Assembly: GCA_030041215.1 (NCBI GenBank)
Contig: JASHOH010000121.1
Coordinates: 1-64,000 of the forward strand
Origin: Candidatus Sulfotelmatobacter sp.
GTDB lineage: Bacteria; Acidobacteriota; Terriglobia; Terriglobales; Acidobacteriaceae
Direction: 5' to 3'
Length of the DNA: 64,000 bases
Below the pieces are notes generated by a model. That model saw only the letters and a list, made by a program, of their open reading frames with translations, was not told the origin of the DNA and made no database searches. Both the position numbers and the translations under genes were made by a program. This document shows, piece by piece, positions 1-64,000 of the stretch (positions are counted from its first letter, which is position 1; each line of letters starts with the position of its first letter).

Positions 1-775
1 ATTAGGTTTGCACACCGATACTTCCAACCGGGATTCTCTGGCGCTGGACGTTCTCGAACCGGTGCGCCCCAGCGTGGAGAGCTGGTTAGTTTCATGGATC
101 ATGAGGGAGCCGTTGCGTCGGGTTGATTTCTTCGAAACTTCGACTGGCAATTGCCGTTTGATGTCTCATCTCTGCGCCAAGCTGAGTGAAACCGCACCGA
201 CCTGGGGCAAGCTCGTAGCGCCGTGGGCGGAATACGTGGCACGGACGCTATGGGCCAGCACTTCGCAGCCTAGGAGCAGCCGTTCACCCTCGACTCCGTT
301 AACCCAGCAGCACCGGAGAGAGGCTAAGGGACAACCCGCACTGCCAAACGTGTTCGCACCTCGCCCGCAGCGGGTTTGTCGAGGTTGTGGAGCCGTGCTT
401 TCCGGCAAGCAACTGGAGCACTGCGCCCTGTGCGGAGTGACTATTTCGCGAGCCAACATGATCGAACTTGCCAAGCGAGGCCGAATGGCTTTTGCAAACA
501 GCGAGAAATCGAGAGCGCGGCTCTCGGCTTCACAGAAACGGCAAAGAGCGGCGAGACGCGGCTGGCTGCCTTCGAGCCTTCCCGCGTGGCTCACTCAATC
601 GAGCTACCGCGAAATGATTCTGCCTCGGCTGGCCACAATCACCGTTCCGACTCTCGCCCGGACGATGAACGTAACGGAGCCGTATGCGGCTGAAGTTCGG
701 AAAGGGTGTCACGTGCCGCACCCGATGCACTGGCAAGCGCTGGCAGAGCTGGTCGGCGTCACGGCTCCTGTCTAA
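1..775 (+). CDS. cas1: Cas1 integrase, C-terminal part with zinc-ribbon/HTH extension (partial)
   Basis: The frame is open to the left edge (codons from base 2), so the TTG at 8 is an internal leucine and the N-terminal half lies outside the window. The first visible residues, GLHTDTSNRDSLALD, match the Cas1 core holding the catalytic His (H4 counted from base 2) and Asp, followed by the EPVRP helix and GNCRL. Cas1 is the metal-dependent integrase that inserts spacers into CRISPR arrays. After the core (about residue 85) comes a PLTQQHRR linker, a zinc ribbon (CRGC and CALC pairs), a basic helix, and a C-terminal HTH-like tail (YAAEVRKGCHVPHPMHWQ). This extension is not part of ordinary adaptation Cas1; I recall similar long Cas1 proteins in soil bacteria. 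No cas2, effector cas gene or array follows to the right. The family call is firm; whether this is a solo Cas1 cannot be settled from this side. Confidence 0.83.
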   Translation, partial: LGLHTDTSNRDSLALDVLEPVRPSVESWLVSWIMREPLRRVDFFETSTGNCRLMSHLCAKLSETAPTWGKLVAPWAEYVARTLWASTSQPRSSRSPSTPLTQQHRREAKGQPALPNVFAPRPQRVCRGCGAVLSGKQLEHCALCGVTISRANMIELAKRGRMAFANSEKSRARLSASQKRQRAARRGWLPSSLPAWLTQSSYREMILPRLATITVPTLARTMNVTEPYAAEVRKGCHVPHPMHWQALAELVGVTAPV

Positions 776-929
776 CAAGAATTCTCGCAGTCGTACCAGA
801 AGCGACTCCGCAATCACAGGACGAAGGACGTGGGGGTGTGGGTGACGGTAGGTCATGGGATGTCCTGATTCCGTAACGCGTACACGTTCGCTGCTCCGAT
901 CTACGGTCCGCTGGCATAGAATCCCGCGC

Positions 930-1547
930 ATGGTGATAGACATTAAGCAGAAGATCGAACAGGCGATTGAGCGGTCAAACGAACTGGAACAGATGATTCA
1001 CAAGCGTGCTCCGTTCCCTCTACAAGGCGACCGCCAGATGCTCATCGCAGGTTACTGGGCTTTGATGGTCGACTACCACAGATCCGTCCTTTTCCTGCTG
1101 AAGCCTGAATACAACCTGTGTGGCGGCGGGTTCGCGCTGGCACGGCCGATGGTCGAGGCGCTCCTTCGCATCCACGTGGTAGCCGGGGGCAGGCAGCGCG
1201 ACGTGAAGCGCATCAAGGCAGATAGCTACCGCACGAACTTCGAGGGTGTAGCCCAGGAACTGGACGGGCTATTCAAGCTTGGGTTCTTCGCGAAGACTTT
1301 CGACAAGAGAGTGCGCGACGCGTTGCACAGCTACACTCATTCCGGCGCCATGCAAATCGCGAGGCGCTTCGACGGGAGCACCATCACACCGTCGTACAAC
1401 GACGCGGAAAAGTGGGACGTGATTAGGATGTGCACTCTAGCGTTCGCAATGGGAACGGTGATTGTGACCGGGGCATTGGGCTTCGACGCAGAGCGCGTCA
1501 GGGCCAACGAGATCTGCGCGGAATACACGAAAACGCCCAGCGTGTAA
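930..1547 (+). CDS. DUF6988-like helical protein
   Basis: A 205-residue soluble protein. The ATG at 930 (MVIDIKQKI) is chosen over an upstream in-frame start because the extra 25 residues there look like non-coding sequence. It is predicted mostly helical, with RPMVEALLRIH near residue 75 and a conserved-looking LHSYTHSGAMQIARR block near residue 135. This matches my memory of the DUF6988 family, whose function is unknown. I see no signal peptide, and the hydrophobic stretch near the C-terminus (MGTVIVTGALGF) is too short and weak to be a sure membrane segment. It lies between a Cas1-family gene and an AAA-DUF4435 gene, so a defence or cargo role is possible but not shown. A terminator overlaps its stop codon, so it is probably transcribed separately from the next gene. 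Confidence 0.6.
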   Translation: MVIDIKQKIEQAIERSNELEQMIHKRAPFPLQGDRQMLIAGYWALMVDYHRSVLFLLKPEYNLCGGGFALARPMVEALLRIHVVAGGRQRDVKRIKADSYRTNFEGVAQELDGLFKLGFFAKTFDKRVRDALHSYTHSGAMQIARRFDGSTITPSYNDAEKWDVIRMCTLAFAMGTVIVTGALGFDAERVRANEICAEYTKTPSV

Positions 1548-1575
1548 GCATCGCTACGCTGGGTTACTTTTTTGC
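1536..1575 (+). terminator. Rho-independent terminator of the DUF6988-like gene
   Basis: CCCAGCGT (1536-1543) and ACGCTGGG (1556-1563) form a perfect 8-bp stem with a 12-nt loop, followed by TTACTTTTTT. The left arm overlaps the last codons and the loop contains the stop codon. Confidence 0.8.
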
Positions 1576-1740
1576 GGCGGCTTAAGTACGAGAGCGGGCG
1601 CGACCCTGCTTCAAGTCAAGAGCGGTGGGTCGGGCAATTCGTCTACAGTGCCAATTGGACGGTGACAGTACCCTTTCCACGGTAGAGTTTAGTCTATTCT
1701 GTTTTTGGGACCAGGCTGCATGACGAGGAGGTTAAGGGTG

Positions 1741-3339
1741 ATGCAGGTCAAAATCAAAATTCCAGGCTATGGTGAATGTGATAGTGAAGCGCCCATTGTC
1801 ATTCTCGGCCCAAACGGTTCGGGGAAAACGCAACTTGCTCAACGGCTCGCTGGGGAGAATCCAGTCAGTGCCATCAGCGCACAGCGACGTATCTGGGTCG
1901 ATGACAACCTCCCTGTCCAGGAAGAGCAACAACTCCGGCAGAACGTCCGACATCAGATCGATCGATGGCGCCAACACTCGTGGATTCCTACTGAAGAAAT
2001 CAACTTCATCCTATCGAACTTAATTCAAGATCATACAAACATTCTGACGAGGAGGAACGAGGAAGCGATAGATTTGGGCAAACCACTTGAGCCAGTCAAG
2101 GACACCAGACTGATCCTTCTTCAGGGCCTCTGGAACAGGGTATTTCCTAATCGGAAGCTCGAAATTGGGGGGTTTTTTCCTAAAGTGAGCCGCCTGGACG
2201 CAGCAAGGCCGACGGGGCCCTATCTACTGCGACAGATGAGCGATGGCGAAAGGACTGTTCTTTACATGGGTGCGCGGGTGATGATGGCAGAGCAACCGAT
2301 CATCCTCGTTGACGAACCGGAACTTCACATGCATAGCAGGCTCGCCGTAGAGTTCTGGGACGAGGCAGAGAAGTTACGACCAGATTGCAGATTTGTGTAC
2401 GTAACGCACGACCTGAATTTCACGCTGTCCAGACGGAGAGCCGTTCTTCTTATAGCGCGGTCCAGCGAAGCAGCGTCGCCTATTTTAGTCGATCAAATTC
2501 CGTCGTCAGTGGCCGCTGAGGTGCTGGGTGCGGCTACCCTGCCCTTCTACGCAAGGCGAATCTTTCTTTACGAGGGAGAGTCAGGGAAGGGGTTTGCAAG
2601 TGAGTTTTTTGCGGTGTGGTTCGACGGCGATGAAACGTTTGCCATGCCCTGTGGTGATCGCAACTCGGTGTCTGCCGCCGTGTCTGGTCTGACAAAAGTG
2701 GGAGTTGTGGCGGCTGAGGTTATAGGTTTGATTGATCGGGACTTTTACTCTGATGAAGTCCTCCATGCAGTCACGAATGGTGTCACCGTTCTCCCACTGC
2801 ACGAAGTTGAGAGTATGCTTTGCGATGAGAGAGTTGTAGCGGCATTAGCGGAACACTTCGGCAAGGATCCAGTAAACGTCTGGAACGAGTTCCTAGCTCG
2901 GGTAAGGAAGGAGTATAAGGGCCAAACGTTCAACGGTGTGGTGGCTCGCAGGGTTAGATCACGCGTCGGCGATCTCCTCGATGGGGTCTTCACTGGCTCG
3001 CAAGTGGTTAGCGACCTCACGGCGAGTACTAAGAATCACACCGCAAGGCTGATCGCATTGGATCTTCCGCTGAAGACGGAGACTATGTTCGCAGAGGAGT
3101 CCAAGCGCGTGACAGCTGCCTTAGTGAGTGGTGGCGAGGAGATGCTCGCGATCCTGCCCGGTAAGCACTTACTTAGCTTACTCCGCGACATATTAGGTCT
3201 TAGCGATTCATCCGAGCTGACTAGTTTGGTAGTGCGGTCTCTTGACCGAAACCGGTTGGCGAAGGGTGACCCACTTTCGGTCCTCGGGTCCAAGATCGAG
3301 GCAGCTCTGCTTCACTATCTACCTTCGCGTCGTGTGTGA
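1741..3339 (+). CDS. AAA ATPase fused to DUF4435 (TOPRIM-like) domain, PARIS-like
   Basis: A 532-residue protein. The start at 1741 is set by a strong GAGGAGG at 1725-1731, 9 nt upstream. Residues 1-250 form an ABC/SMC-type AAA domain: Walker A GPNGSGKT (23-30), signature-like MSDGER (166-171), Walker B PIILVDEPELHMHS (186-199) and switch H223 in VTHD. Residues 270-400 match DUF4435: FLYEGESGKG (acidic E278/E280), GLIDRDF (D332, D334) and LHEVESML (E355, E357). This is the acidic-residue pattern of a TOPRIM-like nuclease. In the PARIS anti-phage system, AriA (AAA_15 ATPase) and AriB (DUF4435 effector) carry these domains, usually as two genes and sometimes fused. An OLD-like nuclease is the main alternative. 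Residues 400-532 are helical and unassigned. The domain architecture is clear; the phage-defence function is inference. Confidence 0.78.
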   Translation: MQVKIKIPGYGECDSEAPIVILGPNGSGKTQLAQRLAGENPVSAISAQRRIWVDDNLPVQEEQQLRQNVRHQIDRWRQHSWIPTEEINFILSNLIQDHTNILTRRNEEAIDLGKPLEPVKDTRLILLQGLWNRVFPNRKLEIGGFFPKVSRLDAARPTGPYLLRQMSDGERTVLYMGARVMMAEQPIILVDEPELHMHSRLAVEFWDEAEKLRPDCRFVYVTHDLNFTLSRRRAVLLIARSSEAASPILVDQIPSSVAAEVLGAATLPFYARRIFLYEGESGKGFASEFFAVWFDGDETFAMPCGDRNSVSAAVSGLTKVGVVAAEVIGLIDRDFYSDEVLHAVTNGVTVLPLHEVESMLCDERVVAALAEHFGKDPVNVWNEFLARVRKEYKGQTFNGVVARRVRSRVGDLLDGVFTGSQVVSDLTASTKNHTARLIALDLPLKTETMFAEESKRVTAALVSGGEEMLAILPGKHLLSLLRDILGLSDSSELTSLVVRSLDRNRLAKGDPLSVLGSKIEAALLHYLPSRRV

Positions 3340-3838
3340 TTCCCCCGCCCCCGCGCACCACCGCGCTGCGAGGCCATGGCCCACCCTGGCGCACTTGGGG
3401 GGCGCCGGGAGGCACCTCGGGGGGAGCCGCTACTCATTTTCTGTAGGAACACTCCCGCAGATCAGCGACGCTTCCGTTTTGCGGTAGGCTCAGGTTTTAA
3501 TCTGTAAGTTGGCGTTGCAAACAACTCACCGGGCTTTGTGAAGTTGTCGTCGCCCGCGCTCAGGTGTCGCGAGGGAGCCAAGAGGTGGAGGGGGTATCGC
3601 GATCTAGAATTTTGCCCCCGAATTCCCAGGGCGGAATTCCGAATGGTCATTCCCCAGCGCGCTGCTCCGCGCACCTTTACTCTATACATTAGCCCAACAA
3701 GTTCACCCCCAAATTGTAGGCACTGATTTCATTCGCGTTCACGGCGCGAGTCGTCCACGACGAGAATTGTCAACTCGGAATCAGCTGTGGCATCCAATTC
3801 TTTTCCTCACTGACAGAACCTGCTCCTCTACATACGCA
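3340..3838. other. Gene-poor stretch at the right edge of the defence-like region
   Basis: I find no credible gene. The first 90 bases are very GC-rich. An inverted repeat GAATTCC-6 nt-GGAATTC lies at 3620-3639. I see no integrase, tRNA or clear target-site duplication that would fix an island boundary. Confidence 0.5.
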
Positions 3839-3955
3839 CTACATGCGCTGCGTCATGACACGCCTGCGTTTCTTCGCCTGTTGCTGTTTTTCAAGGATAT
3901 ACAGGACTACAAGAGCAAGGCACACTGCTCCGAACACGAGCCATGATGTATTCAC
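3839..3955 (-). CDS. Small single-span membrane protein, 38 residues
   Basis: A GTG start (3953-3955) follows a purine-rich GAAAGAGGGGG on the minus strand, a good ribosome site about 8 nt away. The product begins VNTSWLVFGAVCLALVVLY and continues ILEKQQQAKKRRR, then ends TQRM. It has one hydrophobic helix of about 17 residues followed directly by a strongly basic cytoplasmic tail, the typical layout of a small membrane anchor protein. It is divergent from the Ser/Thr kinase gene at 4185. I do not recognise a family. The helix-plus-basic-tail pattern and ribosome site argue for a real gene, but the short length leaves doubt. Confidence 0.5.
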   Translation of the reverse strand: MNTSWLVFGAVCLALVVLYILEKQQQAKKRRRVMTQRM

Positions 3956-4184
3956 TGCCGTCGCCCCCTCTTTCCCCGTAGAACGGCAATTTTTATGTTT
4001 AGATGTTACGGACGGAACATGCCAATTGGGAATTGACCACGCAGATTCCCATCAGAGCCGCGAGCCACGCCCCGCCCAACCCCGAATACCCCACTGGGGT
4101 AGGGGTGGAGCAAAATCCCCTCGGGTCATAGTACCCCGGTCTCGGTTTGACTTGCCTTCTCTCCATCCCTAAGATTCCAAATCG

Positions 4185-7136
4185 ATGATCAACCAGACCA
4201 TCTCTCATTACCGCATCGTCGAGAAACTGGGCGGCGGGGGCATGGGTGTCGTCTACAAGGCTGAAGATCTCAATCTGCACCGTTTCGTAGCACTCAAATT
4301 CCTTCCCGATGAAGTAGCGAAAGATTCTCAGGCGCTTGCTCGCTTTCAGCGCGAGGCACAGGCGGCATCGGCTTTGAACCATCCCAACATATGCACCATC
4401 CACGAGATTGGCCAGGAGAACGGCCAGCCATTCATCGTCATGGAGTTCCTGGAGGGCATGACGCTGAAGCACCGCATCGCTGGCCGCCCCATGGAAACCG
4501 AGCAGATTCTCTCGCTCTCCATCGAAATCGCCGATGCCCTCGATGCGGCGCACGACAAAGGAATCGTGCACCGCGATATCAAGCCAGCGAATATTTTCGT
4601 CACGCAGCGCGGTCACGCCAAAATTCTCGATTTCGGTCTCGCCAAGGTAGCGATCTCTGCGAATCGCCCCGTGGATACCGCAGTCACCGCAGCGACCTCC
4701 GCCGTCGATCTGGAACACTTGACCAGCCCGGGCATGGCGGTGGGCACGGTTGCTTATATGTCGCCGGAGCAGGCGCGCGGAAAGGAACTCGACCACCGCA
4801 CCGATCTGTTTTCTTTTGGAGCGGTGCTCTATGAGATGGCGACCGGAACAGTTCCATTCCGTGGCGAGGCGTCTGCGGTAATTTTCGAATCCATTCTCAA
4901 CCGTGCGCCGGTCTCGTCGATTCGCCTGAATCCGGATTTGCCGGCTGAGTTGGAGCGAATCATCAACCGCGCGCTCGAAAAAGACCGAGACCTCCGCTAC
5001 CAGCACGCTTCGGAAATGCGCGCCGAGTTACAACGGTTGAAGCGCGATACGGACTCGAGCCGCCGTGTCATCGCCGCAACTGAAGAAATGATGCAGCCAG
5101 CCACGGCAGCCCCTCCGCCGAAGCCGCCTTCCAGCGGTTCAGTGACGCCAGTGCCGGGCTCCGGTGCCTCTCCTGCCGCAATTTCCGCGCAAGTTGCGGC
5201 TCAGGCCAGCTCGCCTTCCGTCGCTGCATCTTCTCGCAAGCGTTGGCTGATTCCGGCCGTTGCAGTCGTCGTAGCTCTCGCCCTGGCCGGAGGCGCATTT
5301 TTCTTTTATCAACACCCTAAACCGGCGCTCACCGAAAAAGACACGCTCTTGCTTGCAGATTTCACCAACACCACTGGCGACGCAGTATTCGACGGCACGC
5401 TCAAGCAGGCACTTGCCGTTCAACTCGAGCAGTCCCCTTTCCTCAACATCATGTCGCAACAGCGCGTGCGCGAAACTCTGGGCTTCATGGGGCGCTCTCC
5501 GGATGAGCGCCTCACGAATCAGCTCGCTCGCGAGGTCTGCCAGCGCGCCAGCGTTAAGGCAATGCTCACCGGATCGATCTCCACGCTCGGCAGTCACTAT
5601 GTAATTGACTTGCAAGCGCTGAATTGCGCTACTGGAGATTCGATCGCCCACGAACAGGCAGAAGCAGACGGTAAAGAAGCAGTCTTAAAGTCGCTGGACA
5701 AAGCTGCCACCAGCCTGCGCGGCAAGCTGGGCGAATCTCTTGCCTCTATTCAGAAATTCGATACGCCTCTGGAAGAAGCGACCACGTCTTCGCTGGAAGC
5801 CTTGAAGATGTTCAATCTGGGGGAGACGGAACGCCCCAAGTCCGACGTGGCATCCATTCCTTTTTACAAGAAAGCCATCGATCTCGATCCCAATTTTGCT
5901 ATCGCCTACGCCAGGTTGGCCCAGGTTTACAACAACACCAACGAAGGCGAGAGCGCCATGCAATACATGAAGCAGGCCTTTGACCGCCGCGAGCGCGGCA
6001 GCGAATTGGAAAAACTTTATATCACAACTCGCTACAACGCCATCGTCACCGGGGACTTGGACAAACAGATCGAGGCCTTGCAGTTATGGGAGCAAACTTA
6101 TCCGCGCGACTGGACTCCCTATAACACTCTCGGGGCGACTTACGCTGAGCTGGGAAAATCTGAGCAGGCCATACCACAATTTCAAGAGGCGCTCCGGCTC
6201 CAGCCCGCCAGTTTTCAGCCCTACGGCAACCTTGCTCTCGAATACCTCAAGCTAGGCCGCTATGACGAGGCCAAAGCGATCGGGGAGAAAGCGATCGTTC
6301 AAAAAGTGGATCAGTTTGAAGTTCACAATGTGCTCTACCGGATCGCGTTCATTCAGGGAGACTCCGCTGCGATGCAGCGCGAGGCGCAATGGACAAACGG
6401 GCGGCCTGAAGAAACTTGGATGAAAGGAAGCCTAGCCGGCGTTGAGGCCTTCCGTGGTCACCGCAGCAAGGCGCTGGAGATGCACCAGCAGGTCTTCGAT
6501 GCCGCCATGCACGCAGGCCTCAAGGGAAATGCGGCCCAGACATTGTTGGGTGAGGCGGGAATCGAAATTATGATGGGGAACAACTCGGCCGTTTCCGCAA
6601 AAGTAAAGCAGGCGCTATCCCTTAGCCCCGACAAGCTGGTCAGGGTCATCGCCGCCTACCATCTTGCCTTGGTAGGCTCGGACCGCGAGGCACAAGCGAT
6701 GTACTCCGATCTGCTGAAGGAGTATCCCGACGACACCGCCAATAAGATAGTTGATCCCTGGGTGCGCGCCGTGGTCGAGATGAATCAGGACCATCCTGCG
6801 GAAGCGATTGAGTTGCTGGAGAAACTCAAGCCTTACGAGTTCGGGAACATCACTGGTCTTTGGTCCGCGTATGATCGCGGGCGTGCCTACTTGAAAATGA
6901 AGAAAGGGCCCGATGCGGCGGCAGAGTTCCAGCGCGTGCTCGATCATCGCGGAGTCGATCCCGCCGGCCTCGAATATGCGCTTTCCTACCTTGGCCTCGC
7001 CCGCGCCTACGCGGTCGAAGGCGACGGCGCCAAGAGTCGCACCGCATACCAGGATTTCTTCGCGCTTTGGAAAGATGCCGATCCTGACATCCCGGTGCTG
7101 AAGCAAGCCAAAGCGGAGTACGCCAAGCTGCAGTAG
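4185..7136 (+). CDS. Transmembrane Ser/Thr protein kinase with TPR sensor/effector domain
   Basis: A 983-residue PknB-type kinase. The kinase domain spans about 9-285: glycine loop GGGGMG (16-21), ATP-binding Lys38, HRDIKPAN (129-136, catalytic D131), DFG (149-151), and SPE (193-195) in place of APE. A Pro/Ala/Ser-rich juxtamembrane linker (300-350) leads to one membrane helix (about 354-375). The exported part begins [20 protein letters not shown], the conserved start of the domain that follows the kinase in this acidobacterial family. It includes a region resembling the TolB N-terminal or adenylate-cyclase-associated fold, then about eight TPR-like units (about 560-980). Such kinases occur in many copies in Acidobacteria; the ligand is unknown. 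All catalytic residues are present, so it should be active. It appears to be monocistronic. Confidence 0.92.
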
Positions 7137-7159
7137 AAGAATTCGTCCAGAGAGCGCTG

Positions 7160-7204
7160 CGGCCCGGTATTTCCGGGCCGCCGGACAGCCGAGGGCGGCT
7201 GTCC
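7160..7204. repeat. Paired hairpins after the kinase gene
   Basis: Two perfect hairpins in tandem: CGGCCCGG/CCGGGCCG (7160-7180, 5-nt loop) and GGACAGCC/GGCTGTCC (7183-7204, 6-nt loop). Neither has a T tract. The second resembles a short palindrome often scattered between acidobacterial genes. Both may still slow or end transcription. Confidence 0.55.
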
Positions 7205-7236
7205 CTACATGTCTCTTGCCGATATAATCACCTTTC

Positions 7237-8202
7237 ATGCCCCGCCATTTTCTCACCCTGGTACTTGCTTTCGTCTTCTTCCATCCCATCCTCACCCGCG
7301 CCGACGTCGTCCGCGCCACGCTCATACATGAAGAAGACCTGCGCGTCTCGCCGAGCGCCGACGCGGCTAAGCTCGCTCAAATCGGTCGTGGACGCGAACT
7401 TGTCATCCTTCAAACCAGCCGCGATTGGACTCAGGTTGAGGCCATTCTTAGAAATCCAAGCAATGAAGAAGGCGCAACTCCGGAAGAGCAGGAGGGCAAA
7501 ACCATCACCGGATGGCTCCCCTCAAAAGCCGTCATCAGCACGACGACACAAGATGGCGACAGCATCATCTTCGGCGAGGCCGCCGACTCCGAAGACGAGG
7601 CCAGCCGCCGCCGTGGCCGTCGCGACGCCGCCCAGGACGCCATGCGGCTTTACTACCGTGTCTACGACCTCATGCCGGCCTCGCCTCTTGCTGGCGAAGC
7701 CCTCTATCGCGCGGCCGATATTCGCTGGCAGCTTGAGCGCTCCGACATCATGACTCGCCCCTCGGCCCGCGAGCGCGAGTCCTACCTGCGCGGTCAGATG
7801 CAAGAAGAATGGATGAAGCTGGTGATGAAGAAGTATCCGGGAACCAAGTGGGCCGATCTAGCAGCCTTTCGCCTGCTCGATAACAAGCTCTGCGGCGACT
7901 GGCAAGGCTTGGCAAAGTGTCCCGACAAAGAAGCCGATATGTACGAAAACTACGCCAAGGAGCACCCTCAATCGCCCGCCGCGCCCCATGCACTATTCGA
8001 AGCCGCCATGCGGCGCTCGGCCCTGATTGAAATCTATAAGACCGAGCCGAACCAGAAAAAATCCGCCGAATCGAAAAATCGCGCTCTGGAACTCGCTCAA
8101 AGAATCGTCAGCCAATACGGCCAAAGCGATTACGCCTACCGCGCGCAACGGCTGATCTTCTATATCCAGCAAGGCATTCCTACGTATGGGAACGCCGAGT
8201 AA
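7237..8202 (+). CDS. Secreted SH3-like and TPR-like repeat protein
   Basis: 321 residues. A signal peptide (MPRHFLTLVLAFVFFHPILTR) is followed by a bacterial SH3-like region (about 24-105: ATLIHEEDLRVSP, GRELVILQTSRDWTQV, GWLPSKAV). An acidic/arginine stretch (EDEASRRRGRRD) and helical hairpins follow (about 130-315: LYYRVYDLMPASPLAGEALYRAAD, with later SPAAPHALFEAAMRR and AQRIVSQYGQSDYAYRAQRL). The latter resemble the tetratricopeptide fold of BamD/YbgF-type periplasmic proteins. I infer a periplasmic scaffold or cell-wall-associated protein; there is no catalytic motif. The start lies about 100 bp after the kinase, with hairpins between, so it probably has its own transcript. Confidence 0.75.
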   Translation: MPRHFLTLVLAFVFFHPILTRADVVRATLIHEEDLRVSPSADAAKLAQIGRGRELVILQTSRDWTQVEAILRNPSNEEGATPEEQEGKTITGWLPSKAVISTTTQDGDSIIFGEAADSEDEASRRRGRRDAAQDAMRLYYRVYDLMPASPLAGEALYRAADIRWQLERSDIMTRPSARERESYLRGQMQEEWMKLVMKKYPGTKWADLAAFRLLDNKLCGDWQGLAKCPDKEADMYENYAKEHPQSPAAPHALFEAAMRRSALIEIYKTEPNQKKSAESKNRALELAQRIVSQYGQSDYAYRAQRLIFYIQQGIPTYGNAE

Positions 8203-8375
8203 ATCGCACTTACTCTAAGGCATCCCGAGAAGGCCATTTTTCACGCGGAGCGAGGATCTCCTGTGCATCCGCGCTTTCCGCGGGCCTAGAGTGAGTATGA
8301 TTTCGTATCTATTCGCGCACTCCGCGCTTCACGCTTTTTCTGCGATACTATCCGCTTACTCGCAGGAGGAAACAC

Positions 8376-9248
8376 TTGCCCATCTACCAAGCCATTGTTC
8401 TTGCCATCATCCAGGGACTCACCGAATTTATTCCAGTTTCCAGTTCGGCACATTTAATCCTGGTTCGCCGCCTTCTCGGCTGGAATGAGCTTTCGCCCGC
8501 GCAGGAGCTTACTTTTGATGTCGCCCTGCACTTCGGAACTTTGCTTTCTGTGCTGGTCTATTTCCGCCGCACGTGGCTCCAGATCGTTCGCGCCGCACTT
8601 GGCGGGAAGGTGGTGCGCTTCTCCGAATCCACGAGCTCCGATGTCAACCTCACGCCCGAGGAACAGAAAGACGAGCGCATGCTTCTGTGGTTTATCGCCA
8701 TAGCAACGATCCCGGGGGCGATTGCTGGCAAACTCCTCGAACACTCCGCTGAAGACTACTTCCGCGAGCACGTGATCTTCATCGCCACCGCGTTGATTGT
8801 TGTGGCGCTACTGATGTGGCTTGCAGAAAAAATCTCAACCCAAAACAAGCCCCTCACCCGTGTCACCTTCGGCGATTCGCTCATTGTCGGCATCGCACAG
8901 GCATTTGCGCTCATCCCGGGAGTCTCGCGCTCCGGCTCAACCATCACTGCCGGGCTGTTCCGTAACATGACGCGCGAAGCGGCAGTCCGGTTTAGCTTCC
9001 TGCTCTCCACTCCGATCATCGCGGGCGCGGCGCTGCTGAAAGCTCACGAGCTGCGCAAAGAAGGCCTGCCAGCAGGAATGCACGCACCGTTTATTCTGGG
9101 AATTCTGGTTTCAGCGATCGTTGGCTACGCCACCATCGCCTGGCTCATCCGCTACCTGCAATCGAACACCCTGCGCGTGTTCATCATCTACCGCATCATC
9201 CTGGGGGTCATCGTAATCGCGCTGGCGTTCACCTGGCACCTTCAGTAG
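8376..9248 (+). CDS. uppP: Undecaprenyl-diphosphatase UppP (BacA)
   Basis: A 290-residue integral membrane enzyme that dephosphorylates undecaprenyl pyrophosphate to recycle the lipid carrier for peptidoglycan and surface polysaccharides; the family is linked to bacitracin tolerance. The signature GLTEFIPVSSSAH lies at residues 14-26 (E17), and the second motif PGVSRSGSTIT lies near 186. Hydrophobic helices run to the C-terminus. The start is a TTG at 8376 with AGGAGGA 5 nt upstream; the next in-frame ATG would remove the first catalytic motif, so TTG is secure. A basic-acidic loop (SESTSSDVNLTPEEQKDER) sits between helices. Length is normal for the family (about 270-290). Confidence 0.96.
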   Translation: MPIYQAIVLAIIQGLTEFIPVSSSAHLILVRRLLGWNELSPAQELTFDVALHFGTLLSVLVYFRRTWLQIVRAALGGKVVRFSESTSSDVNLTPEEQKDERMLLWFIAIATIPGAIAGKLLEHSAEDYFREHVIFIATALIVVALLMWLAEKISTQNKPLTRVTFGDSLIVGIAQAFALIPGVSRSGSTITAGLFRNMTREAAVRFSFLLSTPIIAGAALLKAHELRKEGLPAGMHAPFILGILVSAIVGYATIAWLIRYLQSNTLRVFIIYRIILGVIVIALAFTWHLQ

Positions 9249-9418
9249 CGATGGCGCCTCGCCAGCTATCCGGCCGCTTGAAGGCCGCCTCCAACGCTGG
9301 TGCTGGTCTTAGCGGCAAGGTGGCAGGGTAACGCCAGAAGTAAGAACCGCGAAGACTCACGGTCGCTTACCGAATGAAGCCGAGAACGTGCCCAGCCGCG
9401 ATCAGTCGGGAATTGGAT

Positions 9419-10696
9419 TCAGCAAGCCAGTTGCTCTCGCGAAATCTTCAGCCCGTTGAGATTGCCTAAGGCAGTGACGGCGATCATTTCGGTACTGAAG
9501 AACTCCCGTGCGATTGCTTGCACCTCATCGGCGGTAACGGCTTCGATTCTTTCCACCAGTTCGTCCAGGTCCTGAAAATGGTCGAAGTACATTTCCTGCC
9601 GCGCCAGATTCGACATGCGCGCCATGCTTGATTCGAGCGAGAGAACGAGACTGCCCTTGAGCTGGTCTTTGGCGCGTCGCAGTTCTTCCTCAGGCACGAG
9701 ATGACTTTTCAGGTTGCGGAACTCGCTCACTACGGATTGCACGACCTTTGGCGCGGAAGCGAGCGAAGTTCCGGCGTAAACGGCCAGGCATCCGGTGTCG
9801 CGATAGGGATTGAGATCGCTATAAATCGAATAGGCCAATCCTTGGCGCTCGCGAATATTCTGAAAAAGCCGCGAGCTCATCCCGCCGCCAAGCAGCGTAT
9901 TGAGAATATAACCGGCGTGGCGCTTCTCGTGCGCAATTGGATATGCAGGAACGCCAATGCAAAGCTGCACCTGCTCCAGAGCCTTCTTGTTGCGCAAGAT
10001 GATGCGGGGAACGATTTTCGGTTCAGCGGAGTGGAAACCGTTCTTGGCTGGCTTCAGGTGCTCGAAGTGTTTGGCCACGAGGTCGACAAAGTGGTCGTGG
10101 TCGAGATGCCCCGCGGCCGCAACGATAATGTTGCCCGGCGCAAAACGATGGCTGTACGTGTCCACAACAGTGTCGCGCTCGAAGTGCTTGACCGTCTCTT
10201 TGGTCCCGAGGATCGGCTTACCGAGCGGGTGATCTTTCCAAAAATTTTGTGTGAAGATTTCATGGACGAGGTAGTCGGGATTGTCCTCATCCATTTTGAT
10301 TTCTTCGAGAATTACACCACGTTCGCGAACGATATCTTGAGCATCAAACGTGGGGTGGAGCACCAGATCGCAGAGAATTTCGAGCGCAACGGGAACATGC
10401 TCATCGAGCACCTTCGCGTTGAAGCAGATACACTCTTTCGAGGTGAATGCATCCATGTTGCCGCCGACGGAATCGACTTGGCGGGCGATCTCTTCCGCGG
10501 TGCGGTGGGTGGTCCCTTTGAAGACCATGTGTTCGATGAAATGCGAGATTCCATTCGACTGCGGGGTTTCATCACGCGAGCCGGTTTCGAGCCAGATGCC
10601 GATCGAGGCCGAACGAATGTTCTCCATCTGCTCGGTAATGACAGTGAGGCCGTGAGGCAGAACCTGACGGCGAATACTACGTACTTCTTTTACCAT
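9419..10696 (-). CDS. M16 family zinc metallopeptidase
   Basis: 425 residues, resembling the mitochondrial-processing-peptidase/PqqL-like single-domain-pair proteins of bacteria. The inverted zinc motif is H52-F-I-E55-H56 (SHFIEHMVFKGT), and the downstream Glu ligand is expected in the EILCDLVLHPTFD-VRERGVILEEI region (about 105-135). The C-terminal half has the usual inactive M16_C repeat with GGGMSSRLFQNIRERQGLAYSIYS. I see no signal peptide, so it is probably cytoplasmic. In other bacteria this gene is sometimes next to pnp or dut, but here it faces uppP (convergent) and is divergent from rlmN. The substrate is unknown. Confidence 0.93.
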   Translation of the reverse strand: MVKEVRSIRRQVLPHGLTVITEQMENIRSASIGIWLETGSRDETPQSNGISHFIEHMVFKGTTHRTAEEIARQVDSVGGNMDAFTSKECICFNAKVLDEHVPVALEILCDLVLHPTFDAQDIVRERGVILEEIKMDEDNPDYLVHEIFTQNFWKDHPLGKPILGTKETVKHFERDTVVDTYSHRFAPGNIIVAAAGHLDHDHFVDLVAKHFEHLKPAKNGFHSAEPKIVPRIILRNKKALEQVQLCIGVPAYPIAHEKRHAGYILNTLLGGGMSSRLFQNIRERQGLAYSIYSDLNPYRDTGCLAVYAGTSLASAPKVVQSVVSEFRNLKSHLVPEEELRRAKDQLKGSLVLSLESSMARMSNLARQEMYFDHFQDLDELVERIEAVTADEVQAIAREFFSTEMIAVTALGNLNGLKISREQLAC

Positions 10697-10843
10697 GCCG
10701 TGCCTTGAATCAATGCAGCGATTTGAATTCTGGAACTTCCCAGTGGAAAACTACTATTACTATTCTTACACACTTGGACGGCTTGATGATGGCAGGCGGA
10801 ACACCGAATTATTCCTTTAGAATCATGCACTTAGCAGAGCCGC

Positions 10844-12052
10844 ATGGCTCTTAACCATAATTGGTACAGGAATGGGCAAAAATTCATGGCAGTTACGTTG
10901 ATGGGCATGAATCGCGACGAGTTGACCACGCTGATGGCCGATGCGGGTCAACCCAGCTATCGTGCCAGACAACTTATCGACGCCGTCTACCGTCAGCGAG
11001 TGCAGGATTTATCTGAAATCTCGACTTTGCCGGAGGACCTGCGGAACTTCCTGGCCACGAGCGGAGTCAGCATCGGTGCTCCATTAATCCAGAGCAGATT
11101 TTTTTCGGAGGATGGCACGGTGAGATATCTGATCGGCTTCGCCGACGGCCAAACGGTAGAAACGGTTTGGATGCCGGAAGGAGACGGCGGCGAAGCGGGC
11201 GACGGCAGCGAAGCCGGAGATGAGGAACTCGCCGGGCCAACCCAACTGGGCCCGGGTCGAGTACGGCGCTCGACGATTTGCATCTCCAGCCAGGTGGGCT
11301 GCGCGGTTGACTGTCAGTTCTGCCTGACAGCGCAGCTGGGCGTGAAGCGAAATCTAAGCGCAGGGGAAATTGTCGGCCAGGTTTGCGCGGTTCTGAAAGA
11401 CCAGAACATCTCTCCCCCGGCAGACCGGATCAACCTGGTTTTCATGGGCATGGGCGAACCCTTTCTCAACTACGACAATTTCATGAAAGCCTCGCGGCTG
11501 CTGGTAGAGGCCGTGGGTATAGCCGAACGGCGAATGACGGTATCGACGGCTGGAATTATCCCGCGCATTCACGATTTCGGAGAAGAACCGATTCGCCCGA
11601 AGCTCGCTATTTCTCTGAACGCCTCGAATGACGCGCTGCGCACGCGGCTGATGCCATTGAACAAGAAGTGGAACCTGGAGATGGTGATTGCCGCTGCAAG
11701 GGACTTTCCCCTACGCACGCGCGAATGGATCACCTTCGAATATGTGCTGCTTGGCGGCGTAAACGACAACCCGGAAAACGCGCGCGAAATCGCGGAATTG
11801 CTGCGAGGCCTTCGCTGCAAAGTAAATCTGATTGCGCTGAATCCCGGGCCGGGGATCGAGTTCAGCACTCCGGACGCGGAAAGGGTTGAGGCTTTCCAAA
11901 AAGTATTACGGGACAACGGAATCCCGGCCTACATTCGGCGTCCGCGCGGGCGCGACATCTACGCCGCCTGCGGCCAGCTCAAGCGGACGATTGAGGCTGC
12001 AACCCCGCCGGAAGCCCAGTTGCATTCAATTTCTCCGCCGCGGCCGCACTGA
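10844..12052 (+). CDS. rlmN: 23S rRNA (adenine-C2)-methyltransferase RlmN
   Basis: 402 residues. A radical-SAM enzyme that methylates A2503 of 23S rRNA and A37 of some tRNAs. The cluster motif is C153-A-V-D-C157-Q-F-C160, and the C-terminal methyl-carrier Cys is C376 in GRDIYAACGQLK. GMGEPFLNYDN and the SLNASND motif are intact. Residues 111-138 hold an unusual acidic low-complexity insert (EGDGGEAGDGSEAGDEE) before the radical-SAM barrel. The start is uncertain: ATG at 10844 or internal ATGs at 10886/10907 (MAVTLMGMNRDEL). Its last 74 bases overlap the 3' end of the opposing histidine kinase gene. Confidence 0.95.
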   Translation: MALNHNWYRNGQKFMAVTLMGMNRDELTTLMADAGQPSYRARQLIDAVYRQRVQDLSEISTLPEDLRNFLATSGVSIGAPLIQSRFFSEDGTVRYLIGFADGQTVETVWMPEGDGGEAGDGSEAGDEELAGPTQLGPGRVRRSTICISSQVGCAVDCQFCLTAQLGVKRNLSAGEIVGQVCAVLKDQNISPPADRINLVFMGMGEPFLNYDNFMKASRLLVEAVGIAERRMTVSTAGIIPRIHDFGEEPIRPKLAISLNASNDALRTRLMPLNKKWNLEMVIAAARDFPLRTREWITFEYVLLGGVNDNPENAREIAELLRGLRCKVNLIALNPGPGIEFSTPDAERVEAFQKVLRDNGIPAYIRRPRGRDIYAACGQLKRTIEAATPPEAQLHSISPPRPH

Positions 12053-13751
12053 TCGGGATTTCAATACAGATTGTGACCACGCCGCTGTGGTCCTTTTTCC
12101 AGGAAAGATGCCCATGGTGTTGTTTCAGAATGCCCTGGCAGGCAGTGAGTCCGAGACCCGAAAGAGCGGCATCCTGCCCGGTCTCGTCCACTGGTTCTAA
12201 CAATTCGTTCTTCGCATCGATCCCTGCTCGGCCCGTGGAAATCTTCACTACGGCGAAACTGTCCTCCCGGCTTGCGCAAATCCTCACGCTCGCGCCGCCC
12301 TGTTGACGAGCAGTAAGTAGTGCATCGCCGATCGTCTGTACGCAAACTTGAAGCAATTGGTTGGAATCTCCCTGGACCAGCAGTAAACCTTGCGCGATGT
12401 CAGTAGAGACATCCACCTTCAGATTTTGCCACTGCGCCTCTGAAAGCTTCACAGCAGTACGCAACAAAGAAGTTAGATCTACAGCCGATATCGTGACGGG
12501 CTTTTGTTTCGCAAAGCTCAGCAGACTGGCCACCAGCGAGCGGGTCCGCCGCGCGTGTTGCGCCAGTTTTTCCGCCAATTCTTTCTGGCCGGGTGTCATC
12601 GGCGTGCACAGCAGCAGATCGGAATATCCCAGCAAGGCGGTGATGGGATTGTTCAGCTCATGTGCCACTCCGCCGACGAGCTGTCCGGTGGAAGCCAGCT
12701 TCTCCGACTCTGTAATCTGCGCTTGCAAACGCTTGAGATTGTCTACGGAATCGCGAGAATGAGCCAGCAGCCGCAGCAATTCACGATCAAACAGACGCTG
12801 CCGTACAAAGACCATGATGCCCATCAGCAGCATCGCGACGAACGTTGCCAGCACGCGGAAACTGCGGATGGGCGCCGGGATCGTTCTGTCTGTCAGCGCC
12901 CACGCGGCAAAAAGGAGAAGCGAAAATGCCGCAATCATACCCAGCCGGGAGAGCGATACTCCATGCGACGGCGAACCCGATGTAACGCCGGGCCGCGGTT
13001 CGCGCACTCTCGTCCAGATCCCGATCAGACTGAACCACGCCATCGAAACCGCCAATGGCACATCGTAGAGACTTCCTGTGTAGTAGGCTTTCCGGCTGAT
13101 GGCGTAATTGGCTACATAAGAGCTGATTCCGTAAGTGACAGTGGCTCCAAGAAAATTGGCGTAGAGAGATTTCCAGCCGCTTCCGCTTGCGTGATAACAG
13201 AGGATCAGGGCAACAACGAATGCCAGTTTCTCGACCGTGTACAGCGAATTCAGATTGTGACCATAGACGCCGCCGTCCGGGATAACATATTGCCACGGGA
13301 TCACCGTCAGCACGTACAGATATATCCACCACACGAAGAGAAGAGCAAAATCAAGGTGTCGCAACCCCGTGCCATAAACATCCTCCGCAGCGTGAGGCCG
13401 CAATGCCAGCGCAGCCATCAACGGAACGATGTGCAGGAAAAGAACAATATCTCCTGCAAACAGGTCGGGGACATCCTGCCACAGCCAGACTTCGAAATAC
13501 GTCCAAAATAATTGATAAACGAACCACAGCCCGATCCCCGCGGCCAGCAGAGACCAGAACAGGCGCAACCGTCCCTTCGATCGCAAGGCATGAGGAATAA
13601 AGCAAACAGTTCCAGACAACAGGAGGACACACTGGATCACGTCACTGAGAGCCGTGAGACCAAACGAGTGCCTAAGCAGCAGCGCACCCGCCACCACTAC
13701 CGCGAGGCTAGCCGCGATTATGGCCGTCCAGAGTTTGGCGTAGTGGCGCAC
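11979..13751 (-). CDS. Membrane sensor histidine kinase with degenerate ATP-binding domain
   Basis: 590 residues, GTG start at 13751 with AAAGGGA upstream. About nine hydrophobic segments fill residues 8-315 (multi-span sensor, no PAS domain recognised). The HisKA dimerisation helix carries the phospho-acceptor H364 in GGVAHELNNPITALLGY. The HATPase_c domain (about 425-567) is eroded. The N-box asparagine is replaced (IGDAL, D476), and the G1 box is STGRAGID (505-512) instead of DxGxG. The G2 box keeps SGLGL. The kinase may bind ATP poorly, act mainly as a phosphatase or work as a pseudokinase. No response regulator is on its strand; a NarL-type pair starts on the opposite strand 333 bp away. 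Confidence 0.85.
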   Translation of the reverse strand: MRHYAKLWTAIIAASLAVVVAGALLLRHSFGLTALSDVIQCVLLLSGTVCFIPHALRSKGRLRLFWSLLAAGIGLWFVYQLFWTYFEVWLWQDVPDLFAGDIVLFLHIVPLMAALALRPHAAEDVYGTGLRHLDFALLFVWWIYLYVLTVIPWQYVIPDGGVYGHNLNSLYTVEKLAFVVALILCYHASGSGWKSLYANFLGATVTYGISSYVANYAISRKAYYTGSLYDVPLAVSMAWFSLIGIWTRVREPRPGVTSGSPSHGVSLSRLGMIAAFSLLLFAAWALTDRTIPAPIRSFRVLATFVAMLLMGIMVFVRQRLFDRELLRLLAHSRDSVDNLKRLQAQITESEKLASTGQLVGGVAHELNNPITALLGYSDLLLCTPMTPGQKELAEKLAQHARRTRSLVASLLSFAKQKPVTISAVDLTSLLRTAVKLSEAQWQNLKVDVSTDIAQGLLLVQGDSNQLLQVCVQTIGDALLTARQQGGASVRICASREDSFAVVKISTGRAGIDAKNELLEPVDETGQDAALSGLGLTACQGILKQHHGHLSWKKDHSGVVTICIEIPISAAAAEKLNATGLPAGLQPQSSA

Positions 13752-13916
13752 AAAGAGTCCCTTTCAGGGGGTGACCAGTTTCCACTCTGTTTCCGTAGCA
13801 GCTTTGCCGTTGAGAGTGTGGAATAGACCACTTCCAACAATGCGCAGCCCGCCTGCGCTGACGATTGCACTCCCGTGGTTATTTTAGACTTAGATTACAG
13901 CAGGATCGGATTACTC

Positions 13917-13933
13917 AAGTAATCACATTACTT
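13917..13933. promoter_or_regulatory. Inverted repeat in the divergent kinase-kinase intergenic region
   Basis: AAGTAAT-CAC-ATTACTT is a perfect 7-bp inverted repeat with a 3-bp centre, between the two divergent sensor kinase genes (gap 13752-14084). The size and position fit an operator for a dimeric regulator, perhaps the NarL-type regulator encoded nearby. The rest of this 333-bp gap shows no gene. Confidence 0.45.
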
Positions 13934-14084
13934 AGGCGTAAGATAGCCATGAGCCACCGATTATCCATGCAACTTCCAGGGGTAGGCCAATGTCCACCCT
14001 CTTTTTATTTGATTGCACCATTTGTAATCAATAATATGCGTGGCAAGTTAGGTCTGCCGGACCGGGCGGCGGGAGTGATCCGCA

Positions 14085-15899
14085 GTGCAGAGTGAAACAA
14101 AACATTTTTCCGGATCAAGGGCACAAGCTCCCTTAGATCCTAGCGAGATCCGGCGAACCGAGCGCTGGCTGGCGACGGCGCGGGTCTTTCTGGCGGTTTC
14201 GGCCCTGGTGGCTATCCGCATGGATCCCACGCAGTTGGGCCACTCCAATGCGGCCTACGGCTTGTTCGTTTTCTATCTTGCAAACGGCATCGGCATCATG
14301 ATGCTGTTGCGGAGGCGGAAAGCTTCCACTCCGGCCTTCCGTTTTCTCGTCCACGCTGCGGATATCGTGTGGCCCGCATTTATTTCAGTCTTTGCCGAAG
14401 GGCCCCGCAGCCCATTTTTTCTTTTCTTTGTTTTTGTGTTGACGGCCGCGGCTTATCGATGGGGAATCTGGGAAACCCTGAGCACAGCAGCGGCTGAGGT
14501 CCTGCTGCTGTGGGGCGAGAGCTTTGTTCTATTGCATGTGTGGGCGCGAGGCGGAAAACTCCCGTGGCACGTTTTGGCCGGCCTGCAAATCAACGTCTCT
14601 GAATTTGAGCCTAAGCGACTGTTCATGCTATCGGTGTATCTGCTTGTCATGGGCTTGCTGCTCGGTTATCTGGCGGAGCAGCAGAAAAAACTGCGCGCCG
14701 AGAAGGCAGCCGTGACTCGCATGCTAGCAAAGGTACGCGTGGAAGCAGGCCTGACGGGGACCTTACAACAGATGTGCGAAGAAATTGCCGAGATGTACTC
14801 GGCATCGCGGCTTCTGGTTGCCTCTCAGGAAATCCATAGTCACAGGAGCTTTCTCGGGGAGTTGCGTAACCCAAATACCGCGGCTGCTGAATTTGTGTGG
14901 CTCGACTCCACTCCGCGCGACGCGAAGATATTTCTCAACGACTTTCCTGGAGATGTTTGCTATGCCAGGCTGGAGAAAGACCGTTGGTCCGTGACCGCGC
15001 TGGATGGTGACGGTAATCCTGTTCCGTCGCCCGCGAACGCGCCTTTGATGCGATTGTGCGAAAGGCAGCCTTTCCAATCGATGATTTCTCTTTCGTTCGT
15101 CTTCGGCGGCGAGTGGCGGGGCCGCCTGTTCGTCTTCGAGCCTTCCTGGCGCGGCGATACGCAAGAGGAGCTGCGGTTCCTGCTCGATGTGCTGCATCAG
15201 GTCGGGCCCGCGGTGTACAACGTTTATCTGCTGCATCGATTGCGCCGGCGCGCGGGAGCGGCCGAGCGCGCGCGCTTTGCGCGTGAACTCCATGACGGGG
15301 CGGTGCAGTCGCTGATTGCCGTCGAAATGCAGGTCGATGTTCTGCGCCGGCAGGCGGAGACTTCGCCCGACATTGTGGGCAGCGAACTCCGGCGCATTCA
15401 AGGTCTGCTGCGCGAAGAAGTGCTCAAGCTTCGTGAGCTGATGCAGCAGATGAAGTCGATCGACGTAGACTCGCGCAGGTTCAGGAATATCGTCATCGAT
15501 ACGGTGGAGCGCTTTGAACGCGAGACCGGAATCTCGGCGCGCTTCGTCACCGATATCGAAAAATTCGAGATCCCGGACAAAGTCTGCCGCGAGCTGGTGC
15601 GGATCATCCAGGAAGGTCTGGTGAATGTGCGCAAGCACAGCCAGGCGCGGCACGCGCTGGTACGCCTGAGCTCAAACGACATTTATTGGAACCTTACGAT
15701 CGAAGATGACGGAAAAGGTTTCCCATTCTCAGGCCGCTTGTCCCAGGACGAACTCGAACATATGGGCAAGGGCCCGGTGATCATTAAAGAACGAGTGCGT
15801 TTGATTGCGGGCGCGCTCACGTTAGAATCGAATCCCGGTATGGGCGCACGTCTGGAAGTAAAAGTACCTAAAACGGGAGAATTCCCTCATGAACTTTAG
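14085..15899 (+). CDS. Sensor histidine kinase, NarL-type (HisKA_3)
   Basis: 604 residues; GTG start at 14085 behind GGCGGGAG. Residues 27-200 hold five to six membrane helices (for example [18 protein letters not shown]). A GAF-like region (about 220-380) follows. HisKA_3 has ARFARELHDGAVQSL with phospho-acceptor H403. HATPase has an N-box (QEGLVNVRKH, N514) and G1 box DDGKGF (541-546). The G2 region reads GKGPVIIKERV, departing from the usual GLxGMRERV. The stop codon overlaps the start of the response regulator by 11 bp, so the pair is translationally coupled. Signal unknown. Confidence 0.93.
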   Translation: MQSETKHFSGSRAQAPLDPSEIRRTERWLATARVFLAVSALVAIRMDPTQLGHSNAAYGLFVFYLANGIGIMMLLRRRKASTPAFRFLVHAADIVWPAFISVFAEGPRSPFFLFFVFVLTAAAYRWGIWETLSTAAAEVLLLWGESFVLLHVWARGGKLPWHVLAGLQINVSEFEPKRLFMLSVYLLVMGLLLGYLAEQQKKLRAEKAAVTRMLAKVRVEAGLTGTLQQMCEEIAEMYSASRLLVASQEIHSHRSFLGELRNPNTAAAEFVWLDSTPRDAKIFLNDFPGDVCYARLEKDRWSVTALDGDGNPVPSPANAPLMRLCERQPFQSMISLSFVFGGEWRGRLFVFEPSWRGDTQEELRFLLDVLHQVGPAVYNVYLLHRLRRRAGAAERARFARELHDGAVQSLIAVEMQVDVLRRQAETSPDIVGSELRRIQGLLREEVLKLRELMQQMKSIDVDSRRFRNIVIDTVERFERETGISARFVTDIEKFEIPDKVCRELVRIIQEGLVNVRKHSQARHALVRLSSNDIYWNLTIEDDGKGFPFSGRLSQDELEHMGKGPVIIKERVRLIAGALTLESNPGMGARLEVKVPKTGEFPHEL

Positions 15900-16575
15900 A
15901 AAGCCTCAGATTCGAATTGTGATCGCCGATGACCATCCTATTTTCCGCGATGGCCTGCGGCGATTGCTGGAAGCGGAGCCGGACTTGAAGGTAATCGGAG
16001 AGGCTTCGGACGGCGCGGAAGCAGTGCGGCTGGCCCGCCAGCTGAAACCAGACTTGCTTCTGCTGGACCTGGCCATGCCGAAGCATCCGGGCCTGGAAGC
16101 ACTGCGCGACCTCAGCACAGGCGCTACAGCTGCGCCGGTGCGCGTAATTCTTCTGACCGCCGCAGCTGAGAAGAGTCAGATCGTCGAGGCGCTGCAACTG
16201 GGCGCCCGCGGAGTCGTATTGAAAGACTCGGCCACACAATTACTGCTCAAGGCAATTCACACCGTCATGTCAGGAGAGTATTGGGTCGGGCGGGAAAGCG
16301 TCTCCAATCTGGTGCAGTATCTCAGGATGCTCGTGCAATCATCAAGCGACGAAGCGCGGCAGAGAAAATTTGGCCTCACCCCGCGCGAACTGGAAATTGT
16401 TGCTGCCGTAGTGGCTGGATACTCCAACAAAGAAATCGCCGAATACTTCAAGATCAGCGAAGACACCGTCAAACATCATCTCAGCAACATTTTCGATAAA
16501 CTCGGCGTCTCAACCAGGCTCGAGCTTGCTCTGTTTGCCGTCAACCAATCACTTCCCCTGAAAAGTATCGGATAG
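15889..16575 (+). CDS. NarL/FixJ-family response regulator
   Basis: 228 residues. The receiver domain (6-125) has the acidic pair D14/D15 and phospho-acceptor D60 in LLLLDLAMP; the conserved Lys lies in VVLKDSA. The C-terminal LuxR-type HTH (about 162-220) reads LTPRELEIVAAVVAGYSNKEIAE followed by the recognition helix TVKHHLSNIFDKL. It overlaps the sensor kinase gene by 11 bp, so the two form one operon and almost surely a cognate pair. Possible targets include its own promoter region (inverted repeat at 13917) and the orphan pilin gene 185 bp downstream; both are guesses. Confidence 0.95.
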   Translation: MNFRKPQIRIVIADDHPIFRDGLRRLLEAEPDLKVIGEASDGAEAVRLARQLKPDLLLLDLAMPKHPGLEALRDLSTGATAAPVRVILLTAAAEKSQIVEALQLGARGVVLKDSATQLLLKAIHTVMSGEYWVGRESVSNLVQYLRMLVQSSSDEARQRKFGLTPRELEIVAAVVAGYSNKEIAEYFKISEDTVKHHLSNIFDKLGVSTRLELALFAVNQSLPLKSIG

Positions 16576-16760
16576 ACGGCAGCTGAAATTCCAAAATTGG
16601 GAAGGCGATGGCACGAATGGGCCATTGGCGAGTAGGTGCCCGAAGCCTACCATTCGCTTAGGTACCCAGCCTCGGAATTGAGTTACGAGATTCGCGCTTC
16701 TCTCTCGCTGCGTCGAACTCGTGGGGACAGGTAAGACAATTCTGAAGGAGCCCGCAGCAG

Positions 16761-16916
16761 ATGCTGAAAAAACTGTGGAAGGACGAGAGCGGTCAGGATA
16801 TCGCCGAGTACGCTGTAATGCTGGCGGTGATTCTCGTGATCGTAGTCGGCACGATCCAGCTTATTGGCACGAATGCAAACAACGTATTCTCCTCCGTTGC
16901 CAGCGCGATCCAATAG
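16761..16916 (+). CDS. flp: Flp/Fap-type pilin, orphan copy
   Basis: A 51-residue protein starting MLKKLWKDESGQDIAEYAVM. The start is fixed by GAAGGAG 10 nt upstream. It has a short basic leader ending in Gly11, then QDIAEYAVML and a hydrophobic stem (VILVIVVGTIQLIG). It ends NANNVFSSVASAIQ. This is the class of type IVb prepilin cleaved by a TadV-like peptidase after Gly, with the conserved Glu at mature position 5. It is nearly identical from the cleavage site onward to the pilin at 41046-41207, more than 24 kb away. No other tad gene is adjacent. It lies just downstream of a response regulator. Confidence 0.92.
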   Translation: MLKKLWKDESGQDIAEYAVMLAVILVIVVGTIQLIGTNANNVFSSVASAIQ

Positions 16917-17058
16917 CAATTCCGACGTCTTCGAGACTCGCTCGTTGCCCTTTATTTTCGGCCAGTCTCGAATCGCGAGCACGAAACTCGCGAAAAAAAC
17001 ACCCGTCCCTATTCCGCCAATCCGATCCAGGAATTGGTTTTCCAGCTTTCGCAGCGCT

Positions 17059-18768
17059 CTATTTCGACGCCGTCGATGCGACCTTGTCGTTTCCAGGCAA
17101 CGATATTCTCGTCAAGTACGGAAAGAAGGGCGTGACCTCAAATGGCATTTTCTCTCTGGGCGAGCTTAAAGCCACTGGCTTCGATTTGGCCAACTCTACC
17201 TGATCGGACCACGGATCGAGCTTTATGCGGCCGCCGAGGGGCAAGGCGGCAATCTGATCGGTGCGTTGCGGCTCCAGTTGCGGCGCTGACGCCAGCAAAA
17301 CGGACATCCGGATGCTTTTGCCCTGCGCAAGGCTATTGCCCAGATGCGGCCGAATCAGATTCGGCAGTTCCGGCACGCGCTCTTGCAGAGCTTTCAAAAA
17401 CAAACCGGCGCTCGCCAGCTTGTCCTTGTAAGGCGAGTTTTTTAACAGCTCCAGCGCTTTCGTATCGGCGGCTTCCTCATCCGCATTCGAGCGCCTGAAG
17501 TCGAGGCGCTGAAACGTTTCTTCGTCTGAGAAAAACATCCGGTCATTAAAGGCCAGTTTTGTGTCGGTCTTGTGTCCGAGCACGATGTGGCTGAGTTCGT
17601 GTGATAACACCATGGCGAGAGACGCTTCATCGGGCAGCACATCCAGCAAGCCGCGGCTCACCACGATTGTGCGGCCAATAGTGAACGATTCCAACGGAGA
17701 AGTCAGCAAAACCCGGCAGCGAAAGTCTCCCTGCAAATCGATATTGTTGGTCACCAGCAGGTTGTTCACCACCGTCTGTAAGACTTTGTCGACATCGCCG
17801 GGAGGCGCGAGCAGCCCAATTTTCTGCATTCGCTCGATCGCATTGTCTTCGGCCTGACGTTCCCACATGCGCTGCGCTAGCACAGGTGTCGCATCCGCCG
17901 CAGCCTCGCTTTGATCGGTCACAGACTGAGGCGAATCCACCAGAATCTGCGTGAACTCGGAATTTTTGTTCAAGGCCTTCAGGTCATAACCCCACAGCCG
18001 CGTTTGTGCCCGGAAATGCAAAGGCTTCCCCATGCGATTCTGCAAATCGGATTCTTCGCTGTAGATGTAGGCCGGCAACCAGTTTCCCGGACGCATGTTC
18101 AAACGCCAGCTATCGAAATGGAGATACAAATTGTTACCCGGCCGTGAGGAATACGTTCCATTAAATCGGACGATGTTGTAATCCTGGTCCTCAACCCACA
18201 TGCGTCCGATAAACCGCCCCGCAGACGCATCTTTCTTTGGCTCGACATCGATCACAAGACAGCGAACTTCGCCCAGGAACTCACGCCGCACAAAGGTGAA
18301 GTTGTAGTACTTCTTCTGAAAATCATTGTCGATCACGACCATCTGAGCGAAGCCCAGAGGCAGAAAGTGCATGGCGTAAATCGAGGTCAGGCGGTCCAGC
18401 ATACGGCGGCCGAAACCGGGCTGCCCGATGAAAGAAGTGTCTTCCGGGCCATCGCTCATGGTAAGGCGGCCAAGAAAGTATTTGTCGTTCACCGGGTAGT
18501 CGTTTTCGTTCTTGTCCGTCTTAAGATCCTGCAGATAGGTTTCTACGATCGGATGCATGTGGCGCATCTGCGCCAGAAAAAGGTGCTCGCGCTCGACAAC
18601 GCGATCAAGCACATTATCAAATGAAGCTCGCGACAAAAGGTTGGCTCCGCTCGCAAGACCTTCCCCGGCGGAAGGCACCGTCGAAACCCGAGAATCCTGC
18701 CCCTTTGCCGTTATCGAGCAAAGTAACCACAGAAAAGAGAAGACAAAACCCAACCGATAGACACGCAT
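17059..18768 (-). CDS. M48 family metalloprotease with large N-terminal domain
   Basis: 569 residues. ATG at 18768 with GGAAGG upstream; signal peptide (MRVYRLGFVFSFLWLLCSIT). Residues 60-290 resemble an outer-membrane lipoprotein-sorting or DUF-type beta fold (LVIDVEPKK, GRMWVEDQDYNIVRFNGTY). The peptidase domain begins near 325, with zinc site H390-E-L-S-H394 (VLSHELSHIVLGH) and downstream Glu in RSNADEEAADTKALELL. This predicts a periplasmic zinc protease, perhaps in outer-membrane quality control like BepA/YfgC, but with a different accessory domain. It follows a TonB-like gene by 21 bp in the same direction, so the two are probably co-transcribed. Confidence 0.9.
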   Translation of the reverse strand: MRVYRLGFVFSFLWLLCSITAKGQDSRVSTVPSAGEGLASGANLLSRASFDNVLDRVVEREHLFLAQMRHMHPIVETYLQDLKTDKNENDYPVNDKYFLGRLTMSDGPEDTSFIGQPGFGRRMLDRLTSIYAMHFLPLGFAQMVVIDNDFQKKYYNFTFVRREFLGEVRCLVIDVEPKKDASAGRFIGRMWVEDQDYNIVRFNGTYSSRPGNNLYLHFDSWRLNMRPGNWLPAYIYSEESDLQNRMGKPLHFRAQTRLWGYDLKALNKNSEFTQILVDSPQSVTDQSEAAADATPVLAQRMWERQAEDNAIERMQKIGLLAPPGDVDKVLQTVVNNLLVTNNIDLQGDFRCRVLLTSPLESFTIGRTIVVSRGLLDVLPDEASLAMVLSHELSHIVLGHKTDTKLAFNDRMFFSDEETFQRLDFRRSNADEEAADTKALELLKNSPYKDKLASAGLFLKALQERVPELPNLIRPHLGNSLAQGKSIRMSVLLASAPQLEPQRTDQIAALPLGGRIKLDPWSDQVELAKSKPVALSSPREKMPFEVTPFFPYLTRISLPGNDKVASTASK

Positions 18769-18789
18769 AAAAACCTTCCCCAGGGAGAG

Positions 18790-19827
18790 TTATGCCATCT
18801 GAAAAATTATGTGCAATACGACAGTGGAATCGGCCGGCTGGCCGTTCCGCAAAGCCGGTTTGAACCGAATCTGTTCGGCTGCCTTAATGGCGTTGTCATC
18901 CAGGCCGTGACCCAGGCCGCTCAAAACGCGCAATACACGCAGGCCGCCGCTAGCTTCGAAAACTACTTCCAGAAGAACTTCTCCCTCGATACGCAAGGCT
19001 CTGGCTTCCTGTGTGTAGGCAGGCACTGGCTTGAAAAGAATTTCCGCCGGCACCATCTTCGCGGCTTCCTCGGAAGCGTGAGAGCGTACAGCGGGAGCCG
19101 GCAGAGAGTTCGCGTTCGCGAAACTGCTTGCCTGAACCGCGCCTTCTGAATAGCGGGGCCGGGGCGCCGGTATGGCTGTTCCGTTGCCGAACCCCGCGCT
19201 GGCAACGACCCCGGGAACGCCTTTGGCACCGCCCGTCCCATTTCCGTAACCAGGCCCTGATGGAAGATCAAATGACCCTAGCGCGCCAATGCTCGCCCGT
19301 TTGCTCTGCCCCGCTTTAGCCGGAACGCCATTAGGATCACCGAAACCTCCTGTCTCCACCTGCGATAGCACACGGGCGATCGTGGGCCTGGCCGAGTTGC
19401 CAGTTGAAAAAACATCAGTCTTGACGCCCTGTTTGGGAATCACGGGATTGGAGCTCGCCACCAGCTCCATTTTCTGCGGTGTAATGGTCACCTTCGGAGC
19501 AGGAGCATCCTCAACCTTGGCAGTGACCCTTGGTTGTGCCGCGGGAACTCGCACTGTGAGTATGGGTGCATCTGCCAGAGCTTTTTCTGGCAATTGAATT
19601 CTGGTCACGGGCTGGGGCCGATGATTTACAGGCGGAGGCGTGCTGACCAGCACAACTGAATGGAGACTAAAGCCTCCCGGCGAGGCCACTGGTGTTAACA
19701 CGCGCACCCAGATCAAGGCTGCGACCGCCAATGCCTGGGCTCCAGTGCTGAAAACGAATTCGGCCCAAGGTGTTCTCGTTCGAGGCAGGAGCGAGAATAG
19801 AGCTTCTTGGCTGGGAGAAGTACTCAT
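18790..19827 (-). CDS. TonB-family protein
   Basis: 345 residues. A cytoplasmic N-terminus precedes one membrane helix (about 27-45, FVFSTGAQALAVAALIWVRVL). A Pro/Ala/Gly-rich linker follows (50-255), then a TonB C-terminal domain (about 265-343: PVPAYTQEARALRIEGEVLL, VVFEASGGLRVLRVLSG, GLDDNAIKAAEQIRFKPALRNG). TonB proteins carry energy from ExbBD to outer-membrane receptors, but acidobacteria have many TonB-domain proteins not linked to exbBD, and none is seen here. It is first in an apparent operon with the M48 protease, hinting at an envelope maintenance role instead of iron uptake. Confidence 0.88.
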   Translation of the reverse strand: MSTSPSQEALFSLLPRTRTPWAEFVFSTGAQALAVAALIWVRVLTPVASPGGFSLHSVVLVSTPPPVNHRPQPVTRIQLPEKALADAPILTVRVPAAQPRVTAKVEDAPAPKVTITPQKMELVASSNPVIPKQGVKTDVFSTGNSARPTIARVLSQVETGGFGDPNGVPAKAGQSKRASIGALGSFDLPSGPGYGNGTGGAKGVPGVVASAGFGNGTAIPAPRPRYSEGAVQASSFANANSLPAPAVRSHASEEAAKMVPAEILFKPVPAYTQEARALRIEGEVLLEVVFEASGGLRVLRVLSGLGHGLDDNAIKAAEQIRFKPALRNGQPADSTVVLHIIFQMA

Positions 19828-20150
19828 ATCCGCGTACTCGTTTTTTCAGAACCCGCGTCGCGAGTCGAAGTTTCAGAACCCCTATCGGATCGCACGACGT
19901 GGCCACCTTGGGAACTGCTAAGGCAAAACGCTTGGAATGCTACGCAGTCGTTTACGTTGCACGAGAAAGGCCATTTTTCCCGTACAGCCCGTTATCTTAC
20001 GCCTACTGCCTTGTTTTCTTTCAGTTACTAACCACTCGAAAATAACCCAGGAGGGCATGCCGTGCAACCGCGTTGCCCTTTTGAGTGTGTCTTTTATTCC
20101 TGAATCGGGAAGCTAACTCCCGCTTTGGAGCTGACGGAACGGTTCCCACC
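19828..20150. other. Intergenic region upstream of the TonB gene
   Basis: 323 bp between the start of the minus-strand TonB gene and the end of the minus-strand sugar dehydrogenase gene. It should hold the promoter for the TonB-M48 pair. Two very short frames follow an AGGAGG at about 20050, but neither is convincing. I see no terminator or riboswitch. Confidence 0.4.
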
Positions 20151-21509
20151 TTAGCAGCGCACCACCTTCGGGCTATCAATGCCCTTGGTGGCATTACGGG
20201 TATCGACCACGAGTTGGGCCTCGTTGACAATGCGGCGGTAGTCATAATCCGAGTGGTCCGTGACGATCACGATGCAGTCATACTGGTCCAGGCGATCCAA
20301 CTCCGTGCGCTTCATCTGCAAGTCGTATTTCCGTCCCTTGCTGATAAAAGGAAAATATGGGTCGTGATAGCTGACCTGCGCACCTTCGTTCTGCAGCAGC
20401 TCGATAATCGTCAGCGCCGGCGATTCACGCAAATCATCGATGTCCTTTTTGTAGGCGACCCCCAGCACCAGAACGCGGGAACCATTAATCGCTTTCCTCT
20501 GCCGGTTCAAGGCCGCGCCGATGGAACTGAGCACGTAATATGGCATATTGGTGTTGATCTCGCCCGCCAGCTCGATGAAACGCGTGCGAAAGTCCCACTC
20601 CTTGGCCTTCCAAGAAAGATAAAAGGGATCAACCGGGATACAATGGCCTCCGAGCCCGGGCCCAGGATAGAAGGGATGAAAGCCAAAAGGTTTGGTCGAC
20701 GCCGCCTCAATGACTTCCCAAATGTCCAATCCCATTCGCTGACAGAGCATTTTTAGTTCATTCACCAGCGCGATGTTCACACAGCGGTAAATGTTCTCGA
20801 GCAGTTTCGTCATTTCGGCGGCTGCGGGCGAGGAGACAGGGACCGTGCGGTTGAAAATCGAGCCGTACAAAGCTCCGGCCAACTCGGAAGCTTTCGGATT
20901 CAATCCCCCGACGACTTTAGGAATGTCACGCCGGGCAACGGTCGTATTGCCCGGATCCTCGCGTTCGGGTGAAAAAGCCACGAAGAATTCCTTCTCGCCG
21001 CCCGAACTCCCCCGTGCCGCTTTCAATCCATGCTTGTTCTCTTTCTCGAGAATCGGGACCACGACTTCCTCGGTGGTTCCGGGGTAGGTTGTGCTTTCAA
21101 GAACGATGAGCTGGCCGGCCTGTAAATGCGGTGCAATAGCGTGAGTAGTGTCGGTGATGAAACTCAAATCAGGCTCATGATACTGATCGAGTGGCGTGGG
21201 AACACAGATGATGATCGCATCCATTTCTGCGAGCCGCGCGTAATCCGATGTGGCCGTGAAACCCTGCGCTTGAGCCGCCTGGATTTCCTCCGGTGTAATG
21301 CGGTAGATATAAGAGCCGCCCTGCGTTAGCGTTTCAACTTTGCGGCGATCGATATCGAAACCGGTGACCTTAAACTTGCGCTCGCCGAACAGCAGCGCCA
21401 GGGGCAGGCCTACGTACCCCAGACCGATGATGCCAACCCGGGCCTGCTTTTGCTGAATTCTGTTCTTGAGTTGATCGGATGCGGAATTTGCGGCAGAGTA
21501 AGAGGTCAT
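20151..21509 (-). CDS. Nucleotide-sugar dehydrogenase (UDP-GlcNAc 6-dehydrogenase type)
   Basis: A 452-residue enzyme that oxidises C6 of a UDP-hexose (probably UDP-GlcNAc or relative) with two NAD+, giving a uronic acid for surface polysaccharide. The Rossmann motif GIIGLGYVGLPLA lies near residue 26. The catalytic Cys is in GLGGHCIPVDPFYLSWKA, the form typical of the WbpA/WecC branch. The C-terminal UDP-binding domain has GVAYKKDIDDLRESPAL. I take ATG at 21509 (MTSYSAANS); an ATG at 21542 would add 11 residues, and neither has a strong ribosome site. It is divergent from the DUF218 gene and starts the exopolysaccharide region. Confidence 0.92.
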   Translation of the reverse strand: MTSYSAANSASDQLKNRIQQKQARVGIIGLGYVGLPLALLFGERKFKVTGFDIDRRKVETLTQGGSYIYRITPEEIQAAQAQGFTATSDYARLAEMDAIIICVPTPLDQYHEPDLSFITDTTHAIAPHLQAGQLIVLESTTYPGTTEEVVVPILEKENKHGLKAARGSSGGEKEFFVAFSPEREDPGNTTVARRDIPKVVGGLNPKASELAGALYGSIFNRTVPVSSPAAAEMTKLLENIYRCVNIALVNELKMLCQRMGLDIWEVIEAASTKPFGFHPFYPGPGLGGHCIPVDPFYLSWKAKEWDFRTRFIELAGEINTNMPYYVLSSIGAALNRQRKAINGSRVLVLGVAYKKDIDDLRESPALTIIELLQNEGAQVSYHDPYFPFISKGRKYDLQMKRTELDRLDQYDCIVIVTDHSDYDYRRIVNEAQLVVDTRNATKGIDSPKVVRC

Positions 21510-21622
21510 CGTGGCGGCGGTTTCTCTTTTGGTGCGATCCATTTGGATTCTAGCATGTGGTTTCGCTGAGTCTGATCGATCCGCCTGGCAATGACGAATG
21601 CTCTTGCTCTGCAAAAAAACAT

Positions 21623-22210
21623 ATGAGAGTAACCACAACGCGGGCGTGCTTGATCCTGATCCTATTGGCATTACTAGCATTCGGAGTACTGGGCGAAGCC
21701 GGGAATTTTCTCGTAACGGATGCACCTCAGCGTTCCGACGTCATTGTGGTATTGGCGGGCGAGACGGACGTACGCCCCACCCGCGGGTTGCAGCTTCTGG
21801 AGCAGGGCTACGGGCAGCGAATGGTGCTGGATGTTCCCGCCGCGATCAAGATCTACAAGTTCACCCAGCTGGAATTAGCGCAGGAGTACATACGCGATCT
21901 GCCGCTAGCGGCCGCGATCAGCATCTGCCCGATCAAAGGATTATCGACGAAGGAGGAATCCAAAGATGTGCAGAACTGCCTGGCCAGCGAGCGGCCCAAG
22001 AGCGTTCTCATCGTGACCTCGGACCATCACACTCGGCGTGCGCTGAGCGTCTTCCGGCGGGATATCCCGGGAATTCAATTCTCCGTCGCCGCCGCCCGCA
22101 ATGACACCCAATTCGGCGTGCGCTGGTGGACCCACCGCGAATGGGCCAAGACCTTCGCCGATGAATGGCTGCGGCTGATTTGGTGGAAGCTCGTCGACCA
22201 GTGGCGGTAA
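21623..22210 (+). CDS. DUF218 (SanA/ElyC/YdcF-like) envelope protein
   Basis: 195 residues from ATG at 21623. An N-terminal membrane anchor (CLILILLALLAFGVLG) precedes a DUF218 domain: DVIVVLAGETDVRPTRGLQLLEQGY, then KSVLIVTSDHHTRRALSVFRR near residue 135. Members act in the envelope (vancomycin sensitivity, enterobacterial common antigen or peptidoglycan supply), but the biochemistry is unclear. Its first metal/nucleotide-like motif is GET instead of the more usual GGG, a mild oddity. It is divergent from the sugar dehydrogenase, with a shared intergenic region of about 110 bp. Confidence 0.85.
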   Translation: MRVTTTRACLILILLALLAFGVLGEAGNFLVTDAPQRSDVIVVLAGETDVRPTRGLQLLEQGYGQRMVLDVPAAIKIYKFTQLELAQEYIRDLPLAAAISICPIKGLSTKEESKDVQNCLASERPKSVLIVTSDHHTRRALSVFRRDIPGIQFSVAAARNDTQFGVRWWTHREWAKTFADEWLRLIWWKLVDQWR

Positions 22211-22225
22211 GAGTCCCAAGAAACC

Positions 22226-22335
22226 ATTCACCACAAAGTCACAGAGACACAGAGAAATATTGTCTGGCGGAAAAACCCTCCCAACGCGGTGATTTCTTGA
22301 GATTTCCTCTGTGGCTCCGTGTCTCTGTGGTGAAA
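22226..22335. repeat. Imperfect long inverted repeat of the CACAGAGACACAGAG type
   Basis: Arm 1 (22226-22257) contains ATTCACCACAAAGTCACAGA; arm 2 (22302-22335) contains the near reverse complement ending GTCTCTGTGGTGAAA. The arms are about 32 bp and 44 bp apart. The pattern is a widespread intergenic element in environmental bacteria and could fold into a long hairpin between the DUF218 and FecR genes. Confidence 0.75.
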
Positions 22336-22460
22336 GTCTTCTTCCCCAAAAGTTTTCCACCGATTGAACCGTTTTTGAGGCAGAAAAATGGTTGACTCTA
22401 AAAATATTGGAGGTTAGGATGCCTTAACAGTCACCAAATCAGTTAATAACGGAGTGTGTG

Positions 22461-23141
22461 ATGGGCATGCCTGCTTTCCGCAGTATGGTAAGTTGCGTGC
22501 TTCTGCTGATTGTGCCCGTTACATTATTGGCCGCTGATTCGGGGGCGGCGATGCTCTACGCCGATGGAGCCGCATGGCTGAATGGCAGCCATGTTCCAAA
22601 ATCTTCCGCCATCTTCTCCGGCGATCTCGTACAGACGCGGTCCGATTCCGCCGCGAATATTCACGCGCCTGGCTCAAGCATTACCGTTCTCGGCGATTCC
22701 CTTGTGAAATTTGAAGGCGCTTCGTTGGACATTCAGCACGGCGGACTGAGCATCTCTACCTCGAAAGGAATCTTCGCGACCGCCGGCAGCGTGCGGGTCG
22801 CGCCCGCTTCAAATTCCTGGACGGAATTCAACGTAATCGATACCGGAGGCACAGTGCGCATCGCCGCCCGCAAAGGCGATCTCACCATCACCGACGACAA
22901 CGGCACCACTACTCTTCAGCAGGGCCAGGAAACCACCCGCGACGACCAATCCAACCAGCCCGACGACAAAGCCGACAACAAAAAGAAAGACAAGAAGCAC
23001 GGCACGGGAGCGCCCCCAGCCGCCAGCGGGGCCACATTCAACTCCACGGCGGCCATTGCTGTGGGAGCAGGGGCTATTGCCGGAATCACCACGTGGGTGC
23101 TGCTCCAAAGTGAAAATCCGGTCAGTCCCTCCAATCCTTAA
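22461..23141 (+). CDS. FecR-like domain protein
   Basis: 226 residues from ATG at 22461 (a GTG lies one codon before). Signal peptide (CVLLLIVPVTLLAA); FecR-type beta repeats (about 30-150: GAAWLNGSHVPKSSAIFSGD, IHAPGSSITVLGDSLVKFEG, FNVIDTGGTVRIAARKGDLTI). A very charged stretch (NQPDDKADNKKKDKKHGTG) and a hydrophobic segment (AAIAVGAGAIAGITTWVLL) end the protein. No sigma factor or TonB receptor is nearby, so this is not the classical FecIR system; in exopolysaccharide clusters FecR-like proteins are thought to be envelope proteins. Confidence 0.8.
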   Translation: MGMPAFRSMVSCVLLLIVPVTLLAADSGAAMLYADGAAWLNGSHVPKSSAIFSGDLVQTRSDSAANIHAPGSSITVLGDSLVKFEGASLDIQHGGLSISTSKGIFATAGSVRVAPASNSWTEFNVIDTGGTVRIAARKGDLTITDDNGTTTLQQGQETTRDDQSNQPDDKADNKKKDKKHGTGAPPAASGATFNSTAAIAVGAGAIAGITTWVLLQSENPVSPSNP

Positions 23142-23144
23142 ATC

Positions 23145-23173
23145 AAAAAGCCGCCTCTGGTTGCGAAGACGGC
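23145..23173 (-). terminator. Minus-strand rho-independent terminator
   Basis: On the minus strand GCCGTCT pairs with AGGCGGC (7 bp, one G-U), loop 10 nt, followed by TTTTT. The wobble pair works only in the minus-strand RNA, which fixes the direction. It lies 47 bp after a possible small gene at 23221-23310. Confidence 0.6.
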
Positions 23174-23220
23174 GTCACTAATGGTCCGCTCTGAATGCGG
23201 CCAGTCATGGGAGCAGACTC

Positions 23221-23310
23221 TTAGCTTCCCTCAAGCAAAATCCCTTGATTACGATAGTAAACTTCCCGTTCGACCGTCGCACGCCTAGAATCCTGCACAA
23301 GAAGTTCCAC
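23221..23310 (-). CDS. Possible 29-residue protein
   Basis: A GTG start at 23310 has a full AGGAGG 10 nt upstream and reads VELLVQDSRRATVEREVYYR, then NQGILLEGS. It is followed by a terminator at 23145-23173. No family recognised. The evidence is only the ribosome site plus terminator; it may equally be part of a small RNA. The rest of 23142-23744 holds no convincing gene. Confidence 0.3.
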   Translation of the reverse strand: MELLVQDSRRATVEREVYYRNQGILLEGS

Positions 23311-23744
23311 CGTGTGCGTTCCTCCTGTTGAATGCTTGAGAGATCAATATGTCTCCGGGACCCGCAACAGACTCTGAATGCGACAGTGACGTGCCTCCGG
23401 GTATGGCGGTTGCACATACGCCGATCCGTACGCTCCCTCATTGCAATTAGCATTTTTCTTTCTTTCGCGCGGGGAACCCAAATCGTTCTGACGCCGATCG
23501 GCTTAACCATTTGATCTTGAAGATCGACTTAAAAAACCCGCAGAACACGAGCGCATCAGACCGAAGGGAAATCCGGAGGTTGCTGCGAAAAGCCGTGAGC
23601 GAGCGGTGACAGTTTTGCTGGCAATTCTGGAGCCGCGACAATGATCCAGATGCCGCACGCTACAGTAAGGCGCCCGAAATCGTGAGCGGCAACGCGTAAC
23701 GGTGGGCCCGAGCGAAGCAAATTTCTCAGCGGAGTGAAAGACAA

Positions 23745-25112
23745 TTAGAAGTTCGTCGCCGTCTGCTGCGGCACCGGTTCCTGCGATGGAAGCGCTTCCT
23801 CGGGCGGCTTACTCCGAACACTTCGCCGCTTGCGCGCCGGCTGGAGGAACGGCTTCCCTGCTCCAATCGTACACAGAACATAAAACAGCGCGGCGTTGGC
23901 CGGAATCTGCAGATTGAAATCCACAAAGCTGTGCACGAGAATTCCGCTTGTCCCAAGCATGCACGCCACGGCTACCGCCCCGCTCATCTCCGCCGCCCAG
24001 TTCACCAGTTTCTTGCTGGCGTTCCGGTACGCGACAAACACAAACCAGACCATGGTCACGAACCCCAGCAGCCCCATTTCGATCAGCAGTTGCAAGTAAT
24101 CGTTGTGGGCTTCGTTGATAAAGAAGTTCGTGTAGAAAGTTCGGAATTGCGGGTACACGACCGGAAATGCACCCAGGCCCCAGCCCAGCACTGGCTTCTT
24201 GAGGAACATTCGCAAGCCATCGCGATTGATGCCGGTGCGAATGTCGCTGGAAATTTCGGCCCGAGACGAACTCACCGTTGCAATTCGTTTGCTGAGTTCT
24301 GATCCGCCCACCCAAATCAGCAAGCCAGCCACAATGGTCACAAACAGGCCGACACCGATGGCCGTCCGCAGCCCCCGTTTCTGCTTGACCACCAGGATTC
24401 CGAGAATAACGAACTCGGCGATAATGGCCAGCATTCCCCCGCGCGATCCGGAAATAAATATCGTGCCCGCCATAACCGCTGCAATGGCCGCCGCCGTGGC
24501 GCGCGTTCTTGTAGAAGCCATCCGGGTCAGCGAAAGCACCAGCGGAATGGGAACCAGCATTTCCATCAGACCGGCATAGTGGTTGTGATTTACGTATGGG
24601 CCGTAAATCCAGCCTCCCATGCGCGGTTGCCGAACCCAGTAGAGTTTGCCGTTTGAGGAAATTCCCTGAATTAAAGCAAACCCGGCCAGTGCCGCGCCAT
24701 AAACGGAGAAAACTACTGCCAAAATTCGTGCCTGCGAACCCCTGATCAGCGACTGTGCCGCAAGAAAACACAGCACGGCGTAGGAGAAGTATTGCAATGC
24801 CAAAGAAATTGTGTCGTGCGGATAAGCGGTCAGGCGAAAAACAAGCTGCACGGCAACCAGCAAGCCAAACGCCGCCATGGGGGCGAAAACTGGATTCCAG
24901 CGGACCTTCAACTCGCCTTCCACAAGTTGCTTGGCGATCCACAATAGAAACAGAAGGACCGAACCCGCCTCCATTAAGAAAATCGACCAGGGCTCGACCG
25001 CGCCAAAGGCAAGCGGCCCAAACAGCAGCAGGCCAAAAATTCCATAAAGCAACACCGAGCCCACTTGATTGGCTCGCTGCTTCCGGAGGATATCGGTGCT
25101 GCTGGAGTCCAT
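23745..25112 (-). CDS. O-antigen ligase/polymerase family membrane protein
   Basis: 455 residues with about ten to twelve membrane helices and the Wzy_C core. Examples are LLLFGPLAFGAVEPWSIFL near the N-terminus, then GSRGGMLAIIAEFVILG and the periplasmic loop with GWGLGAFPVVYPQFRTFYTN. The HNDYLQLLIEMGLLG motif (His-Asn-Asp-Tyr) is characteristic. Members join polysaccharide repeat units to lipid A core or polymerise them. The C-terminal tail (ARKRRSVRSKPPEEA) is basic and cytoplasmic. It is downstream of, and on the same strand as, the TPR-carbohydrate-binding and Wzc genes, so an exopolysaccharide polymerase role is likely. Confidence 0.9.
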   Translation of the reverse strand: MDSSSTDILRKQRANQVGSVLLYGIFGLLLFGPLAFGAVEPWSIFLMEAGSVLLFLLWIAKQLVEGELKVRWNPVFAPMAAFGLLVAVQLVFRLTAYPHDTISLALQYFSYAVLCFLAAQSLIRGSQARILAVVFSVYGAALAGFALIQGISSNGKLYWVRQPRMGGWIYGPYVNHNHYAGLMEMLVPIPLVLSLTRMASTRTRATAAAIAAVMAGTIFISGSRGGMLAIIAEFVILGILVVKQKRGLRTAIGVGLFVTIVAGLLIWVGGSELSKRIATVSSSRAEISSDIRTGINRDGLRMFLKKPVLGWGLGAFPVVYPQFRTFYTNFFINEAHNDYLQLLIEMGLLGFVTMVWFVFVAYRNASKKLVNWAAEMSGAVAVACMLGTSGILVHSFVDFNLQIPANAALFYVLCTIGAGKPFLQPARKRRSVRSKPPEEALPSQEPVPQQTATNF

Positions 25113-25159
25113 GAAGGCCTTGTTCGAAATTAGGTGCAGCTAAGTCTAAGTTCCTGATT

Positions 25160-25310
25160 CTCGGACGGCAGCGCCATCCTGAGCGGAGGCGCCTTTCAGC
25201 CGGAGCGAAGGATCTCCTACCACAGAGTCTTCTTTGTGCGAGATTCCTCGCCCTGCGGCTTCGCCGCCCCTGGCTCAAGCCAGGGGTCTACCTGAAAACG
25301 CGGGGCCTCG
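25160..25310. repeat. Dispersed intergenic repeat with perfect palindrome
   Basis: This gap contains CATCCTGAGCGGAGG, GAGCGAAGGATCTCCTAC and a perfect 9-bp palindrome CCCCTGGCT-CA-AGCCAGGGG (25267-25286). The AGCGAAGGATCT signature recurs in looser form near 8250 and 58340. It lies between the O-antigen ligase start and the TPR gene end, within a likely operon. Confidence 0.6.
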
Positions 25311-25345
25311 AAATGACGTCGCCGAAAAAACCATCCAGGCCCAAA

Positions 25346-26602
25346 TTACTCTCGCTTTGCGACCAATCTGAAATCGTCGACCCAGAGCTTACCACGGATG
25401 GGACTGCCTGCCGGCAATCGCCGAATGTGCAGCACCAGCAATTTGCAATCGCCTCCGGTTGTGAATTCGCCGTTCACCGATTTCCAGAACCCTGCTTCTT
25501 TCAGTTCATCGCTGTCGTAGAGAATCTCTTGCGTATACGCATCCTGAATTGTGATGTGAGGGCCGCCCGCGCCTTCCATCTCTCCATTTTTGTAATAGGC
25601 AGAGAATTCGTATTGCGTACTTGGCTGCACGGCAATGAACTGCCGAATTCCTGCATCGGAGACCCCCGGGCCGTCAAAAGTGATCAGCAGCGAGCGATTT
25701 CCGCTGTGAAAATCGCTGTTATCGAGCGTAAGGGTCACGCTTTGCTGTTTCTGATATTGCCAGTCAAAAGCTCCGTTCAGCACGTCCATGCTGAAATCGC
25801 CATTGACAATCAGATTGCTCCAGTTCGGTATGTAAGAGGACAAACCGAAACGTGGCGCCGCCTGCTGCCAAACCAAGCGGGCTTCATCGACCTCTCGATG
25901 ATTGACCAAATAAAGCACAAAGTCGAAAACCTCGCTCAGCTCGAAAGTTTGCGAACTGGCGATCAGCGCGGCCCAAACCTTCTCTGTCGCGGCGGTCTCC
26001 TCTTTGCTAATCAGTAGGTTGAGAAACGCGATGTATGCCGCAGAGCGTGCGGGAATCACTTCCCGCAAAAGCAGGTCGACATCCGGCTGGATGCGCCAGC
26101 AGAATTGGATTGCCAGGCGCGCCAGCGTGGGTTCGTTGTCCAGCACCACACGGAACTCTCGCAGTGCCTTCTCGTTTTCTCCCTGCACGATGTAGAAGTT
26201 GGCCGCCTCCCACGCAACATCCGGCGTGGTCGGATCAGCTTCGATCGCATGTTCCAATGCCCAGCTCTGATTGGGAATGTCACCCAGCACTTGATAGGCC
26301 GAGGCCAAATCGAACCAATATCGCGCCGAGTGCGGATTGAATGCCACGGCAGCCCGATACGGTTCGATTGCCGCTGCCGGATCTCTCACCACCAGAGCGT
26401 AATAGCGGCCAATGTGGTTGCGATAGTCCGCGTTGCGTTTGTCCAGGCGCACCGCCCGCTGCAGACTGGCGAGTTCCGGCTTATCGCCGTAGACGGATGC
26501 AACAAATAGCCTCCCTGCCACAAGCAGATAAATCAAGGCGAGCGCTGCCGCAACAGCTATGACAGCATTTTTTCGCCAGGGTGAATTCAGGGCCATTTGC
26601 AT
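25346..26602 (-). CDS. TPR protein with C-terminal carbohydrate-binding-like domain
   Basis: 418 residues from ATG at 26602 (MQMALNSPW); a longer frame would run into the Wzc gene. One N-terminal membrane helix (VIAVAAALALIYLLVAGRLF), TPR-like repeats (about 40-190: YRAAVAFNPHSARYWFDLAS, PDVAWEAANFYIVQGENEKA), a helical middle, and a C-terminal jelly-roll (about 270-415: NLIVNGDFSMDVLNG, SGNRSLLITFDG, YEFSAYYKNGEMEG). The last matches carbohydrate-binding module-like folds. This suggests a membrane-anchored scaffold that touches the polysaccharide during assembly. It sits between wzc and the O-antigen ligase gene. Confidence 0.8.
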   Translation of the reverse strand: MQMALNSPWRKNAVIAVAAALALIYLLVAGRLFVASVYGDKPELASLQRAVRLDKRNADYRNHIGRYYALVVRDPAAAIEPYRAAVAFNPHSARYWFDLASAYQVLGDIPNQSWALEHAIEADPTTPDVAWEAANFYIVQGENEKALREFRVVLDNEPTLARLAIQFCWRIQPDVDLLLREVIPARSAAYIAFLNLLISKEETAATEKVWAALIASSQTFELSEVFDFVLYLVNHREVDEARLVWQQAAPRFGLSSYIPNWSNLIVNGDFSMDVLNGAFDWQYQKQQSVTLTLDNSDFHSGNRSLLITFDGPGVSDAGIRQFIAVQPSTQYEFSAYYKNGEMEGAGGPHITIQDAYTQEILYDSDELKEAGFWKSVNGEFTTGGDCKLLVLHIRRLPAGSPIRGKLWVDDFRLVAKRE

Positions 26603-26666
26603 CCCAACTGTTCCCGATGGTGGATTGTTTTCAAGTTGACGCGAAACTACGAAATTCACCAGATGC

Positions 26667-29036
26667 CTATGCGCTGTTCGAAGAAGCTTCCTCCTGCTCC
26701 TCAATCTCTTCATCGCCATCGTCTTGATCGTGGCCATGCGCATCCGCATCCCGGTAATAACTGGAATACTTTCCGCGGTATTCGTAGTAGTAGTAATAAT
26801 CGGGCGAACTCAGGTCGACGGCGTTCAGCAGCACGCCGGAAACCTTGGCATTGACCTGCGTAAGAATGTCGCGCGAGCGCCGCAAAGCGTGCTTGGTCGT
26901 TTGTCCTGAGCGAATGACGAGCACAATAGCATCGGCGCGCGGCGAAAGCACGACCGCGTCGGTTACGGAGAGCGTTGGCGGAGTATCGATAACAATGTGA
27001 TCGTACTGGCCGCGCAGCTCCTCCAGTAGGTCTCGCATGTTGGTGGAGGCCAGCAGTTCAGCAGGGTTGGGCGGTGGCGTTCCTGCGGGCAAAATCGAGA
27101 GATTAGGCAGCACCGGTGATCGCGTGATCGTCTGCTGGAGCGTGGCGCTGCCAGTCAGCACATTGCTCAGCCCGCTGCGCGGTCCCATTCCCAAAGTTTT
27201 GTGAATGCTGGGCCGGCGCAGGTCGGCATCGATCAGCAGCACGCGAATTCCCTTCTGCGCCAGCACGACGGCGCAGTTGATGCTGGTGGTGGTCTTCCCT
27301 TCCTGCGGCAACGCGCTGGTGATCATGATCACCTTGGGTGGCGCGCCCAGGTTCGACAGCAGCAATGAAGTGCGCAGGGCACGATACGACTCCGCCATCT
27401 GCGATTGCGGTCGCACCTGCGTCACCAACTCCACCGCTTCTTTCGAAGTTGCAATTACAAGGCGCTTCGAGCTTCCGCCCTCCCGCGCGCCTCTCGATCC
27501 CATCGGAATCATCCCCAGCGGCGGCAGGCCGGAGATCATCTGCGCCTGCTCGGTCGTGCGCACCGTGTTGTCCAGTCCTTCCAGCAGAAAGGCGAGTCCC
27601 ACGCCCGAGGTCAGTCCCAGCACAAAGGCAAAGCCGAGGTTGCGTGGGATATTTGGCTCGACTGGAACTGTAGGAGAGCGCGCGTAATCCACAATGCGGA
27701 AATTGTTGGATTTCAATCCCGCGGAAACTCCCGCCTCCTTCATTTTTTCCATCAGGCCTTCATAAAGCTGCCGATAGCTCTCCAGATCGCGCTTGAGAAT
27801 GCTGTATTGAATCGCGCTCTCGTTGAGTTTGTTGGCTTCCTGCTTTTGCTTCTCCAGAGCGTCGTGCAACATATTTTCCCGCTGCAGCGCTGCCATGTAT
27901 TGCCCGCGGATCTTCGCCGCAACTTTGCGCGTTTCCGCCAGAATCTGCGCCTGAATTTCCTTGAGCTGAGTATTCAGTTGCGCCACCTTCGGATACGACG
28001 GCCCAAACTGCGTGCTCAATTCCGCCATCTGAATTTTGACGTCGGCGTCTTTGGAGCGCAGTGTCTCCAACAGTCCTGATGCTGGCTGTCCGCCTCCTCC
28101 AGCGTTGTCAATGGCGCTCGCAGCCGAAGCAATGGTCTCCGGATCGCCCGACTGTACCAGCCGGTACACCGATTCCTTCGCCATACGTTCCGACTCGGCC
28201 GCCGTCAGCGCCTTGTTCAGTTCGTCGAGCTTAGAGGTGGTAATGTTCTGCTTCTCATCAATGCCCAGAATCTCGTGCTCTTTCTGATAGCGCACCAGTT
28301 TTTCCTGCGAGGTCTCCACTTTCATCTGCAGGTCAACGAGCTGCTTTGAGAGCCAGTCCGAGGCCTGCATCGTGGAATCGAAACGCGACTTGAAATTGTT
28401 TTCCGTGTAAGTGCTCATCAAGGTGTTGACCACAGTTGCGGTCAAATCCTTGTCGGGACTGCGAAAGGAAACTTTGATGATGTGCGTGTTGGGAGAAAGT
28501 GTGACCTTCAGATTTCCACGAAACACTCCCAACAGTGCAGAAGTTCGCGCCGAGTCAGCTTGCAACGGATCGGGCGCCAGATCGAGAGTGGAGGGCAGCG
28601 CTGCCGGCTTTCCCCCGAACTCGGACCGGCGGTCGAGCCCCAGTTCCTTGACGACCTGCAAAGCCAGAAGATCGCTCTGCAGAATCATCACCTCGCTTTC
28701 AAGTTCGGTAGGATCGTAATAGTCGAGGTTAAACGTGGGAGAGTTGTTGAAATTGACCAGGCCCGAGTCCGGTTTATTGATTTCAATGCTGCCGCTCGAT
28801 TCGTAAATCGGCGTCATCTTCAGGCTGGCGATGGCGACGAGGGAAAAGATCGAAATCAGGCACGCCAGCACAGTCCACTTGCGCTTGATGAGAACACGAA
28901 CGTATTCGCCCAACGTAGATTCCTGCGCGGGCAATTCCGGATAAATCCGCGGAGCGAGATTTCGCCCGAAATCCGCGTTTACAGGTTGAAATTCACGAAG
29001 GGAATTATTGGCCTGCACCAGCGATCCAGAATCCAT
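26667..29036 (-). CDS. Wzc-like polysaccharide co-polymerase / tyrosine autokinase
   Basis: 789 residues. Wzz domain with two membrane helices (about 52-72 and 467-485) and a long periplasmic coiled coil (220-430). The cytoplasmic BY-kinase has Walker A SALPQEGKT (574-582), A' LLIDADLRRP (600-609) and Walker B IVIDTPP (681-687). The C-terminus has a tyrosine cluster (Y747-751, 753, 757, 760, 761), then a very acidic tail (768-782). In this family, cycles of autophosphorylation on the cluster control polymer length and export with an outer-membrane Wza channel, which is absent here. The start at 29036 has GAGGAG upstream. It leads the minus-strand run to the O-antigen ligase gene. Confidence 0.94.
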   Translation of the reverse strand: MDSGSLVQANNSLREFQPVNADFGRNLAPRIYPELPAQESTLGEYVRVLIKRKWTVLACLISIFSLVAIASLKMTPIYESSGSIEINKPDSGLVNFNNSPTFNLDYYDPTELESEVMILQSDLLALQVVKELGLDRRSEFGGKPAALPSTLDLAPDPLQADSARTSALLGVFRGNLKVTLSPNTHIIKVSFRSPDKDLTATVVNTLMSTYTENNFKSRFDSTMQASDWLSKQLVDLQMKVETSQEKLVRYQKEHEILGIDEKQNITTSKLDELNKALTAAESERMAKESVYRLVQSGDPETIASAASAIDNAGGGGQPASGLLETLRSKDADVKIQMAELSTQFGPSYPKVAQLNTQLKEIQAQILAETRKVAAKIRGQYMAALQRENMLHDALEKQKQEANKLNESAIQYSILKRDLESYRQLYEGLMEKMKEAGVSAGLKSNNFRIVDYARSPTVPVEPNIPRNLGFAFVLGLTSGVGLAFLLEGLDNTVRTTEQAQMISGLPPLGMIPMGSRGAREGGSSKRLVIATSKEAVELVTQVRPQSQMAESYRALRTSLLLSNLGAPPKVIMITSALPQEGKTTTSINCAVVLAQKGIRVLLIDADLRRPSIHKTLGMGPRSGLSNVLTGSATLQQTITRSPVLPNLSILPAGTPPPNPAELLASTNMRDLLEELRGQYDHIVIDTPPTLSVTDAVVLSPRADAIVLVIRSGQTTKHALRRSRDILTQVNAKVSGVLLNAVDLSSPDYYYYYEYRGKYSSYYRDADAHGHDQDDGDEEIEEQEEASSNSA

Positions 29037-29518
29037 TCATTCTCCTCAAACGCTTCCCCTGCGGGTGACTGACTGGGTGCCCCATCCCTTCGGCTTCGCT
29101 CAGGGCAAGCTCTTTCGCGCTTTTTGTGAAAGGGTGGGAGCTCAAACCAAATGCCGCCCGAGCGCCATTGCATACACCCGCGTACAATTCCGGACTCGAT
29201 GGCTGGTTCATCGCCCGGAGAATTTCTCACACTAAGTATGTAGAGGTTTCGGCGATATTCTAGCATCGCGTGGAAGAATTCCGGCAGTGATATTCGGGAT
29301 GCATGTGGAAATCTTGCACCATGAATTCGGGACAGTCCCCTTCGATGTCATCCGAGCAGACCGTCAGGTCTCCGATGGACCTTACGACCGTTACATTCGC
29401 CGATACCGCTCAAGAGAACACTTAGGGCGCATGCCGCGAGCGAAGTCGAAGGGCAATTTTCGAAGGGTGGGACCCCGAACGTGTGCAAAACAAAATTTTG
29501 GCAGTAATATCTCCCAAC
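29037..29518. repeat. Repeat-rich intergenic region
   Basis: 480 bp with no convincing gene. Around 29068-29134 lies GACTGGGTGCCCCATCC..GGGTGGGAGCTC, and at 29444-29478 a related GTCGAAGGGCAATTTTCGAA/GGGTGGGACCCC block. These resemble the CCCATCC-hairpin-GGATGGG elements scattered in acidobacterial genomes. It also separates wzc from a plus-strand gene, so promoters in both directions are expected. Confidence 0.5.
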
Positions 29519-30049
29519 ATGCCTGCCAACATTGAAATCAAAGCGATTTTGACAGATCGCAAGCGGGTGGAAACCGCTGCCGCTCGGCTCTGCGATTCGG
29601 GGCCGGAACTAATTCAGCAGGAGGACTACTTTTTTCATTGCGACGGAGCACGCCTCAAGCTTCGGATTCTGGGCCCCGATAGAGGAGAGTTGATTCGCTA
29701 CGAGAGGGCCAATACAGAGGAGAGTCGTTGTTCGCGTTACTTGATCGCTCGCACTCCGGACCCGATGGTTCTGCTCGATATCCTAACCAATACACTGGGC
29801 AGAACTGGCGTGGTCAGGAAGATGCGAACCCTATATCTCATTGGTCAGACGCGCGTACACCTCGACCAAGTTTCGGATCTTGGCGATTTCTTGGAGCTGG
29901 AGGTAGTACTTCGACCCGGGCAATCGGAGAGCGAAGGAAAGGCCATCGCCGATTCGTTGCTTGCACATTTCCAGATCGACAAAAAGGAACTCGTCGGAGA
30001 AGCATACATTGACCTCCTGGCCCATAAGGGGCAGACAATCCGGTGCTGA
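29519..30049 (+). CDS. CYTH-domain protein (class IV adenylate cyclase-like)
   Basis: 176 residues from ATG at 29519. It starts MPANIEIKAIL, the N-terminal EIK motif of the CYTH fold (triphosphate tunnel enzymes: class IV adenylate cyclase, thiamine triphosphatase, inorganic triphosphatase). Further tunnel residues appear as RLKLRIL, LIRYER, VVRKMRTLY and LGDFLELEVVL. No CHAD domain. The sequence is closest in pattern to the CyaB-type bacterial proteins; actual substrate unknown. Confidence 0.88.
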   Translation: MPANIEIKAILTDRKRVETAAARLCDSGPELIQQEDYFFHCDGARLKLRILGPDRGELIRYERANTEESRCSRYLIARTPDPMVLLDILTNTLGRTGVVRKMRTLYLIGQTRVHLDQVSDLGDFLELEVVLRPGQSESEGKAIADSLLAHFQIDKKELVGEAYIDLLAHKGQTIRC

Positions 30050-30148
30050 GAGTCGCGACCCCGTTCTTGCAGAGCTGGCAAAAGTGGCGCAGTCTCTCTT
30101 CGTGCTTTAGGAAAAAATCGAAGATGGCCGCCCCTTTTCGACTCCTGG

Positions 30149-30595
30149 CTAGGCCCGATCCCTCATGCATTCATCGAGGTGTGCCAGCACCTTCGGCCAG
30201 GCCTCTTCGTGGCGCTTCTTTGACTCCTCATCGGCGAATCCCGCGTGTACTAACCGCAGCAGCGTACCGCCATCGCTCGGTACGAGTTCGACCGTCACCA
30301 CGGTTTCCGCGCCCTTGGTTGCTTGTGTGACCCAGGTTAGCTCCACATGGCGATCGCGATCCAACGCCAGAAAGCGGCCGTAGTGCGGATGCCGCTCACT
30401 TTCAAAGTGGGTTTCGAAAAAAAATACGCTGTTGACCTCGCCCTTCATCAACACCGTGCCAGGGACCGCAAACCAGCGATCAAACTGTTGTGTCCAGGCC
30501 CGGAACAGAACCTCAGGCGAAGCCCGCATCGCACGCTCGCAGGCCAGACGAAACGGTCTCGAGGAAAGATCTGGCAGTGCAACAACGCTGTTCAT
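30149..30595 (-). CDS. SRPBCC / AHSA1-like protein
   Basis: 148 residues. Start-domain (AHSA1) signatures: [18 protein letters not shown] near the N-terminus, [17 protein letters not shown], then [20 protein letters not shown] and a C-terminal helix with [13 protein letters not shown]. Members form a hydrophobic ligand cavity; they are often paired with ArsR regulators, but none is here. Function unknown. Confidence 0.88.
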
Positions 30596-30675
30596 AAGGG
30601 CCTCCAGCTAAACCGAGCCAAAGCTCTGCCCGACTACCTTATCAGCGAAGGACGATTGGCCCCGCGAAGCAACAT

Positions 30676-30939
30676 CTAATTGACTGTCTGCTCCACCGAT
30701 CCCGACGCGGAGCTATAGTCGGCGCTGCCAGCATAGCTTGCCTGAACAGTGTCTGTTCCTACCGGCAATGTCTTCGTTGAAAAAGTCGCCCTCCCCTCCG
30801 CCGTAACATTAGCCGCTCCGATCTGCGAGCCATTGTAGCTAAAGGTTACCTGCTGGCCCTTCGGCACACCGCCATTGCTGCTCAAAGTTGAAGTGAACTT
30901 GACGAGCTTCCCTGCCTCCGACGGACTGGGGGAACCCAG
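30676..30939 (-). pseudogene. Remnant of an Ig-like repeat (Big_5-type) surface protein
   Basis: About 87 residues read as one terminal Ig-like repeat: SEAGKLVKFTSTLSSNGGVP, GQQVTFSYNGSQIGAANVTA, PVGTDTVQASYAGSADYSSA, ending in a stop after SVEQTVN. In acidobacteria such repeats lie at the C-terminus of large secreted beta-propeller or adhesin proteins. Upstream the frame runs into an intergenic dispersed repeat (30955-31075) instead of more repeat units, so the gene has lost its front. Confidence 0.75.
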
Positions 30940-30954
30940 CCTTCTCCTAACGCT

Positions 30955-31075
30955 TCGCACTTTGTTATTCGAGGCGAGCGACTGACGCCAGAGGATGAAC
31001 GCTCGTCCTGTCATTCCGACGCCAGCGAGCGCTAGCGAGCCAGGGAGGAATCTGCTTTCCCCACTTTGGGGAACG
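30955..31075. repeat. Dispersed repeat next to the Ig-repeat remnant
   Basis: Contains GTCATTCCGACGCCAGCGAG, AGCGCTAGCGAGCC and GGGAGGAATCTGC. It resembles the scattered TGTCATTCCGAGCG..GGAATCT elements of acidobacterial genomes and may mark the point at which the Ig-repeat gene was cut. Confidence 0.5.
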
Positions 31076-31117
31076 ACCCCCGCGCGCCGTAACAACTCTC
31101 ACAGCGCTCCATCGCGC

Positions 31118-33649
31118 TCAGTATCGATCGTTAGTATCGATGTTGAATCCCAGGATGGCGTTCACTTCCACCGGCTGAGCGCCGCGTGTGGCAGGACGGA
31201 ATTTCCAGCTTGGCAACGCTGCCATGATTTTTGCAGTCATCGTCGCTGGGCCGGGTTCGAGAACCTGAAAATTCCCCAGGTTGCCGGAAGCGTCTACTCT
31301 GCACTTCACTACCATGCGGGCGTGAGGCAAGCCAGCGGGCAGATCGGTGCGCAGCCCTTGCGGCCCGATCAGCGCCTGTGAATGCGCTGCAGGCCTAGCT
31401 TCAGCAAACTGCATCACCACCGTCCCAACGGACGTATCGAGATAAATGGTGTAATTGTCGCCCGGCAGCTTGCCATAAAAATCAAACGCTCCGCCCGAGC
31501 GCGACGTGGCTACGATCTGGATTGCCGGCCCCTGCTGCTGCTTCACCGAAGATCGCGCCGGAAGATTGGGACCCTCGCTGCCGTCCGATCCGAAGCTGGG
31601 CAAAGTGACAATGCTCGTGCTGCCGCCACGAACATCAACGCCCGGCACTGTAGGAATTCCGGTAGTAGCACTGCCTGCTCCGCCGGGACCAGGAGTCGGT
31701 GAAATCCCAGCCCGTGTATTGGGATCGGAACCGCGGTTCGTTCCGGCTTTGCCAGTGCCTGAACCTGCTCCGGACAATCCACTGCCCGGCCCTTCGCCGT
31801 GGCCGATGCCTTCGCCGCCGCCCGAGCCTCCGATGCCCGGTTTTTCGCCGCCTGCGGGAGAAACTGCAAGCGAACCCTTGCCGCGATTGCCCGGCAATCC
31901 GACCTTCGAGCCGGGATCTGAGGAAATAACGACTCCGGAACTATCGTCGTCTGCGGTCGCAGCTTTCGGCGGCGCGACAACCGAGCCGACATCGCCGGCA
32001 CCACCGAGCCCAGTTCCCTTTCTGCCCGAGCCCGAAGCCGCTGAAGAAAGATTTGGTGGAGGCGGAACAACATTGTTCGCCAACAGCGTGCTATTGGAGA
32101 TCGTCCGCCCTCCGCCCGGAGTTTTGGAATCGGAGGCCGTAACCCCAGGAGGTGGAGGAACCACATTCGCCTGCAGGGAAACGCCCCCACCCGTCCCTCG
32201 TATTCTGTCGTTTGAGCCATTGGTGCTGGGTGGTGGCGGAATCACGTTTGTCCCCAGCGTGCCGCGACGTGTGTTCCCAGAAGAAGCACTCGCAACACCA
32301 CCGGCAGCAGGAGGAGGCGGAATCACATTCGCCGCCAGTGTGCTGCTTCCGCGGGAATTTCCCGCAGACGATTGAGAGGAAACTGTTGGCGGGGGCGGCA
32401 CAACGTCCTGCGTCCCGAAAATCTTTCCAATCACGCTGCTAAGGAAAGATGTATTCCCTGTTGGAGTGGGCGGCGGAGGGACGACACTCGGCGAACCGGC
32501 GACGGCGCCGCCGCTTTCCAACCGGCGCAAATCATGGGTCGAATCGGCCGATGGCGGCGGTGCGATGACCGCTGGCGCGGGCAGAGTGAGCTTTGCGGTC
32601 CGACTGCTATCCCGCTCCGGTGCTGAAACTGGGGGCGGCACCACTGATGGATCCACCATGCGCACACGAGACGGCGCAACTTCACGCCCCGCCGCGGTGG
32701 GTGCCGGGGGCACGACATTCATCTGAAACGCGGGCAAGGAATGCGCACGATCGTCCCTGACCGGCGCGGGTGCGGGCGCTATCACGCTCGCGTCTAAAGA
32801 TGGAGCAGCACGCGCGTGATCCCTCGCGGCATTCGGCGAAGGCGCTATTACCGCCGGATCAAGCACAGGCAAGTACAACGTATGATCCGATCTCACTGTT
32901 GGGGCTGGCGGCACGACTGCGGCATTCGGCGCAAAAGCCGTTCGAGCATTTTGCGAAGCGACACTTGGGGGTGGCGGCACGACCGAACTGAGCGAGATTG
33001 TGCCCCGTGAGCGATCATGCGGGGCCTCGGGCGTCGGCGCTATCACGTCGGCAGGCAAGCTGCTCGCCCTCAGAGAAGAATTCAGACCTTCGGCAGAAGG
33101 CGCGGCAGGAATTGCCCGTGCTGGGGCAGATTTAAATGCCAGAAGGTTCGCTACGGCGGCGTCAGAGATAGGAATCTTGAGATCGGGAGCATCGACAATC
33201 CGGGGCGTGAGTGAACCGCCCCGAGCCACATGGATAGTTTGCGTACGGTGGTGGGCTTCGTGACCTCCTGCGCGACCGCGGGCACCGGAGGGAGATCCAC
33301 CCAGGTCTTCGGTGCGCGGCAGTTCGTCGCCTGAAAAATAAATTACTTCGTATGGTTTGAGCTTTGGCGGGGCGTAGGGACGAAGCTGCTGGATTTCATA
33401 CGGGAGAACGGCGAACGCAAACGTCACGAAGGCCTGAAGGAAGAAAGAAAGGGCAATTTTCTTATAGGGAACGCCTCCACGGGGCGCTTCGCCGGCCAGC
33501 CGAGGAGCCGACCGGGCCAAGGCCGGACCAATAGAAGTTACAAAGCTTTCCCAGCGCGGCGACCACTCCACCAGCAACCGGGGCACGTCGTGAAGTTCGA
33601 TGATCTTCCTCGAGACTTCTAGTTCTTCGAGTTGGAGCGACGGAGTCAA
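31118..33649 (-). CDS. Large TonB-family protein with VVPPPP-type repeats
   Basis: 843 residues. N-terminal cytoplasmic part, one membrane helix (about 65-83, IALSFFLQAFVTFAFAVL), then a very long disordered linker. Residues 201-562 hold about 15 copies of a V[VI][PA]PPP motif spaced 17-31 residues apart. Residues 585-690 are Gly/Ser-rich. The C-terminal domain (about 745-840) reads LPHARMVVKCRVDASGNLGN and AALPSWKFRPATRGAQPVEV, as in TonB. The DUF192 gene ends 50 bp before this gene starts, at the 3' end of the Tad pilus operon. Length and repeats suggest a spanner across a deep periplasm or a protein-binding tether. No exbBD in the window. Confidence 0.85.
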   Translation of the reverse strand: MTPSLQLEELEVSRKIIELHDVPRLLVEWSPRWESFVTSIGPALARSAPRLAGEAPRGGVPYKKIALSFFLQAFVTFAFAVLPYEIQQLRPYAPPKLKPYEVIYFSGDELPRTEDLGGSPSGARGRAGGHEAHHRTQTIHVARGGSLTPRIVDAPDLKIPISDAAVANLLAFKSAPARAIPAAPSAEGLNSSLRASSLPADVIAPTPEAPHDRSRGTISLSSVVPPPPSVASQNARTAFAPNAAVVPPAPTVRSDHTLYLPVLDPAVIAPSPNAARDHARAAPSLDASVIAPAPAPVRDDRAHSLPAFQMNVVPPAPTAAGREVAPSRVRMVDPSVVPPPVSAPERDSSRTAKLTLPAPAVIAPPPSADSTHDLRRLESGGAVAGSPSVVPPPPTPTGNTSFLSSVIGKIFGTQDVVPPPPTVSSQSSAGNSRGSSTLAANVIPPPPAAGGVASASSGNTRRGTLGTNVIPPPPSTNGSNDRIRGTGGGVSLQANVVPPPPGVTASDSKTPGGGRTISNSTLLANNVVPPPPNLSSAASGSGRKGTGLGGAGDVGSVVAPPKAATADDDSSGVVISSDPGSKVGLPGNRGKGSLAVSPAGGEKPGIGGSGGGEGIGHGEGPGSGLSGAGSGTGKAGTNRGSDPNTRAGISPTPGPGGAGSATTGIPTVPGVDVRGGSTSIVTLPSFGSDGSEGPNLPARSSVKQQQGPAIQIVATSRSGGAFDFYGKLPGDNYTIYLDTSVGTVVMQFAEARPAAHSQALIGPQGLRTDLPAGLPHARMVVKCRVDASGNLGNFQVLEPGPATMTAKIMAALPSWKFRPATRGAQPVEVNAILGFNIDTNDRY

Positions 33650-33699
33650 TTGACAACGAAGAGCGCTGATGTGATTGGACGGAAAAAAGTTACCTCATT

Positions 33700-34068
33700 T
33701 TACTTCATCGTGATCTCAATGCAATCACCCAGCGCAGTTTTCGTTCTGGCTAACGTATGGCTGGGCAACTCCAGGACTGAGGCTGCTTTCATGCGTAGGG
33801 GGGCAAAACGCCAAGGGGGGAAACTATGCTCGAGGTGTACCACTATCCCTGCGCTGTCTAGATAGAGTACGTCAATTGGGAAGCGCATAGCAACAGTATG
33901 AACTCCGCGGCTGGGGCGAATCCAGAGACCCCGGCCGTTACCGAAGTCATCAGGACCCATTCCGATCAGACCACGCAACCGCGACCAGTGCGTATCGGCC
34001 ACGGCTACGTCAGTGGCGAGGTAGAGCTGACGGGTGAAATTGAAGGCCTTGGCGCGGGAGATCAGCAT
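33700..34068 (-). CDS. DUF192 family protein
   Basis: 122 residues. DUF192 hallmarks: A-DTHWSRLRGLIGMGPD, GLWIRPSRGVHTVAMRFPID (the HT-MRFPID motif), VLYLDSAGIVVHLEHSFPPW, and AASVLELPSHTLART. The function of the family is unknown; it is often found fused or adjacent to pilus or secretion genes. No signal peptide in this copy. It follows tadC by 58 bp and precedes the large TonB-like gene by 50 bp, consistent with the Tad operon. Confidence 0.92.
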   Translation of the reverse strand: MLISRAKAFNFTRQLYLATDVAVADTHWSRLRGLIGMGPDDFGNGRGLWIRPSRGVHTVAMRFPIDVLYLDSAGIVVHLEHSFPPWRFAPLRMKAASVLELPSHTLARTKTALGDCIEITMK

Positions 34069-34126
34069 TGGCTGCCGATTCTACTGCAAGAATCCCCGCC
34101 TCAGTTTGCGGCGACCAAACATCAAC

Positions 34127-35029
34127 TTACTTCCCCACCAGCGAGTGATAGGCCTGAATCAGCGCCGGGCCGACCGTGACAAACAGGAATGGAAGCAGAA
34201 TGAACACGACCAGTGGCGGGACCATTTTGATCGTTGTCTTGGCAGCCTGTTCTTCAGCCCGTTGCCGTCGAGAGGTGCGCAGCGAATCGGAGTGAACCCG
34301 CAACGCTTGGGCAATGCTAGTGCCGAAACGGTCCGTCTGGATCAGCGTGCCGACCAGTGCGCGAATGTCGTCAACGCCGGTGCGGTCGACGAGATTGCGC
34401 AGAGCCTCAGCACGGGGCTTGCCGGCTCGCATTTCGAGGTTGACCAGGTGAAATTCGTCGCTCAGGTCGGGGTGGGCGTGCTGCAGGTCCTTGCCGACGC
34501 GCAGCAGCGCCTGGTCGAGGGCCAAACCCGCCTCCACGCATATCACCGTGAGATCAAGCGCATCAGGCAGCGCGAGCCGGATACGCTGCTGGCGATTTCT
34601 GATCATTCGTTTCAGAAAGAAGCGCGGGATGAAGAACCCCAGGGCAGGCACGCTGACCAGCAGGGAAAGATTTGTTCCCCAAGGAGAGAGCAACATGCCA
34701 ACGAAGGCCAAAAGGGCGAATAGAAGGCGCGCTCCGAAGTAATAGCTTACGTGGCGTGATTCACGCAGCCCGGCCTGAATCAGCCAGGCACGGGTGCGAG
34801 AAACATCGGAAGGCGAGAGCGGAATGGCTTTGCTGAGCGGGTCGAGCGCCTGCTCCAGCCTTTCTTTCATCCTCGCCGCCGGTTTTTGGCGAGCTTGCGC
34901 AGGCTGGGTAGCGAGAGCACGCAGGCGGGCCCCCAGAACCGAACTGGGCGTGACCAGGGCAGCGCCGAATGCGAACACCACCACCACGACGGTCACGAAC
35001 ACGACTATCGTGAAAACAATTGCCGGCAT
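34127..35029 (-). CDS. tadC: Tad pilus inner-membrane protein TadC
   Basis: 300 residues from ATG at 35029, one base after the tadB stop, with GAGG 8 nt upstream inside tadB: tight coupling. N-terminal helix (IVFTIVVFVTVVVVVFAFGAA), two mid helices, GspF/T2SSF core (LPDALDLTVICVEAGLALDQ, EMRAGKPRAEALRNLVDRTG, LVGTLIQTDRFGTSIAQALR), and a last helix (MVPPLVVFILLPFLFVTVGP). TadB and TadC form the platform on which the CpaF ATPase drives Flp assembly. Confidence 0.95.
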   Translation of the reverse strand: MPAIVFTIVVFVTVVVVVFAFGAALVTPSSVLGARLRALATQPAQARQKPAARMKERLEQALDPLSKAIPLSPSDVSRTRAWLIQAGLRESRHVSYYFGARLLFALLAFVGMLLSPWGTNLSLLVSVPALGFFIPRFFLKRMIRNRQQRIRLALPDALDLTVICVEAGLALDQALLRVGKDLQHAHPDLSDEFHLVNLEMRAGKPRAEALRNLVDRTGVDDIRALVGTLIQTDRFGTSIAQALRVHSDSLRTSRRQRAEEQAAKTTIKMVPPLVVFILLPFLFVTVGPALIQAYHSLVGK

Positions 35030-35030
35030 C

Positions 35031-35999
35031 CTATACCTCAATCCTGATAATTCTGCGGATCACGAAATAGCCGACCGTCTGCAGCGCAATGCTGGCCACC
35101 AGCAATGAATGGCCGATGGGATCATGAAACAACGGGCGCACGAACTCAGGGCTGAACAGAGAAAGAATTCCCACCACGGCCGGCGGCATGGCCATAAGCA
35201 AGGCCATGGTCATTCGGCCTTGGGCTGTGTAAACCCGAACCTGTCGCTGAATCTTGAAGCGCTCGCGAATCACGCTCGAGAGATTACCGAGGATCTCGGC
35301 GATGTTGCCGCCGGTTTCGCGCTGGAGCATGACGGCGGTGACGAAGAATTTCACGTCCATCAGCGGCACGCGGTCCGTCAGGTTCATAAGAGCATCACGC
35401 ACTGGCATGCCAAATTTTTGTTCTTCAAAGAGCTGGCGAAACTCGCCGGCCAAAGGCTCCGCAACTTCGTTGGCAATCATTTCCAACGCTGTTGTAAAGG
35501 CATGCCCGGCCCGGACCGCGCGGGCCATGGTGTCGATGGCCTCTGGGAAAAGTTCTTCGATTTTCTCGAAACGTTTTCGGCGCTGGTAGGAGACGAAAGC
35601 GTAAGGCAGGAAACCCCCTATGACCATCGCCATCCAGGCGATGCCTAGATTCTTGCTCGCGGAAAAAGCCGCCAACCCCGCGCCCAAACTGCAGGCCAAA
35701 CATAGCGCCAAGAAGTTCCCGGCGCGTAGTTTCATTCCCGCTTGCATGAGGGAATCCTGCATGGCAGCGATTCGCTCGGAGCGGCGTAGCAGGCTGTCGA
35801 GCGCGGGAATTTTACTCAGCTGCTCATCGCGCAACAGGGCGGATTCTTCATTGACTTCGGCTTCCGGCACCTTATCTGCGGTCGCCAGTCGGTCTTTGAT
35901 AAGACGGGCCTGCGCACTGCGCTGATCGATCAGGGACCCCACCGCAAAGATTGCGAGGGCAACGACGGCAAAGACGAGAATTGCAATAATCGCAGCCAC
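35031..35999 (-). CDS. tadB: Tad pilus inner-membrane protein TadB
   Basis: 322 residues; GTG start at 35999 with AGGA about 8 nt upstream. N-terminal helix (IIAILVFAVVALAIFAVGSL), paired helices near 95-130, and GspF core (LFPEAIDTMARAVRAGHAFT, RQLFEEQKFGMPVRDALMNL, FFVTAVMLQRETGGNIAEIL). The GGN-AEIL motif is typical of TadB. It is upstream of and coupled to tadC. Confidence 0.95.
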   Translation of the reverse strand: MAAIIAILVFAVVALAIFAVGSLIDQRSAQARLIKDRLATADKVPEAEVNEESALLRDEQLSKIPALDSLLRRSERIAAMQDSLMQAGMKLRAGNFLALCLACSLGAGLAAFSASKNLGIAWMAMVIGGFLPYAFVSYQRRKRFEKIEELFPEAIDTMARAVRAGHAFTTALEMIANEVAEPLAGEFRQLFEEQKFGMPVRDALMNLTDRVPLMDVKFFVTAVMLQRETGGNIAEILGNLSSVIRERFKIQRQVRVYTAQGRMTMALLMAMPPAVVGILSLFSPEFVRPLFHDPIGHSLLVASIALQTVGYFVIRRIIRIEV

Positions 36000-36115
36000 G
36001 AAAAATTTCCTAGGTTCTGTTGATGCACTGATTCATACATTTGTTCACTATTGACGCAGAGGGCAGCCAACCCACATCAGCAAAAATTGAGTCTTTATAT
36101 CTCAACGAATCCGGA

Positions 36116-37411
36116 TCAGATTTCCGCTTTCGATTCGAATAAGGCACCACGCAAACGGGCGCCGTAACTTGCCAGACGCTGCGCGAAATGAGGCCGAATA
36201 CCGGTGGCGCGGAACGTGCCGCGCACCTTGCCCGTCTCGTCGACGCCACGCCGCTCGAAAACAAAGATATCCTGCATGGCAATGATCTCGCCTTCCATTC
36301 CCGTGACCTCGGAAATGGAAACCACCTTGCGGGTGCCATCTGACATGCGTGCAACCTGCACTACCGCATGAATCGCGGAAGCAATCTGATGACGGATCGC
36401 CCGCTCGGGAATACTGAGATTCGCCATTGAAACCATGTTTTCTACGCGCGCCAGGGCGTCGCGAACGGAGTTGGCGTGAACTGTGGTCAGCGAGCCCTCA
36501 TGGCCGGTGTTCATCGCCTGCAACATGTCGAAAGCTTCTTCGCCGCGCACCTCGCCCACCACAATGCGGTCGGGCCGCATACGCAGGCTGTTGATCACAA
36601 GCTGCCTTTGGCGAACAGCGCCCTTGCCCTCGATGTTCGGGGGGCGGGTCTCCAGGCGAACCACATGTTCCTGCTTCAACTGCAATTCGGCGGCGTCTTC
36701 GATGGTAACAATACGCTCCGAGTTGGGAATGTAACCGGAAAGAACGTTCAGCAATGTGGTTTTGCCGGCACCAGTTCCACCCGATATCAGCAGATTCAAC
36801 CGTCCCTTGACCATAGTGGAAAGAAGCTCGAGCATGGCCTCGGTCAGGGTATGGTTCTCGATCATATTGCGCGCAGTGACCGGGTCACGTCCAAAACGGC
36901 GAATGGAAAGGCATGCGCCATCCAGAGCGAGCGGCGGGATGATCGCGTTTACACGGGAACCATCGGCCAGGCGCGCATCGACCATCGGAGACGATTCATC
37001 CACGCGGCGGCCCACGCGTGAGACGATGCGCTCGATGATCTGCATGAGATGCTGGTTGTCCTTAAATGACAACCCTGTTAACTCCAGTTTTCCCGCGCGC
37101 TCGATGTAAACCCGGTCGTAGCGGTTCACCAGGATGTCGGATACGGTTTGGTCCTTGAGCAGGGGCTCAAGCGGGCCCAGCCCGAAAATTTCGTCGAGAA
37201 TTTCGCGCGACAAGCGTTCGCGCTCAGCGAAACTGAGAGGAACAACTTCGCTGTTGACGGCATTGCGGATGAGCGCCAGAACTTCTTCGCGCGCGGAATC
37301 GCCGTTGGAGCGGCCGAGTTTTTCCAGATCGAGCCGGTCGAGAATTTTGCGGTGTAGATCAGCTTTTACCTGCTGATACTCGCTGTGCTCGAATGTCTGA
37401 AGGTTCGCCAT
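36116..37411 (-). CDS. cpaF: Tad pilus ATPase CpaF/TadA
   Basis: 431 residues. PulE/VirB11-type secretion ATPase. N-terminal helical domain, then Walker [11 protein letters not shown] (about 210-219), Asp box ([11 protein letters not shown]), Walker B-like ([20 protein letters not shown]) and His box ([13 protein letters not shown]). It powers pilin polymerisation. Its start is 6 bp after the cpaE stop codon. The gap to tadB (36000-36115) has no gene. Confidence 0.96.
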
Positions 37412-37417
37412 AAAACC

Positions 37418-38590
37418 TTATACCGTCTTGAACAGGGACCAGGCTTCCCGTTTTACATTTATGTCGTCGCGCGTAAGTTCGTTGGCCAGCCCGGAAAAAC
37501 AACGCGCGATGTCCGTCTGACTTTGCTCCATTACCGGGGTCCCGCGATCAATGGATGAGGAAATCGCGAAATACTGATTCGGCACCCGCCATAGCAATTT
37601 CACCCCTGCAGCATTTTCCGCCTCTGATTCGCTGAAGCCCGGCACCTTGCGAAAACGGTTGAGCACCAGGCGCAGGCGCTCGCGGCCTCCCGTCTCTCCC
37701 AAGTATTGTTGCACGCGCGCCGCACTCCATAAGGAGGCCACGTCGGTGCAGGCCACCAGCAGCACGCACTCCGACAAATTCGCCACCAGGCGGCTGACGG
37801 CGTCGAGCCGTGAAGAATTATCCACTACAACATAACGGTAGTGCGCGACCAGCATGTCAAACAGGCGGACAAACTCGGTGGTCGAAGGTTCGATCGCCGC
37901 CGGCACGCTGCTGCCGGCCAGCAGTTGCAGCCCTCCGGAATGGCGGGTCATGAAACTTTCCATTAAAGAGCTATCCATACGGTGCAGGTTGCGCGTAGCG
38001 TCGGTCAAATTGAACACTGGCTTCACGTTTAGGTGCAAGGCCGCGTGACCCAGAGGCGCCAGATCCACAAGCGCGCTGCTGCCATGCGCCGATTGCAGTG
38101 CGAGCGCCAGGTTTACCGCCACCGTGGTCGATCCACTGCCGCCTTTGGCATTCACAATGGTGAATATCTTGCCGCGGAGCCCTTCTTTCTGCACCCGCCG
38201 CTGGGCCGTCGTCAGCCGTACAAAAGCTTCCAGAAGATCCGTAGTGGTCGTGGGGCGCTCGATGAATTCCCGCGCCCCCGCACGCATGGCGTTGACGATT
38301 ACCTGCGGCTGGTTGAGATTTCCAATGGCGAATACGGCGCAGTCAGGAAGCTCCTGATGCAGCAGTTCAATGGCCCGCATTGCCGGAGAGGGATTGTCGG
38401 CTGGAATATCAACCATGAGAACGTCGGGATTCGCCGCCTGCACTCGCCGTGTGATGGGATCGGAGACGGCTACTGGAAAACTGGCGCACGTATGGGCCGT
38501 CCGGGCTACGCTGGTTCCATCCACCAACACCTGCAGCACCGTTCGCTGCTCGTTGTCGGTGGCCATGATTACGACTGAAAGCTCTGGCAT
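37418..38590 (-). CDS. cpaE: Tad pilus localisation protein CpaE/TadZ
   Basis: 390 residues. N-terminal atypical receiver domain (about 5-125: NPDVLMVDIPADNPSPAMRA, lacking the full acidic pocket) and C-terminal MinD/ParA-like ATPase (about 140-365: IVNAKGGSGSTTVAVNLALA). The Walker A lacks the usual lysine after Gly-Ser, as is common in TadZ. Members place the secretion apparatus at the pole. Next in line between cpaC and cpaF. Confidence 0.93.
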   Translation of the reverse strand: MPELSVVIMATDNEQRTVLQVLVDGTSVARTAHTCASFPVAVSDPITRRVQAANPDVLMVDIPADNPSPAMRAIELLHQELPDCAVFAIGNLNQPQVIVNAMRAGAREFIERPTTTTDLLEAFVRLTTAQRRVQKEGLRGKIFTIVNAKGGSGSTTVAVNLALALQSAHGSSALVDLAPLGHAALHLNVKPVFNLTDATRNLHRMDSSLMESFMTRHSGGLQLLAGSSVPAAIEPSTTEFVRLFDMLVAHYRYVVVDNSSRLDAVSRLVANLSECVLLVACTDVASLWSAARVQQYLGETGGRERLRLVLNRFRKVPGFSESEAENAAGVKLLWRVPNQYFAISSSIDRGTPVMEQSQTDIARCFSGLANELTRDDINVKREAWSLFKTV

Positions 38591-38610
38591 AAACTACTGC
38601 TTGAAGCCGC

Positions 38611-40029
38611 TTACTTGCCCGGCTTCTTTCCATCGAATTTATCGTTATTGATGAAAGGCTCAGGATTCTTTGGAGTAGCCGGCGCCTCATTGCTCGCCGA
38701 AACCCGGTGCACCGTGCAGAGCACCATCAATTCCGAATTGCTCTTTTGAGCGCTCTTGCTCTTGAAAAAAGTGCCGAGAATCGGAATATCTCCCAGTCCC
38801 GGAATCTTGTTCCAGACATCCGTCACCCGATTGTCGATCAAACCCGCTATCACAAAACTTTGGCCGTCCCGCAATTCAAATTCAGTCTCTGCCTTGCGCG
38901 TGCTCAAGGCTGGAACGGTAAATCCGGAAATCGTCAGTGCGTCGGCATAATCGAGCGTGCTTACTTCCGGTTCGACCGTAAGGTGAATGTTGCCGTTGGG
39001 CATGATTACCGGAGTGAAATCCAATTTGACGCCGAATTCTTTGAACTGAATCGTCACGGCCGTGAAGCCTTGACCTGGTTGAACGATGGGGAAAGGAAAC
39101 TGGCCGCCGGCGAGGAAACTGGCCTTCTTGCCATTGACGGCAATCAGATTCGGCTCGGCTAGAATCTGCAACAGGTTCTTAGTTTGCAAGGCTTCGATGA
39201 CCGCGCCAAAGTGAATGTCAGGACGGAAAAGGAATAAGTTCAGAACATTACTGACCGTTTCGCTGGTAGTGAAAGGGCCCGTCTGTCCGGTGGTGGTGCT
39301 GAGCTGCTGCGATCCGAATCCGCCGTATTGCCCGGTAGTGGAGGTTGCAATTGTGTTGGCAGCGCCAGTAGAAAGGAAATTCGCACCAAGCTGGGTCATG
39401 GCGGTGCGGTCAACCTCGGCGAACTTCACCTCGAGCAAGATCTCCTGCGCGCCTACGGGGCCGAACGTCAGCACATTGATTACATTCTTCGAATAGGCGC
39501 TGGCCAATTCTCCGGCGCGTTTTGCCACATCCTCAGTGCTAACGTGACCGGACAGCACAATCGCCGCCCGCGAAGGCGTGACTGTAATTTGCTCGTCCGG
39601 GAACACGCGATGTTCTTCCTCCGCGCAGGCGCTCACATCCACGTCCACCCGAAGATCAAAGCTGCGGGAGCGCTCATTCTCGTCCCAGATCAGCAGCGAA
39701 ACCTCGCCCGGGGCACGGCCATGAACCAGGATTTGTGTGGGAGTGATTACGGTGGCGTAGGCGACATTGGGATCAGTGACAGAAATGCGTTTCAAACGCT
39801 CTGTTGTATTAATCAAAAGAGACTTGTCGACCATCACTCGCAGAGGCGCTGCACCTTGCGGCTGCGAGGGCGGCGGCAGAGTGGCCTGGCTCGCCGCTGC
39901 AGGCACAGGTTCCTGAGCCGACGGAGACTGTTGCGATAAGGGCTCGATGTGGAAGAAGCGCGGGAATGCATACCCTTGCGCTGCAAACGCCAGCGCAAAC
40001 GCTGCAAAAACCGTGATGCGAAGCTTCAT
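38611..40029 (-). CDS. cpaC: Tad pilus outer-membrane secretin CpaC/RcpA
   Basis: 472 residues from ATG at 40029 with signal peptide (LRITVFAAFALAFAAQGYAF). Pilus-secretin N-terminal domain (RVMVDKSLLINTTERLKRIS, APGEVSLLIWDENERSRSFD), short BON-like segment, and secretin domain (about 190-445: VGAQEILLEVKFAEVDRTAM, GFTVPALSTRKAETEFELRD, FVIAGLIDNRVTD). It forms the outer-membrane channel. The charged tail (PFINNDKFDGKKPGK) follows the beta domain. Confidence 0.95.
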   Translation of the reverse strand: MKLRITVFAAFALAFAAQGYAFPRFFHIEPLSQQSPSAQEPVPAAASQATLPPPSQPQGAAPLRVMVDKSLLINTTERLKRISVTDPNVAYATVITPTQILVHGRAPGEVSLLIWDENERSRSFDLRVDVDVSACAEEEHRVFPDEQITVTPSRAAIVLSGHVSTEDVAKRAGELASAYSKNVINVLTFGPVGAQEILLEVKFAEVDRTAMTQLGANFLSTGAANTIATSTTGQYGGFGSQQLSTTTGQTGPFTTSETVSNVLNLFLFRPDIHFGAVIEALQTKNLLQILAEPNLIAVNGKKASFLAGGQFPFPIVQPGQGFTAVTIQFKEFGVKLDFTPVIMPNGNIHLTVEPEVSTLDYADALTISGFTVPALSTRKAETEFELRDGQSFVIAGLIDNRVTDVWNKIPGLGDIPILGTFFKSKSAQKSNSELMVLCTVHRVSASNEAPATPKNPEPFINNDKFDGKKPGK

Positions 40030-40098
40030 CCTGTGATTTTTCTCCAATTGAGGAAACCTGATAATCCGCTACAACTCAACATTCCTTCCACCCCGAGC

Positions 40099-40962
40099 CT
40101 ATTGTGGTTGTTCACTGCCCTGCTCCGGAAATTTTACGATGTCGGGTTTCTTATCGCCCTGATATACCTCAACGCTGAGCACCGATGGAGCGGGTGCCGG
40201 TTTCTCAGTTTTTGGCTGCTTGACGGAGTGAACCACCACCGGGTGCGGTGCAGGTGGCGTTGCACCCTTGTACAGGCCCTTGGCACTGGCAGCATCGACC
40301 GGATCCTGGTGCGTATCGAGCGGGTTGCGCAACGAGAGCTGAATCTTGCCCTCCGAACTAGCCAGCGTCAACCGCTCAGCGTCTTCGGGTGAAGTCAACA
40401 GCGTGATTACAGGAGTGTTCTGAGCTTCGCCGGAGGCATTACGTTCCAGTGTGTGGCCAGAAGCAATCACCGCAACATTCTGGAGAACCGTGGTTGTCTG
40501 GGTTTCTGAACCGCCCGCAGGTGTCCCCGTCAGCAACACATCCACCCTGGTTCCCGGACCCACAAATCCCGCCACAGAAACCACTTCATTGACACGAACA
40601 GAAACCGCCCGCATGCCCGGCGGAATCAGCGCCGGTAAGCCCGCTCCGGCGTTTTCCGGAGCCAGCTTGCTAGGCAGAATGAATTCGCCTTTACTGATAG
40701 GTATGATTACCCCGCGCCCCAGCACTTGAGACTTCCTGGCGAAAACCCCTGCGGGAAGCCCCGATGCGGGAAATCTGGCGACCCGCACGTCGCGATCTTC
40801 GATTCGCGCTCCCACCTGAACGTCGTCAGCAGCGACTAAGACGTCTAAGCCAGGTGCACTGCTCGGACCCTTCCCTTGCAGGTTTTTATAGACCATGAGG
40901 CTGGCCATGGCCCCCAGCGCCAAAGCCAGGACTCCGATCATTAACAGACGACTGCGGTTCAT
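40099..40962 (-). CDS. cpaB: Tad pilus assembly protein CpaB/RcpC
   Basis: 287 residues. N-terminal membrane helix (LLMIGVLALALGAMASLMVY), SAF domain (about 44-110: DVLVAADDVQVGARIEDRDV, GRGVIIPISKGEFILPSKLA), and RcpC/CpaB core (ISVRVNEVVSVAGFVGPGTRVDV pattern; LLTSPEDAERLTLASSEGKI). Periplasmic, thought to gate or link the secretin. First tad accessory gene after the pilin. Confidence 0.95.
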   Translation of the reverse strand: MNRSRLLMIGVLALALGAMASLMVYKNLQGKGPSSAPGLDVLVAADDVQVGARIEDRDVRVARFPASGLPAGVFARKSQVLGRGVIIPISKGEFILPSKLAPENAGAGLPALIPPGMRAVSVRVNEVVSVAGFVGPGTRVDVLLTGTPAGGSETQTTTVLQNVAVIASGHTLERNASGEAQNTPVITLLTSPEDAERLTLASSEGKIQLSLRNPLDTHQDPVDAASAKGLYKGATPPAPHPVVVHSVKQPKTEKPAPAPSVLSVEVYQGDKKPDIVKFPEQGSEQPQ

Positions 40963-41045
40963 AATGCTCCATCAGCACGGCAGATGCGCCTGGTCCCGCA
41001 GATAGCAGGTACGGACTGGTCGCTGCTCCGTGCCGTTGAATTCTC

Positions 41046-41207
41046 TTACTGAATCGAACTGGCGACGCTGGAGAAAACATTGTTCGCGTTGGAGCCGATC
41101 AGCCGGATCGTACCCACCACGATAACCAGGATGACGGCGAGCATGACAGCATATTCGGCGATGTCCTGCCCTTCGTCCTCCTGCCATAGTCTTCGAAAAT
41201 GATCCAT
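41046..41207 (-). CDS. flp: Flp/Fap-type pilin of the Tad locus
   Basis: A 53-residue prepilin from ATG at 41207, with GGAGG 8 nt upstream. It begins MDHFRRLWQEDEGQDIAEYA. Leader ends at Gly13; mature part QDIAEYAVML plus hydrophobic stem and NANNVFSSVASSIQ. From the Gly onward it differs from the orphan pilin at 16761-16916 at only three positions (Q/R, T/S, A/S). It heads the cpaB-tadC run; the prepilin peptidase (TadV) and pseudopilins (TadE/F) are not in the window. Confidence 0.94.
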   Translation of the reverse strand: MDHFRRLWQEDEGQDIAEYAVMLAVILVIVVGTIRLIGSNANNVFSSVASSIQ

Positions 41208-41377
41208 CGTTTCTGCCTCCTAATAAACAACACACTTCCAAACAGGGCCTTCTATCAGACACAAAAGGCGCGAAACAGCAAAAAATTTCGAAAACGAACT
41301 TTCACCTAGACCACAGGGCCTCAAGAGGCCTCGGGACTCGCATCCCTTTCGTTGCATTTGTCCGCGGAGGGTTCTGT
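41208..41377. promoter_or_regulatory. Promoter-containing gap upstream of the Tad operon
   Basis: It must contain the flp promoter. A palindrome GGCCTC-AA-GAGGCC (41317-41330) lies about 110 bp upstream of the flp start and could be an operator or a transcription end of the opposite strand. I cannot place the -10/-35 with confidence. Confidence 0.35.
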
Positions 41378-41467
41378 ATGAACATCATAATAACCCGCCA
41401 AATGCCTCGAAAGGTGAAGTTTCTTGCACACTACAGTAACTGGAGCGGGACCCGCGAGTCTCCGTGA
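41378..41467 (+). CDS. Possible 29-residue protein
   Basis: The ATG at 41378 has GGAGGG 6 nt upstream and starts MNIIITRQMPRKVKFLAHYS, then NWSGTRESP. It has a good ribosome site but no recognisable fold; flanking genes are both on the minus strand. Could be chance. Confidence 0.25.
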   Translation: MNIIITRQMPRKVKFLAHYSNWSGTRESP

Positions 41468-41554
41468 AGCGGCCCGATCAGAAGTACCTGGTGGCTCTCA
41501 GAAGGTGGGTTCTACGGGCGAAATTCGAAGCGCTGGCTGGCCGCACGAAAGAAT

Positions 41555-42301
41555 CTACGAGAAAATTCTATTCTCCAAGTCTCTCTCCGCCTGCACGACA
41601 TGTTCCGGCCGCCCCAGGTCGCGCCAATAATATTCGTCTGCACGGAAAGCGAGAATCTTTTCTCCCTGCCCAACCAGCCGCAAATAACAATCAATGATCG
41701 AAAATGCTCCTTCTTCCCGCATCAGAGAAAAAATCCGCGGCGAAATAACGTGAATTCCCGAAAAACCCAGCGCGCTCACATTCGACGAACGCGCGACCAT
41801 CTTGGAACACCCCTCGCGTCCCACCTGCCTTCCACACAGCCGTGCATTTTCGTCGAACAACAAATATCGGGACGTCTGGCGCGGTTGGACGGCCAAAGTC
41901 GCCAGCGCACCCTGCTCAGAATGAAACCGCAACATGCGCGCAAGATCAATTGTGCTGATTACATCTACGTTGTGCAGAATAAATGGTTGTTGCGATCTGC
42001 TCGAGCCTTCCAGAAAAAAACAGCTCGCCTTCTTTAGTCCGCCGCCAGTATCGAGCAGGGTATCCTCCCGTGAAAATTCCACTCGCATGCCGAAATTCTG
42101 CTTCGATTTCAAATAGTTGGCCACTGCATCGGCGAAGTGATGCACATTAACAATGACCTCGTTAACTCCAAACTCACGCAGACGCGCAAGGGTAATTTCG
42201 AGCAACGTCCGTCCGCCGACTTCTACCAGAGCTTTCGGGCGATCATTGGTAAGCGGCCGCAAACGCGTGCCGAGCCCCGCGGCGAGAATCATTGCTTTCA
42301 T
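41555..42301 (-). CDS. Sugar-phosphate nucleotidyltransferase (MurU-like)
   Basis: 248 residues. Nucleotidyltransferase signature MILAAGLGTRLRPLTNDRPK at the N-terminus, metal-binding Asp in LHNVDVISTIDLA, and SALGFSGIHVISP. Its 42301 start overlaps the previous (kinase-RapZ-C) gene by 4 bp (ATGA), so both are translated together. In the MurNAc recycling route, a kinase (AmgK) phosphorylates free sugar at C1 and MurU makes UDP-MurNAc; the pairing here suggests the same logic. Substrate not provable from sequence; mannose-1-P or GlcNAc-1-P is also possible. Confidence 0.88.
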   Translation of the reverse strand: MKAMILAAGLGTRLRPLTNDRPKALVEVGGRTLLEITLARLREFGVNEVIVNVHHFADAVANYLKSKQNFGMRVEFSREDTLLDTGGGLKKASCFFLEGSSRSQQPFILHNVDVISTIDLARMLRFHSEQGALATLAVQPRQTSRYLLFDENARLCGRQVGREGCSKMVARSSNVSALGFSGIHVISPRIFSLMREEGAFSIIDCYLRLVGQGEKILAFRADEYYWRDLGRPEHVVQAERDLENRIFS

Positions 42302-43725
42302 TGCAAAGAGGTCTCCAGCTCGCGGTGCCGAACGATCACATCAATTCCATTGTTTTTGCGCAGATGTTTGGCCAGTTGCTCGGCCAGATACACCGAGCGA
42401 TGCTGCCCGCCGGTGCAGCCGAACGACACCATTAGGCTTTTGAATCCGCGCCGCTGATAATTGGCCACGCTCGCATCCACCAGCGACATCACGCTGGCCA
42501 TGAACTGATGCACGCTCTCCTGCTGATTTAAATATTCCATTACTGGCGCGTCTTTGCCGGTGAGAGGCTTGAACCGCTCTTCGCGCCCGGGATTCGGCAG
42601 GCTGCGGCCGTCAAAGACAAACCCTCCGCCATGCCCGGTGTCGTCATTGGGCAACCCCCGGTGAAAGGAAAAACTGGTGATACGAACCGTCAGATTCTCG
42701 CTTTCAGAAGCCAGTCCTTGCAGCTTTTCCGAGCCGAGCATGCTGTTGAAAGCGTCCATCAGCGTGGGCAGAGCGATCGGGAGCTTAACATTGTGCAGTA
42801 GCCAGCGCAGGTTTTTCAGCGCGTAGGGCACGCTTTGCAGAAAATGAGACTTGCGTTCGTAGAATCCGCGAAACCCATACGCACCTAAAGCCTGCATGAT
42901 GCGCACATACACGAACGCATAATAATGATGCAGGAAGGCTTCCCGATCCAAAGCAGTCAACTCTGAGGCTTTCTCTATATACACGTCAAGCAACTGCTGC
43001 CGCAGCGCCGGAGACAAGTCGGCTTTGGCATCATAGAGCAAGGAAGCGATGTCATACTGTAACGCGCCTTTGCGTCCGCCCTGATAATCCAGAAAAAATG
43101 GCTGCTCATGGCGCAGCATGATGTTGCGCGACTGAAAATCACGATAAAGAAAAAAATCCGACGGTGCGCTCAGCAGAAACGTCGTCAGCGAATCGAAATC
43201 GTCTTCCAGCGCCTGTTCATTGAATGGAATGCCCGCCAGCCGCAGAAAATAGTATTTGAAGTAATTTAGGTCCCACGCTATCGATTGCCGGTCAAAGCTT
43301 CCGCGTGGATAGCAGATGCTATAGTTCAAATCGCGGCCCGCTTCAATCTGAAAGCGCGGGAGAATCGTAACAACTTTGCGATAAGCTTCAACCACCGCCG
43401 GAGCCGTCTTTTCTCCCTCACGATTCTTCGACAGAAATTCGAAAAGTGTTAAATCTCCGAGGTCTTCCTCCAGATAAGCTCCGTGATCGAGATCTTCTTC
43501 ATAAATTTCCGGAACCGGCAATCCATGTCGCCTAAAATGCCGCGAAAATTCCAGGAAAGCAAGATTTTCTTCACGAACGCCATACAAAATCCCAATGGCG
43601 CTGGCCTGTTCATTGCTCAGCCGGAGGATATTTCGCCCCGATCCGCCAAGCTGCCCTTGCAGCGGCTGAACGCGGGTGGGCGGCGCACCGAAGTGGTGTT
43701 CGAAAAGTTTTTGCAGAACGTCCAT
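42298..43725 (-). CDS. Aminoglycoside-phosphotransferase-like kinase fused to RapZ C-terminal domain
   Basis: 475 residues. Residues about 1-330 form an APH/AmgK-like sugar kinase: catalytic loop LYRDFQSRNIM (Asp and Asn) and metal-binding Asp in FFLDYQGG. Residues about 345-470 match the RapZ C-terminal domain: SFSFHRGLPNDDTGHGGGF, FDGRSLPNPGREE, TGKDAPVMEYL, and the diagnostic SFGCTGGQHRSVYLAEQLAKHL block. In E. coli RapZ this C-terminal domain senses glucosamine-6-phosphate and binds the GlmZ RNA; the usual N-terminal Walker ATPase is replaced here. I infer a sugar 1-kinase in cell-wall recycling whose RapZ part may sense amino sugar phosphate. Confidence 0.9.
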   Translation of the reverse strand: MDVLQKLFEHHFGAPPTRVQPLQGQLGGSGRNILRLSNEQASAIGILYGVREENLAFLEFSRHFRRHGLPVPEIYEEDLDHGAYLEEDLGDLTLFEFLSKNREGEKTAPAVVEAYRKVVTILPRFQIEAGRDLNYSICYPRGSFDRQSIAWDLNYFKYYFLRLAGIPFNEQALEDDFDSLTTFLLSAPSDFFLYRDFQSRNIMLRHEQPFFLDYQGGRKGALQYDIASLLYDAKADLSPALRQQLLDVYIEKASELTALDREAFLHHYYAFVYVRIMQALGAYGFRGFYERKSHFLQSVPYALKNLRWLLHNVKLPIALPTLMDAFNSMLGSEKLQGLASESENLTVRITSFSFHRGLPNDDTGHGGGFVFDGRSLPNPGREERFKPLTGKDAPVMEYLNQQESVHQFMASVMSLVDASVANYQRRGFKSLMVSFGCTGGQHRSVYLAEQLAKHLRKNNGIDVIVRHRELETSLQ

Positions 43726-43876
43726 TTAGGGGATGCGCGCGCAGCGCAAACCTAAAGATAACATCCAGAGCCCAAGCCGAAAGTTTACTCCGTGATCCTC
43801 CTTGTCCTCCGTCTGAAGTCTTCTTCGCATGCGTTCGTCCCCTGCGCACTGAAAACCGCGTATCCTAAGAAGCAGC

Positions 43877-45112
43877 ATGACCGACCGCCTTTACTACCAC
43901 GATTCTTTTCTCTATAACTTCGACGCTGAGGTCCGCGACGCAGTCGAATCCCCACGCCCCGCACTCATTCTTGATCGCACCGCCTTCTACCCCACCAGCG
44001 GTGGTCAGATCCACGATACGGGATGGATTACCACTGTTACTTCGGAATCCGGCCCTACAGCCCGCATGCGCGTGACGGAGGTCGCGGATACGGAAGACGG
44101 CCACATCGTCCATTACCTTGAAGCCCCACTCAAGAACATACAGCCGGGAACTCGCGTTCGCGGCGAGATCGACCCGGTCCTCCGCCGCGACCATATGCAG
44201 CAACACTCCGCGCAGCACGTTCTCTCAGCGGCTTTCGTGCGCCTGTTCGGGATGCCAACCGTTTCTTTTCACATGGCCGATGACTACTGCTCCATCGATC
44301 TTGACACGCCTTCGCTCACGAAAGAGCAGGTCGAGGCCGCTGAGAAGCTGGCCAACGAAATCATGATCGAGAATCGTGCGGTCGACGTTCGCTACGTGAC
44401 TCGCGACGAAGCCGCCAGCCTCGGCTTGCGTAAACTTCCTCCGGCAGAGCGAGATCAGCTTCGTCTGATCGATATTCGCGATTTCGATTTGACGGCCTGT
44501 GGCGGCACGCATGTCAGCCAGACCGGGCAGATCGGCGGCATTCTGCTGCGCAAATTTGACAAGGTTCGCCAGGGATACCGCGTCGAATTTGTCGCCGGAC
44601 AGCGCGCTATCGCGACCGCGCGCCGCGATTACACCACGCTGACCGAAACCGCTGCGCTGTTTTCATCGCACATTTACGAAGTCCCACAGCAAGTGCGCAA
44701 GTCACTGGAAGAAATCCGATCTTTGCGCAAGCAAGTCGAGCAATCCCAAGACGAACTGGCTGTTGCACAGGCCACAGCACTGCTGGCAGAAACTCCAGCG
44801 AGCAATGGCCGCAAGCTGATCGTGCGCACGTTCGCCGATCGCGATCTGAATTCTATAAAGTTGCTTGCACAGAAACTTACGCGGCAATCGAAGGTAGTCA
44901 TAGCATTTCTGGCGACCACGTCGCCGCAGCCGTCGCTGGTATTCGCGCAATCCGCCGGGCAACCCTACGATATGGGCGCTCTGATTAAAGAAACATTGGC
45001 GAGGCTCGGCGGGCGCGGCGGCGGCAGCAAAGACCTGGCTCAGGGAGGCGTGCCCCAGGCAGATGGGATCGATGCTGCACTTGCGGCTGCAGCGCAGCTT
45101 GTGGCGAACTAA
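43877..45112 (+). CDS. Alanyl-tRNA editing protein (AlaX-type with DHHA1)
   Basis: 411 residues. The free-standing editing domain removes Ser or Gly from mischarged tRNA-Ala. Zinc motif HSAQHVLSAAF (HxxxH, near 113) and CGGTHVSQTGQIGG (near 212). N-terminal beta part RTAFYPTSGGQIHDTGWI. The C-terminal DHHA1 domain (about 290-405) has GGRGGGSKDLAQGGVPQADG. No aminoacylation domain. Divergent from the kinase-RapZ gene. Confidence 0.95.
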   Translation: MTDRLYYHDSFLYNFDAEVRDAVESPRPALILDRTAFYPTSGGQIHDTGWITTVTSESGPTARMRVTEVADTEDGHIVHYLEAPLKNIQPGTRVRGEIDPVLRRDHMQQHSAQHVLSAAFVRLFGMPTVSFHMADDYCSIDLDTPSLTKEQVEAAEKLANEIMIENRAVDVRYVTRDEAASLGLRKLPPAERDQLRLIDIRDFDLTACGGTHVSQTGQIGGILLRKFDKVRQGYRVEFVAGQRAIATARRDYTTLTETAALFSSHIYEVPQQVRKSLEEIRSLRKQVEQSQDELAVAQATALLAETPASNGRKLIVRTFADRDLNSIKLLAQKLTRQSKVVIAFLATTSPQPSLVFAQSAGQPYDMGALIKETLARLGGRGGGSKDLAQGGVPQADGIDAALAAAAQLVAN

Positions 45113-45187
45113 AAAGCTCACGGTCTTCGAGAAAGAACCGAGAAACTGCTATCCACCCAGGCCGACAATTCACGAGTATAGTTTTAA

Positions 45188-46507
45188 ATGGCTGATTGTG
45201 ACCAATTCCGGCAGATGCGCGAAACCGCTCTCAAGATCTTCAATCGCGCACTGGCCGAGTCGTCAATTGCCAAGGCATTCGACCGCCACGTGAATTGTGA
45301 GCGCGGAGTGCTGCGGGTCTGCGAAGATCTGTACGATTTGCATTCCTACTCACGCGTGCTGGTGATTTCAATCGGTAAAGCTGGGCATACGATGGTTGAG
45401 GCGCTGGCGCAGCAGGTGGGCGAGAGCGCGGTCGAGGGCATCGTAGCAAGTTCGATCGTTGCGCCTGTGCATGTGCGAGGGTTTCGATACTTCTGCGGTG
45501 GGCATCCGACTCCGAATGCAGAATCGATTCAGGCTGCGAAAGCCATTCGGAAAGCTCTGGAGGGGCAGACAGCATCTTCGCTGGTGATATTCATGATCAG
45601 CGGCGGAGGGTCTTCCATTGTTGAGCAGCCCATCGACGATGAAATTTCTCTTGCTGATCTGATTGCTGTATATCGAGCACTGGTGCATTCGGGCGCGCCG
45701 ATCGCTGAGATTAATGCCGTCCGCAAACATTTGTCAGCAGTGAAGGGAGGGCGGCTGGCGCAGGCAGCCTTTCCGGCGCAGCAGGTTTCATTATTTGTTT
45801 CCGATGTGCCGGATAAAACTCCCGATGCGCTGGCTTCGGGTCCGACAATGCCCGATTCGACAAGCGCCGAGGATTGTTATCGCATCGCCGAAAAACACGG
45901 CTTGCTGCCGCAGTTGCCGCATTCAGCGCGTGAGTTATTCGAGCGGCATGCTCTGGAGGAGACCCCGAAGTCAGATGATCCGGCATTTTCCCGCTCGCGC
46001 TGGTGGACGGTTTTATCGAACCAGACCGCCGTTGAGGCCGCGAGCAGGGAGGCGGAACGAGCAGGATTCCAGGTGCATGTGGATAACTCCTGCGACGACT
46101 GGGATTACGAACGGGCGGCCGAATACTTGCTGAACCGCATACGGGAACTTAAGAAACAACACGGGCCCGTTTGTCTGATTTCTGGTGGGGAAGTGACGGT
46201 CCGCGTGGTGAATGGCGGAGTAGGCGGACGCAATCAGCAATTCGCGTTGGCTTGTGCAGAAAAAATTGCAGGCCAGAAGATCACGGTGCTGAGTGGCGGC
46301 ACGGACGGCGTGGATGGGAACAGTCCGGCTGCGGGAGCCGTGGTGGATGGAAGTACGGTGGAACGCGCGCGACACAAGGGATTAGATGTTCGGGCAGCGC
46401 TGGAAAAATTCGATGCATATCCTTTATTCAGCAGATTGCGCAATGCGATTGAAATTGGGCCGACAGGGAATAATGTTCGCGATCTGCGTCTGATGCTAGC
46501 TTACTGA
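45188..46507 (+). CDS. Glycerate 2-kinase (MOFRL family)
   Basis: 439 residues. Phosphorylates D-glycerate to 2-phosphoglycerate. N-terminal DUF4147: VISIGKAGHTMVEALAQQVG, GGHPTPNAES, VIFMISGGGSSIVEQP, INAVRKHLSAVKGGRLAQAA. C-terminal MOFRL: ISGGEVTVRVVNGGVGGRNQ, VLSGGTDGVDGNSPAAGAVV. It starts 75 bp after alaX on the same strand; a link in function is unclear. Confidence 0.95.
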   Translation: MADCDQFRQMRETALKIFNRALAESSIAKAFDRHVNCERGVLRVCEDLYDLHSYSRVLVISIGKAGHTMVEALAQQVGESAVEGIVASSIVAPVHVRGFRYFCGGHPTPNAESIQAAKAIRKALEGQTASSLVIFMISGGGSSIVEQPIDDEISLADLIAVYRALVHSGAPIAEINAVRKHLSAVKGGRLAQAAFPAQQVSLFVSDVPDKTPDALASGPTMPDSTSAEDCYRIAEKHGLLPQLPHSARELFERHALEETPKSDDPAFSRSRWWTVLSNQTAVEAASREAERAGFQVHVDNSCDDWDYERAAEYLLNRIRELKKQHGPVCLISGGEVTVRVVNGGVGGRNQQFALACAEKIAGQKITVLSGGTDGVDGNSPAAGAVVDGSTVERARHKGLDVRAALEKFDAYPLFSRLRNAIEIGPTGNNVRDLRLMLAY

Positions 46508-46603
46508 GTTACGGAGAGCGGCTCAAGCAGCGCTCCGCCGAAAGGCGACCTTCCTTCTTTTCCTGACGTTACAAGGTGGAACAGTTTTTGTCGCTGCCTA
46601 GTT

Positions 46604-47617
46604 TTATTGCACTACTTTAATCGCTTCTTTCACCTTCTTGGCAACCGAGTCCGGCAGTGGTGAATAGCTGAGCGCGGTGGTCATCTTCTGCCCGTCGGTT
46701 ACCATCCAGTTTAGAAAGTCACGAAGGATCCTGCCCTTGTTGGAATCTTTCGATTTCTCGGGAATGAGCAACCAGGTGAAACTCGATATCGGATAAGCAT
46801 TTTTGCCCGGCGGATTAGTGATTGAAACCCGGAAATCGTCGGGCACTTTCGCGGATGCGGCAGCCGCAGTGACACTTTCCAGCGAGGCCTTTATGAAAGT
46901 TCCAGCAGAATTCCTCACGCTGCCGTAAGGAATATTATTTTGGATGGCGTAAATCAACTCAATGTAGCCGATTGATCCCTGCTGTTGCCGGATCGAACCC
47001 GCGACGCCTTCATTTCCTTTTTGCCCAAGCCCCACCGGCCACTTCACGGAGGTATTGCTCCCAACCTCCTTGCTCCAGTCAGGACTGACCTTAGAAAGAT
47101 AATCCGTCCAGATGAAGGTTGTGCCGCTTCCGTCCGAGCGATGAACGACAACGATGTCTTTGTCGGGGAAATTGATGCCCGGATTTGCTCCGGTAATTGC
47201 CTTATCATTCCACTTCGTAATCTTGCCCAGGAAAATTCCGGCGAGAGCTTCGGGAGTGAACTTGACTTCTCCACTCACTCCCGGAATGTTGTAGGCGGGC
47301 ACCACTGCGCCCAGCACCGTTGGGATGTTCAGAATCTTGGTATTCAACTTGGATTGCGCTTCGCTGAGCTGCGCATCCGTCATCGGCATATCACTGGCGC
47401 CGAAATCCACTGTCCCTTCGGTGACCTGGCGAATGCCGCCGCCGCTGCCGATCGACTGGTAATTTATTTCAATATCGGAGTGCAGCTTGTGATACTCGCT
47501 GAACCATTTCGAATAGATGGGATTCGGGAAGGTAGCTCCAGCCCCATTCAGGGCAGTCTGAGCGAGCAGCGGCATAGCAATAAGAGCGCACAGTAGAAGC
47601 AGGGCAAGTTTGCGCAT
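46604..47617 (-). CDS. pstS: Phosphate-binding protein PstS
   Basis: 337 residues from ATG at 47617 (a TTG one codon upstream is also possible), AAGGAGG upstream, signal peptide (LALLLLCALIAMPLLA). Phosphate-binding motifs: NGAGATFPNPIYSKW, SIGSGGGIRQVTEGTVDFGA, HRSDGSGTTFIWTDYLSK. High-affinity phosphate uptake. No pstCAB or phoU is in the window: the transporter is elsewhere or this copy works alone. A possible Pho box lies at 47667-47684. Confidence 0.95.
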   Translation of the reverse strand: MRKLALLLLCALIAMPLLAQTALNGAGATFPNPIYSKWFSEYHKLHSDIEINYQSIGSGGGIRQVTEGTVDFGASDMPMTDAQLSEAQSKLNTKILNIPTVLGAVVPAYNIPGVSGEVKFTPEALAGIFLGKITKWNDKAITGANPGINFPDKDIVVVHRSDGSGTTFIWTDYLSKVSPDWSKEVGSNTSVKWPVGLGQKGNEGVAGSIRQQQGSIGYIELIYAIQNNIPYGSVRNSAGTFIKASLESVTAAAASAKVPDDFRVSITNPPGKNAYPISSFTWLLIPEKSKDSNKGRILRDFLNWMVTDGQKMTTALSYSPLPDSVAKKVKEAIKVVQ

Positions 47618-47666
47618 CAATGCGATTCCTCCTTTGGAATCAACACCTTTCTTCTATCGGCGCTAT

Positions 47667-47684
47667 GTTACACGAAGGTGACAA
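47667..47684 (-). promoter_or_regulatory. Candidate Pho box upstream of pstS
   Basis: On the minus strand TTGTCAC-CTTC-GTGTAAC gives two 7-bp units at 11-bp spacing, resembling PhoB direct repeats (about 5/7 and 4/7 to CTGTCAT). It lies 50-67 bp before the pstS start. Confidence 0.35.
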
Positions 47685-47732
47685 AACCATGAATTTCTGA
47701 TGAATGAAGCTTCTCTGAGAAGATTCAGCACC

Positions 47733-48602
47733 TCAATGCGCACTCTGCAAGCGCGCAATTTCACGGGGGAACAGCGTGTTGCCGGGAAATTGCGCGCGCA
47801 AAGAGTTGAGGACTTCTAGCGCCCGCGTTTTGTTTTTGTCGCGCACGTAGGCGATCGCGAGCAGGATGCGAGCGAAGGGGGCGAGATAATGGCCGTGTTC
47901 GGCGGTGTTTTGCAGATCGGCGATCCCGGCTTGCTTGTCGGCGGGAAGTCCGCCCATGCGCAGCACCCATCGCACCGGCGCCGACATGCTGCCGATGATG
48001 TACTTGCTGAGTCCGGTCGCCACCAGCACATCGGCACAGTCATTGCAAATGGCCAGAAGCTGCTGCGCCCAATTGGTTGCTTCTTTGGTGTAATGCAAGG
48101 AAGCGAGATTGCGCTTTTCAATCAGCGCAGCGTAGTCCGCCTGTAGACCAGAAGCCAGCGTCATGGCGAACAAAGCGTTACGATCTTTGGAATTCTTAAT
48201 TAGCCGCGATCGTGCCAAGTTTTGTGCGCGGTCGAGTGCAGCCTGAAAGCGGCTTTTCACAGCAGGATCCGGGCTCAGCTTCGACCGTGTAGCAAAGGCG
48301 CCGTCATTCTCGAAAAACTGCACTTCGAGCACGCCCAACCGGTGAAACTCGGAGAAAAGAAATCCCGCCGCCTCGCTGACTGGTCCAACGGGATCATCCG
48401 GGTGCTGCGCTTGCCAGGAAGAAAAATCCTTTTGAGCGCCTGCAAAATCCAGGTTGTAAAGTCCAGAGAACCCTCGCTCCAAATCTGCGTCGAAGCTTGA
48501 ATCGGGCGGATCGCCGGCCCGCGCCCAGGCACACATACTCAGCCACAGAGCTGTTAGTATAGCCACGGTCAAGCGGCGTTTCGGGTTGGCGCCAGGTCTC
48601 AT
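47733..48602 (-). CDS. Secreted TPR-like helical protein
   Basis: 289 residues from ATG at 48602. Signal peptide (LTVAILTALWLSMCAWARAG). The rest is all-helical with TPR-like pairs: GFSGLYNLDFAGAQKDFSSW, QAALDRAQNLARSRLIKNSK, AHYLAPFARILLAIAYVRDK pattern near the C-terminus, and ALEVLNSLRAQFPGNTLFPR. No catalytic motif. Divergent from the glucoamylase gene; function unknown. Confidence 0.7.
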   Translation of the reverse strand: MRPGANPKRRLTVAILTALWLSMCAWARAGDPPDSSFDADLERGFSGLYNLDFAGAQKDFSSWQAQHPDDPVGPVSEAAGFLFSEFHRLGVLEVQFFENDGAFATRSKLSPDPAVKSRFQAALDRAQNLARSRLIKNSKDRNALFAMTLASGLQADYAALIEKRNLASLHYTKEATNWAQQLLAICNDCADVLVATGLSKYIIGSMSAPVRWVLRMGGLPADKQAGIADLQNTAEHGHYLAPFARILLAIAYVRDKNKTRALEVLNSLRAQFPGNTLFPREIARLQSAH

Positions 48603-48800
48603 TGCGCGCAATTCTCGTATTATCGTTCGTTTTCGTCCACTCGCAAAGGGCGAGGCTGCCGTTTTCTTGTTGGATGCGACCTATTCCTGCTGCGCTCATC
48701 TGATCTGTCAAAACCTTGTAAAAACCGCGTCCATTGATTAGCCAAAAATGATTTGCGAAAAAACGAATTTCTATCGGGAAGGACTTCACATCCAAATTTC

Positions 48801-51209
48801 ATGAGCGATTCGCCTGTCCGCTACGCCCCCGGTTGGCCGGGGATTCCTCCCCGCTGGAGTTCCAGCGCCAAATCCGGAGTGGGAACGGCCTTGAACCAGC
48901 ACAGTAAGGTCTGGTTCACCATCAGCCACGGCATCCTGAATGAAGTTTATTTCCCTCGTGTGGATCAAGCCTGCACCCGCGACCTCGGCTTTATCGTCAC
49001 CGATGGGCGTTCTTTTTTTTCCGAAGAAAAGCGGCATTGCACCTTTGAGAACCGGCCATGTGAGCCCGGCGTGCCCGTTTATGAGCTGACCAACACCGAA
49101 ATCGGTGGCCGATATCGCATCAAGAAGGAAGTTCTCTGCGATCCCTATCGCAATGTCGTCCTTCAAAAAGTTCGCTGCGAACCTCTGAAGGGTCAGCTTT
49201 CCGATTACCACCTGTACGCATTGCTCGCGCCGCATCTTGCCAATTTCGGATACCACAACACGGGCTGGGTGGGCGATTACAAAGGCCTGCCAATGTTTCT
49301 CGCCGAACACGACGGCACGGCTCTGGCGCTCGCATGTTCCGCGCCATGGAAAAAAATGTCGGTGGGATTTGTGGGAGCCTCCGATGGATGGCAGGATCTG
49401 GCGGCTCATTTCCAAATGGAGTGGGAATACACCCGCGCCGAAAACGGCAACATCGCGTGCACGGGCGAGATCGACCTTGCCGCCTGCAATGGCGAGTTCG
49501 TCCTGGCCCTGGGATTTGGCGCAATGTGGACTGAGGCTGGCCAGCAAGTGCGCTCCACCTTGTTGGAAGACTACAACGATATTCGCAAATACTACATCAT
49601 GCACTGGCACAACTGGCAGGACGGCCTGCTTAAGCTGGATGACCCAGTGCGCGAGCACGACCTGTATCGCAGCTCAACCGTGATGTTGCGTGCCCATGAG
49701 TCCAAAGATTTTCTCGGCGGAATTATCGCCAGCCTTTCCATCCCGTGGGGATTCAATAAAGGCGATGAGGATCTCGGTGGGTATCATCTGGTCTGGCCGC
49801 GCGACCTGGTTGAGACCGCGGGCGCTTTGCTGGCCGCCGGCGCTCCGATTGATGCGGTCAGGGTTCTTCGCTATCTCGAAGCCACGCAGGAGGCCGAGGG
49901 CAACTGGGCGCAAAACCTCTGGCTGGATGGCCGGTCATATTGGGCTGGCGTGCAGATGGATGAGACGGCTTTCCCCATTCTGCTGCTCGATCTGCTACGG
50001 CGGGAAGGCGCCCCTGGCATAGGCAAGCTTCAGCGCTGGTGGCCCATGGTACGCAAGGCAGCAGGTTTTATTGTGCGGAATGGGCCGGTGACACAACAGG
50101 ATCGCTGGGAAGAGGATGCCGGCTATTCTCCGTTCACGCTGGCGGCGGAAATTTCTGCGCTTCTGGTGGCAGCCGAAATCGCTGAACTTACCGGCCACAG
50201 CGATCAGGCTTTCACGCTTCGCGACACCGCCGATGCCTGGAATGACAACATCGAACGCTGGACTTACGCGACCGGCGGGGATCTGGCGCAGCAGGTCGGA
50301 GTCGAAGGCTACTACGTACGCATTGCCCCGCCGCAGACGGATGGCGCGGCCTCGCCGATTCAAGGCTTTGTGCCGATCAAGAATCGGCCACCGGGTGAAA
50401 ACAATTTTGAGCGCGCCTCTCATTTGGTAAGCCCTGACTCGCTGGCGCTGGTGCGCTTCGGATTGCGCGCGCCTGACGATCCCCGCATTCTCAATACGGT
50501 CCGAGTCATCGACGCGCTGCTGCGCGTGCAATTACCGCAAGGCCCCTGCTGGTACCGCTATAACGGTGATGGTTACGGCGAACACAAAGATGGTTCGGTG
50601 TTTGATGGTACCGGCATTGGCCGTCCCTGGCCGCTTCTGGCCGGCGAGCGCGCGCATTACGAATTGGCCGCGGGGCGTCCAAAAGAAGCCGAGGCCTTGC
50701 TCGCCATGATAGAGCAATGCCCCGCAGGCCACAGCCGTTTGCTTCCCGAACAGGTCTGGGATGCAGATGACATTTCGGCGCTCGAGTTATTTCGGGGTAA
50801 ACCCACAGGTTCGGCGTGTCCTTTGGTGTGGGCCCATGCTGAGTACGTGAAGCTGCGGCGCTCTCTGCGCGACGGGAAGATTTTCGATCAACCTCCGCAG
50901 GCAGTGCAGCGTTATCTGGTTGAGAAACCAACTCGCCAGGTATTCGGATGGCGATTCAATAACAAGCCACGCTCGATTCCACGAAATAAAAAGCTGCGCA
51001 TAATTCTGCTCATGCCCGCAATGGTGCATTGGAGTATCGATGGGTGGAAGACGGCCGCCGATACCAACACGCGAGATACAGGCTTGGGAACGTACGTCGT
51101 CGATTTGCCCACCGCGTCACTGCCGACTGGAAGCTCGGCCGTGTTTACGTTTTACTGGCCGCAAGAGCAGCGCTGGGAAGGAAGGGATTACAGCGTCGTC
51201 GTGGAATAG
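48801..51209 (+). CDS. Glucoamylase-type glycosidase (GH15)
   Basis: 802 residues from ATG at 48801, no signal peptide. N-terminal beta-sandwich (about 1-265, with SHGILNEVYFPRVDQACTRD and FIVTDGRSFFSEEK typical of bacterial glucoamylases). The (alpha/alpha)6 barrel (about 300-670) has GGYHLVWPRDLVETAGALLA and MDETAFPILLLDLLRR. Near PLLAGERAHYELAAG is the probable catalytic base Glu. A C-terminal starch-binding-like beta domain (about 710-800) follows. Predicted to release glucose from alpha-1,4 (and 1,6) glucans in the cytoplasm. The ribosome site is weak. Confidence 0.92.
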   Translation: MSDSPVRYAPGWPGIPPRWSSSAKSGVGTALNQHSKVWFTISHGILNEVYFPRVDQACTRDLGFIVTDGRSFFSEEKRHCTFENRPCEPGVPVYELTNTEIGGRYRIKKEVLCDPYRNVVLQKVRCEPLKGQLSDYHLYALLAPHLANFGYHNTGWVGDYKGLPMFLAEHDGTALALACSAPWKKMSVGFVGASDGWQDLAAHFQMEWEYTRAENGNIACTGEIDLAACNGEFVLALGFGAMWTEAGQQVRSTLLEDYNDIRKYYIMHWHNWQDGLLKLDDPVREHDLYRSSTVMLRAHESKDFLGGIIASLSIPWGFNKGDEDLGGYHLVWPRDLVETAGALLAAGAPIDAVRVLRYLEATQEAEGNWAQNLWLDGRSYWAGVQMDETAFPILLLDLLRREGAPGIGKLQRWWPMVRKAAGFIVRNGPVTQQDRWEEDAGYSPFTLAAEISALLVAAEIAELTGHSDQAFTLRDTADAWNDNIERWTYATGGDLAQQVGVEGYYVRIAPPQTDGAASPIQGFVPIKNRPPGENNFERASHLVSPDSLALVRFGLRAPDDPRILNTVRVIDALLRVQLPQGPCWYRYNGDGYGEHKDGSVFDGTGIGRPWPLLAGERAHYELAAGRPKEAEALLAMIEQCPAGHSRLLPEQVWDADDISALELFRGKPTGSACPLVWAHAEYVKLRRSLRDGKIFDQPPQAVQRYLVEKPTRQVFGWRFNNKPRSIPRNKKLRIILLMPAMVHWSIDGWKTAADTNTRDTGLGTYVVDLPTASLPTGSSAVFTFYWPQEQRWEGRDYSVVVE

Positions 51210-51276
51210 TTGCGTATTCAGTGGCGCGTGGTTAAATCACCAAATCAGATATCGTGACAAGCTTCGAGTTGTTGGG

Positions 51277-52962
51277 TTACGCGTGGGAGCTGCCTGAATT
51301 TGTGTATTCCAACTCCACCACCGTGCAATCGTCATTGAGGGGATTCCCCGCGCAGAACTCTGTAACCGCAGAAAAAATTCCCTCCAGCGTTGGCGACTTG
51401 GCCGCGGTTGCTTCCAGCCGCGAGTCTTCAAAGAAATCTCCCTTGGGATTCTCCGCCTCGGTCACACCATCAGTTACAAGAATAAAGCGGTCTCCAGATT
51501 TCATCTGGCAGGTCGCACTTTCGAAAGTGGCATCGGGAAGTAATCCTACCGGCACATTGCCATGCGGCGGACGCATCACTTCACCGGCGCAAATCAGCAG
51601 CGGCTGCACGTGGCCGCAATTCACATATTCCAGTTCGCCATCCTTGCGAAGCCGAGCGAGCAGCACAGTTGCGTATTTTTCTCCCACGAGTTTGTCAGCA
51701 AAAAAACGGTTGACGGCAGCAACTACCTCAAGCAACGGCATACCCGAACTCAAATGGGAATAAATCATGCCTTGCAACGTGGAAGCGAGAAGAGCGGCGG
51801 AAACTCCCTTGCCGCTTACATCGGCGAGCACAACTGCCAGGCCTTCTTTGGTGTTGACCGCATCATAGAAGTCTCCGCCAATCTCCTTGCAGGAAAGATT
51901 TCTGCCGCGCACTTTGGCAAAGGGCACTTCAGGAATCTTCACCTGCATTAGCCGCTGCTGGATGGTGGCTGCAATTGTCAACTCCTGCTGATAACGCCGC
52001 GCCTCTTCCTCGGCCTGCACCAGGCGGGCATTCTCGATCAGCGACGCGGCTTCAGTTGCGATCGCGCGCAGAATGTCGTGCCCCACGCCGGAAAATTCGC
52101 GCGATGCAAATCTTGAATCGACGTACAGCACCCCGGTAACTTCGGTCGCGCTGGCGGCCGGCATGGGAGTCTGATCGCGTGTCGCCTGTACCTGCCGCTT
52201 ACGTAATGGAATGCAGATCACAGTGCGAAGATCGTAGGCGACGATGCTTTGCCGCGCCGCAAGATCCATCGAACTTCCCGTATCAGTGAGCAGGAACTCG
52301 GAGTTCGAGCGCAGCGATTCCTCCAGCGCGGAGTGAGAAATGGTTTTGTCATCGAGCAGCGGCTCGCCTTTGCTATTGCGTCCGGCAGCCAGCCTCAACG
52401 TTCCATCGTCTTCCTTCAGGAAAACGTAGCCGCGTTCTGCTCGCGTCAGGCGCAGCGTCACCTCGAGCATGGTCATCAGGATTTCGTCGAGCACGCCGGC
52501 GGTGTTGAGCTTGCGGGCAGCTTCCAGAAATAACGTGAGCTTTTCGAGGTCGGTGGCTTCCTGCGAAATCTGGATACCGGAAATCTGGCTCAGGAATTCG
52601 CGCGCCGTGTTCGAGGTGTCCCGTGCGGGATTGAAAATCGCATAAGTGGAATCGCGCGCGCCAAACTCCAGCCGGTCGTTGCGCTCCAACTTTTGCCGCT
52701 GAATGCGCTCGCCGTTGATGAACGTGCCGTGCTTGCTGCCCTGATCGACAAGGAAAAACCCCTCGGGTTCGAGCACGATCATAGCGTGATCGCGCGAGAC
52801 TCGCGGATCAGCTATGACCAAGTCCTTATCAACTTTCCGCCCCACGCTGAAGGGGGTGCGGTTAAGGACGATATTTTTCTGCTCGTTCCCCTGCACCAGC
52901 ACAAGCGCGGGAAACACTCCCGAACCGGTGCTCTGAGGGGGTCTGATAGTGCTTAAGACCAT
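51277..52962 (-). CDS. FHA-GAF-PP2C (SpoIIE-like) protein phosphatase
   Basis: 561 residues. FHA domain (about 20-110: FSVGRK, DPRVSRDHAMIVLE, GSKHGTFINGERI) that binds phospho-Thr; GAF domain (about 140-310); SpoIIE/PP2C phosphatase (about 345-555: IQQRLMQVKIPEVPFAKVRG, EIGGDFYDA, VVLADVSGKGVSAALLAS, ILVTDGVTEAENPKGDFFED). The metal-binding Asp residues (GGDFYD, ADVSGKG, TDGVTE, NDDCTVV) are all present. It could reverse the action of the Ser/Thr kinases common in this organism. Convergent with the glucoamylase gene. Confidence 0.93.
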   Translation of the reverse strand: MVLSTIRPPQSTGSGVFPALVLVQGNEQKNIVLNRTPFSVGRKVDKDLVIADPRVSRDHAMIVLEPEGFFLVDQGSKHGTFINGERIQRQKLERNDRLEFGARDSTYAIFNPARDTSNTAREFLSQISGIQISQEATDLEKLTLFLEAARKLNTAGVLDEILMTMLEVTLRLTRAERGYVFLKEDDGTLRLAAGRNSKGEPLLDDKTISHSALEESLRSNSEFLLTDTGSSMDLAARQSIVAYDLRTVICIPLRKRQVQATRDQTPMPAASATEVTGVLYVDSRFASREFSGVGHDILRAIATEAASLIENARLVQAEEEARRYQQELTIAATIQQRLMQVKIPEVPFAKVRGRNLSCKEIGGDFYDAVNTKEGLAVVLADVSGKGVSAALLASTLQGMIYSHLSSGMPLLEVVAAVNRFFADKLVGEKYATVLLARLRKDGELEYVNCGHVQPLLICAGEVMRPPHGNVPVGLLPDATFESATCQMKSGDRFILVTDGVTEAENPKGDFFEDSRLEATAAKSPTLEGIFSAVTEFCAGNPLNDDCTVVELEYTNSGSSHA

Positions 52963-53134
52963 GGTATGGGCGCGGCTTCATCCTACAGCTTCCGCAATCC
53001 GCTTGGATACAAATAATGACAGGAATCAGCCCTCGACGGGAAGAGGCTTTTCAGGACAAGCTCGAATAAGCGCCAGGCAAGCCTTGCTCTGCGAATCGGC
53101 CATATTGCTTCGGCGGCCAGCCAGCCCAATGCCG

Positions 53135-54460
53135 TTAAGTACTCTCTCGCTTCACTGCTCCACGTCGTCTGCCAACTTCGACAATCATCAAGGCAAAGAT
53201 CAAGACAGGCACGGTGAAAGTTGCAAAGAATGGCCACTTCCATGCTCTAAGCGCCCACGCCGGTGAAGCCAGCAAGTACACGCTGCTTAATCCCAGGCTT
53301 GCGATCCACTGCCACGCCAGCGCAAAGACCATGGCCGCGTAGAGGAATCGAGCTCCGCCAGGCCCAGCGAAAAGCGTGTTTCTGTCTCTGATCAGCACAA
53401 AAATCGCAGGCAAGAGTAACACCTGGTTGTACGGCGCATACATGGGAACGACTAGAACTGTAAGCGCCATCACTAGTGCGATGACGGTGCCAAAGTTCTT
53501 GCTGTCTACCGGTTCGTTGCGAAATCGCCACACCAGCCACGCTGATGCCAGCACCGCAGCGATAGCAAAGACTTTTCCCGCGTGCGCCCAGGGAAAAAGT
53601 TCATCCAGCACGGAAGCGTTTTGCGTGTAGCGATGATATTTTGCGATCGCCTCCCGAAACATTCGCCACCATCCAGGCAGAACCAATTCCCCAGCTCCAA
53701 ACAGTAGCGCCATCGTCCCTGCAAATCCGTAAACGAATCTCCGGCGTGCGCTCCAATTGCTGCCTGCCCACAGCAATAGCCACGCTACCACAGGCAACGC
53801 AAGCTGGGGTTTTATGGTGGCCAGCGCCAGCAGCACTCCGCCGCAAACCAGAAACCCGTACGCCACGCACGCCGCCCCTGCTGCCATGATGGCGGCCACG
53901 AGCAGGCTTAATTGCTGCAGTTTCAGCCCTTGCACGGCAGGAAGGCTGCCAAGAGTCAAAACGATAGCCGTGGCCGTCAAAATTGGCGCCAATGACCATC
54001 GCAGCGATTTCAGCCACAGCACAACGCTGATTGCGGTCACAGCAACTAGGAACCAATAGAAAAAAATCTGCGCTTGGTGGAATGGCAGGGTAATCAGAGG
54101 GGCCAGCAGGAAGACCACGTAAACAGGATAAGCAAATCCCTGTTGATCTTTCGGGTCATTAGGACGCGCTGGATCCAACGCCCGGCCATAATATCCCTTT
54201 TGAATTTCAATCGCGATGTCATCGCCGTAGGGATTACGGTGATGAAGCAGCAATTCGCGCGCCCCCAGCCATCGTGGATACAAATCCGAGAGGTTACCCC
54301 GCGGCCGGTCATTCGCCGCTGCCTCTGCCATCTGGTATGACACCAGAATTCGATCTACATAGAACCACAGGCTCAGCGCCGCCAGCACAGCGAAAACAAA
54401 ATATGGAAGGTGCTTCATTTCCGATCGCACAGCCGGGGTTTTTGTTTCGATCGCCATCAT
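53135..54460 (-). CDS. GT87 / DUF2029 membrane glycosyltransferase
   Basis: 441 residues from ATG at 54460 (the frame extends to 54496). About ten membrane helices. DUF2029 features: YPRWLGARELLLHHRNPYGD in the first external loop (the Asp usually taken as catalytic is shifted here to LSDLYPRW), GFAYPVYVVFLLAPLITLPF. Family members transfer mannose from polyprenyl-phospho-mannose. 22 bp after the neighbouring GT87 gene on the same strand. Confidence 0.85.
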   Translation of the reverse strand: MMAIETKTPAVRSEMKHLPYFVFAVLAALSLWFYVDRILVSYQMAEAAANDRPRGNLSDLYPRWLGARELLLHHRNPYGDDIAIEIQKGYYGRALDPARPNDPKDQQGFAYPVYVVFLLAPLITLPFHQAQIFFYWFLVAVTAISVVLWLKSLRWSLAPILTATAIVLTLGSLPAVQGLKLQQLSLLVAAIMAAGAACVAYGFLVCGGVLLALATIKPQLALPVVAWLLLWAGSNWSARRRFVYGFAGTMALLFGAGELVLPGWWRMFREAIAKYHRYTQNASVLDELFPWAHAGKVFAIAAVLASAWLVWRFRNEPVDSKNFGTVIALVMALTVLVVPMYAPYNQVLLLPAIFVLIRDRNTLFAGPGGARFLYAAMVFALAWQWIASLGLSSVYLLASPAWALRAWKWPFFATFTVPVLIFALMIVEVGRRRGAVKREST

Positions 54461-54482
54461 CGCGGATACTCTGATACTGCCC

Positions 54483-55727
54483 TCAGGCCGAAACAAGTTC
54501 GGCTGCTGGCTTGCCCGAAAGCTCCCGCGCGATCTCCCATACCCACCAGAGCAACGGAATCACAGCCAGGTTCACTTGGGCGATCCACAGCCAGAGCATC
54601 ATCCAAACCGGCCCGATCAGCAGCGGAAATGCGGGTAGCAATAAGGCGGACCTCGAGGAAAATTCGTGCCTTTGTACACAGTAATCGGTCAACAGAACGA
54701 GCGGAAGGACCAGCAAGCTGAGGTCATGAATATTGGTTTGCCAGGCAATGACCACCGAAACCACTATTGCCAGGGAAAATTGCAATTCCAAAAGGTCCTT
54801 TGTCTCGGTTGCTCGTCCTTTTGACGCCGCAAAACCAAATACCGCGATCGAGCTGAATACGCCCAAAGCCGTGCCAATCGGCCCGGAAAAAGGATTTGGC
54901 CAGCCCATGGCCAATCCATGCAGGTTTGGCAGAAGACTCAACGGGACTCCACCCAGGCCCTGCTGGTCGACGACTCGCAAGGCGAAGCCAGGATATTCGA
55001 TCAACGACTTCGTTCCCGCAATTCCCGCCGAGAGCAGCAGAAGAACGAATGCAACGGGTGCGAATCCGAGCGCCAACCGCCGCCGGCCCCAGATCAAGAA
55101 CAGCAACAGAACAGGAATCGTGAACTGAAATTTGAATGAGGCCAGCGCCAGCCAGCAGCCGGCAAGCAGGTCGGAATTTCTTTTTATGGCGCGATGGGCT
55201 AAAGCAAATGTCAAGAGCAACAAGATTGAATCCTGGCCTTGCAACAGGCACATGAAGACGGGGAAAAATGCGAGTGCAGCCAACACAAACTGCCATTCAG
55301 GAAAAGGGCGTAAAACGTCAACCGAACGGCGCAGGATGAAGGCCACGCCGACCAGCATCAACACACTTGCCACATCCCACGCTAAGAATGCGTTGCTGTA
55401 GGAGAGAAAACTGAATGGGAGGCAAATCAGAGCTTCGAAAGGCGGATGGATAAACGGCAACGGTCCCCTGCGGAAGGGAAGATGACCGGCGAAGTCTTCC
55501 TGCACCTGAAGCTGCACTTCCCGGTCATAAAGCTGATGTCCCAAACCCTCCCGCAGAATTATCCCCGCAGTGTAGTAAACCGAGAAGTCCGTATATCCTC
55601 GTTTCATTCCATGGCGGTATCCAAGAAAAAACAAAAAATTCAGCCATAGCATCCCCGCCAGGAGCAAACCGACAAAAAGCGTGCGGGACCGCGTCTGTGG
55701 CACCGTTTTTTCCTTGCTTCCAAGCAT
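54483..55727 (-). CDS. GT87 / DUF2029 membrane glycosyltransferase, second copy
   Basis: 414 residues from ATG at 55727 (MLGSKEKTV). About ten helices. First loop GYTDFSVYYTAGIILREGLG, with Asp in TDFSVYY as the likely catalytic residue, and RGPLPFIHPPFEALICLPFS. Clearly the same fold as the gene at 53135 but not near identical. Together they suggest mannosylation or similar outside the membrane. First of the pair, 89 bp after priA. Confidence 0.87.
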   Translation of the reverse strand: MLGSKEKTVPQTRSRTLFVGLLLAGMLWLNFLFFLGYRHGMKRGYTDFSVYYTAGIILREGLGHQLYDREVQLQVQEDFAGHLPFRRGPLPFIHPPFEALICLPFSFLSYSNAFLAWDVASVLMLVGVAFILRRSVDVLRPFPEWQFVLAALAFFPVFMCLLQGQDSILLLLTFALAHRAIKRNSDLLAGCWLALASFKFQFTIPVLLLFLIWGRRRLALGFAPVAFVLLLLSAGIAGTKSLIEYPGFALRVVDQQGLGGVPLSLLPNLHGLAMGWPNPFSGPIGTALGVFSSIAVFGFAASKGRATETKDLLELQFSLAIVVSVVIAWQTNIHDLSLLVLPLVLLTDYCVQRHEFSSRSALLLPAFPLLIGPVWMMLWLWIAQVNLAVIPLLWWVWEIARELSGKPAAELVSA

Positions 55728-55816
55728 TTTGGATGGAGATTGTATCGTGTCTCTCTGGGACCGGCTATGCTTCCAGGCACAACCATGCCCCGGAAACCAA
55801 CCAAAAACCTCGAAAC

Positions 55817-58273
55817 TCACATAAGCCAGAGTGCATCGACGTCCACAATCACCTGTGTCCGTGGAATCTTCTGTGCCACAGCATCTGCCAGCATGGCCCG
55901 CAGCGTGGCATTCAGCTTCTCGCGGCTGGGAGATTTCAGCACGAAGTGATATCTGTAGTCGCGCTTCAACCGTAAGATGGGCGCCGCCGCGGGGCCGAGA
56001 ACTCGCACGCCTTCATGGCGGTTTTGTTCAAACCATTTGCCCAGCGCGCCCGACCATTGCGTCGCCTCATCGAGCTTGTCGCTGCGGATCAGCACGTTTG
56101 CCAGCGCGGAGTACGGCGGGTAATGCATCCAACTGCGGAAGCGCAGTTCTTTTTCGTAGAAGCCAGCAAAGTCGTGGCGGGCGGCGTATTGCACGGCATA
56201 GTGGTCCTGAAAATAAGTTTGCAGAATCACCTTGCCGGGCGACTCGCCGCGTCCTGCACGACCAGCAACTTGCGTGAGCAACTGAAACGTGCGCTCGGCC
56301 GCTCGAAAATCGGGCAGGCCGAGAGCGCTATCGGCGCCGACTACGCCGACCAGCGTGACGCCATGAATGTCGTGGCCCTTGGCGATCATCTGAGTGCCGA
56401 CAACGATGTCGAGTTGGCGGGCATCGAGCGCATTCAGCGTTCGCTCGAAATCTTCGTGTCCACGAACAGTATCGCGATCCAGCCGCGCAATGCGTGCCTC
56501 GGGAAACATGCCATGCAGAAGCTCTTCCAGCTTCTCTGATCCCGTTCCCAAAAAATAAACATACTCGCTGCCGCAATGCACGCAGGCTTTGGGAACTGGC
56601 GCAATGTATCCGCAGTAGTGGCAAATCATTTTGTGCTCGCGCTTGTGATGGGTGAGCGCGATGGCACAGTTCTTGCATTGCAGCGTCTCGCCACAGGAAC
56701 GGCAAAGGACAACAGGCGAATATCCACGACGATTGAGCAACACCATCACCTGCTCTTTGTGATCGAGGCGGTCTTTGATTTCTGCGGCGAGCTTGCGCGA
56801 GATGGGGTGCTCGCGCCCGGTCTCCTGAAACTCAAGGCGCATGTCCACGATTTCGACTTCCGGAAGCGGCCGCTGTTCGACGCGATCGAGCAGTTCGACC
56901 AGCGCATACTTACTCCTTGTCGCGTTGAAATACGATTCGAGCGACGGCGTGGCCGAGCCAAGCACGACTACAGCGTTCGCCATTTTCGCGCGCATCACGG
57001 CGACGTCGCGCGCATGATAACGCGGCGTTTCCTCCTGCTTGTAAGAGGCATCATGCTCTTCGTCGACAATGATCAGTGCGAGATCGCTCACCGGTGCAAA
57101 CACGGCCGACCGCGTGCCGACCACGATGCGCGCTTCGCCATTCTTAATGCGATGCCATTGCTGTGCGCGCTCTTTGTCCGATAAGGCAGAGTGCAGAATG
57201 GCGACTTCGTCACCGAAAATCTGATGCAGATCGGCGGCGACGGCGGGAGTCAGTCCGATTTCGGGCACGAGAAGTATGGCGGCGCGTCCCGCGTCGAGAA
57301 CCCCGCGCATGCCAGCGAGATACACGGCCGTCTTGCCGGAACCGGTAACCCCGTGCATTAAAATGCCCGCGAATTTTCGCGCGTTGCCGGCTTCCTGCAA
57401 TCGGTTCAGAGCAGCTTTTTGCGCTGGGTTGAATTCAAACTCAAAGGGCGACGGGCGTGGCCGGGCCCGAGATGTCGACGGGGCGAGAGGCTCCTCGAAG
57501 ACCTCGACAAGGCCGCGTCTGAGCAGCGTGTTAAGCGTGGATCGCGGAACTTCGAGCGATTGCAGAGCTTCGACCGGGACTCGCCCTCCGGATGCAGCGA
57601 GGGTCTCGATGATCGCGCGCTGATTGTTGTTCAGTTTCCCCTCGGCCGATTTGAGCACGGCAATTTTGATGGTGCGAGTGGCATCGCGAGCATTTGAGAC
57701 ATCTTCGCGGGCGATCCATTTCTTGCGAACCATGCCATTCATGATCCCCGATGTAACGTGCACCGCGGAGCGGAGAGTCTGCTCATGAACCCACACCTGC
57801 TCAGAAGAGCCCGAGTCCTGCGCTGCCAGATAATCCAGCACGCGAAACTCTTTCTCCTGCTCTTCGGGCGTTCGGCGTGAGCGCAGCGACGATCCCGACA
57901 TTCCGGCAAGGTGCAGAGCCATTCGCCCTTCATCGGTGATCCGATAGGCGATCGCACGTTTGAATTCCGCGCCCAGCGGCAGCATGGTACGAAAGACTTC
58001 GCCGATCGGCGCGAGGTAGTAATCAGCGATCCAGCGGCCCAGCCGCAGCAATTGTTCATCGAGAACGGCTGCGCCATCGAGCACTTTGAGAATGCTCTTA
58101 GTGGTAACGGCAGGCTTGCGATCGTGAAGTTCGACGACGATGCCAGTCATCCGCTGCTGGCGGAATGGAACGAGCACGCGGCCGCCAACGACAGGCGTAA
58201 CCTCCGAAGGCACACGGTACGTGAACACCATATCGAGCGGCACAGGCAGGGCAACGTCGCAGAATTCGGGCAT
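55817..58273 (-). CDS. priA: Replication restart helicase PriA
   Basis: 818 residues from ATG at 58273 (MPEFCDVALPVPLDMVFTYR); a longer frame to 58546 is non-coding, running into a repeat. 3' binding domain, winged helix, helicase Walker A GVTGSGKTAVYLAG, DEEH box (VDEEHDASYKQ), and eight zinc cysteines (CRSCGETLQCKNC, CHYCGYIAP, CVHCG). GRAGRGESPGKVILQ is the motif VI area. It reloads DnaB at stalled forks. Confidence 0.96.
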   Translation of the reverse strand: MPEFCDVALPVPLDMVFTYRVPSEVTPVVGGRVLVPFRQQRMTGIVVELHDRKPAVTTKSILKVLDGAAVLDEQLLRLGRWIADYYLAPIGEVFRTMLPLGAEFKRAIAYRITDEGRMALHLAGMSGSSLRSRRTPEEQEKEFRVLDYLAAQDSGSSEQVWVHEQTLRSAVHVTSGIMNGMVRKKWIAREDVSNARDATRTIKIAVLKSAEGKLNNNQRAIIETLAASGGRVPVEALQSLEVPRSTLNTLLRRGLVEVFEEPLAPSTSRARPRPSPFEFEFNPAQKAALNRLQEAGNARKFAGILMHGVTGSGKTAVYLAGMRGVLDAGRAAILLVPEIGLTPAVAADLHQIFGDEVAILHSALSDKERAQQWHRIKNGEARIVVGTRSAVFAPVSDLALIIVDEEHDASYKQEETPRYHARDVAVMRAKMANAVVVLGSATPSLESYFNATRSKYALVELLDRVEQRPLPEVEIVDMRLEFQETGREHPISRKLAAEIKDRLDHKEQVMVLLNRRGYSPVVLCRSCGETLQCKNCAIALTHHKREHKMICHYCGYIAPVPKACVHCGSEYVYFLGTGSEKLEELLHGMFPEARIARLDRDTVRGHEDFERTLNALDARQLDIVVGTQMIAKGHDIHGVTLVGVVGADSALGLPDFRAAERTFQLLTQVAGRAGRGESPGKVILQTYFQDHYAVQYAARHDFAGFYEKELRFRSWMHYPPYSALANVLIRSDKLDEATQWSGALGKWFEQNRHEGVRVLGPAAAPILRLKRDYRYHFVLKSPSREKLNATLRAMLADAVAQKIPRTQVIVDVDALWLM

Positions 58274-58308
58274 TGATTGGAAGGATAAACTACGAATCAT
58301 TCTCCGCG

Positions 58309-58487
58309 ATGTCATCCCGATGAGAGCGATAGCTCTCAGAGGGATCTTATGCTGCTCGTCCAGAATCCCTGTCGCCTGCGAGTTCGTCGTGGAAGGCCAG
58401 AAGCGTATCCGGCTTTTTCTGCTGCATCGGAGCTGCCCAGCAGACGTACGGTCCCTCTCGCGGCTATCGCCGCGTTCGGGATGACAT
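58309..58487. repeat. Dispersed element with inverted ATGTCATCCCGA ends
   Basis: ATGTCATCCCGA (58309-58320) and TCGGGATGACAT (58476-58487) are perfect 12-bp inverted ends around 155 bp. Inside, GGGATCTTATGC and GCGGCTATCGCCGCG. No transposase. It sits between the UDG gene and priA and looks like a non-autonomous dispersed element (MITE-like). Confidence 0.7.
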
Positions 58488-58502
58488 GCGAAAGAATATT
58501 GT

Positions 58503-59453
<951 letters not shown>

Positions 59454-59455
59454 TC

Positions 59456-59656
59456 TCAGTGCTCCACATCAAAGTAAATTTTGGTAGTGGCGCGATAGAG
59501 CAATACCTTAGCGCCTTCCAGTTGCATATCGAGCGATTCCACGTGCGCCCACTTGATGCCCCGTACTGTCTTCGCGGCTTCGGAGACGGCAGCTTCGGCA
59601 GCTTTGGCGAAACTTTGTTTGGAGGTTCCGACGACTTCTATCACTTTCTGTGTCAT
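59456..59656 (-). CDS. Dodecin
   Basis: 66 residues. Dodecin family: VIEVVGTSKQSFAKAAEAAV, IKWAHVESLDMQLEGAK. The Trp in IKW matches the flavin-stacking residue. Dodecins form hollow dodecamers that store FMN/riboflavin or CoA. Its stop codon nearly abuts the start of the UDG gene. Confidence 0.93.
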   Translation of the reverse strand: MTQKVIEVVGTSKQSFAKAAEAAVSEAAKTVRGIKWAHVESLDMQLEGAKVLLYRATTKIYFDVEH

Positions 59657-59758
59657 TGCATGCTCCTGGAATAAGTTTGTGGGATTGTACGCCTGTGAGG
59701 GCTGTGAATGCCGCGATTCCCCCTCTGCATACCTTGTCTGACTTTTTGAGCGTTAGGC

Positions 59759-60976
59759 TCAGGCTTTCAGTGCCGACTTGCGGGGCTGGCGGATGTGGAC
59801 GACCTGGTCGAGCACTCTTTGCGCGACTTCCCATTTCGTGGTTTCGGGAACTTCAATCACTTCATCGTGAGTGATGATCGTCACTTCATTTCGATCGGAA
59901 TCGAATCCAAACCCTTCCCGCGAAACGTCGTTCACCACGATTGCGTCAAGTTGCTTAGCGGCAAGCTTCTGGCGTGCATTTTCGAGAACATTCTCAGTTT
60001 CGGCAGCAAACCCCACAATAATCTGCGACTGCTTCCGCGCCGCAATCTCTTTCAGAATGTCGGGCGTCGGCTCGAGTTCTAACGTGATAGGGCCTTTACG
60101 CTTTAGCTTTTGAGGTACAACCGACTTCGCGCGGTAATCAGAGACAGCCGCAGTCTTGATAACAATAGTGGCGTCCGGCAAAAGCTTCACAACGGCATCT
60201 CTCATCTGCTCGGCAGATTCCACTCGGGTGACTTCGGCCGCGCCCGGTGGCGTAAGAGATGTCGGTCCGCTCACCAGAAGCACTCGAGCCCCGCGACGCA
60301 GCGCGGCTTCGGCAACCGCATAACCCATGCGTCCGCTCGATCGATTCGTAAGATAACGGGCGGGATCGATTTTCTCGCGCGTGGGTCCGGCCGTGACCAG
60401 CACAGTTTCGCCAACTAGATCCTGTGCCGCACCCAACGCCTCGAGAACAGCCGCAACCACAGCTTCATTCTCCGCGAGCCTGCCCGCACCAACCATGCCG
60501 CAGGCCAGGTATCCCGAGTCCGGTTCGACGATCTTCACGCCACGCTTGCGAAGAATTTCGAGGTTCGCCTGCGTCGCCGGATGGTTCCACATGTTCACGT
60601 TCATCGCCGGAGCGACAACAACTGGAGCCGTGGTCGCGAGGTAAAGCGTCGTAAGGAAATCGCTGGCGATTCCCTGCGCAAAGTGCGCCAGAACGTCAGC
60701 CGTGGCCGGAGCGACAAGAAGAGCATCAATCGATTGCGCGACCGCAATATGTTCGATAGCAGATTCGATATTCGCGGGGTGCTCGCCATCGGGAGCGAAC
60801 ATGCTGGTAATTACTTTTTCTCCCGAGATTGCGGCAAAGGTCAGCGGCCGTACAAATTCCTGCGCGGCTCGGGTCATGATGACTTGCACGCGGATACCGC
60901 GGTCTTGCAGCAGGCGAACGATCTCTGCAGCCTTGTAAGCAGCGATTCCGCCCGTGACTCCGAGAGCGATTTTCAT
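59759..60976 (-). CDS. coaBC: Bifunctional CoaBC (PPC synthetase/decarboxylase)
   Basis: 405 residues from ATG at 60976. N-terminal CoaC: ALGVTGGIAAYKAAEIVRLL, the PAMNVNMWNHPATQANL motif, and lid Cys in GYLACGMVGAGRLAE. C-terminal CoaB: TAGPTREKIDPARYLTNRSS, GRMGYAVAEAALRRGARVLL. Makes 4'-phosphopantetheine for coenzyme A. Longer frame to 61051 ignored. Confidence 0.96.
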   Translation of the reverse strand: MKIALGVTGGIAAYKAAEIVRLLQDRGIRVQVIMTRAAQEFVRPLTFAAISGEKVITSMFAPDGEHPANIESAIEHIAVAQSIDALLVAPATADVLAHFAQGIASDFLTTLYLATTAPVVVAPAMNVNMWNHPATQANLEILRKRGVKIVEPDSGYLACGMVGAGRLAENEAVVAAVLEALGAAQDLVGETVLVTAGPTREKIDPARYLTNRSSGRMGYAVAEAALRRGARVLLVSGPTSLTPPGAAEVTRVESAEQMRDAVVKLLPDATIVIKTAAVSDYRAKSVVPQKLKRKGPITLELEPTPDILKEIAARKQSQIIVGFAAETENVLENARQKLAAKQLDAIVVNDVSREGFGFDSDRNEVTIITHDEVIEVPETTKWEVAQRVLDQVVHIRQPRKSALKA

Positions 60977-61055
60977 AGGAAGTCCGCGCGCAGTTCCGGC
61001 ACACTCGGCAATCTGGAAACACCGCTCGGCGGGCAAGAGTGCCCGCCCCACACGG

Positions 61056-61289
61056 CTACGCTTCCCCGAAGGCCTTGTCCAGAACTTCCGAAGCCTGCTC
61101 GGCCGCGCTGCGGGTTTCAGGAATTTCCCACTTTACCTTGCCCGCGCGGATTTCATCTTGCGCGATGCGGCACGGTTTGCGCGAATTGGTTGTGACGACC
61201 GGCGGCGCTCCGGATTGCAATTGGCGAGCACGGCGGGCGGCGACCAATATATAACGGTAGTTGCTGTCGAAACCTTCGATCAATTTCAT
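61056..61289 (-). CDS. rpoZ: RNA polymerase omega subunit
   Basis: 77 residues from ATG at 61289 with GGGGGAGAG upstream. It matches omega: SNYRYILVAARRARQLQSGA, QDEIRAGKVKW. Small, chaperones beta'. Placed between gmk and coaBC as in many bacteria. Confidence 0.9.
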   Translation of the reverse strand: MKLIEGFDSNYRYILVAARRARQLQSGAPPVVTTNSRKPCRIAQDEIRAGKVKWEIPETRSAAEQASEVLDKAFGEA

Positions 61290-61443
61290 AACTCTCTCCC
61301 CCAATGATGGGACGTCCCTTTAATTGCCGAAAGTTGGTGCGCCTGGCTACGTTCACCTGCGCCGCCAAAAAAGTTGCCCTACCATTGTCCCACGAAAAGT
61401 AAAAGTCGTGTGGTTCGCAACCGTTCACCATCGTTACCAAAGA

Positions 61444-62154
61444 CTAACCGGCTCCCGACTCAACCGGAGATTCAAACGAAGCCAGAATCGGCTTCAGCCG
61501 ATCACCCACATTCGCCAGTCGGCAGCGGTCAGCAATTGCAGCGGTCTTTGCGCACTCACCTGTTAACGGCTCGCCAGAACGAGCCTTGCGCTCGAAGCAC
61601 ACAATCGCCCGCAGCATCTCAATCGACTCGGGCAAACGATCGTTCACAAGAATGTAGTTATAGCGGCGGTAGTTTTGAATCTCGCGGCTCGCCGTGATCA
61701 ATCGCCGCTGTATGACTTCTTCCCGGTCTTCGCTCCGTTTGCGCAGGCGCTCTTCCAGAGTTTTGCGGTCAGGAGGCAAGATAAAGATACTGACGGCACC
61801 AGGAAGCTTGCGCAGAATCTGCTCGGCGCCCTGCACATCAATGTCGAGCAGCAAATCGTGGCCGTTCTTCTCTGCTTCGCGTAGAAAGCGGCGCGCGGTT
61901 CCGTAACAGTTGCCGAAAACTTCGGCGTGTTCCAGGAATTCGTTCTCGCGGACCATTTTGTCGAACTCGGAGCGCGAAACAAAATAATACTGCTTGCCAT
62001 TTTGCTCGCTGCCGCGCGGAGCACGCGTTGTATACGAGATCGAAAAGTCAAGATTGGGAACCAGCTTCAGCAGTTCTTTCACGAGCGTCGATTTACCGGA
62101 ACCCGAGGGCGCCGAGATGATGAAGACCAGAGGCTTGTGCGCCGAGGAACTCAT
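61444..62154 (-). CDS. gmk: Guanylate kinase
   Basis: 236 residues. P-loop SAPSGSGKST (near 15), GMP-binding SYTTRAPRGSEQNGKQYYFV, and RRLITASREIQNYRRYNYIL. A C-terminal extension of about 40 residues (from residue 196) beyond the usual 205 looks specific to this lineage. It overlaps yicC by 4 bp (ATGA). Confidence 0.96.
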   Translation of the reverse strand: MSSSAHKPLVFIISAPSGSGKSTLVKELLKLVPNLDFSISYTTRAPRGSEQNGKQYYFVSRSEFDKMVRENEFLEHAEVFGNCYGTARRFLREAEKNGHDLLLDIDVQGAEQILRKLPGAVSIFILPPDRKTLEERLRKRSEDREEVIQRRLITASREIQNYRRYNYILVNDRLPESIEMLRAIVCFERKARSGEPLTGECAKTAAIADRCRLANVGDRLKPILASFESPVESGAG

Positions 62155-63092
62155 TCCAGGTTCTGCACCTGCTCGCGTGATTTTTCGATCTCCGCCTTCA
62201 TAATCAGCCCGGCTTCGGTGATTTTCAGCGCTTCTCCGGCGAGACCGGAAGTCTTCGAAAGAAGCGTGTTGGCTTCACGATTCATCTCTTGCAGCAGGAA
62301 ATCCAGCTTCTTCCCGACTTCGCCGTGCTGGTCGAGCAGCCCTAAGAAATGCTGGATATGATTTTCCAGGCGAACGATTTCTTCTTGCACGTCGCTGCGA
62401 TCGACCAGCAGCGCGGCTTCCTGAAGCATTCGTTCGCGATCAGCAGTTGAACCCAGCAACTCCTGCAAGCGCGTCTGCAAACGCTCCGTATAGCTTTGTA
62501 ACATGTTTCGGCGATGGAGTTGCACGTCCGTCACGGCGTCTCGCAAGTGGGCCATGCGTTGCCGTAGTTCATGCTCAATCGTTCGCCCTTCCTGCTCGCG
62601 CATCTGATTGAGGTGATCCAGCGCCTCTCCGACCCGTGCCATGACCGCCGCTTCGAGCTCGGCCACATCGGGATCTCCAGCCCCATCGAGCGCTCCCGGA
62701 ATTCGCAGAATCGCATTTAGATCAGGTTCGGCCGGAATGCCGAACTCAACCGCCGCGTCGCGAAACGCCGCGATGTAGGCGCTTACCAGCGGGCGATTCA
62801 GCGCCAAGGCTTCGCCGGCACGTTCCAAGCTCAAAGTGACCTCAACATGCCCGCGTGCGATTTTTTCCTTCAGCAAGCGGCGTAGTTGCATTTCGAGCGA
62901 GTCTGAGCCTGAGGGCAGCCGGAAATGCAGATCGAGGAAGCGATGGTTCACCGATTTCAGCGAAAGTGAGAAACCCAGATGACCATTCGCCGACGCTGAA
63001 GGCGATGCCAAGCTCCTGCTGGTATCACCCACTTCCTTGTTCGCAAGTTCGCCTTTAACCTGCGCGAAACCCGTCATGGAGCGAAGTGGCAT
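62151..63092 (-). CDS. yicC: YicC/YloC-family endoribonuclease
   Basis: 313 residues. N-terminal YicC domain (SMTGFAQVKGE, LKSVNHRFLDLHFRLPSG) and C-terminal DUF1732 (about 225-313: EEIVRLENHIQHFLGLLDQH, KKLDFLLQEMNREANTLLSK). Members cut RNA. Coupled to gmk. Confidence 0.95.
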   Translation of the reverse strand: MPLRSMTGFAQVKGELANKEVGDTSRSLASPSASANGHLGFSLSLKSVNHRFLDLHFRLPSGSDSLEMQLRRLLKEKIARGHVEVTLSLERAGEALALNRPLVSAYIAAFRDAAVEFGIPAEPDLNAILRIPGALDGAGDPDVAELEAAVMARVGEALDHLNQMREQEGRTIEHELRQRMAHLRDAVTDVQLHRRNMLQSYTERLQTRLQELLGSTADRERMLQEAALLVDRSDVQEEIVRLENHIQHFLGLLDQHGEVGKKLDFLLQEMNREANTLLSKTSGLAGEALKITEAGLIMKAEIEKSREQVQNLE

Positions 63093-63104
63093 ATGGAATA
63101 TAAA

Positions 63105-64000
63105 TTAACTCGGCCGCACCGGCTCCAGCTTCGATTCGAAATCCGCGAACTGCAATTCGTACAAGCGGCGGTACGTACCCAGCCGAGACATCAAGTCTTC
63201 GTGGGCGCCGATATCGGCGATGCCGCCGCTTTCGATTACCACAATACGATCAGCTCGACGCACAGTCGATAGCCGGTGGGCAATGACAAAAACTGTGCGT
63301 CCGCTCATTAGATTCTGAAGTGCCGATTGCACCAGCGCCTCTGATTCGCTATCGAGCGCCGAGGTCGCCTCATCCAAAATCAGAATCGGCGCATTTTTCA
63401 GCAGCGCCCGGGCGATGGCAATGCGCTGCCGTTCTCCGCCCGAAAGCCGCACGCCTTTCTCCCCAATCACTTCATCGTATCCCGCGGGCAGCGCTTTGAT
63501 GAAGTCGTGCGCCAGCGCGGCCCGCGCCGCAGCTTCAACCTCCTTCAGCGGCACGTGCGGCTGGCCGTAGGCAATATTATTGCGAACCGTATCGTTAAAC
63601 AAAACGGTGTCTTGAGTGACGATTCCGATCTGTTCACGCAGAGAGGCCAGCGTCACCTCCCGCACATCATTGCCGTCAATAAGCAGGCGCCCCTGCGTGA
63701 CATCAAAAAATCGCGGAATCAGATGCACCAGCGTGCTTTTGCCTGAACCGCTCGATCCCACGATGGCAACGACTTCGCCGCGCCTCACTTCCAGGTTGAT
63801 GTCGTGCAGGACCGGTCGAGACTCTTCATCGGTATCAGCCGCGTAAGCAAAACTAACATGATCAAACTTCACTGTTTTCGAGAAAGCAGGTAATCGGTGC
63901 GCGTGCGGCCTTTCACGAACATCATCTTTAATGTCCATGAACTTAAAAATCTCGCTGGAAGCGCCGAGAGCCTGCTGAAAATTATTGTTGAAAATCGCCA
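63105..64000 (-). CDS. ABC exporter, C-terminal part (MsbA-like), cut by right edge
   Basis: The frame continues beyond base 64000 (last visible NNNFQQALGASSEIFKFMDI precedes the internal Met at 63938). ATPase: Walker A VGSSGSGKST, signature LSGGERQR, Walker B ILILDEATSAL, H-loop AHRLST. The membrane domain is outside the window. Arrangement fits a lipid A or drug exporter of the MsbA class. Its stop is 12 bp before yicC's start. Confidence 0.93.
   Translation of the reverse strand, partial: AIFNNNFQQALGASSEIFKFMDIKDDVRERPHAHRLPAFSKTVKFDHVSFAYAADTDEESRPVLHDINLEVRRGEVVAIVGSSGSGKSTLVHLIPRFFDVTQGRLLIDGNDVREVTLASLREQIGIVTQDTVLFNDTVRNNIAYGQPHVPLKEVEAAARAALAHDFIKALPAGYDEVIGEKGVRLSGGERQRIAIARALLKNAPILILDEATSALDSESEALVQSALQNLMSGRTVFVIAHRLSTVRRADRIVVIESGGIADIGAHEDLMSRLGTYRRLYELQFADFESKLEPVRPS

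Follow-up and report, generated by a model that had tools for sequence, protein, structure and literature searches.

The genome of a soil bacterium (Candidatus Sulfotelmatobacter sp.) encodes a sugar kinase and the C-terminal domain of RapZ in one open reading frame (ORF), beside a MurU-like gene. This arrangement raises the question of what the RapZ-type domain does on such a kinase. The window analyzed here is the whole 64,000-nucleotide stretch of DNA that holds the two genes. An earlier note on this DNA had proposed that the domain senses GlcN6P and ties the salvage of cell-wall sugar to the amino sugar level, without GlmZ RNA.

The fusion gene and its MurU-like neighbor

Both genes lie on the minus strand, with the following features:

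41555..42301, minus strand: MurU-like nucleotidyltransferase, 248 aa (NF045761, 127.5 bits; PDB 4y7t)
42298..42301, minus strand: 4-bp ATGA stop/start overlap of the fusion gene and the MurU-like gene (sequence)
42298..43725, minus strand: fusion gene, AmgK-like kinase plus RapZ C-terminal domain, 475 aa (ORF, Pfam, NCBIfam)
42313..42690, minus strand: RapZ C-terminal domain, residues 346-471 (PF22740, 129.2 bits; model compared with 5o5s)
42394..42417, minus strand: C-T-G-G-Q-H-R-S, residues 437-444, phosphate pocket loop that fits C-x5-R-S (alignment; excerpt of PMC5737377)
42583..42594, minus strand: NPGR, residues 378-381, with Gly380 at the position of the E. coli RapZ pocket residue His190 (alignment)
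42622..42636, minus strand: inserted glycine-rich loop GHGGG, residues 364-368, a mark of the subfamily (alignment)
42787..43725, minus strand: kinase part, residues 1 to about 313, APH fold (PF01636, 45.7 bits; PDB 3csv)
43123..43146, minus strand: kinase motif YRDFQSRN, residues 194-201, presumed catalytic loop (alignment of 47 fusions)

In the kinase half, the PF01636 match spanned residues 51-250, and 3csv was both the only kinase chain in PDB matched by sequence and the best fold match. D196 and N201 of YRDFQSRN, which we take to be the catalytic loop by assignment from APH-fold kinases, were kept in 46 of the 47 aligned fusions, the remaining row being gapped. The AmgK models were the only sugar-kinase matches of the kinase in NCBIfam at E<=0.001; their scores of 58.8 and 58.0 bits were far below the equivalog cut-offs of 550 and 500, respectively (NF045759, NF045698). 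The best NCBIfam model of the neighbor was MurU (NF045761), again under the cut-off (250). Its best PDB match was 4y7t, a MurU chain entered as 'Nucleotidyl transferase', followed by 8hhd, an entry named MurU. Since both proteins scored well under the curated cut-offs, they are called AmgK-like and MurU-like here, and not AmgK and MurU. The kinase shares with AmgK, the MurNAc/GlcNAc anomeric kinase of Pseudomonas and Caulobacter, its APH fold, its pairing with a MurU-like gene and its best sugar-kinase model; however, it reached only about 59 bits against cut-offs of 500-550, carries the RapZ C-terminal domain and falls in a clade apart from most sampled stand-alone kinases. Likewise, the neighbor has the best model and best solved relatives expected of MurU, the MurNAc-1-phosphate uridylyltransferase, but its score was about half the cut-off and its gene overlaps the fusion gene. 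As an AmgK, the kinase would phosphorylate MurNAc/GlcNAc at C1.

The C-terminal half of the fusion matched PF22740 (RapZ_C) far above the cut-off of 27 bits. No match to PF03668, the N-terminal ATPase/P-loop half of RapZ, was found in the fusion at E<=0.001, and the full-length RapZ model NF003828 gave 122.4 bits without reaching its cut-off of 244. Pfam gave no match to the HAD family in the fusion protein. The AlphaFold model of the whole fusion had a mean pLDDT of 90.4 and a pTM of 0.71; given this pTM, the relative placement of the two predicted domains is less sure than the domains themselves. The kinase-RapZ fusion, its overlap with a MurU-like gene and the lack of the ATPase half were thus confirmed as the earlier note had described them, and its likening of the pair to AmgK and MurU held at the level of family resemblance.

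The MurU-like gene adjoined the fusion in all 25 loci fetched from the 41-genome and 297-genome sets described below, the window's own included, and the neighbors in the other 24 were 52-75% identical to that of the window. In a wider scan it lay downstream of the kinase in 71 of the 80 best loci. Three of the other nine were contig ends and the remaining six were all Bacteroidota (L106, L110, L122, L124, L126 and L129), with no MurU-like gene found in the sequence examined; their MurU-like enzyme may be encoded elsewhere or not needed. Near stand-alone kinases (n=23), the MurU-like gene was upstream in 20 loci, on the other strand in one and not within reach in two. No conserved neighbors beyond the kinase/MurU-like pair were found in the 80 loci, and promoter and terminator scans gave signals no better than shuffled sequence.

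Downstream of the pair, a run of Tad/Flp-type pilus or secretion genes occupies 36116-41210 (minus strand), including a T2SSE ATPase and a TadZ/CpaE-like ATPase (Pfam), genes that look secretin-like and CpaB-like by eye, and a small ORF near 41050-41210 that by eye resembles a Flp pilin. On the other side, on the plus strand, are a divergent AlaX-like alanyl-tRNA editing protein with a DHHA1 domain (43877-45112) and a glycerate 2-kinase-like protein with DUF4147 and MOFRL (45188-46507), both below NCBIfam cut-offs.

Spread of the fusion and the pocket of its RapZ-type domain

The fusion was full length in 21 and in pieces in two of 41 genomes, comprising the window's own and 40 relatives. Among 297 genomes drawn from the phylum, seven had the full-length fusion, and many others had a stand-alone kinase instead (26-37% identity, among the matches listed). 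A contig scan with the kinase part recovered at least 567 relatives, of which the best 80 were retained. Of these, 78 loci extended through RapZ_C, including one with a frame shift (L072), one in two pieces (L085) and one with a stop (L125); the other two ran off the contig. By record titles, mostly of metagenome assemblies, the best 80 of at least 567 came from Acidobacteria, Bacteroidota, Ignavibacteria, Calditrichota, KSB1, Neomarinimicrobiota, Elusimicrobia, Opitutia and one Deferribacteres. The survey of other phyla that the earlier note had called for thus placed fusion relatives in at least six of them. An assembly error as the origin of the fusion was rejected because the fusion recurs in the genomes of relatives and across phyla. 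No relative was among 92 pattern matches in viral contigs. One fusion (L027:1498-2970) has a kinase-RapZ_C linker longer by 18 residues.

The fusion was the only RapZ_C protein found in 24 of 36 checked genomes of other groups, whose completeness was not stated; this suggests that the domain is no partner of RapZ there. A full-length RapZ (350.3 bits, over the cut-off) is also present in the window genome, on the same contig and about 22 kb away. This gene (L141:5188-6132, contig C3, beyond the window) is flanked on one side by an ABC transporter gene and then YicC, and on the other by a stretch without family match and then a creatininase-family gene; no PTS neighbor was present among the ORFs scanned. 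In G011, a relative of the same genus, the fusion and another RapZ-like protein are accompanied by a further protein carrying a RapZ-type C-terminal domain (C33:88419-88784, in a 305-aa frame).

The 47 aligned rows comprised the window, L006, L021 and 44 of the best 80 loci. The alignment omitted L125 for a stop codon in its fusion frame, L065 and L117 because contig ends cut them, L072 and L085 because they matched in two pieces, L114 and L123 because they begin at residue 27 and, as redundant, 29 further closely related acidobacterial loci. In the pocket loop, C437, T438, G440, H442, R443 and S444 were invariant in all 47 fusions and G439 was kept in 46, so that every row had a C-x5-R-[ST] loop. 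E. coli RapZ binds malonate or sulphate through H190, H252 and R253 and the backbone of T248 and G249, according to an excerpt of PMC5737377. Four of these five residues were kept in the fusions; the exception was H190, which was Gly in 47 of 47. The 14 RapZ rows had H (5), Y (5) or N (4) at this position. The GHGGG-type insert was likewise constant in the fusions (G364, G366, G367 and G368 in 47/47, with H or N at residue 365) and absent from all 14 RapZ rows. The basic C-terminal tail that binds RNA was absent from the fusions; in the portion of PMC7073468 available, this tail is described as restricted to Enterobacteriaceae and absent from most RapZ proteins outside the enterobacteria.

In the domain tree, a 100/100 branch split the RapZ_C domains of fusions (52) and separate ORFs (5) from 14 RapZ domains, and the domain of the fusions is a distinct subfamily. 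In the kinase tree, the RapZ_C-linked kinases grouped at 100/99 together with two that lack an adjacent RapZ_C (G380 and G551), and the other 26 stand-alone kinases fell outside this clade, a placement to be read with caution given the long branches. The window's copy grouped with Acidobacteriota inside a mixed-phylum group, a position that suggests transfer. The domain was modeled alone with a pLDDT of 89.9 and superposed on the E. coli RapZ C-terminal domain (5o5s) with a Z of 20.7 and an rmsd of 1.4 over 123 residues. Thus, the fusion shares with RapZ/YvcJ the PF22740 domain and its phosphate pocket loop, but it differs in lacking the P-loop half and the RNA-binding tail, in the His190 to Gly change, in the GHGGG insert and in its separate 100/100 branch.

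These differences bear on two earlier proposals. With the His190 to Gly change in 47 of 47 fusions, the insert and the missing tail, and a full RapZ also in the genome, the domain as a GlcN6P sensor is unsupported as stated. By contrast, the idea of control without GlmZ was borne out to the extent that GlmZ-like RNA control is unlikely, because the RNA-binding tail and the ATPase half are absent.

Split genes and the AnmK pattern

The Bacteroidota set consisted of 218 genomes drawn around G354, which was chosen for its fusion; G355, a known fusion carrier, was also drawn. RapZ_C was found in 26 of the 218, as a fusion in 21 and as a separate ORF of 133-135 aa in five. The separate ORF lay between the AmgK-like kinase and the MurU-like gene in four of these five genomes (order kinase / RapZ_C / MurU-like in L178, L181, L182 and the G466 locus, L180 and L213); in G551 it was apart from the kinase. 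In L178 and L181, the only split loci that were family-scanned, AmgK and MurU were again the best sugar-kinase and nucleotidyltransferase models. Kinase and RapZ_C shared a frame with a stop between them in L178, L180 and L182 and had different frames in L181, and all four RapZ_C ORFs of split loci had their own ATG. In both trees the split genes branch from within the fusions and are therefore secondary. A free-standing RapZ_C chain is consistent with a distinct enzymatic step; a separate regulator, a simple nonsense split or readthrough are possible alternatives. One genome (G380, locus L212) had a fusion-clade kinase followed by a MurU-like gene without RapZ_C, and no AnmK match; the domain may have been lost here naturally.

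AnmK makes MurNAc-6P, and in Pseudomonas MupP strips its phosphate before AmgK acts (PMC5371407, in excerpt). In the Bacteroidota set, for which every match was listed, 19 of the 26 genomes whose kinase is linked to RapZ_C had AnmK, against none of 48 with a kinase without RapZ_C and 132 of 144 with neither. The first two groups differed strongly (Fisher's test, p 3e-12, with related genomes that are not independent). However, AnmK was not enriched over Bacteroidota without such a kinase (19/26 vs 132/144), so the contrast with the kinase-only genomes may reflect lineage. In Acidobacteriota, AnmK was found in six of seven fusion genomes, all six from one family, in which AnmK occurs in 32 of 32 genomes regardless of the fusion. 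Of the stand-alone-kinase genomes of this phylum, AnmK was found in 5 of the 91 whose kinase match was listed, and in 48 of 191 once any genome without the fusion was counted as a probable carrier if it had a listed kinase row or at least two matches. Because AnmK is universal in the family of the six fusion genomes and present in 48 of the 191, the contrast in Acidobacteriota was given little weight. Among the 36 fusion genomes of other groups, 31 had AnmK over the cut-off, a figure that has no base rate for comparison; AnmK was missing from 7 of 26 in Bacteroidota, 5 of these 36 (including all three Opitutia) and G329.

The window genome has both AnmK and MurQ, and MurQ was over the cut-off in all seven Acidobacteriota fusion genomes, the window's included. 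MurQ there is a second possible fate of MurNAc-6P and a rival use of it. Mutual exclusion of the fusion and MurQ was considered and rejected, as all seven fusion genomes of the phylum draw have MurQ. None of the four best of seven HAD_2 matches in the window genome reached the strict MupP cut-off, the highest score being 98.3 bits against 359; the role of MupP could fall to a Gph-like HAD enzyme. NF045760 was discarded as a model of MupP, since it is YtpR.

Candidate roles of the RapZ-type domain

The reading that we tentatively prefer, slightly ahead of a sensor, is a MurNAc salvage module in which the RapZ-type domain acts as a MurNAc-6P cysteine phosphatase that feeds the fused kinase. Its observed base is how the parts are fused and ordered, how widely they occur, their presence as split genes, the invariance of the loop, the change in the pocket and the distribution of AnmK. 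The two genes would form a compact module for the salvage of a cell-wall amino sugar, most likely MurNAc. AnmK, where present, would supply MurNAc-6P; the RapZ-type domain would remove the 6-phosphate through its C-x5-R-S loop, replacing the unrelated HAD phosphatase MupP; the kinase half would turn MurNAc into MurNAc-1-phosphate; and the MurU-like enzyme would then yield UDP-MurNAc, bypassing MurA/MurB. We infer MurNAc as the substrate, the phosphatase activity and the order of these steps.

C-x5-R-S is a signature of cysteine phosphatases, and in C-x5-R phosphatases the loop lies between a strand and a helix. The AlphaFold model predicts the same setting in the fusion, between strand 430-437 and a helix beginning at 443. 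In this the domain resembles the PTP and DSP enzymes, but it differs in having no clear fold match to them. Foldseek with the modeled domain found RapZ alone at E<=0.001 and no phosphatase, and in a second fold comparison phosphofructokinase scored Z 6.9 and the dual-specificity phosphatase 7ncy Z 5.2, tied with unrelated folds. The lack of a clear phosphatase match excludes nothing. The likeness to MupP (NF009696) concerns the proposed step only, MurNAc-6P to MurNAc before the kinase (excerpt of PMC5371407); MupP itself is an HAD enzyme, while the RapZ domain has no HAD match. Excerpts of PMC9841335 report that C247A and C247S both abolish the activity of E. coli RapZ, and the authors suggest a 'specialised catalytic function' of the -SH group; their own account of these mutants is a loss of RNA binding, which was also seen. 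The same source describes pocket density in a RapZ crystal with GlcN6P as 'likely a chemically transformed product'. YvcJ, a homologue of RapZ, has 'NTPase and phosphatase activities' according to PMC7525490 (in part), and HpaP, among the mutants of distant species cited in PMC7073468 (in part), is an ATPase and phosphatase by the title of the cited paper. In the portions of these sources at hand, the phosphatase activity of the homologues is not assigned to the C-terminal domain. The literature search, confined to one library, found no paper joining RapZ with AmgK and, among the matches listed, none joining RapZ with CX5R phosphatases.

The genomic patterns bear on the phosphatase as well. 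Three steps and three ORFs in the split loci fit it, as do the G380 kinase without RapZ_C in a genome without AnmK and a pair without other conserved neighbors, as expected of a self-contained route. AnmK in 31 of the 36 other-group fusion genomes, together with no MupP over the cut-off among the four HAD_2 matches scanned in the window genome, weakly favors it. On the other side, C-x5-R-S is a short motif, MurQ is present in seven of seven Acidobacteriota fusion genomes and AnmK is missing from several fusion genomes.

Allosteric control is nearly as likely as the phosphatase and quite possible: the domain would bind an amino-sugar phosphate (GlcN6P or MurNAc-6P) or a UDP-sugar and turn the kinase it is fused to on or off, thereby coupling salvage to the precursor level. 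This is the view of the earlier note, widened to ligands other than GlcN6P. The E. coli RapZ C-terminal domain binds GlcN6P with a KD of 10 nM (PMC7073468, in excerpt), most of the pocket is kept, a binding domain fused to an enzyme is a common regulatory design, and the Bacteroidota AnmK pattern also suits a MurNAc-6P sensor. However, Gly at the His190 position and the GHGGG insert make GlcN6P a weak candidate ligand, an invariant Cys is not obviously needed in a backbone-lined binding site, and the domain also occurs as its own ORF beside the kinase. Taken together, the invariant loop, the split genes and the Bacteroidota AnmK pattern suit a catalytic step no less well than a sensor. Of the earlier interpretation as a whole, the pathway stood at the level of family resemblance and GlcN6P sensing did not, leaving a sensor as one of two live options.

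It is unlikely, though still to be reckoned with, that the pair serves the salvage or synthesis of a different NDP-sugar (GlcNAc or an envelope sugar) and that RapZ_C is a phosphatase or sensor for that sugar. The distance of the kinase and the nucleotidyltransferase from the AmgK and MurU equivalog cut-offs, the lack of conserved cell-wall recycling neighbors in 80 loci, the separate clade of RapZ_C-linked kinases relative to most sampled stand-alone kinases and the absence of AnmK over the cut-off in 3/3 Opitutia and 7/26 Bacteroidota all agree with it; against it, AmgK and MurU were the best sugar-kinase and nucleotidyltransferase models both in the window and in L178 and L181, and the best solved relatives of the nucleotidyltransferase are MurU chains. 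An RNA-binding regulator like RapZ in E. coli is highly improbable. The domain family is common to both, and the E. coli C-terminal domain alone binds GlmY (PMC7073468, in excerpt), but the fusions lack the basic tail, whose RNA-binding form the same excerpt restricts to Enterobacteriaceae, and the N-terminal half needed for the tetramer.

A wider form of the phosphatase proposal is doubtful on present grounds. It holds that the C-terminal domain of RapZ is of ancient origin and acts on sugar phosphates as a phosphatase of a so far undescribed C-x5-R type, here the MurNAc-6P phosphatase missing from the AmgK/MurU-like salvage of Bacteroidota, Calditrichota, Elusimicrobiota, Acidobacteriota and others, and that RapZ is the same enzyme reused as a sensor and RNA adaptor. 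The abolished activity of E. coli RapZ C247S had raised the question of the root role of the domain (PMC9841335, in excerpt), and the fusion opens that role to test. If the phosphatase reading is true, a gap in cell-wall recycling would be filled for several phyla, and UDP-MurNAc could be reached there without MurA/MurB. If the domain is instead a sensor, salvage would be under direct metabolite control, with no RNA.
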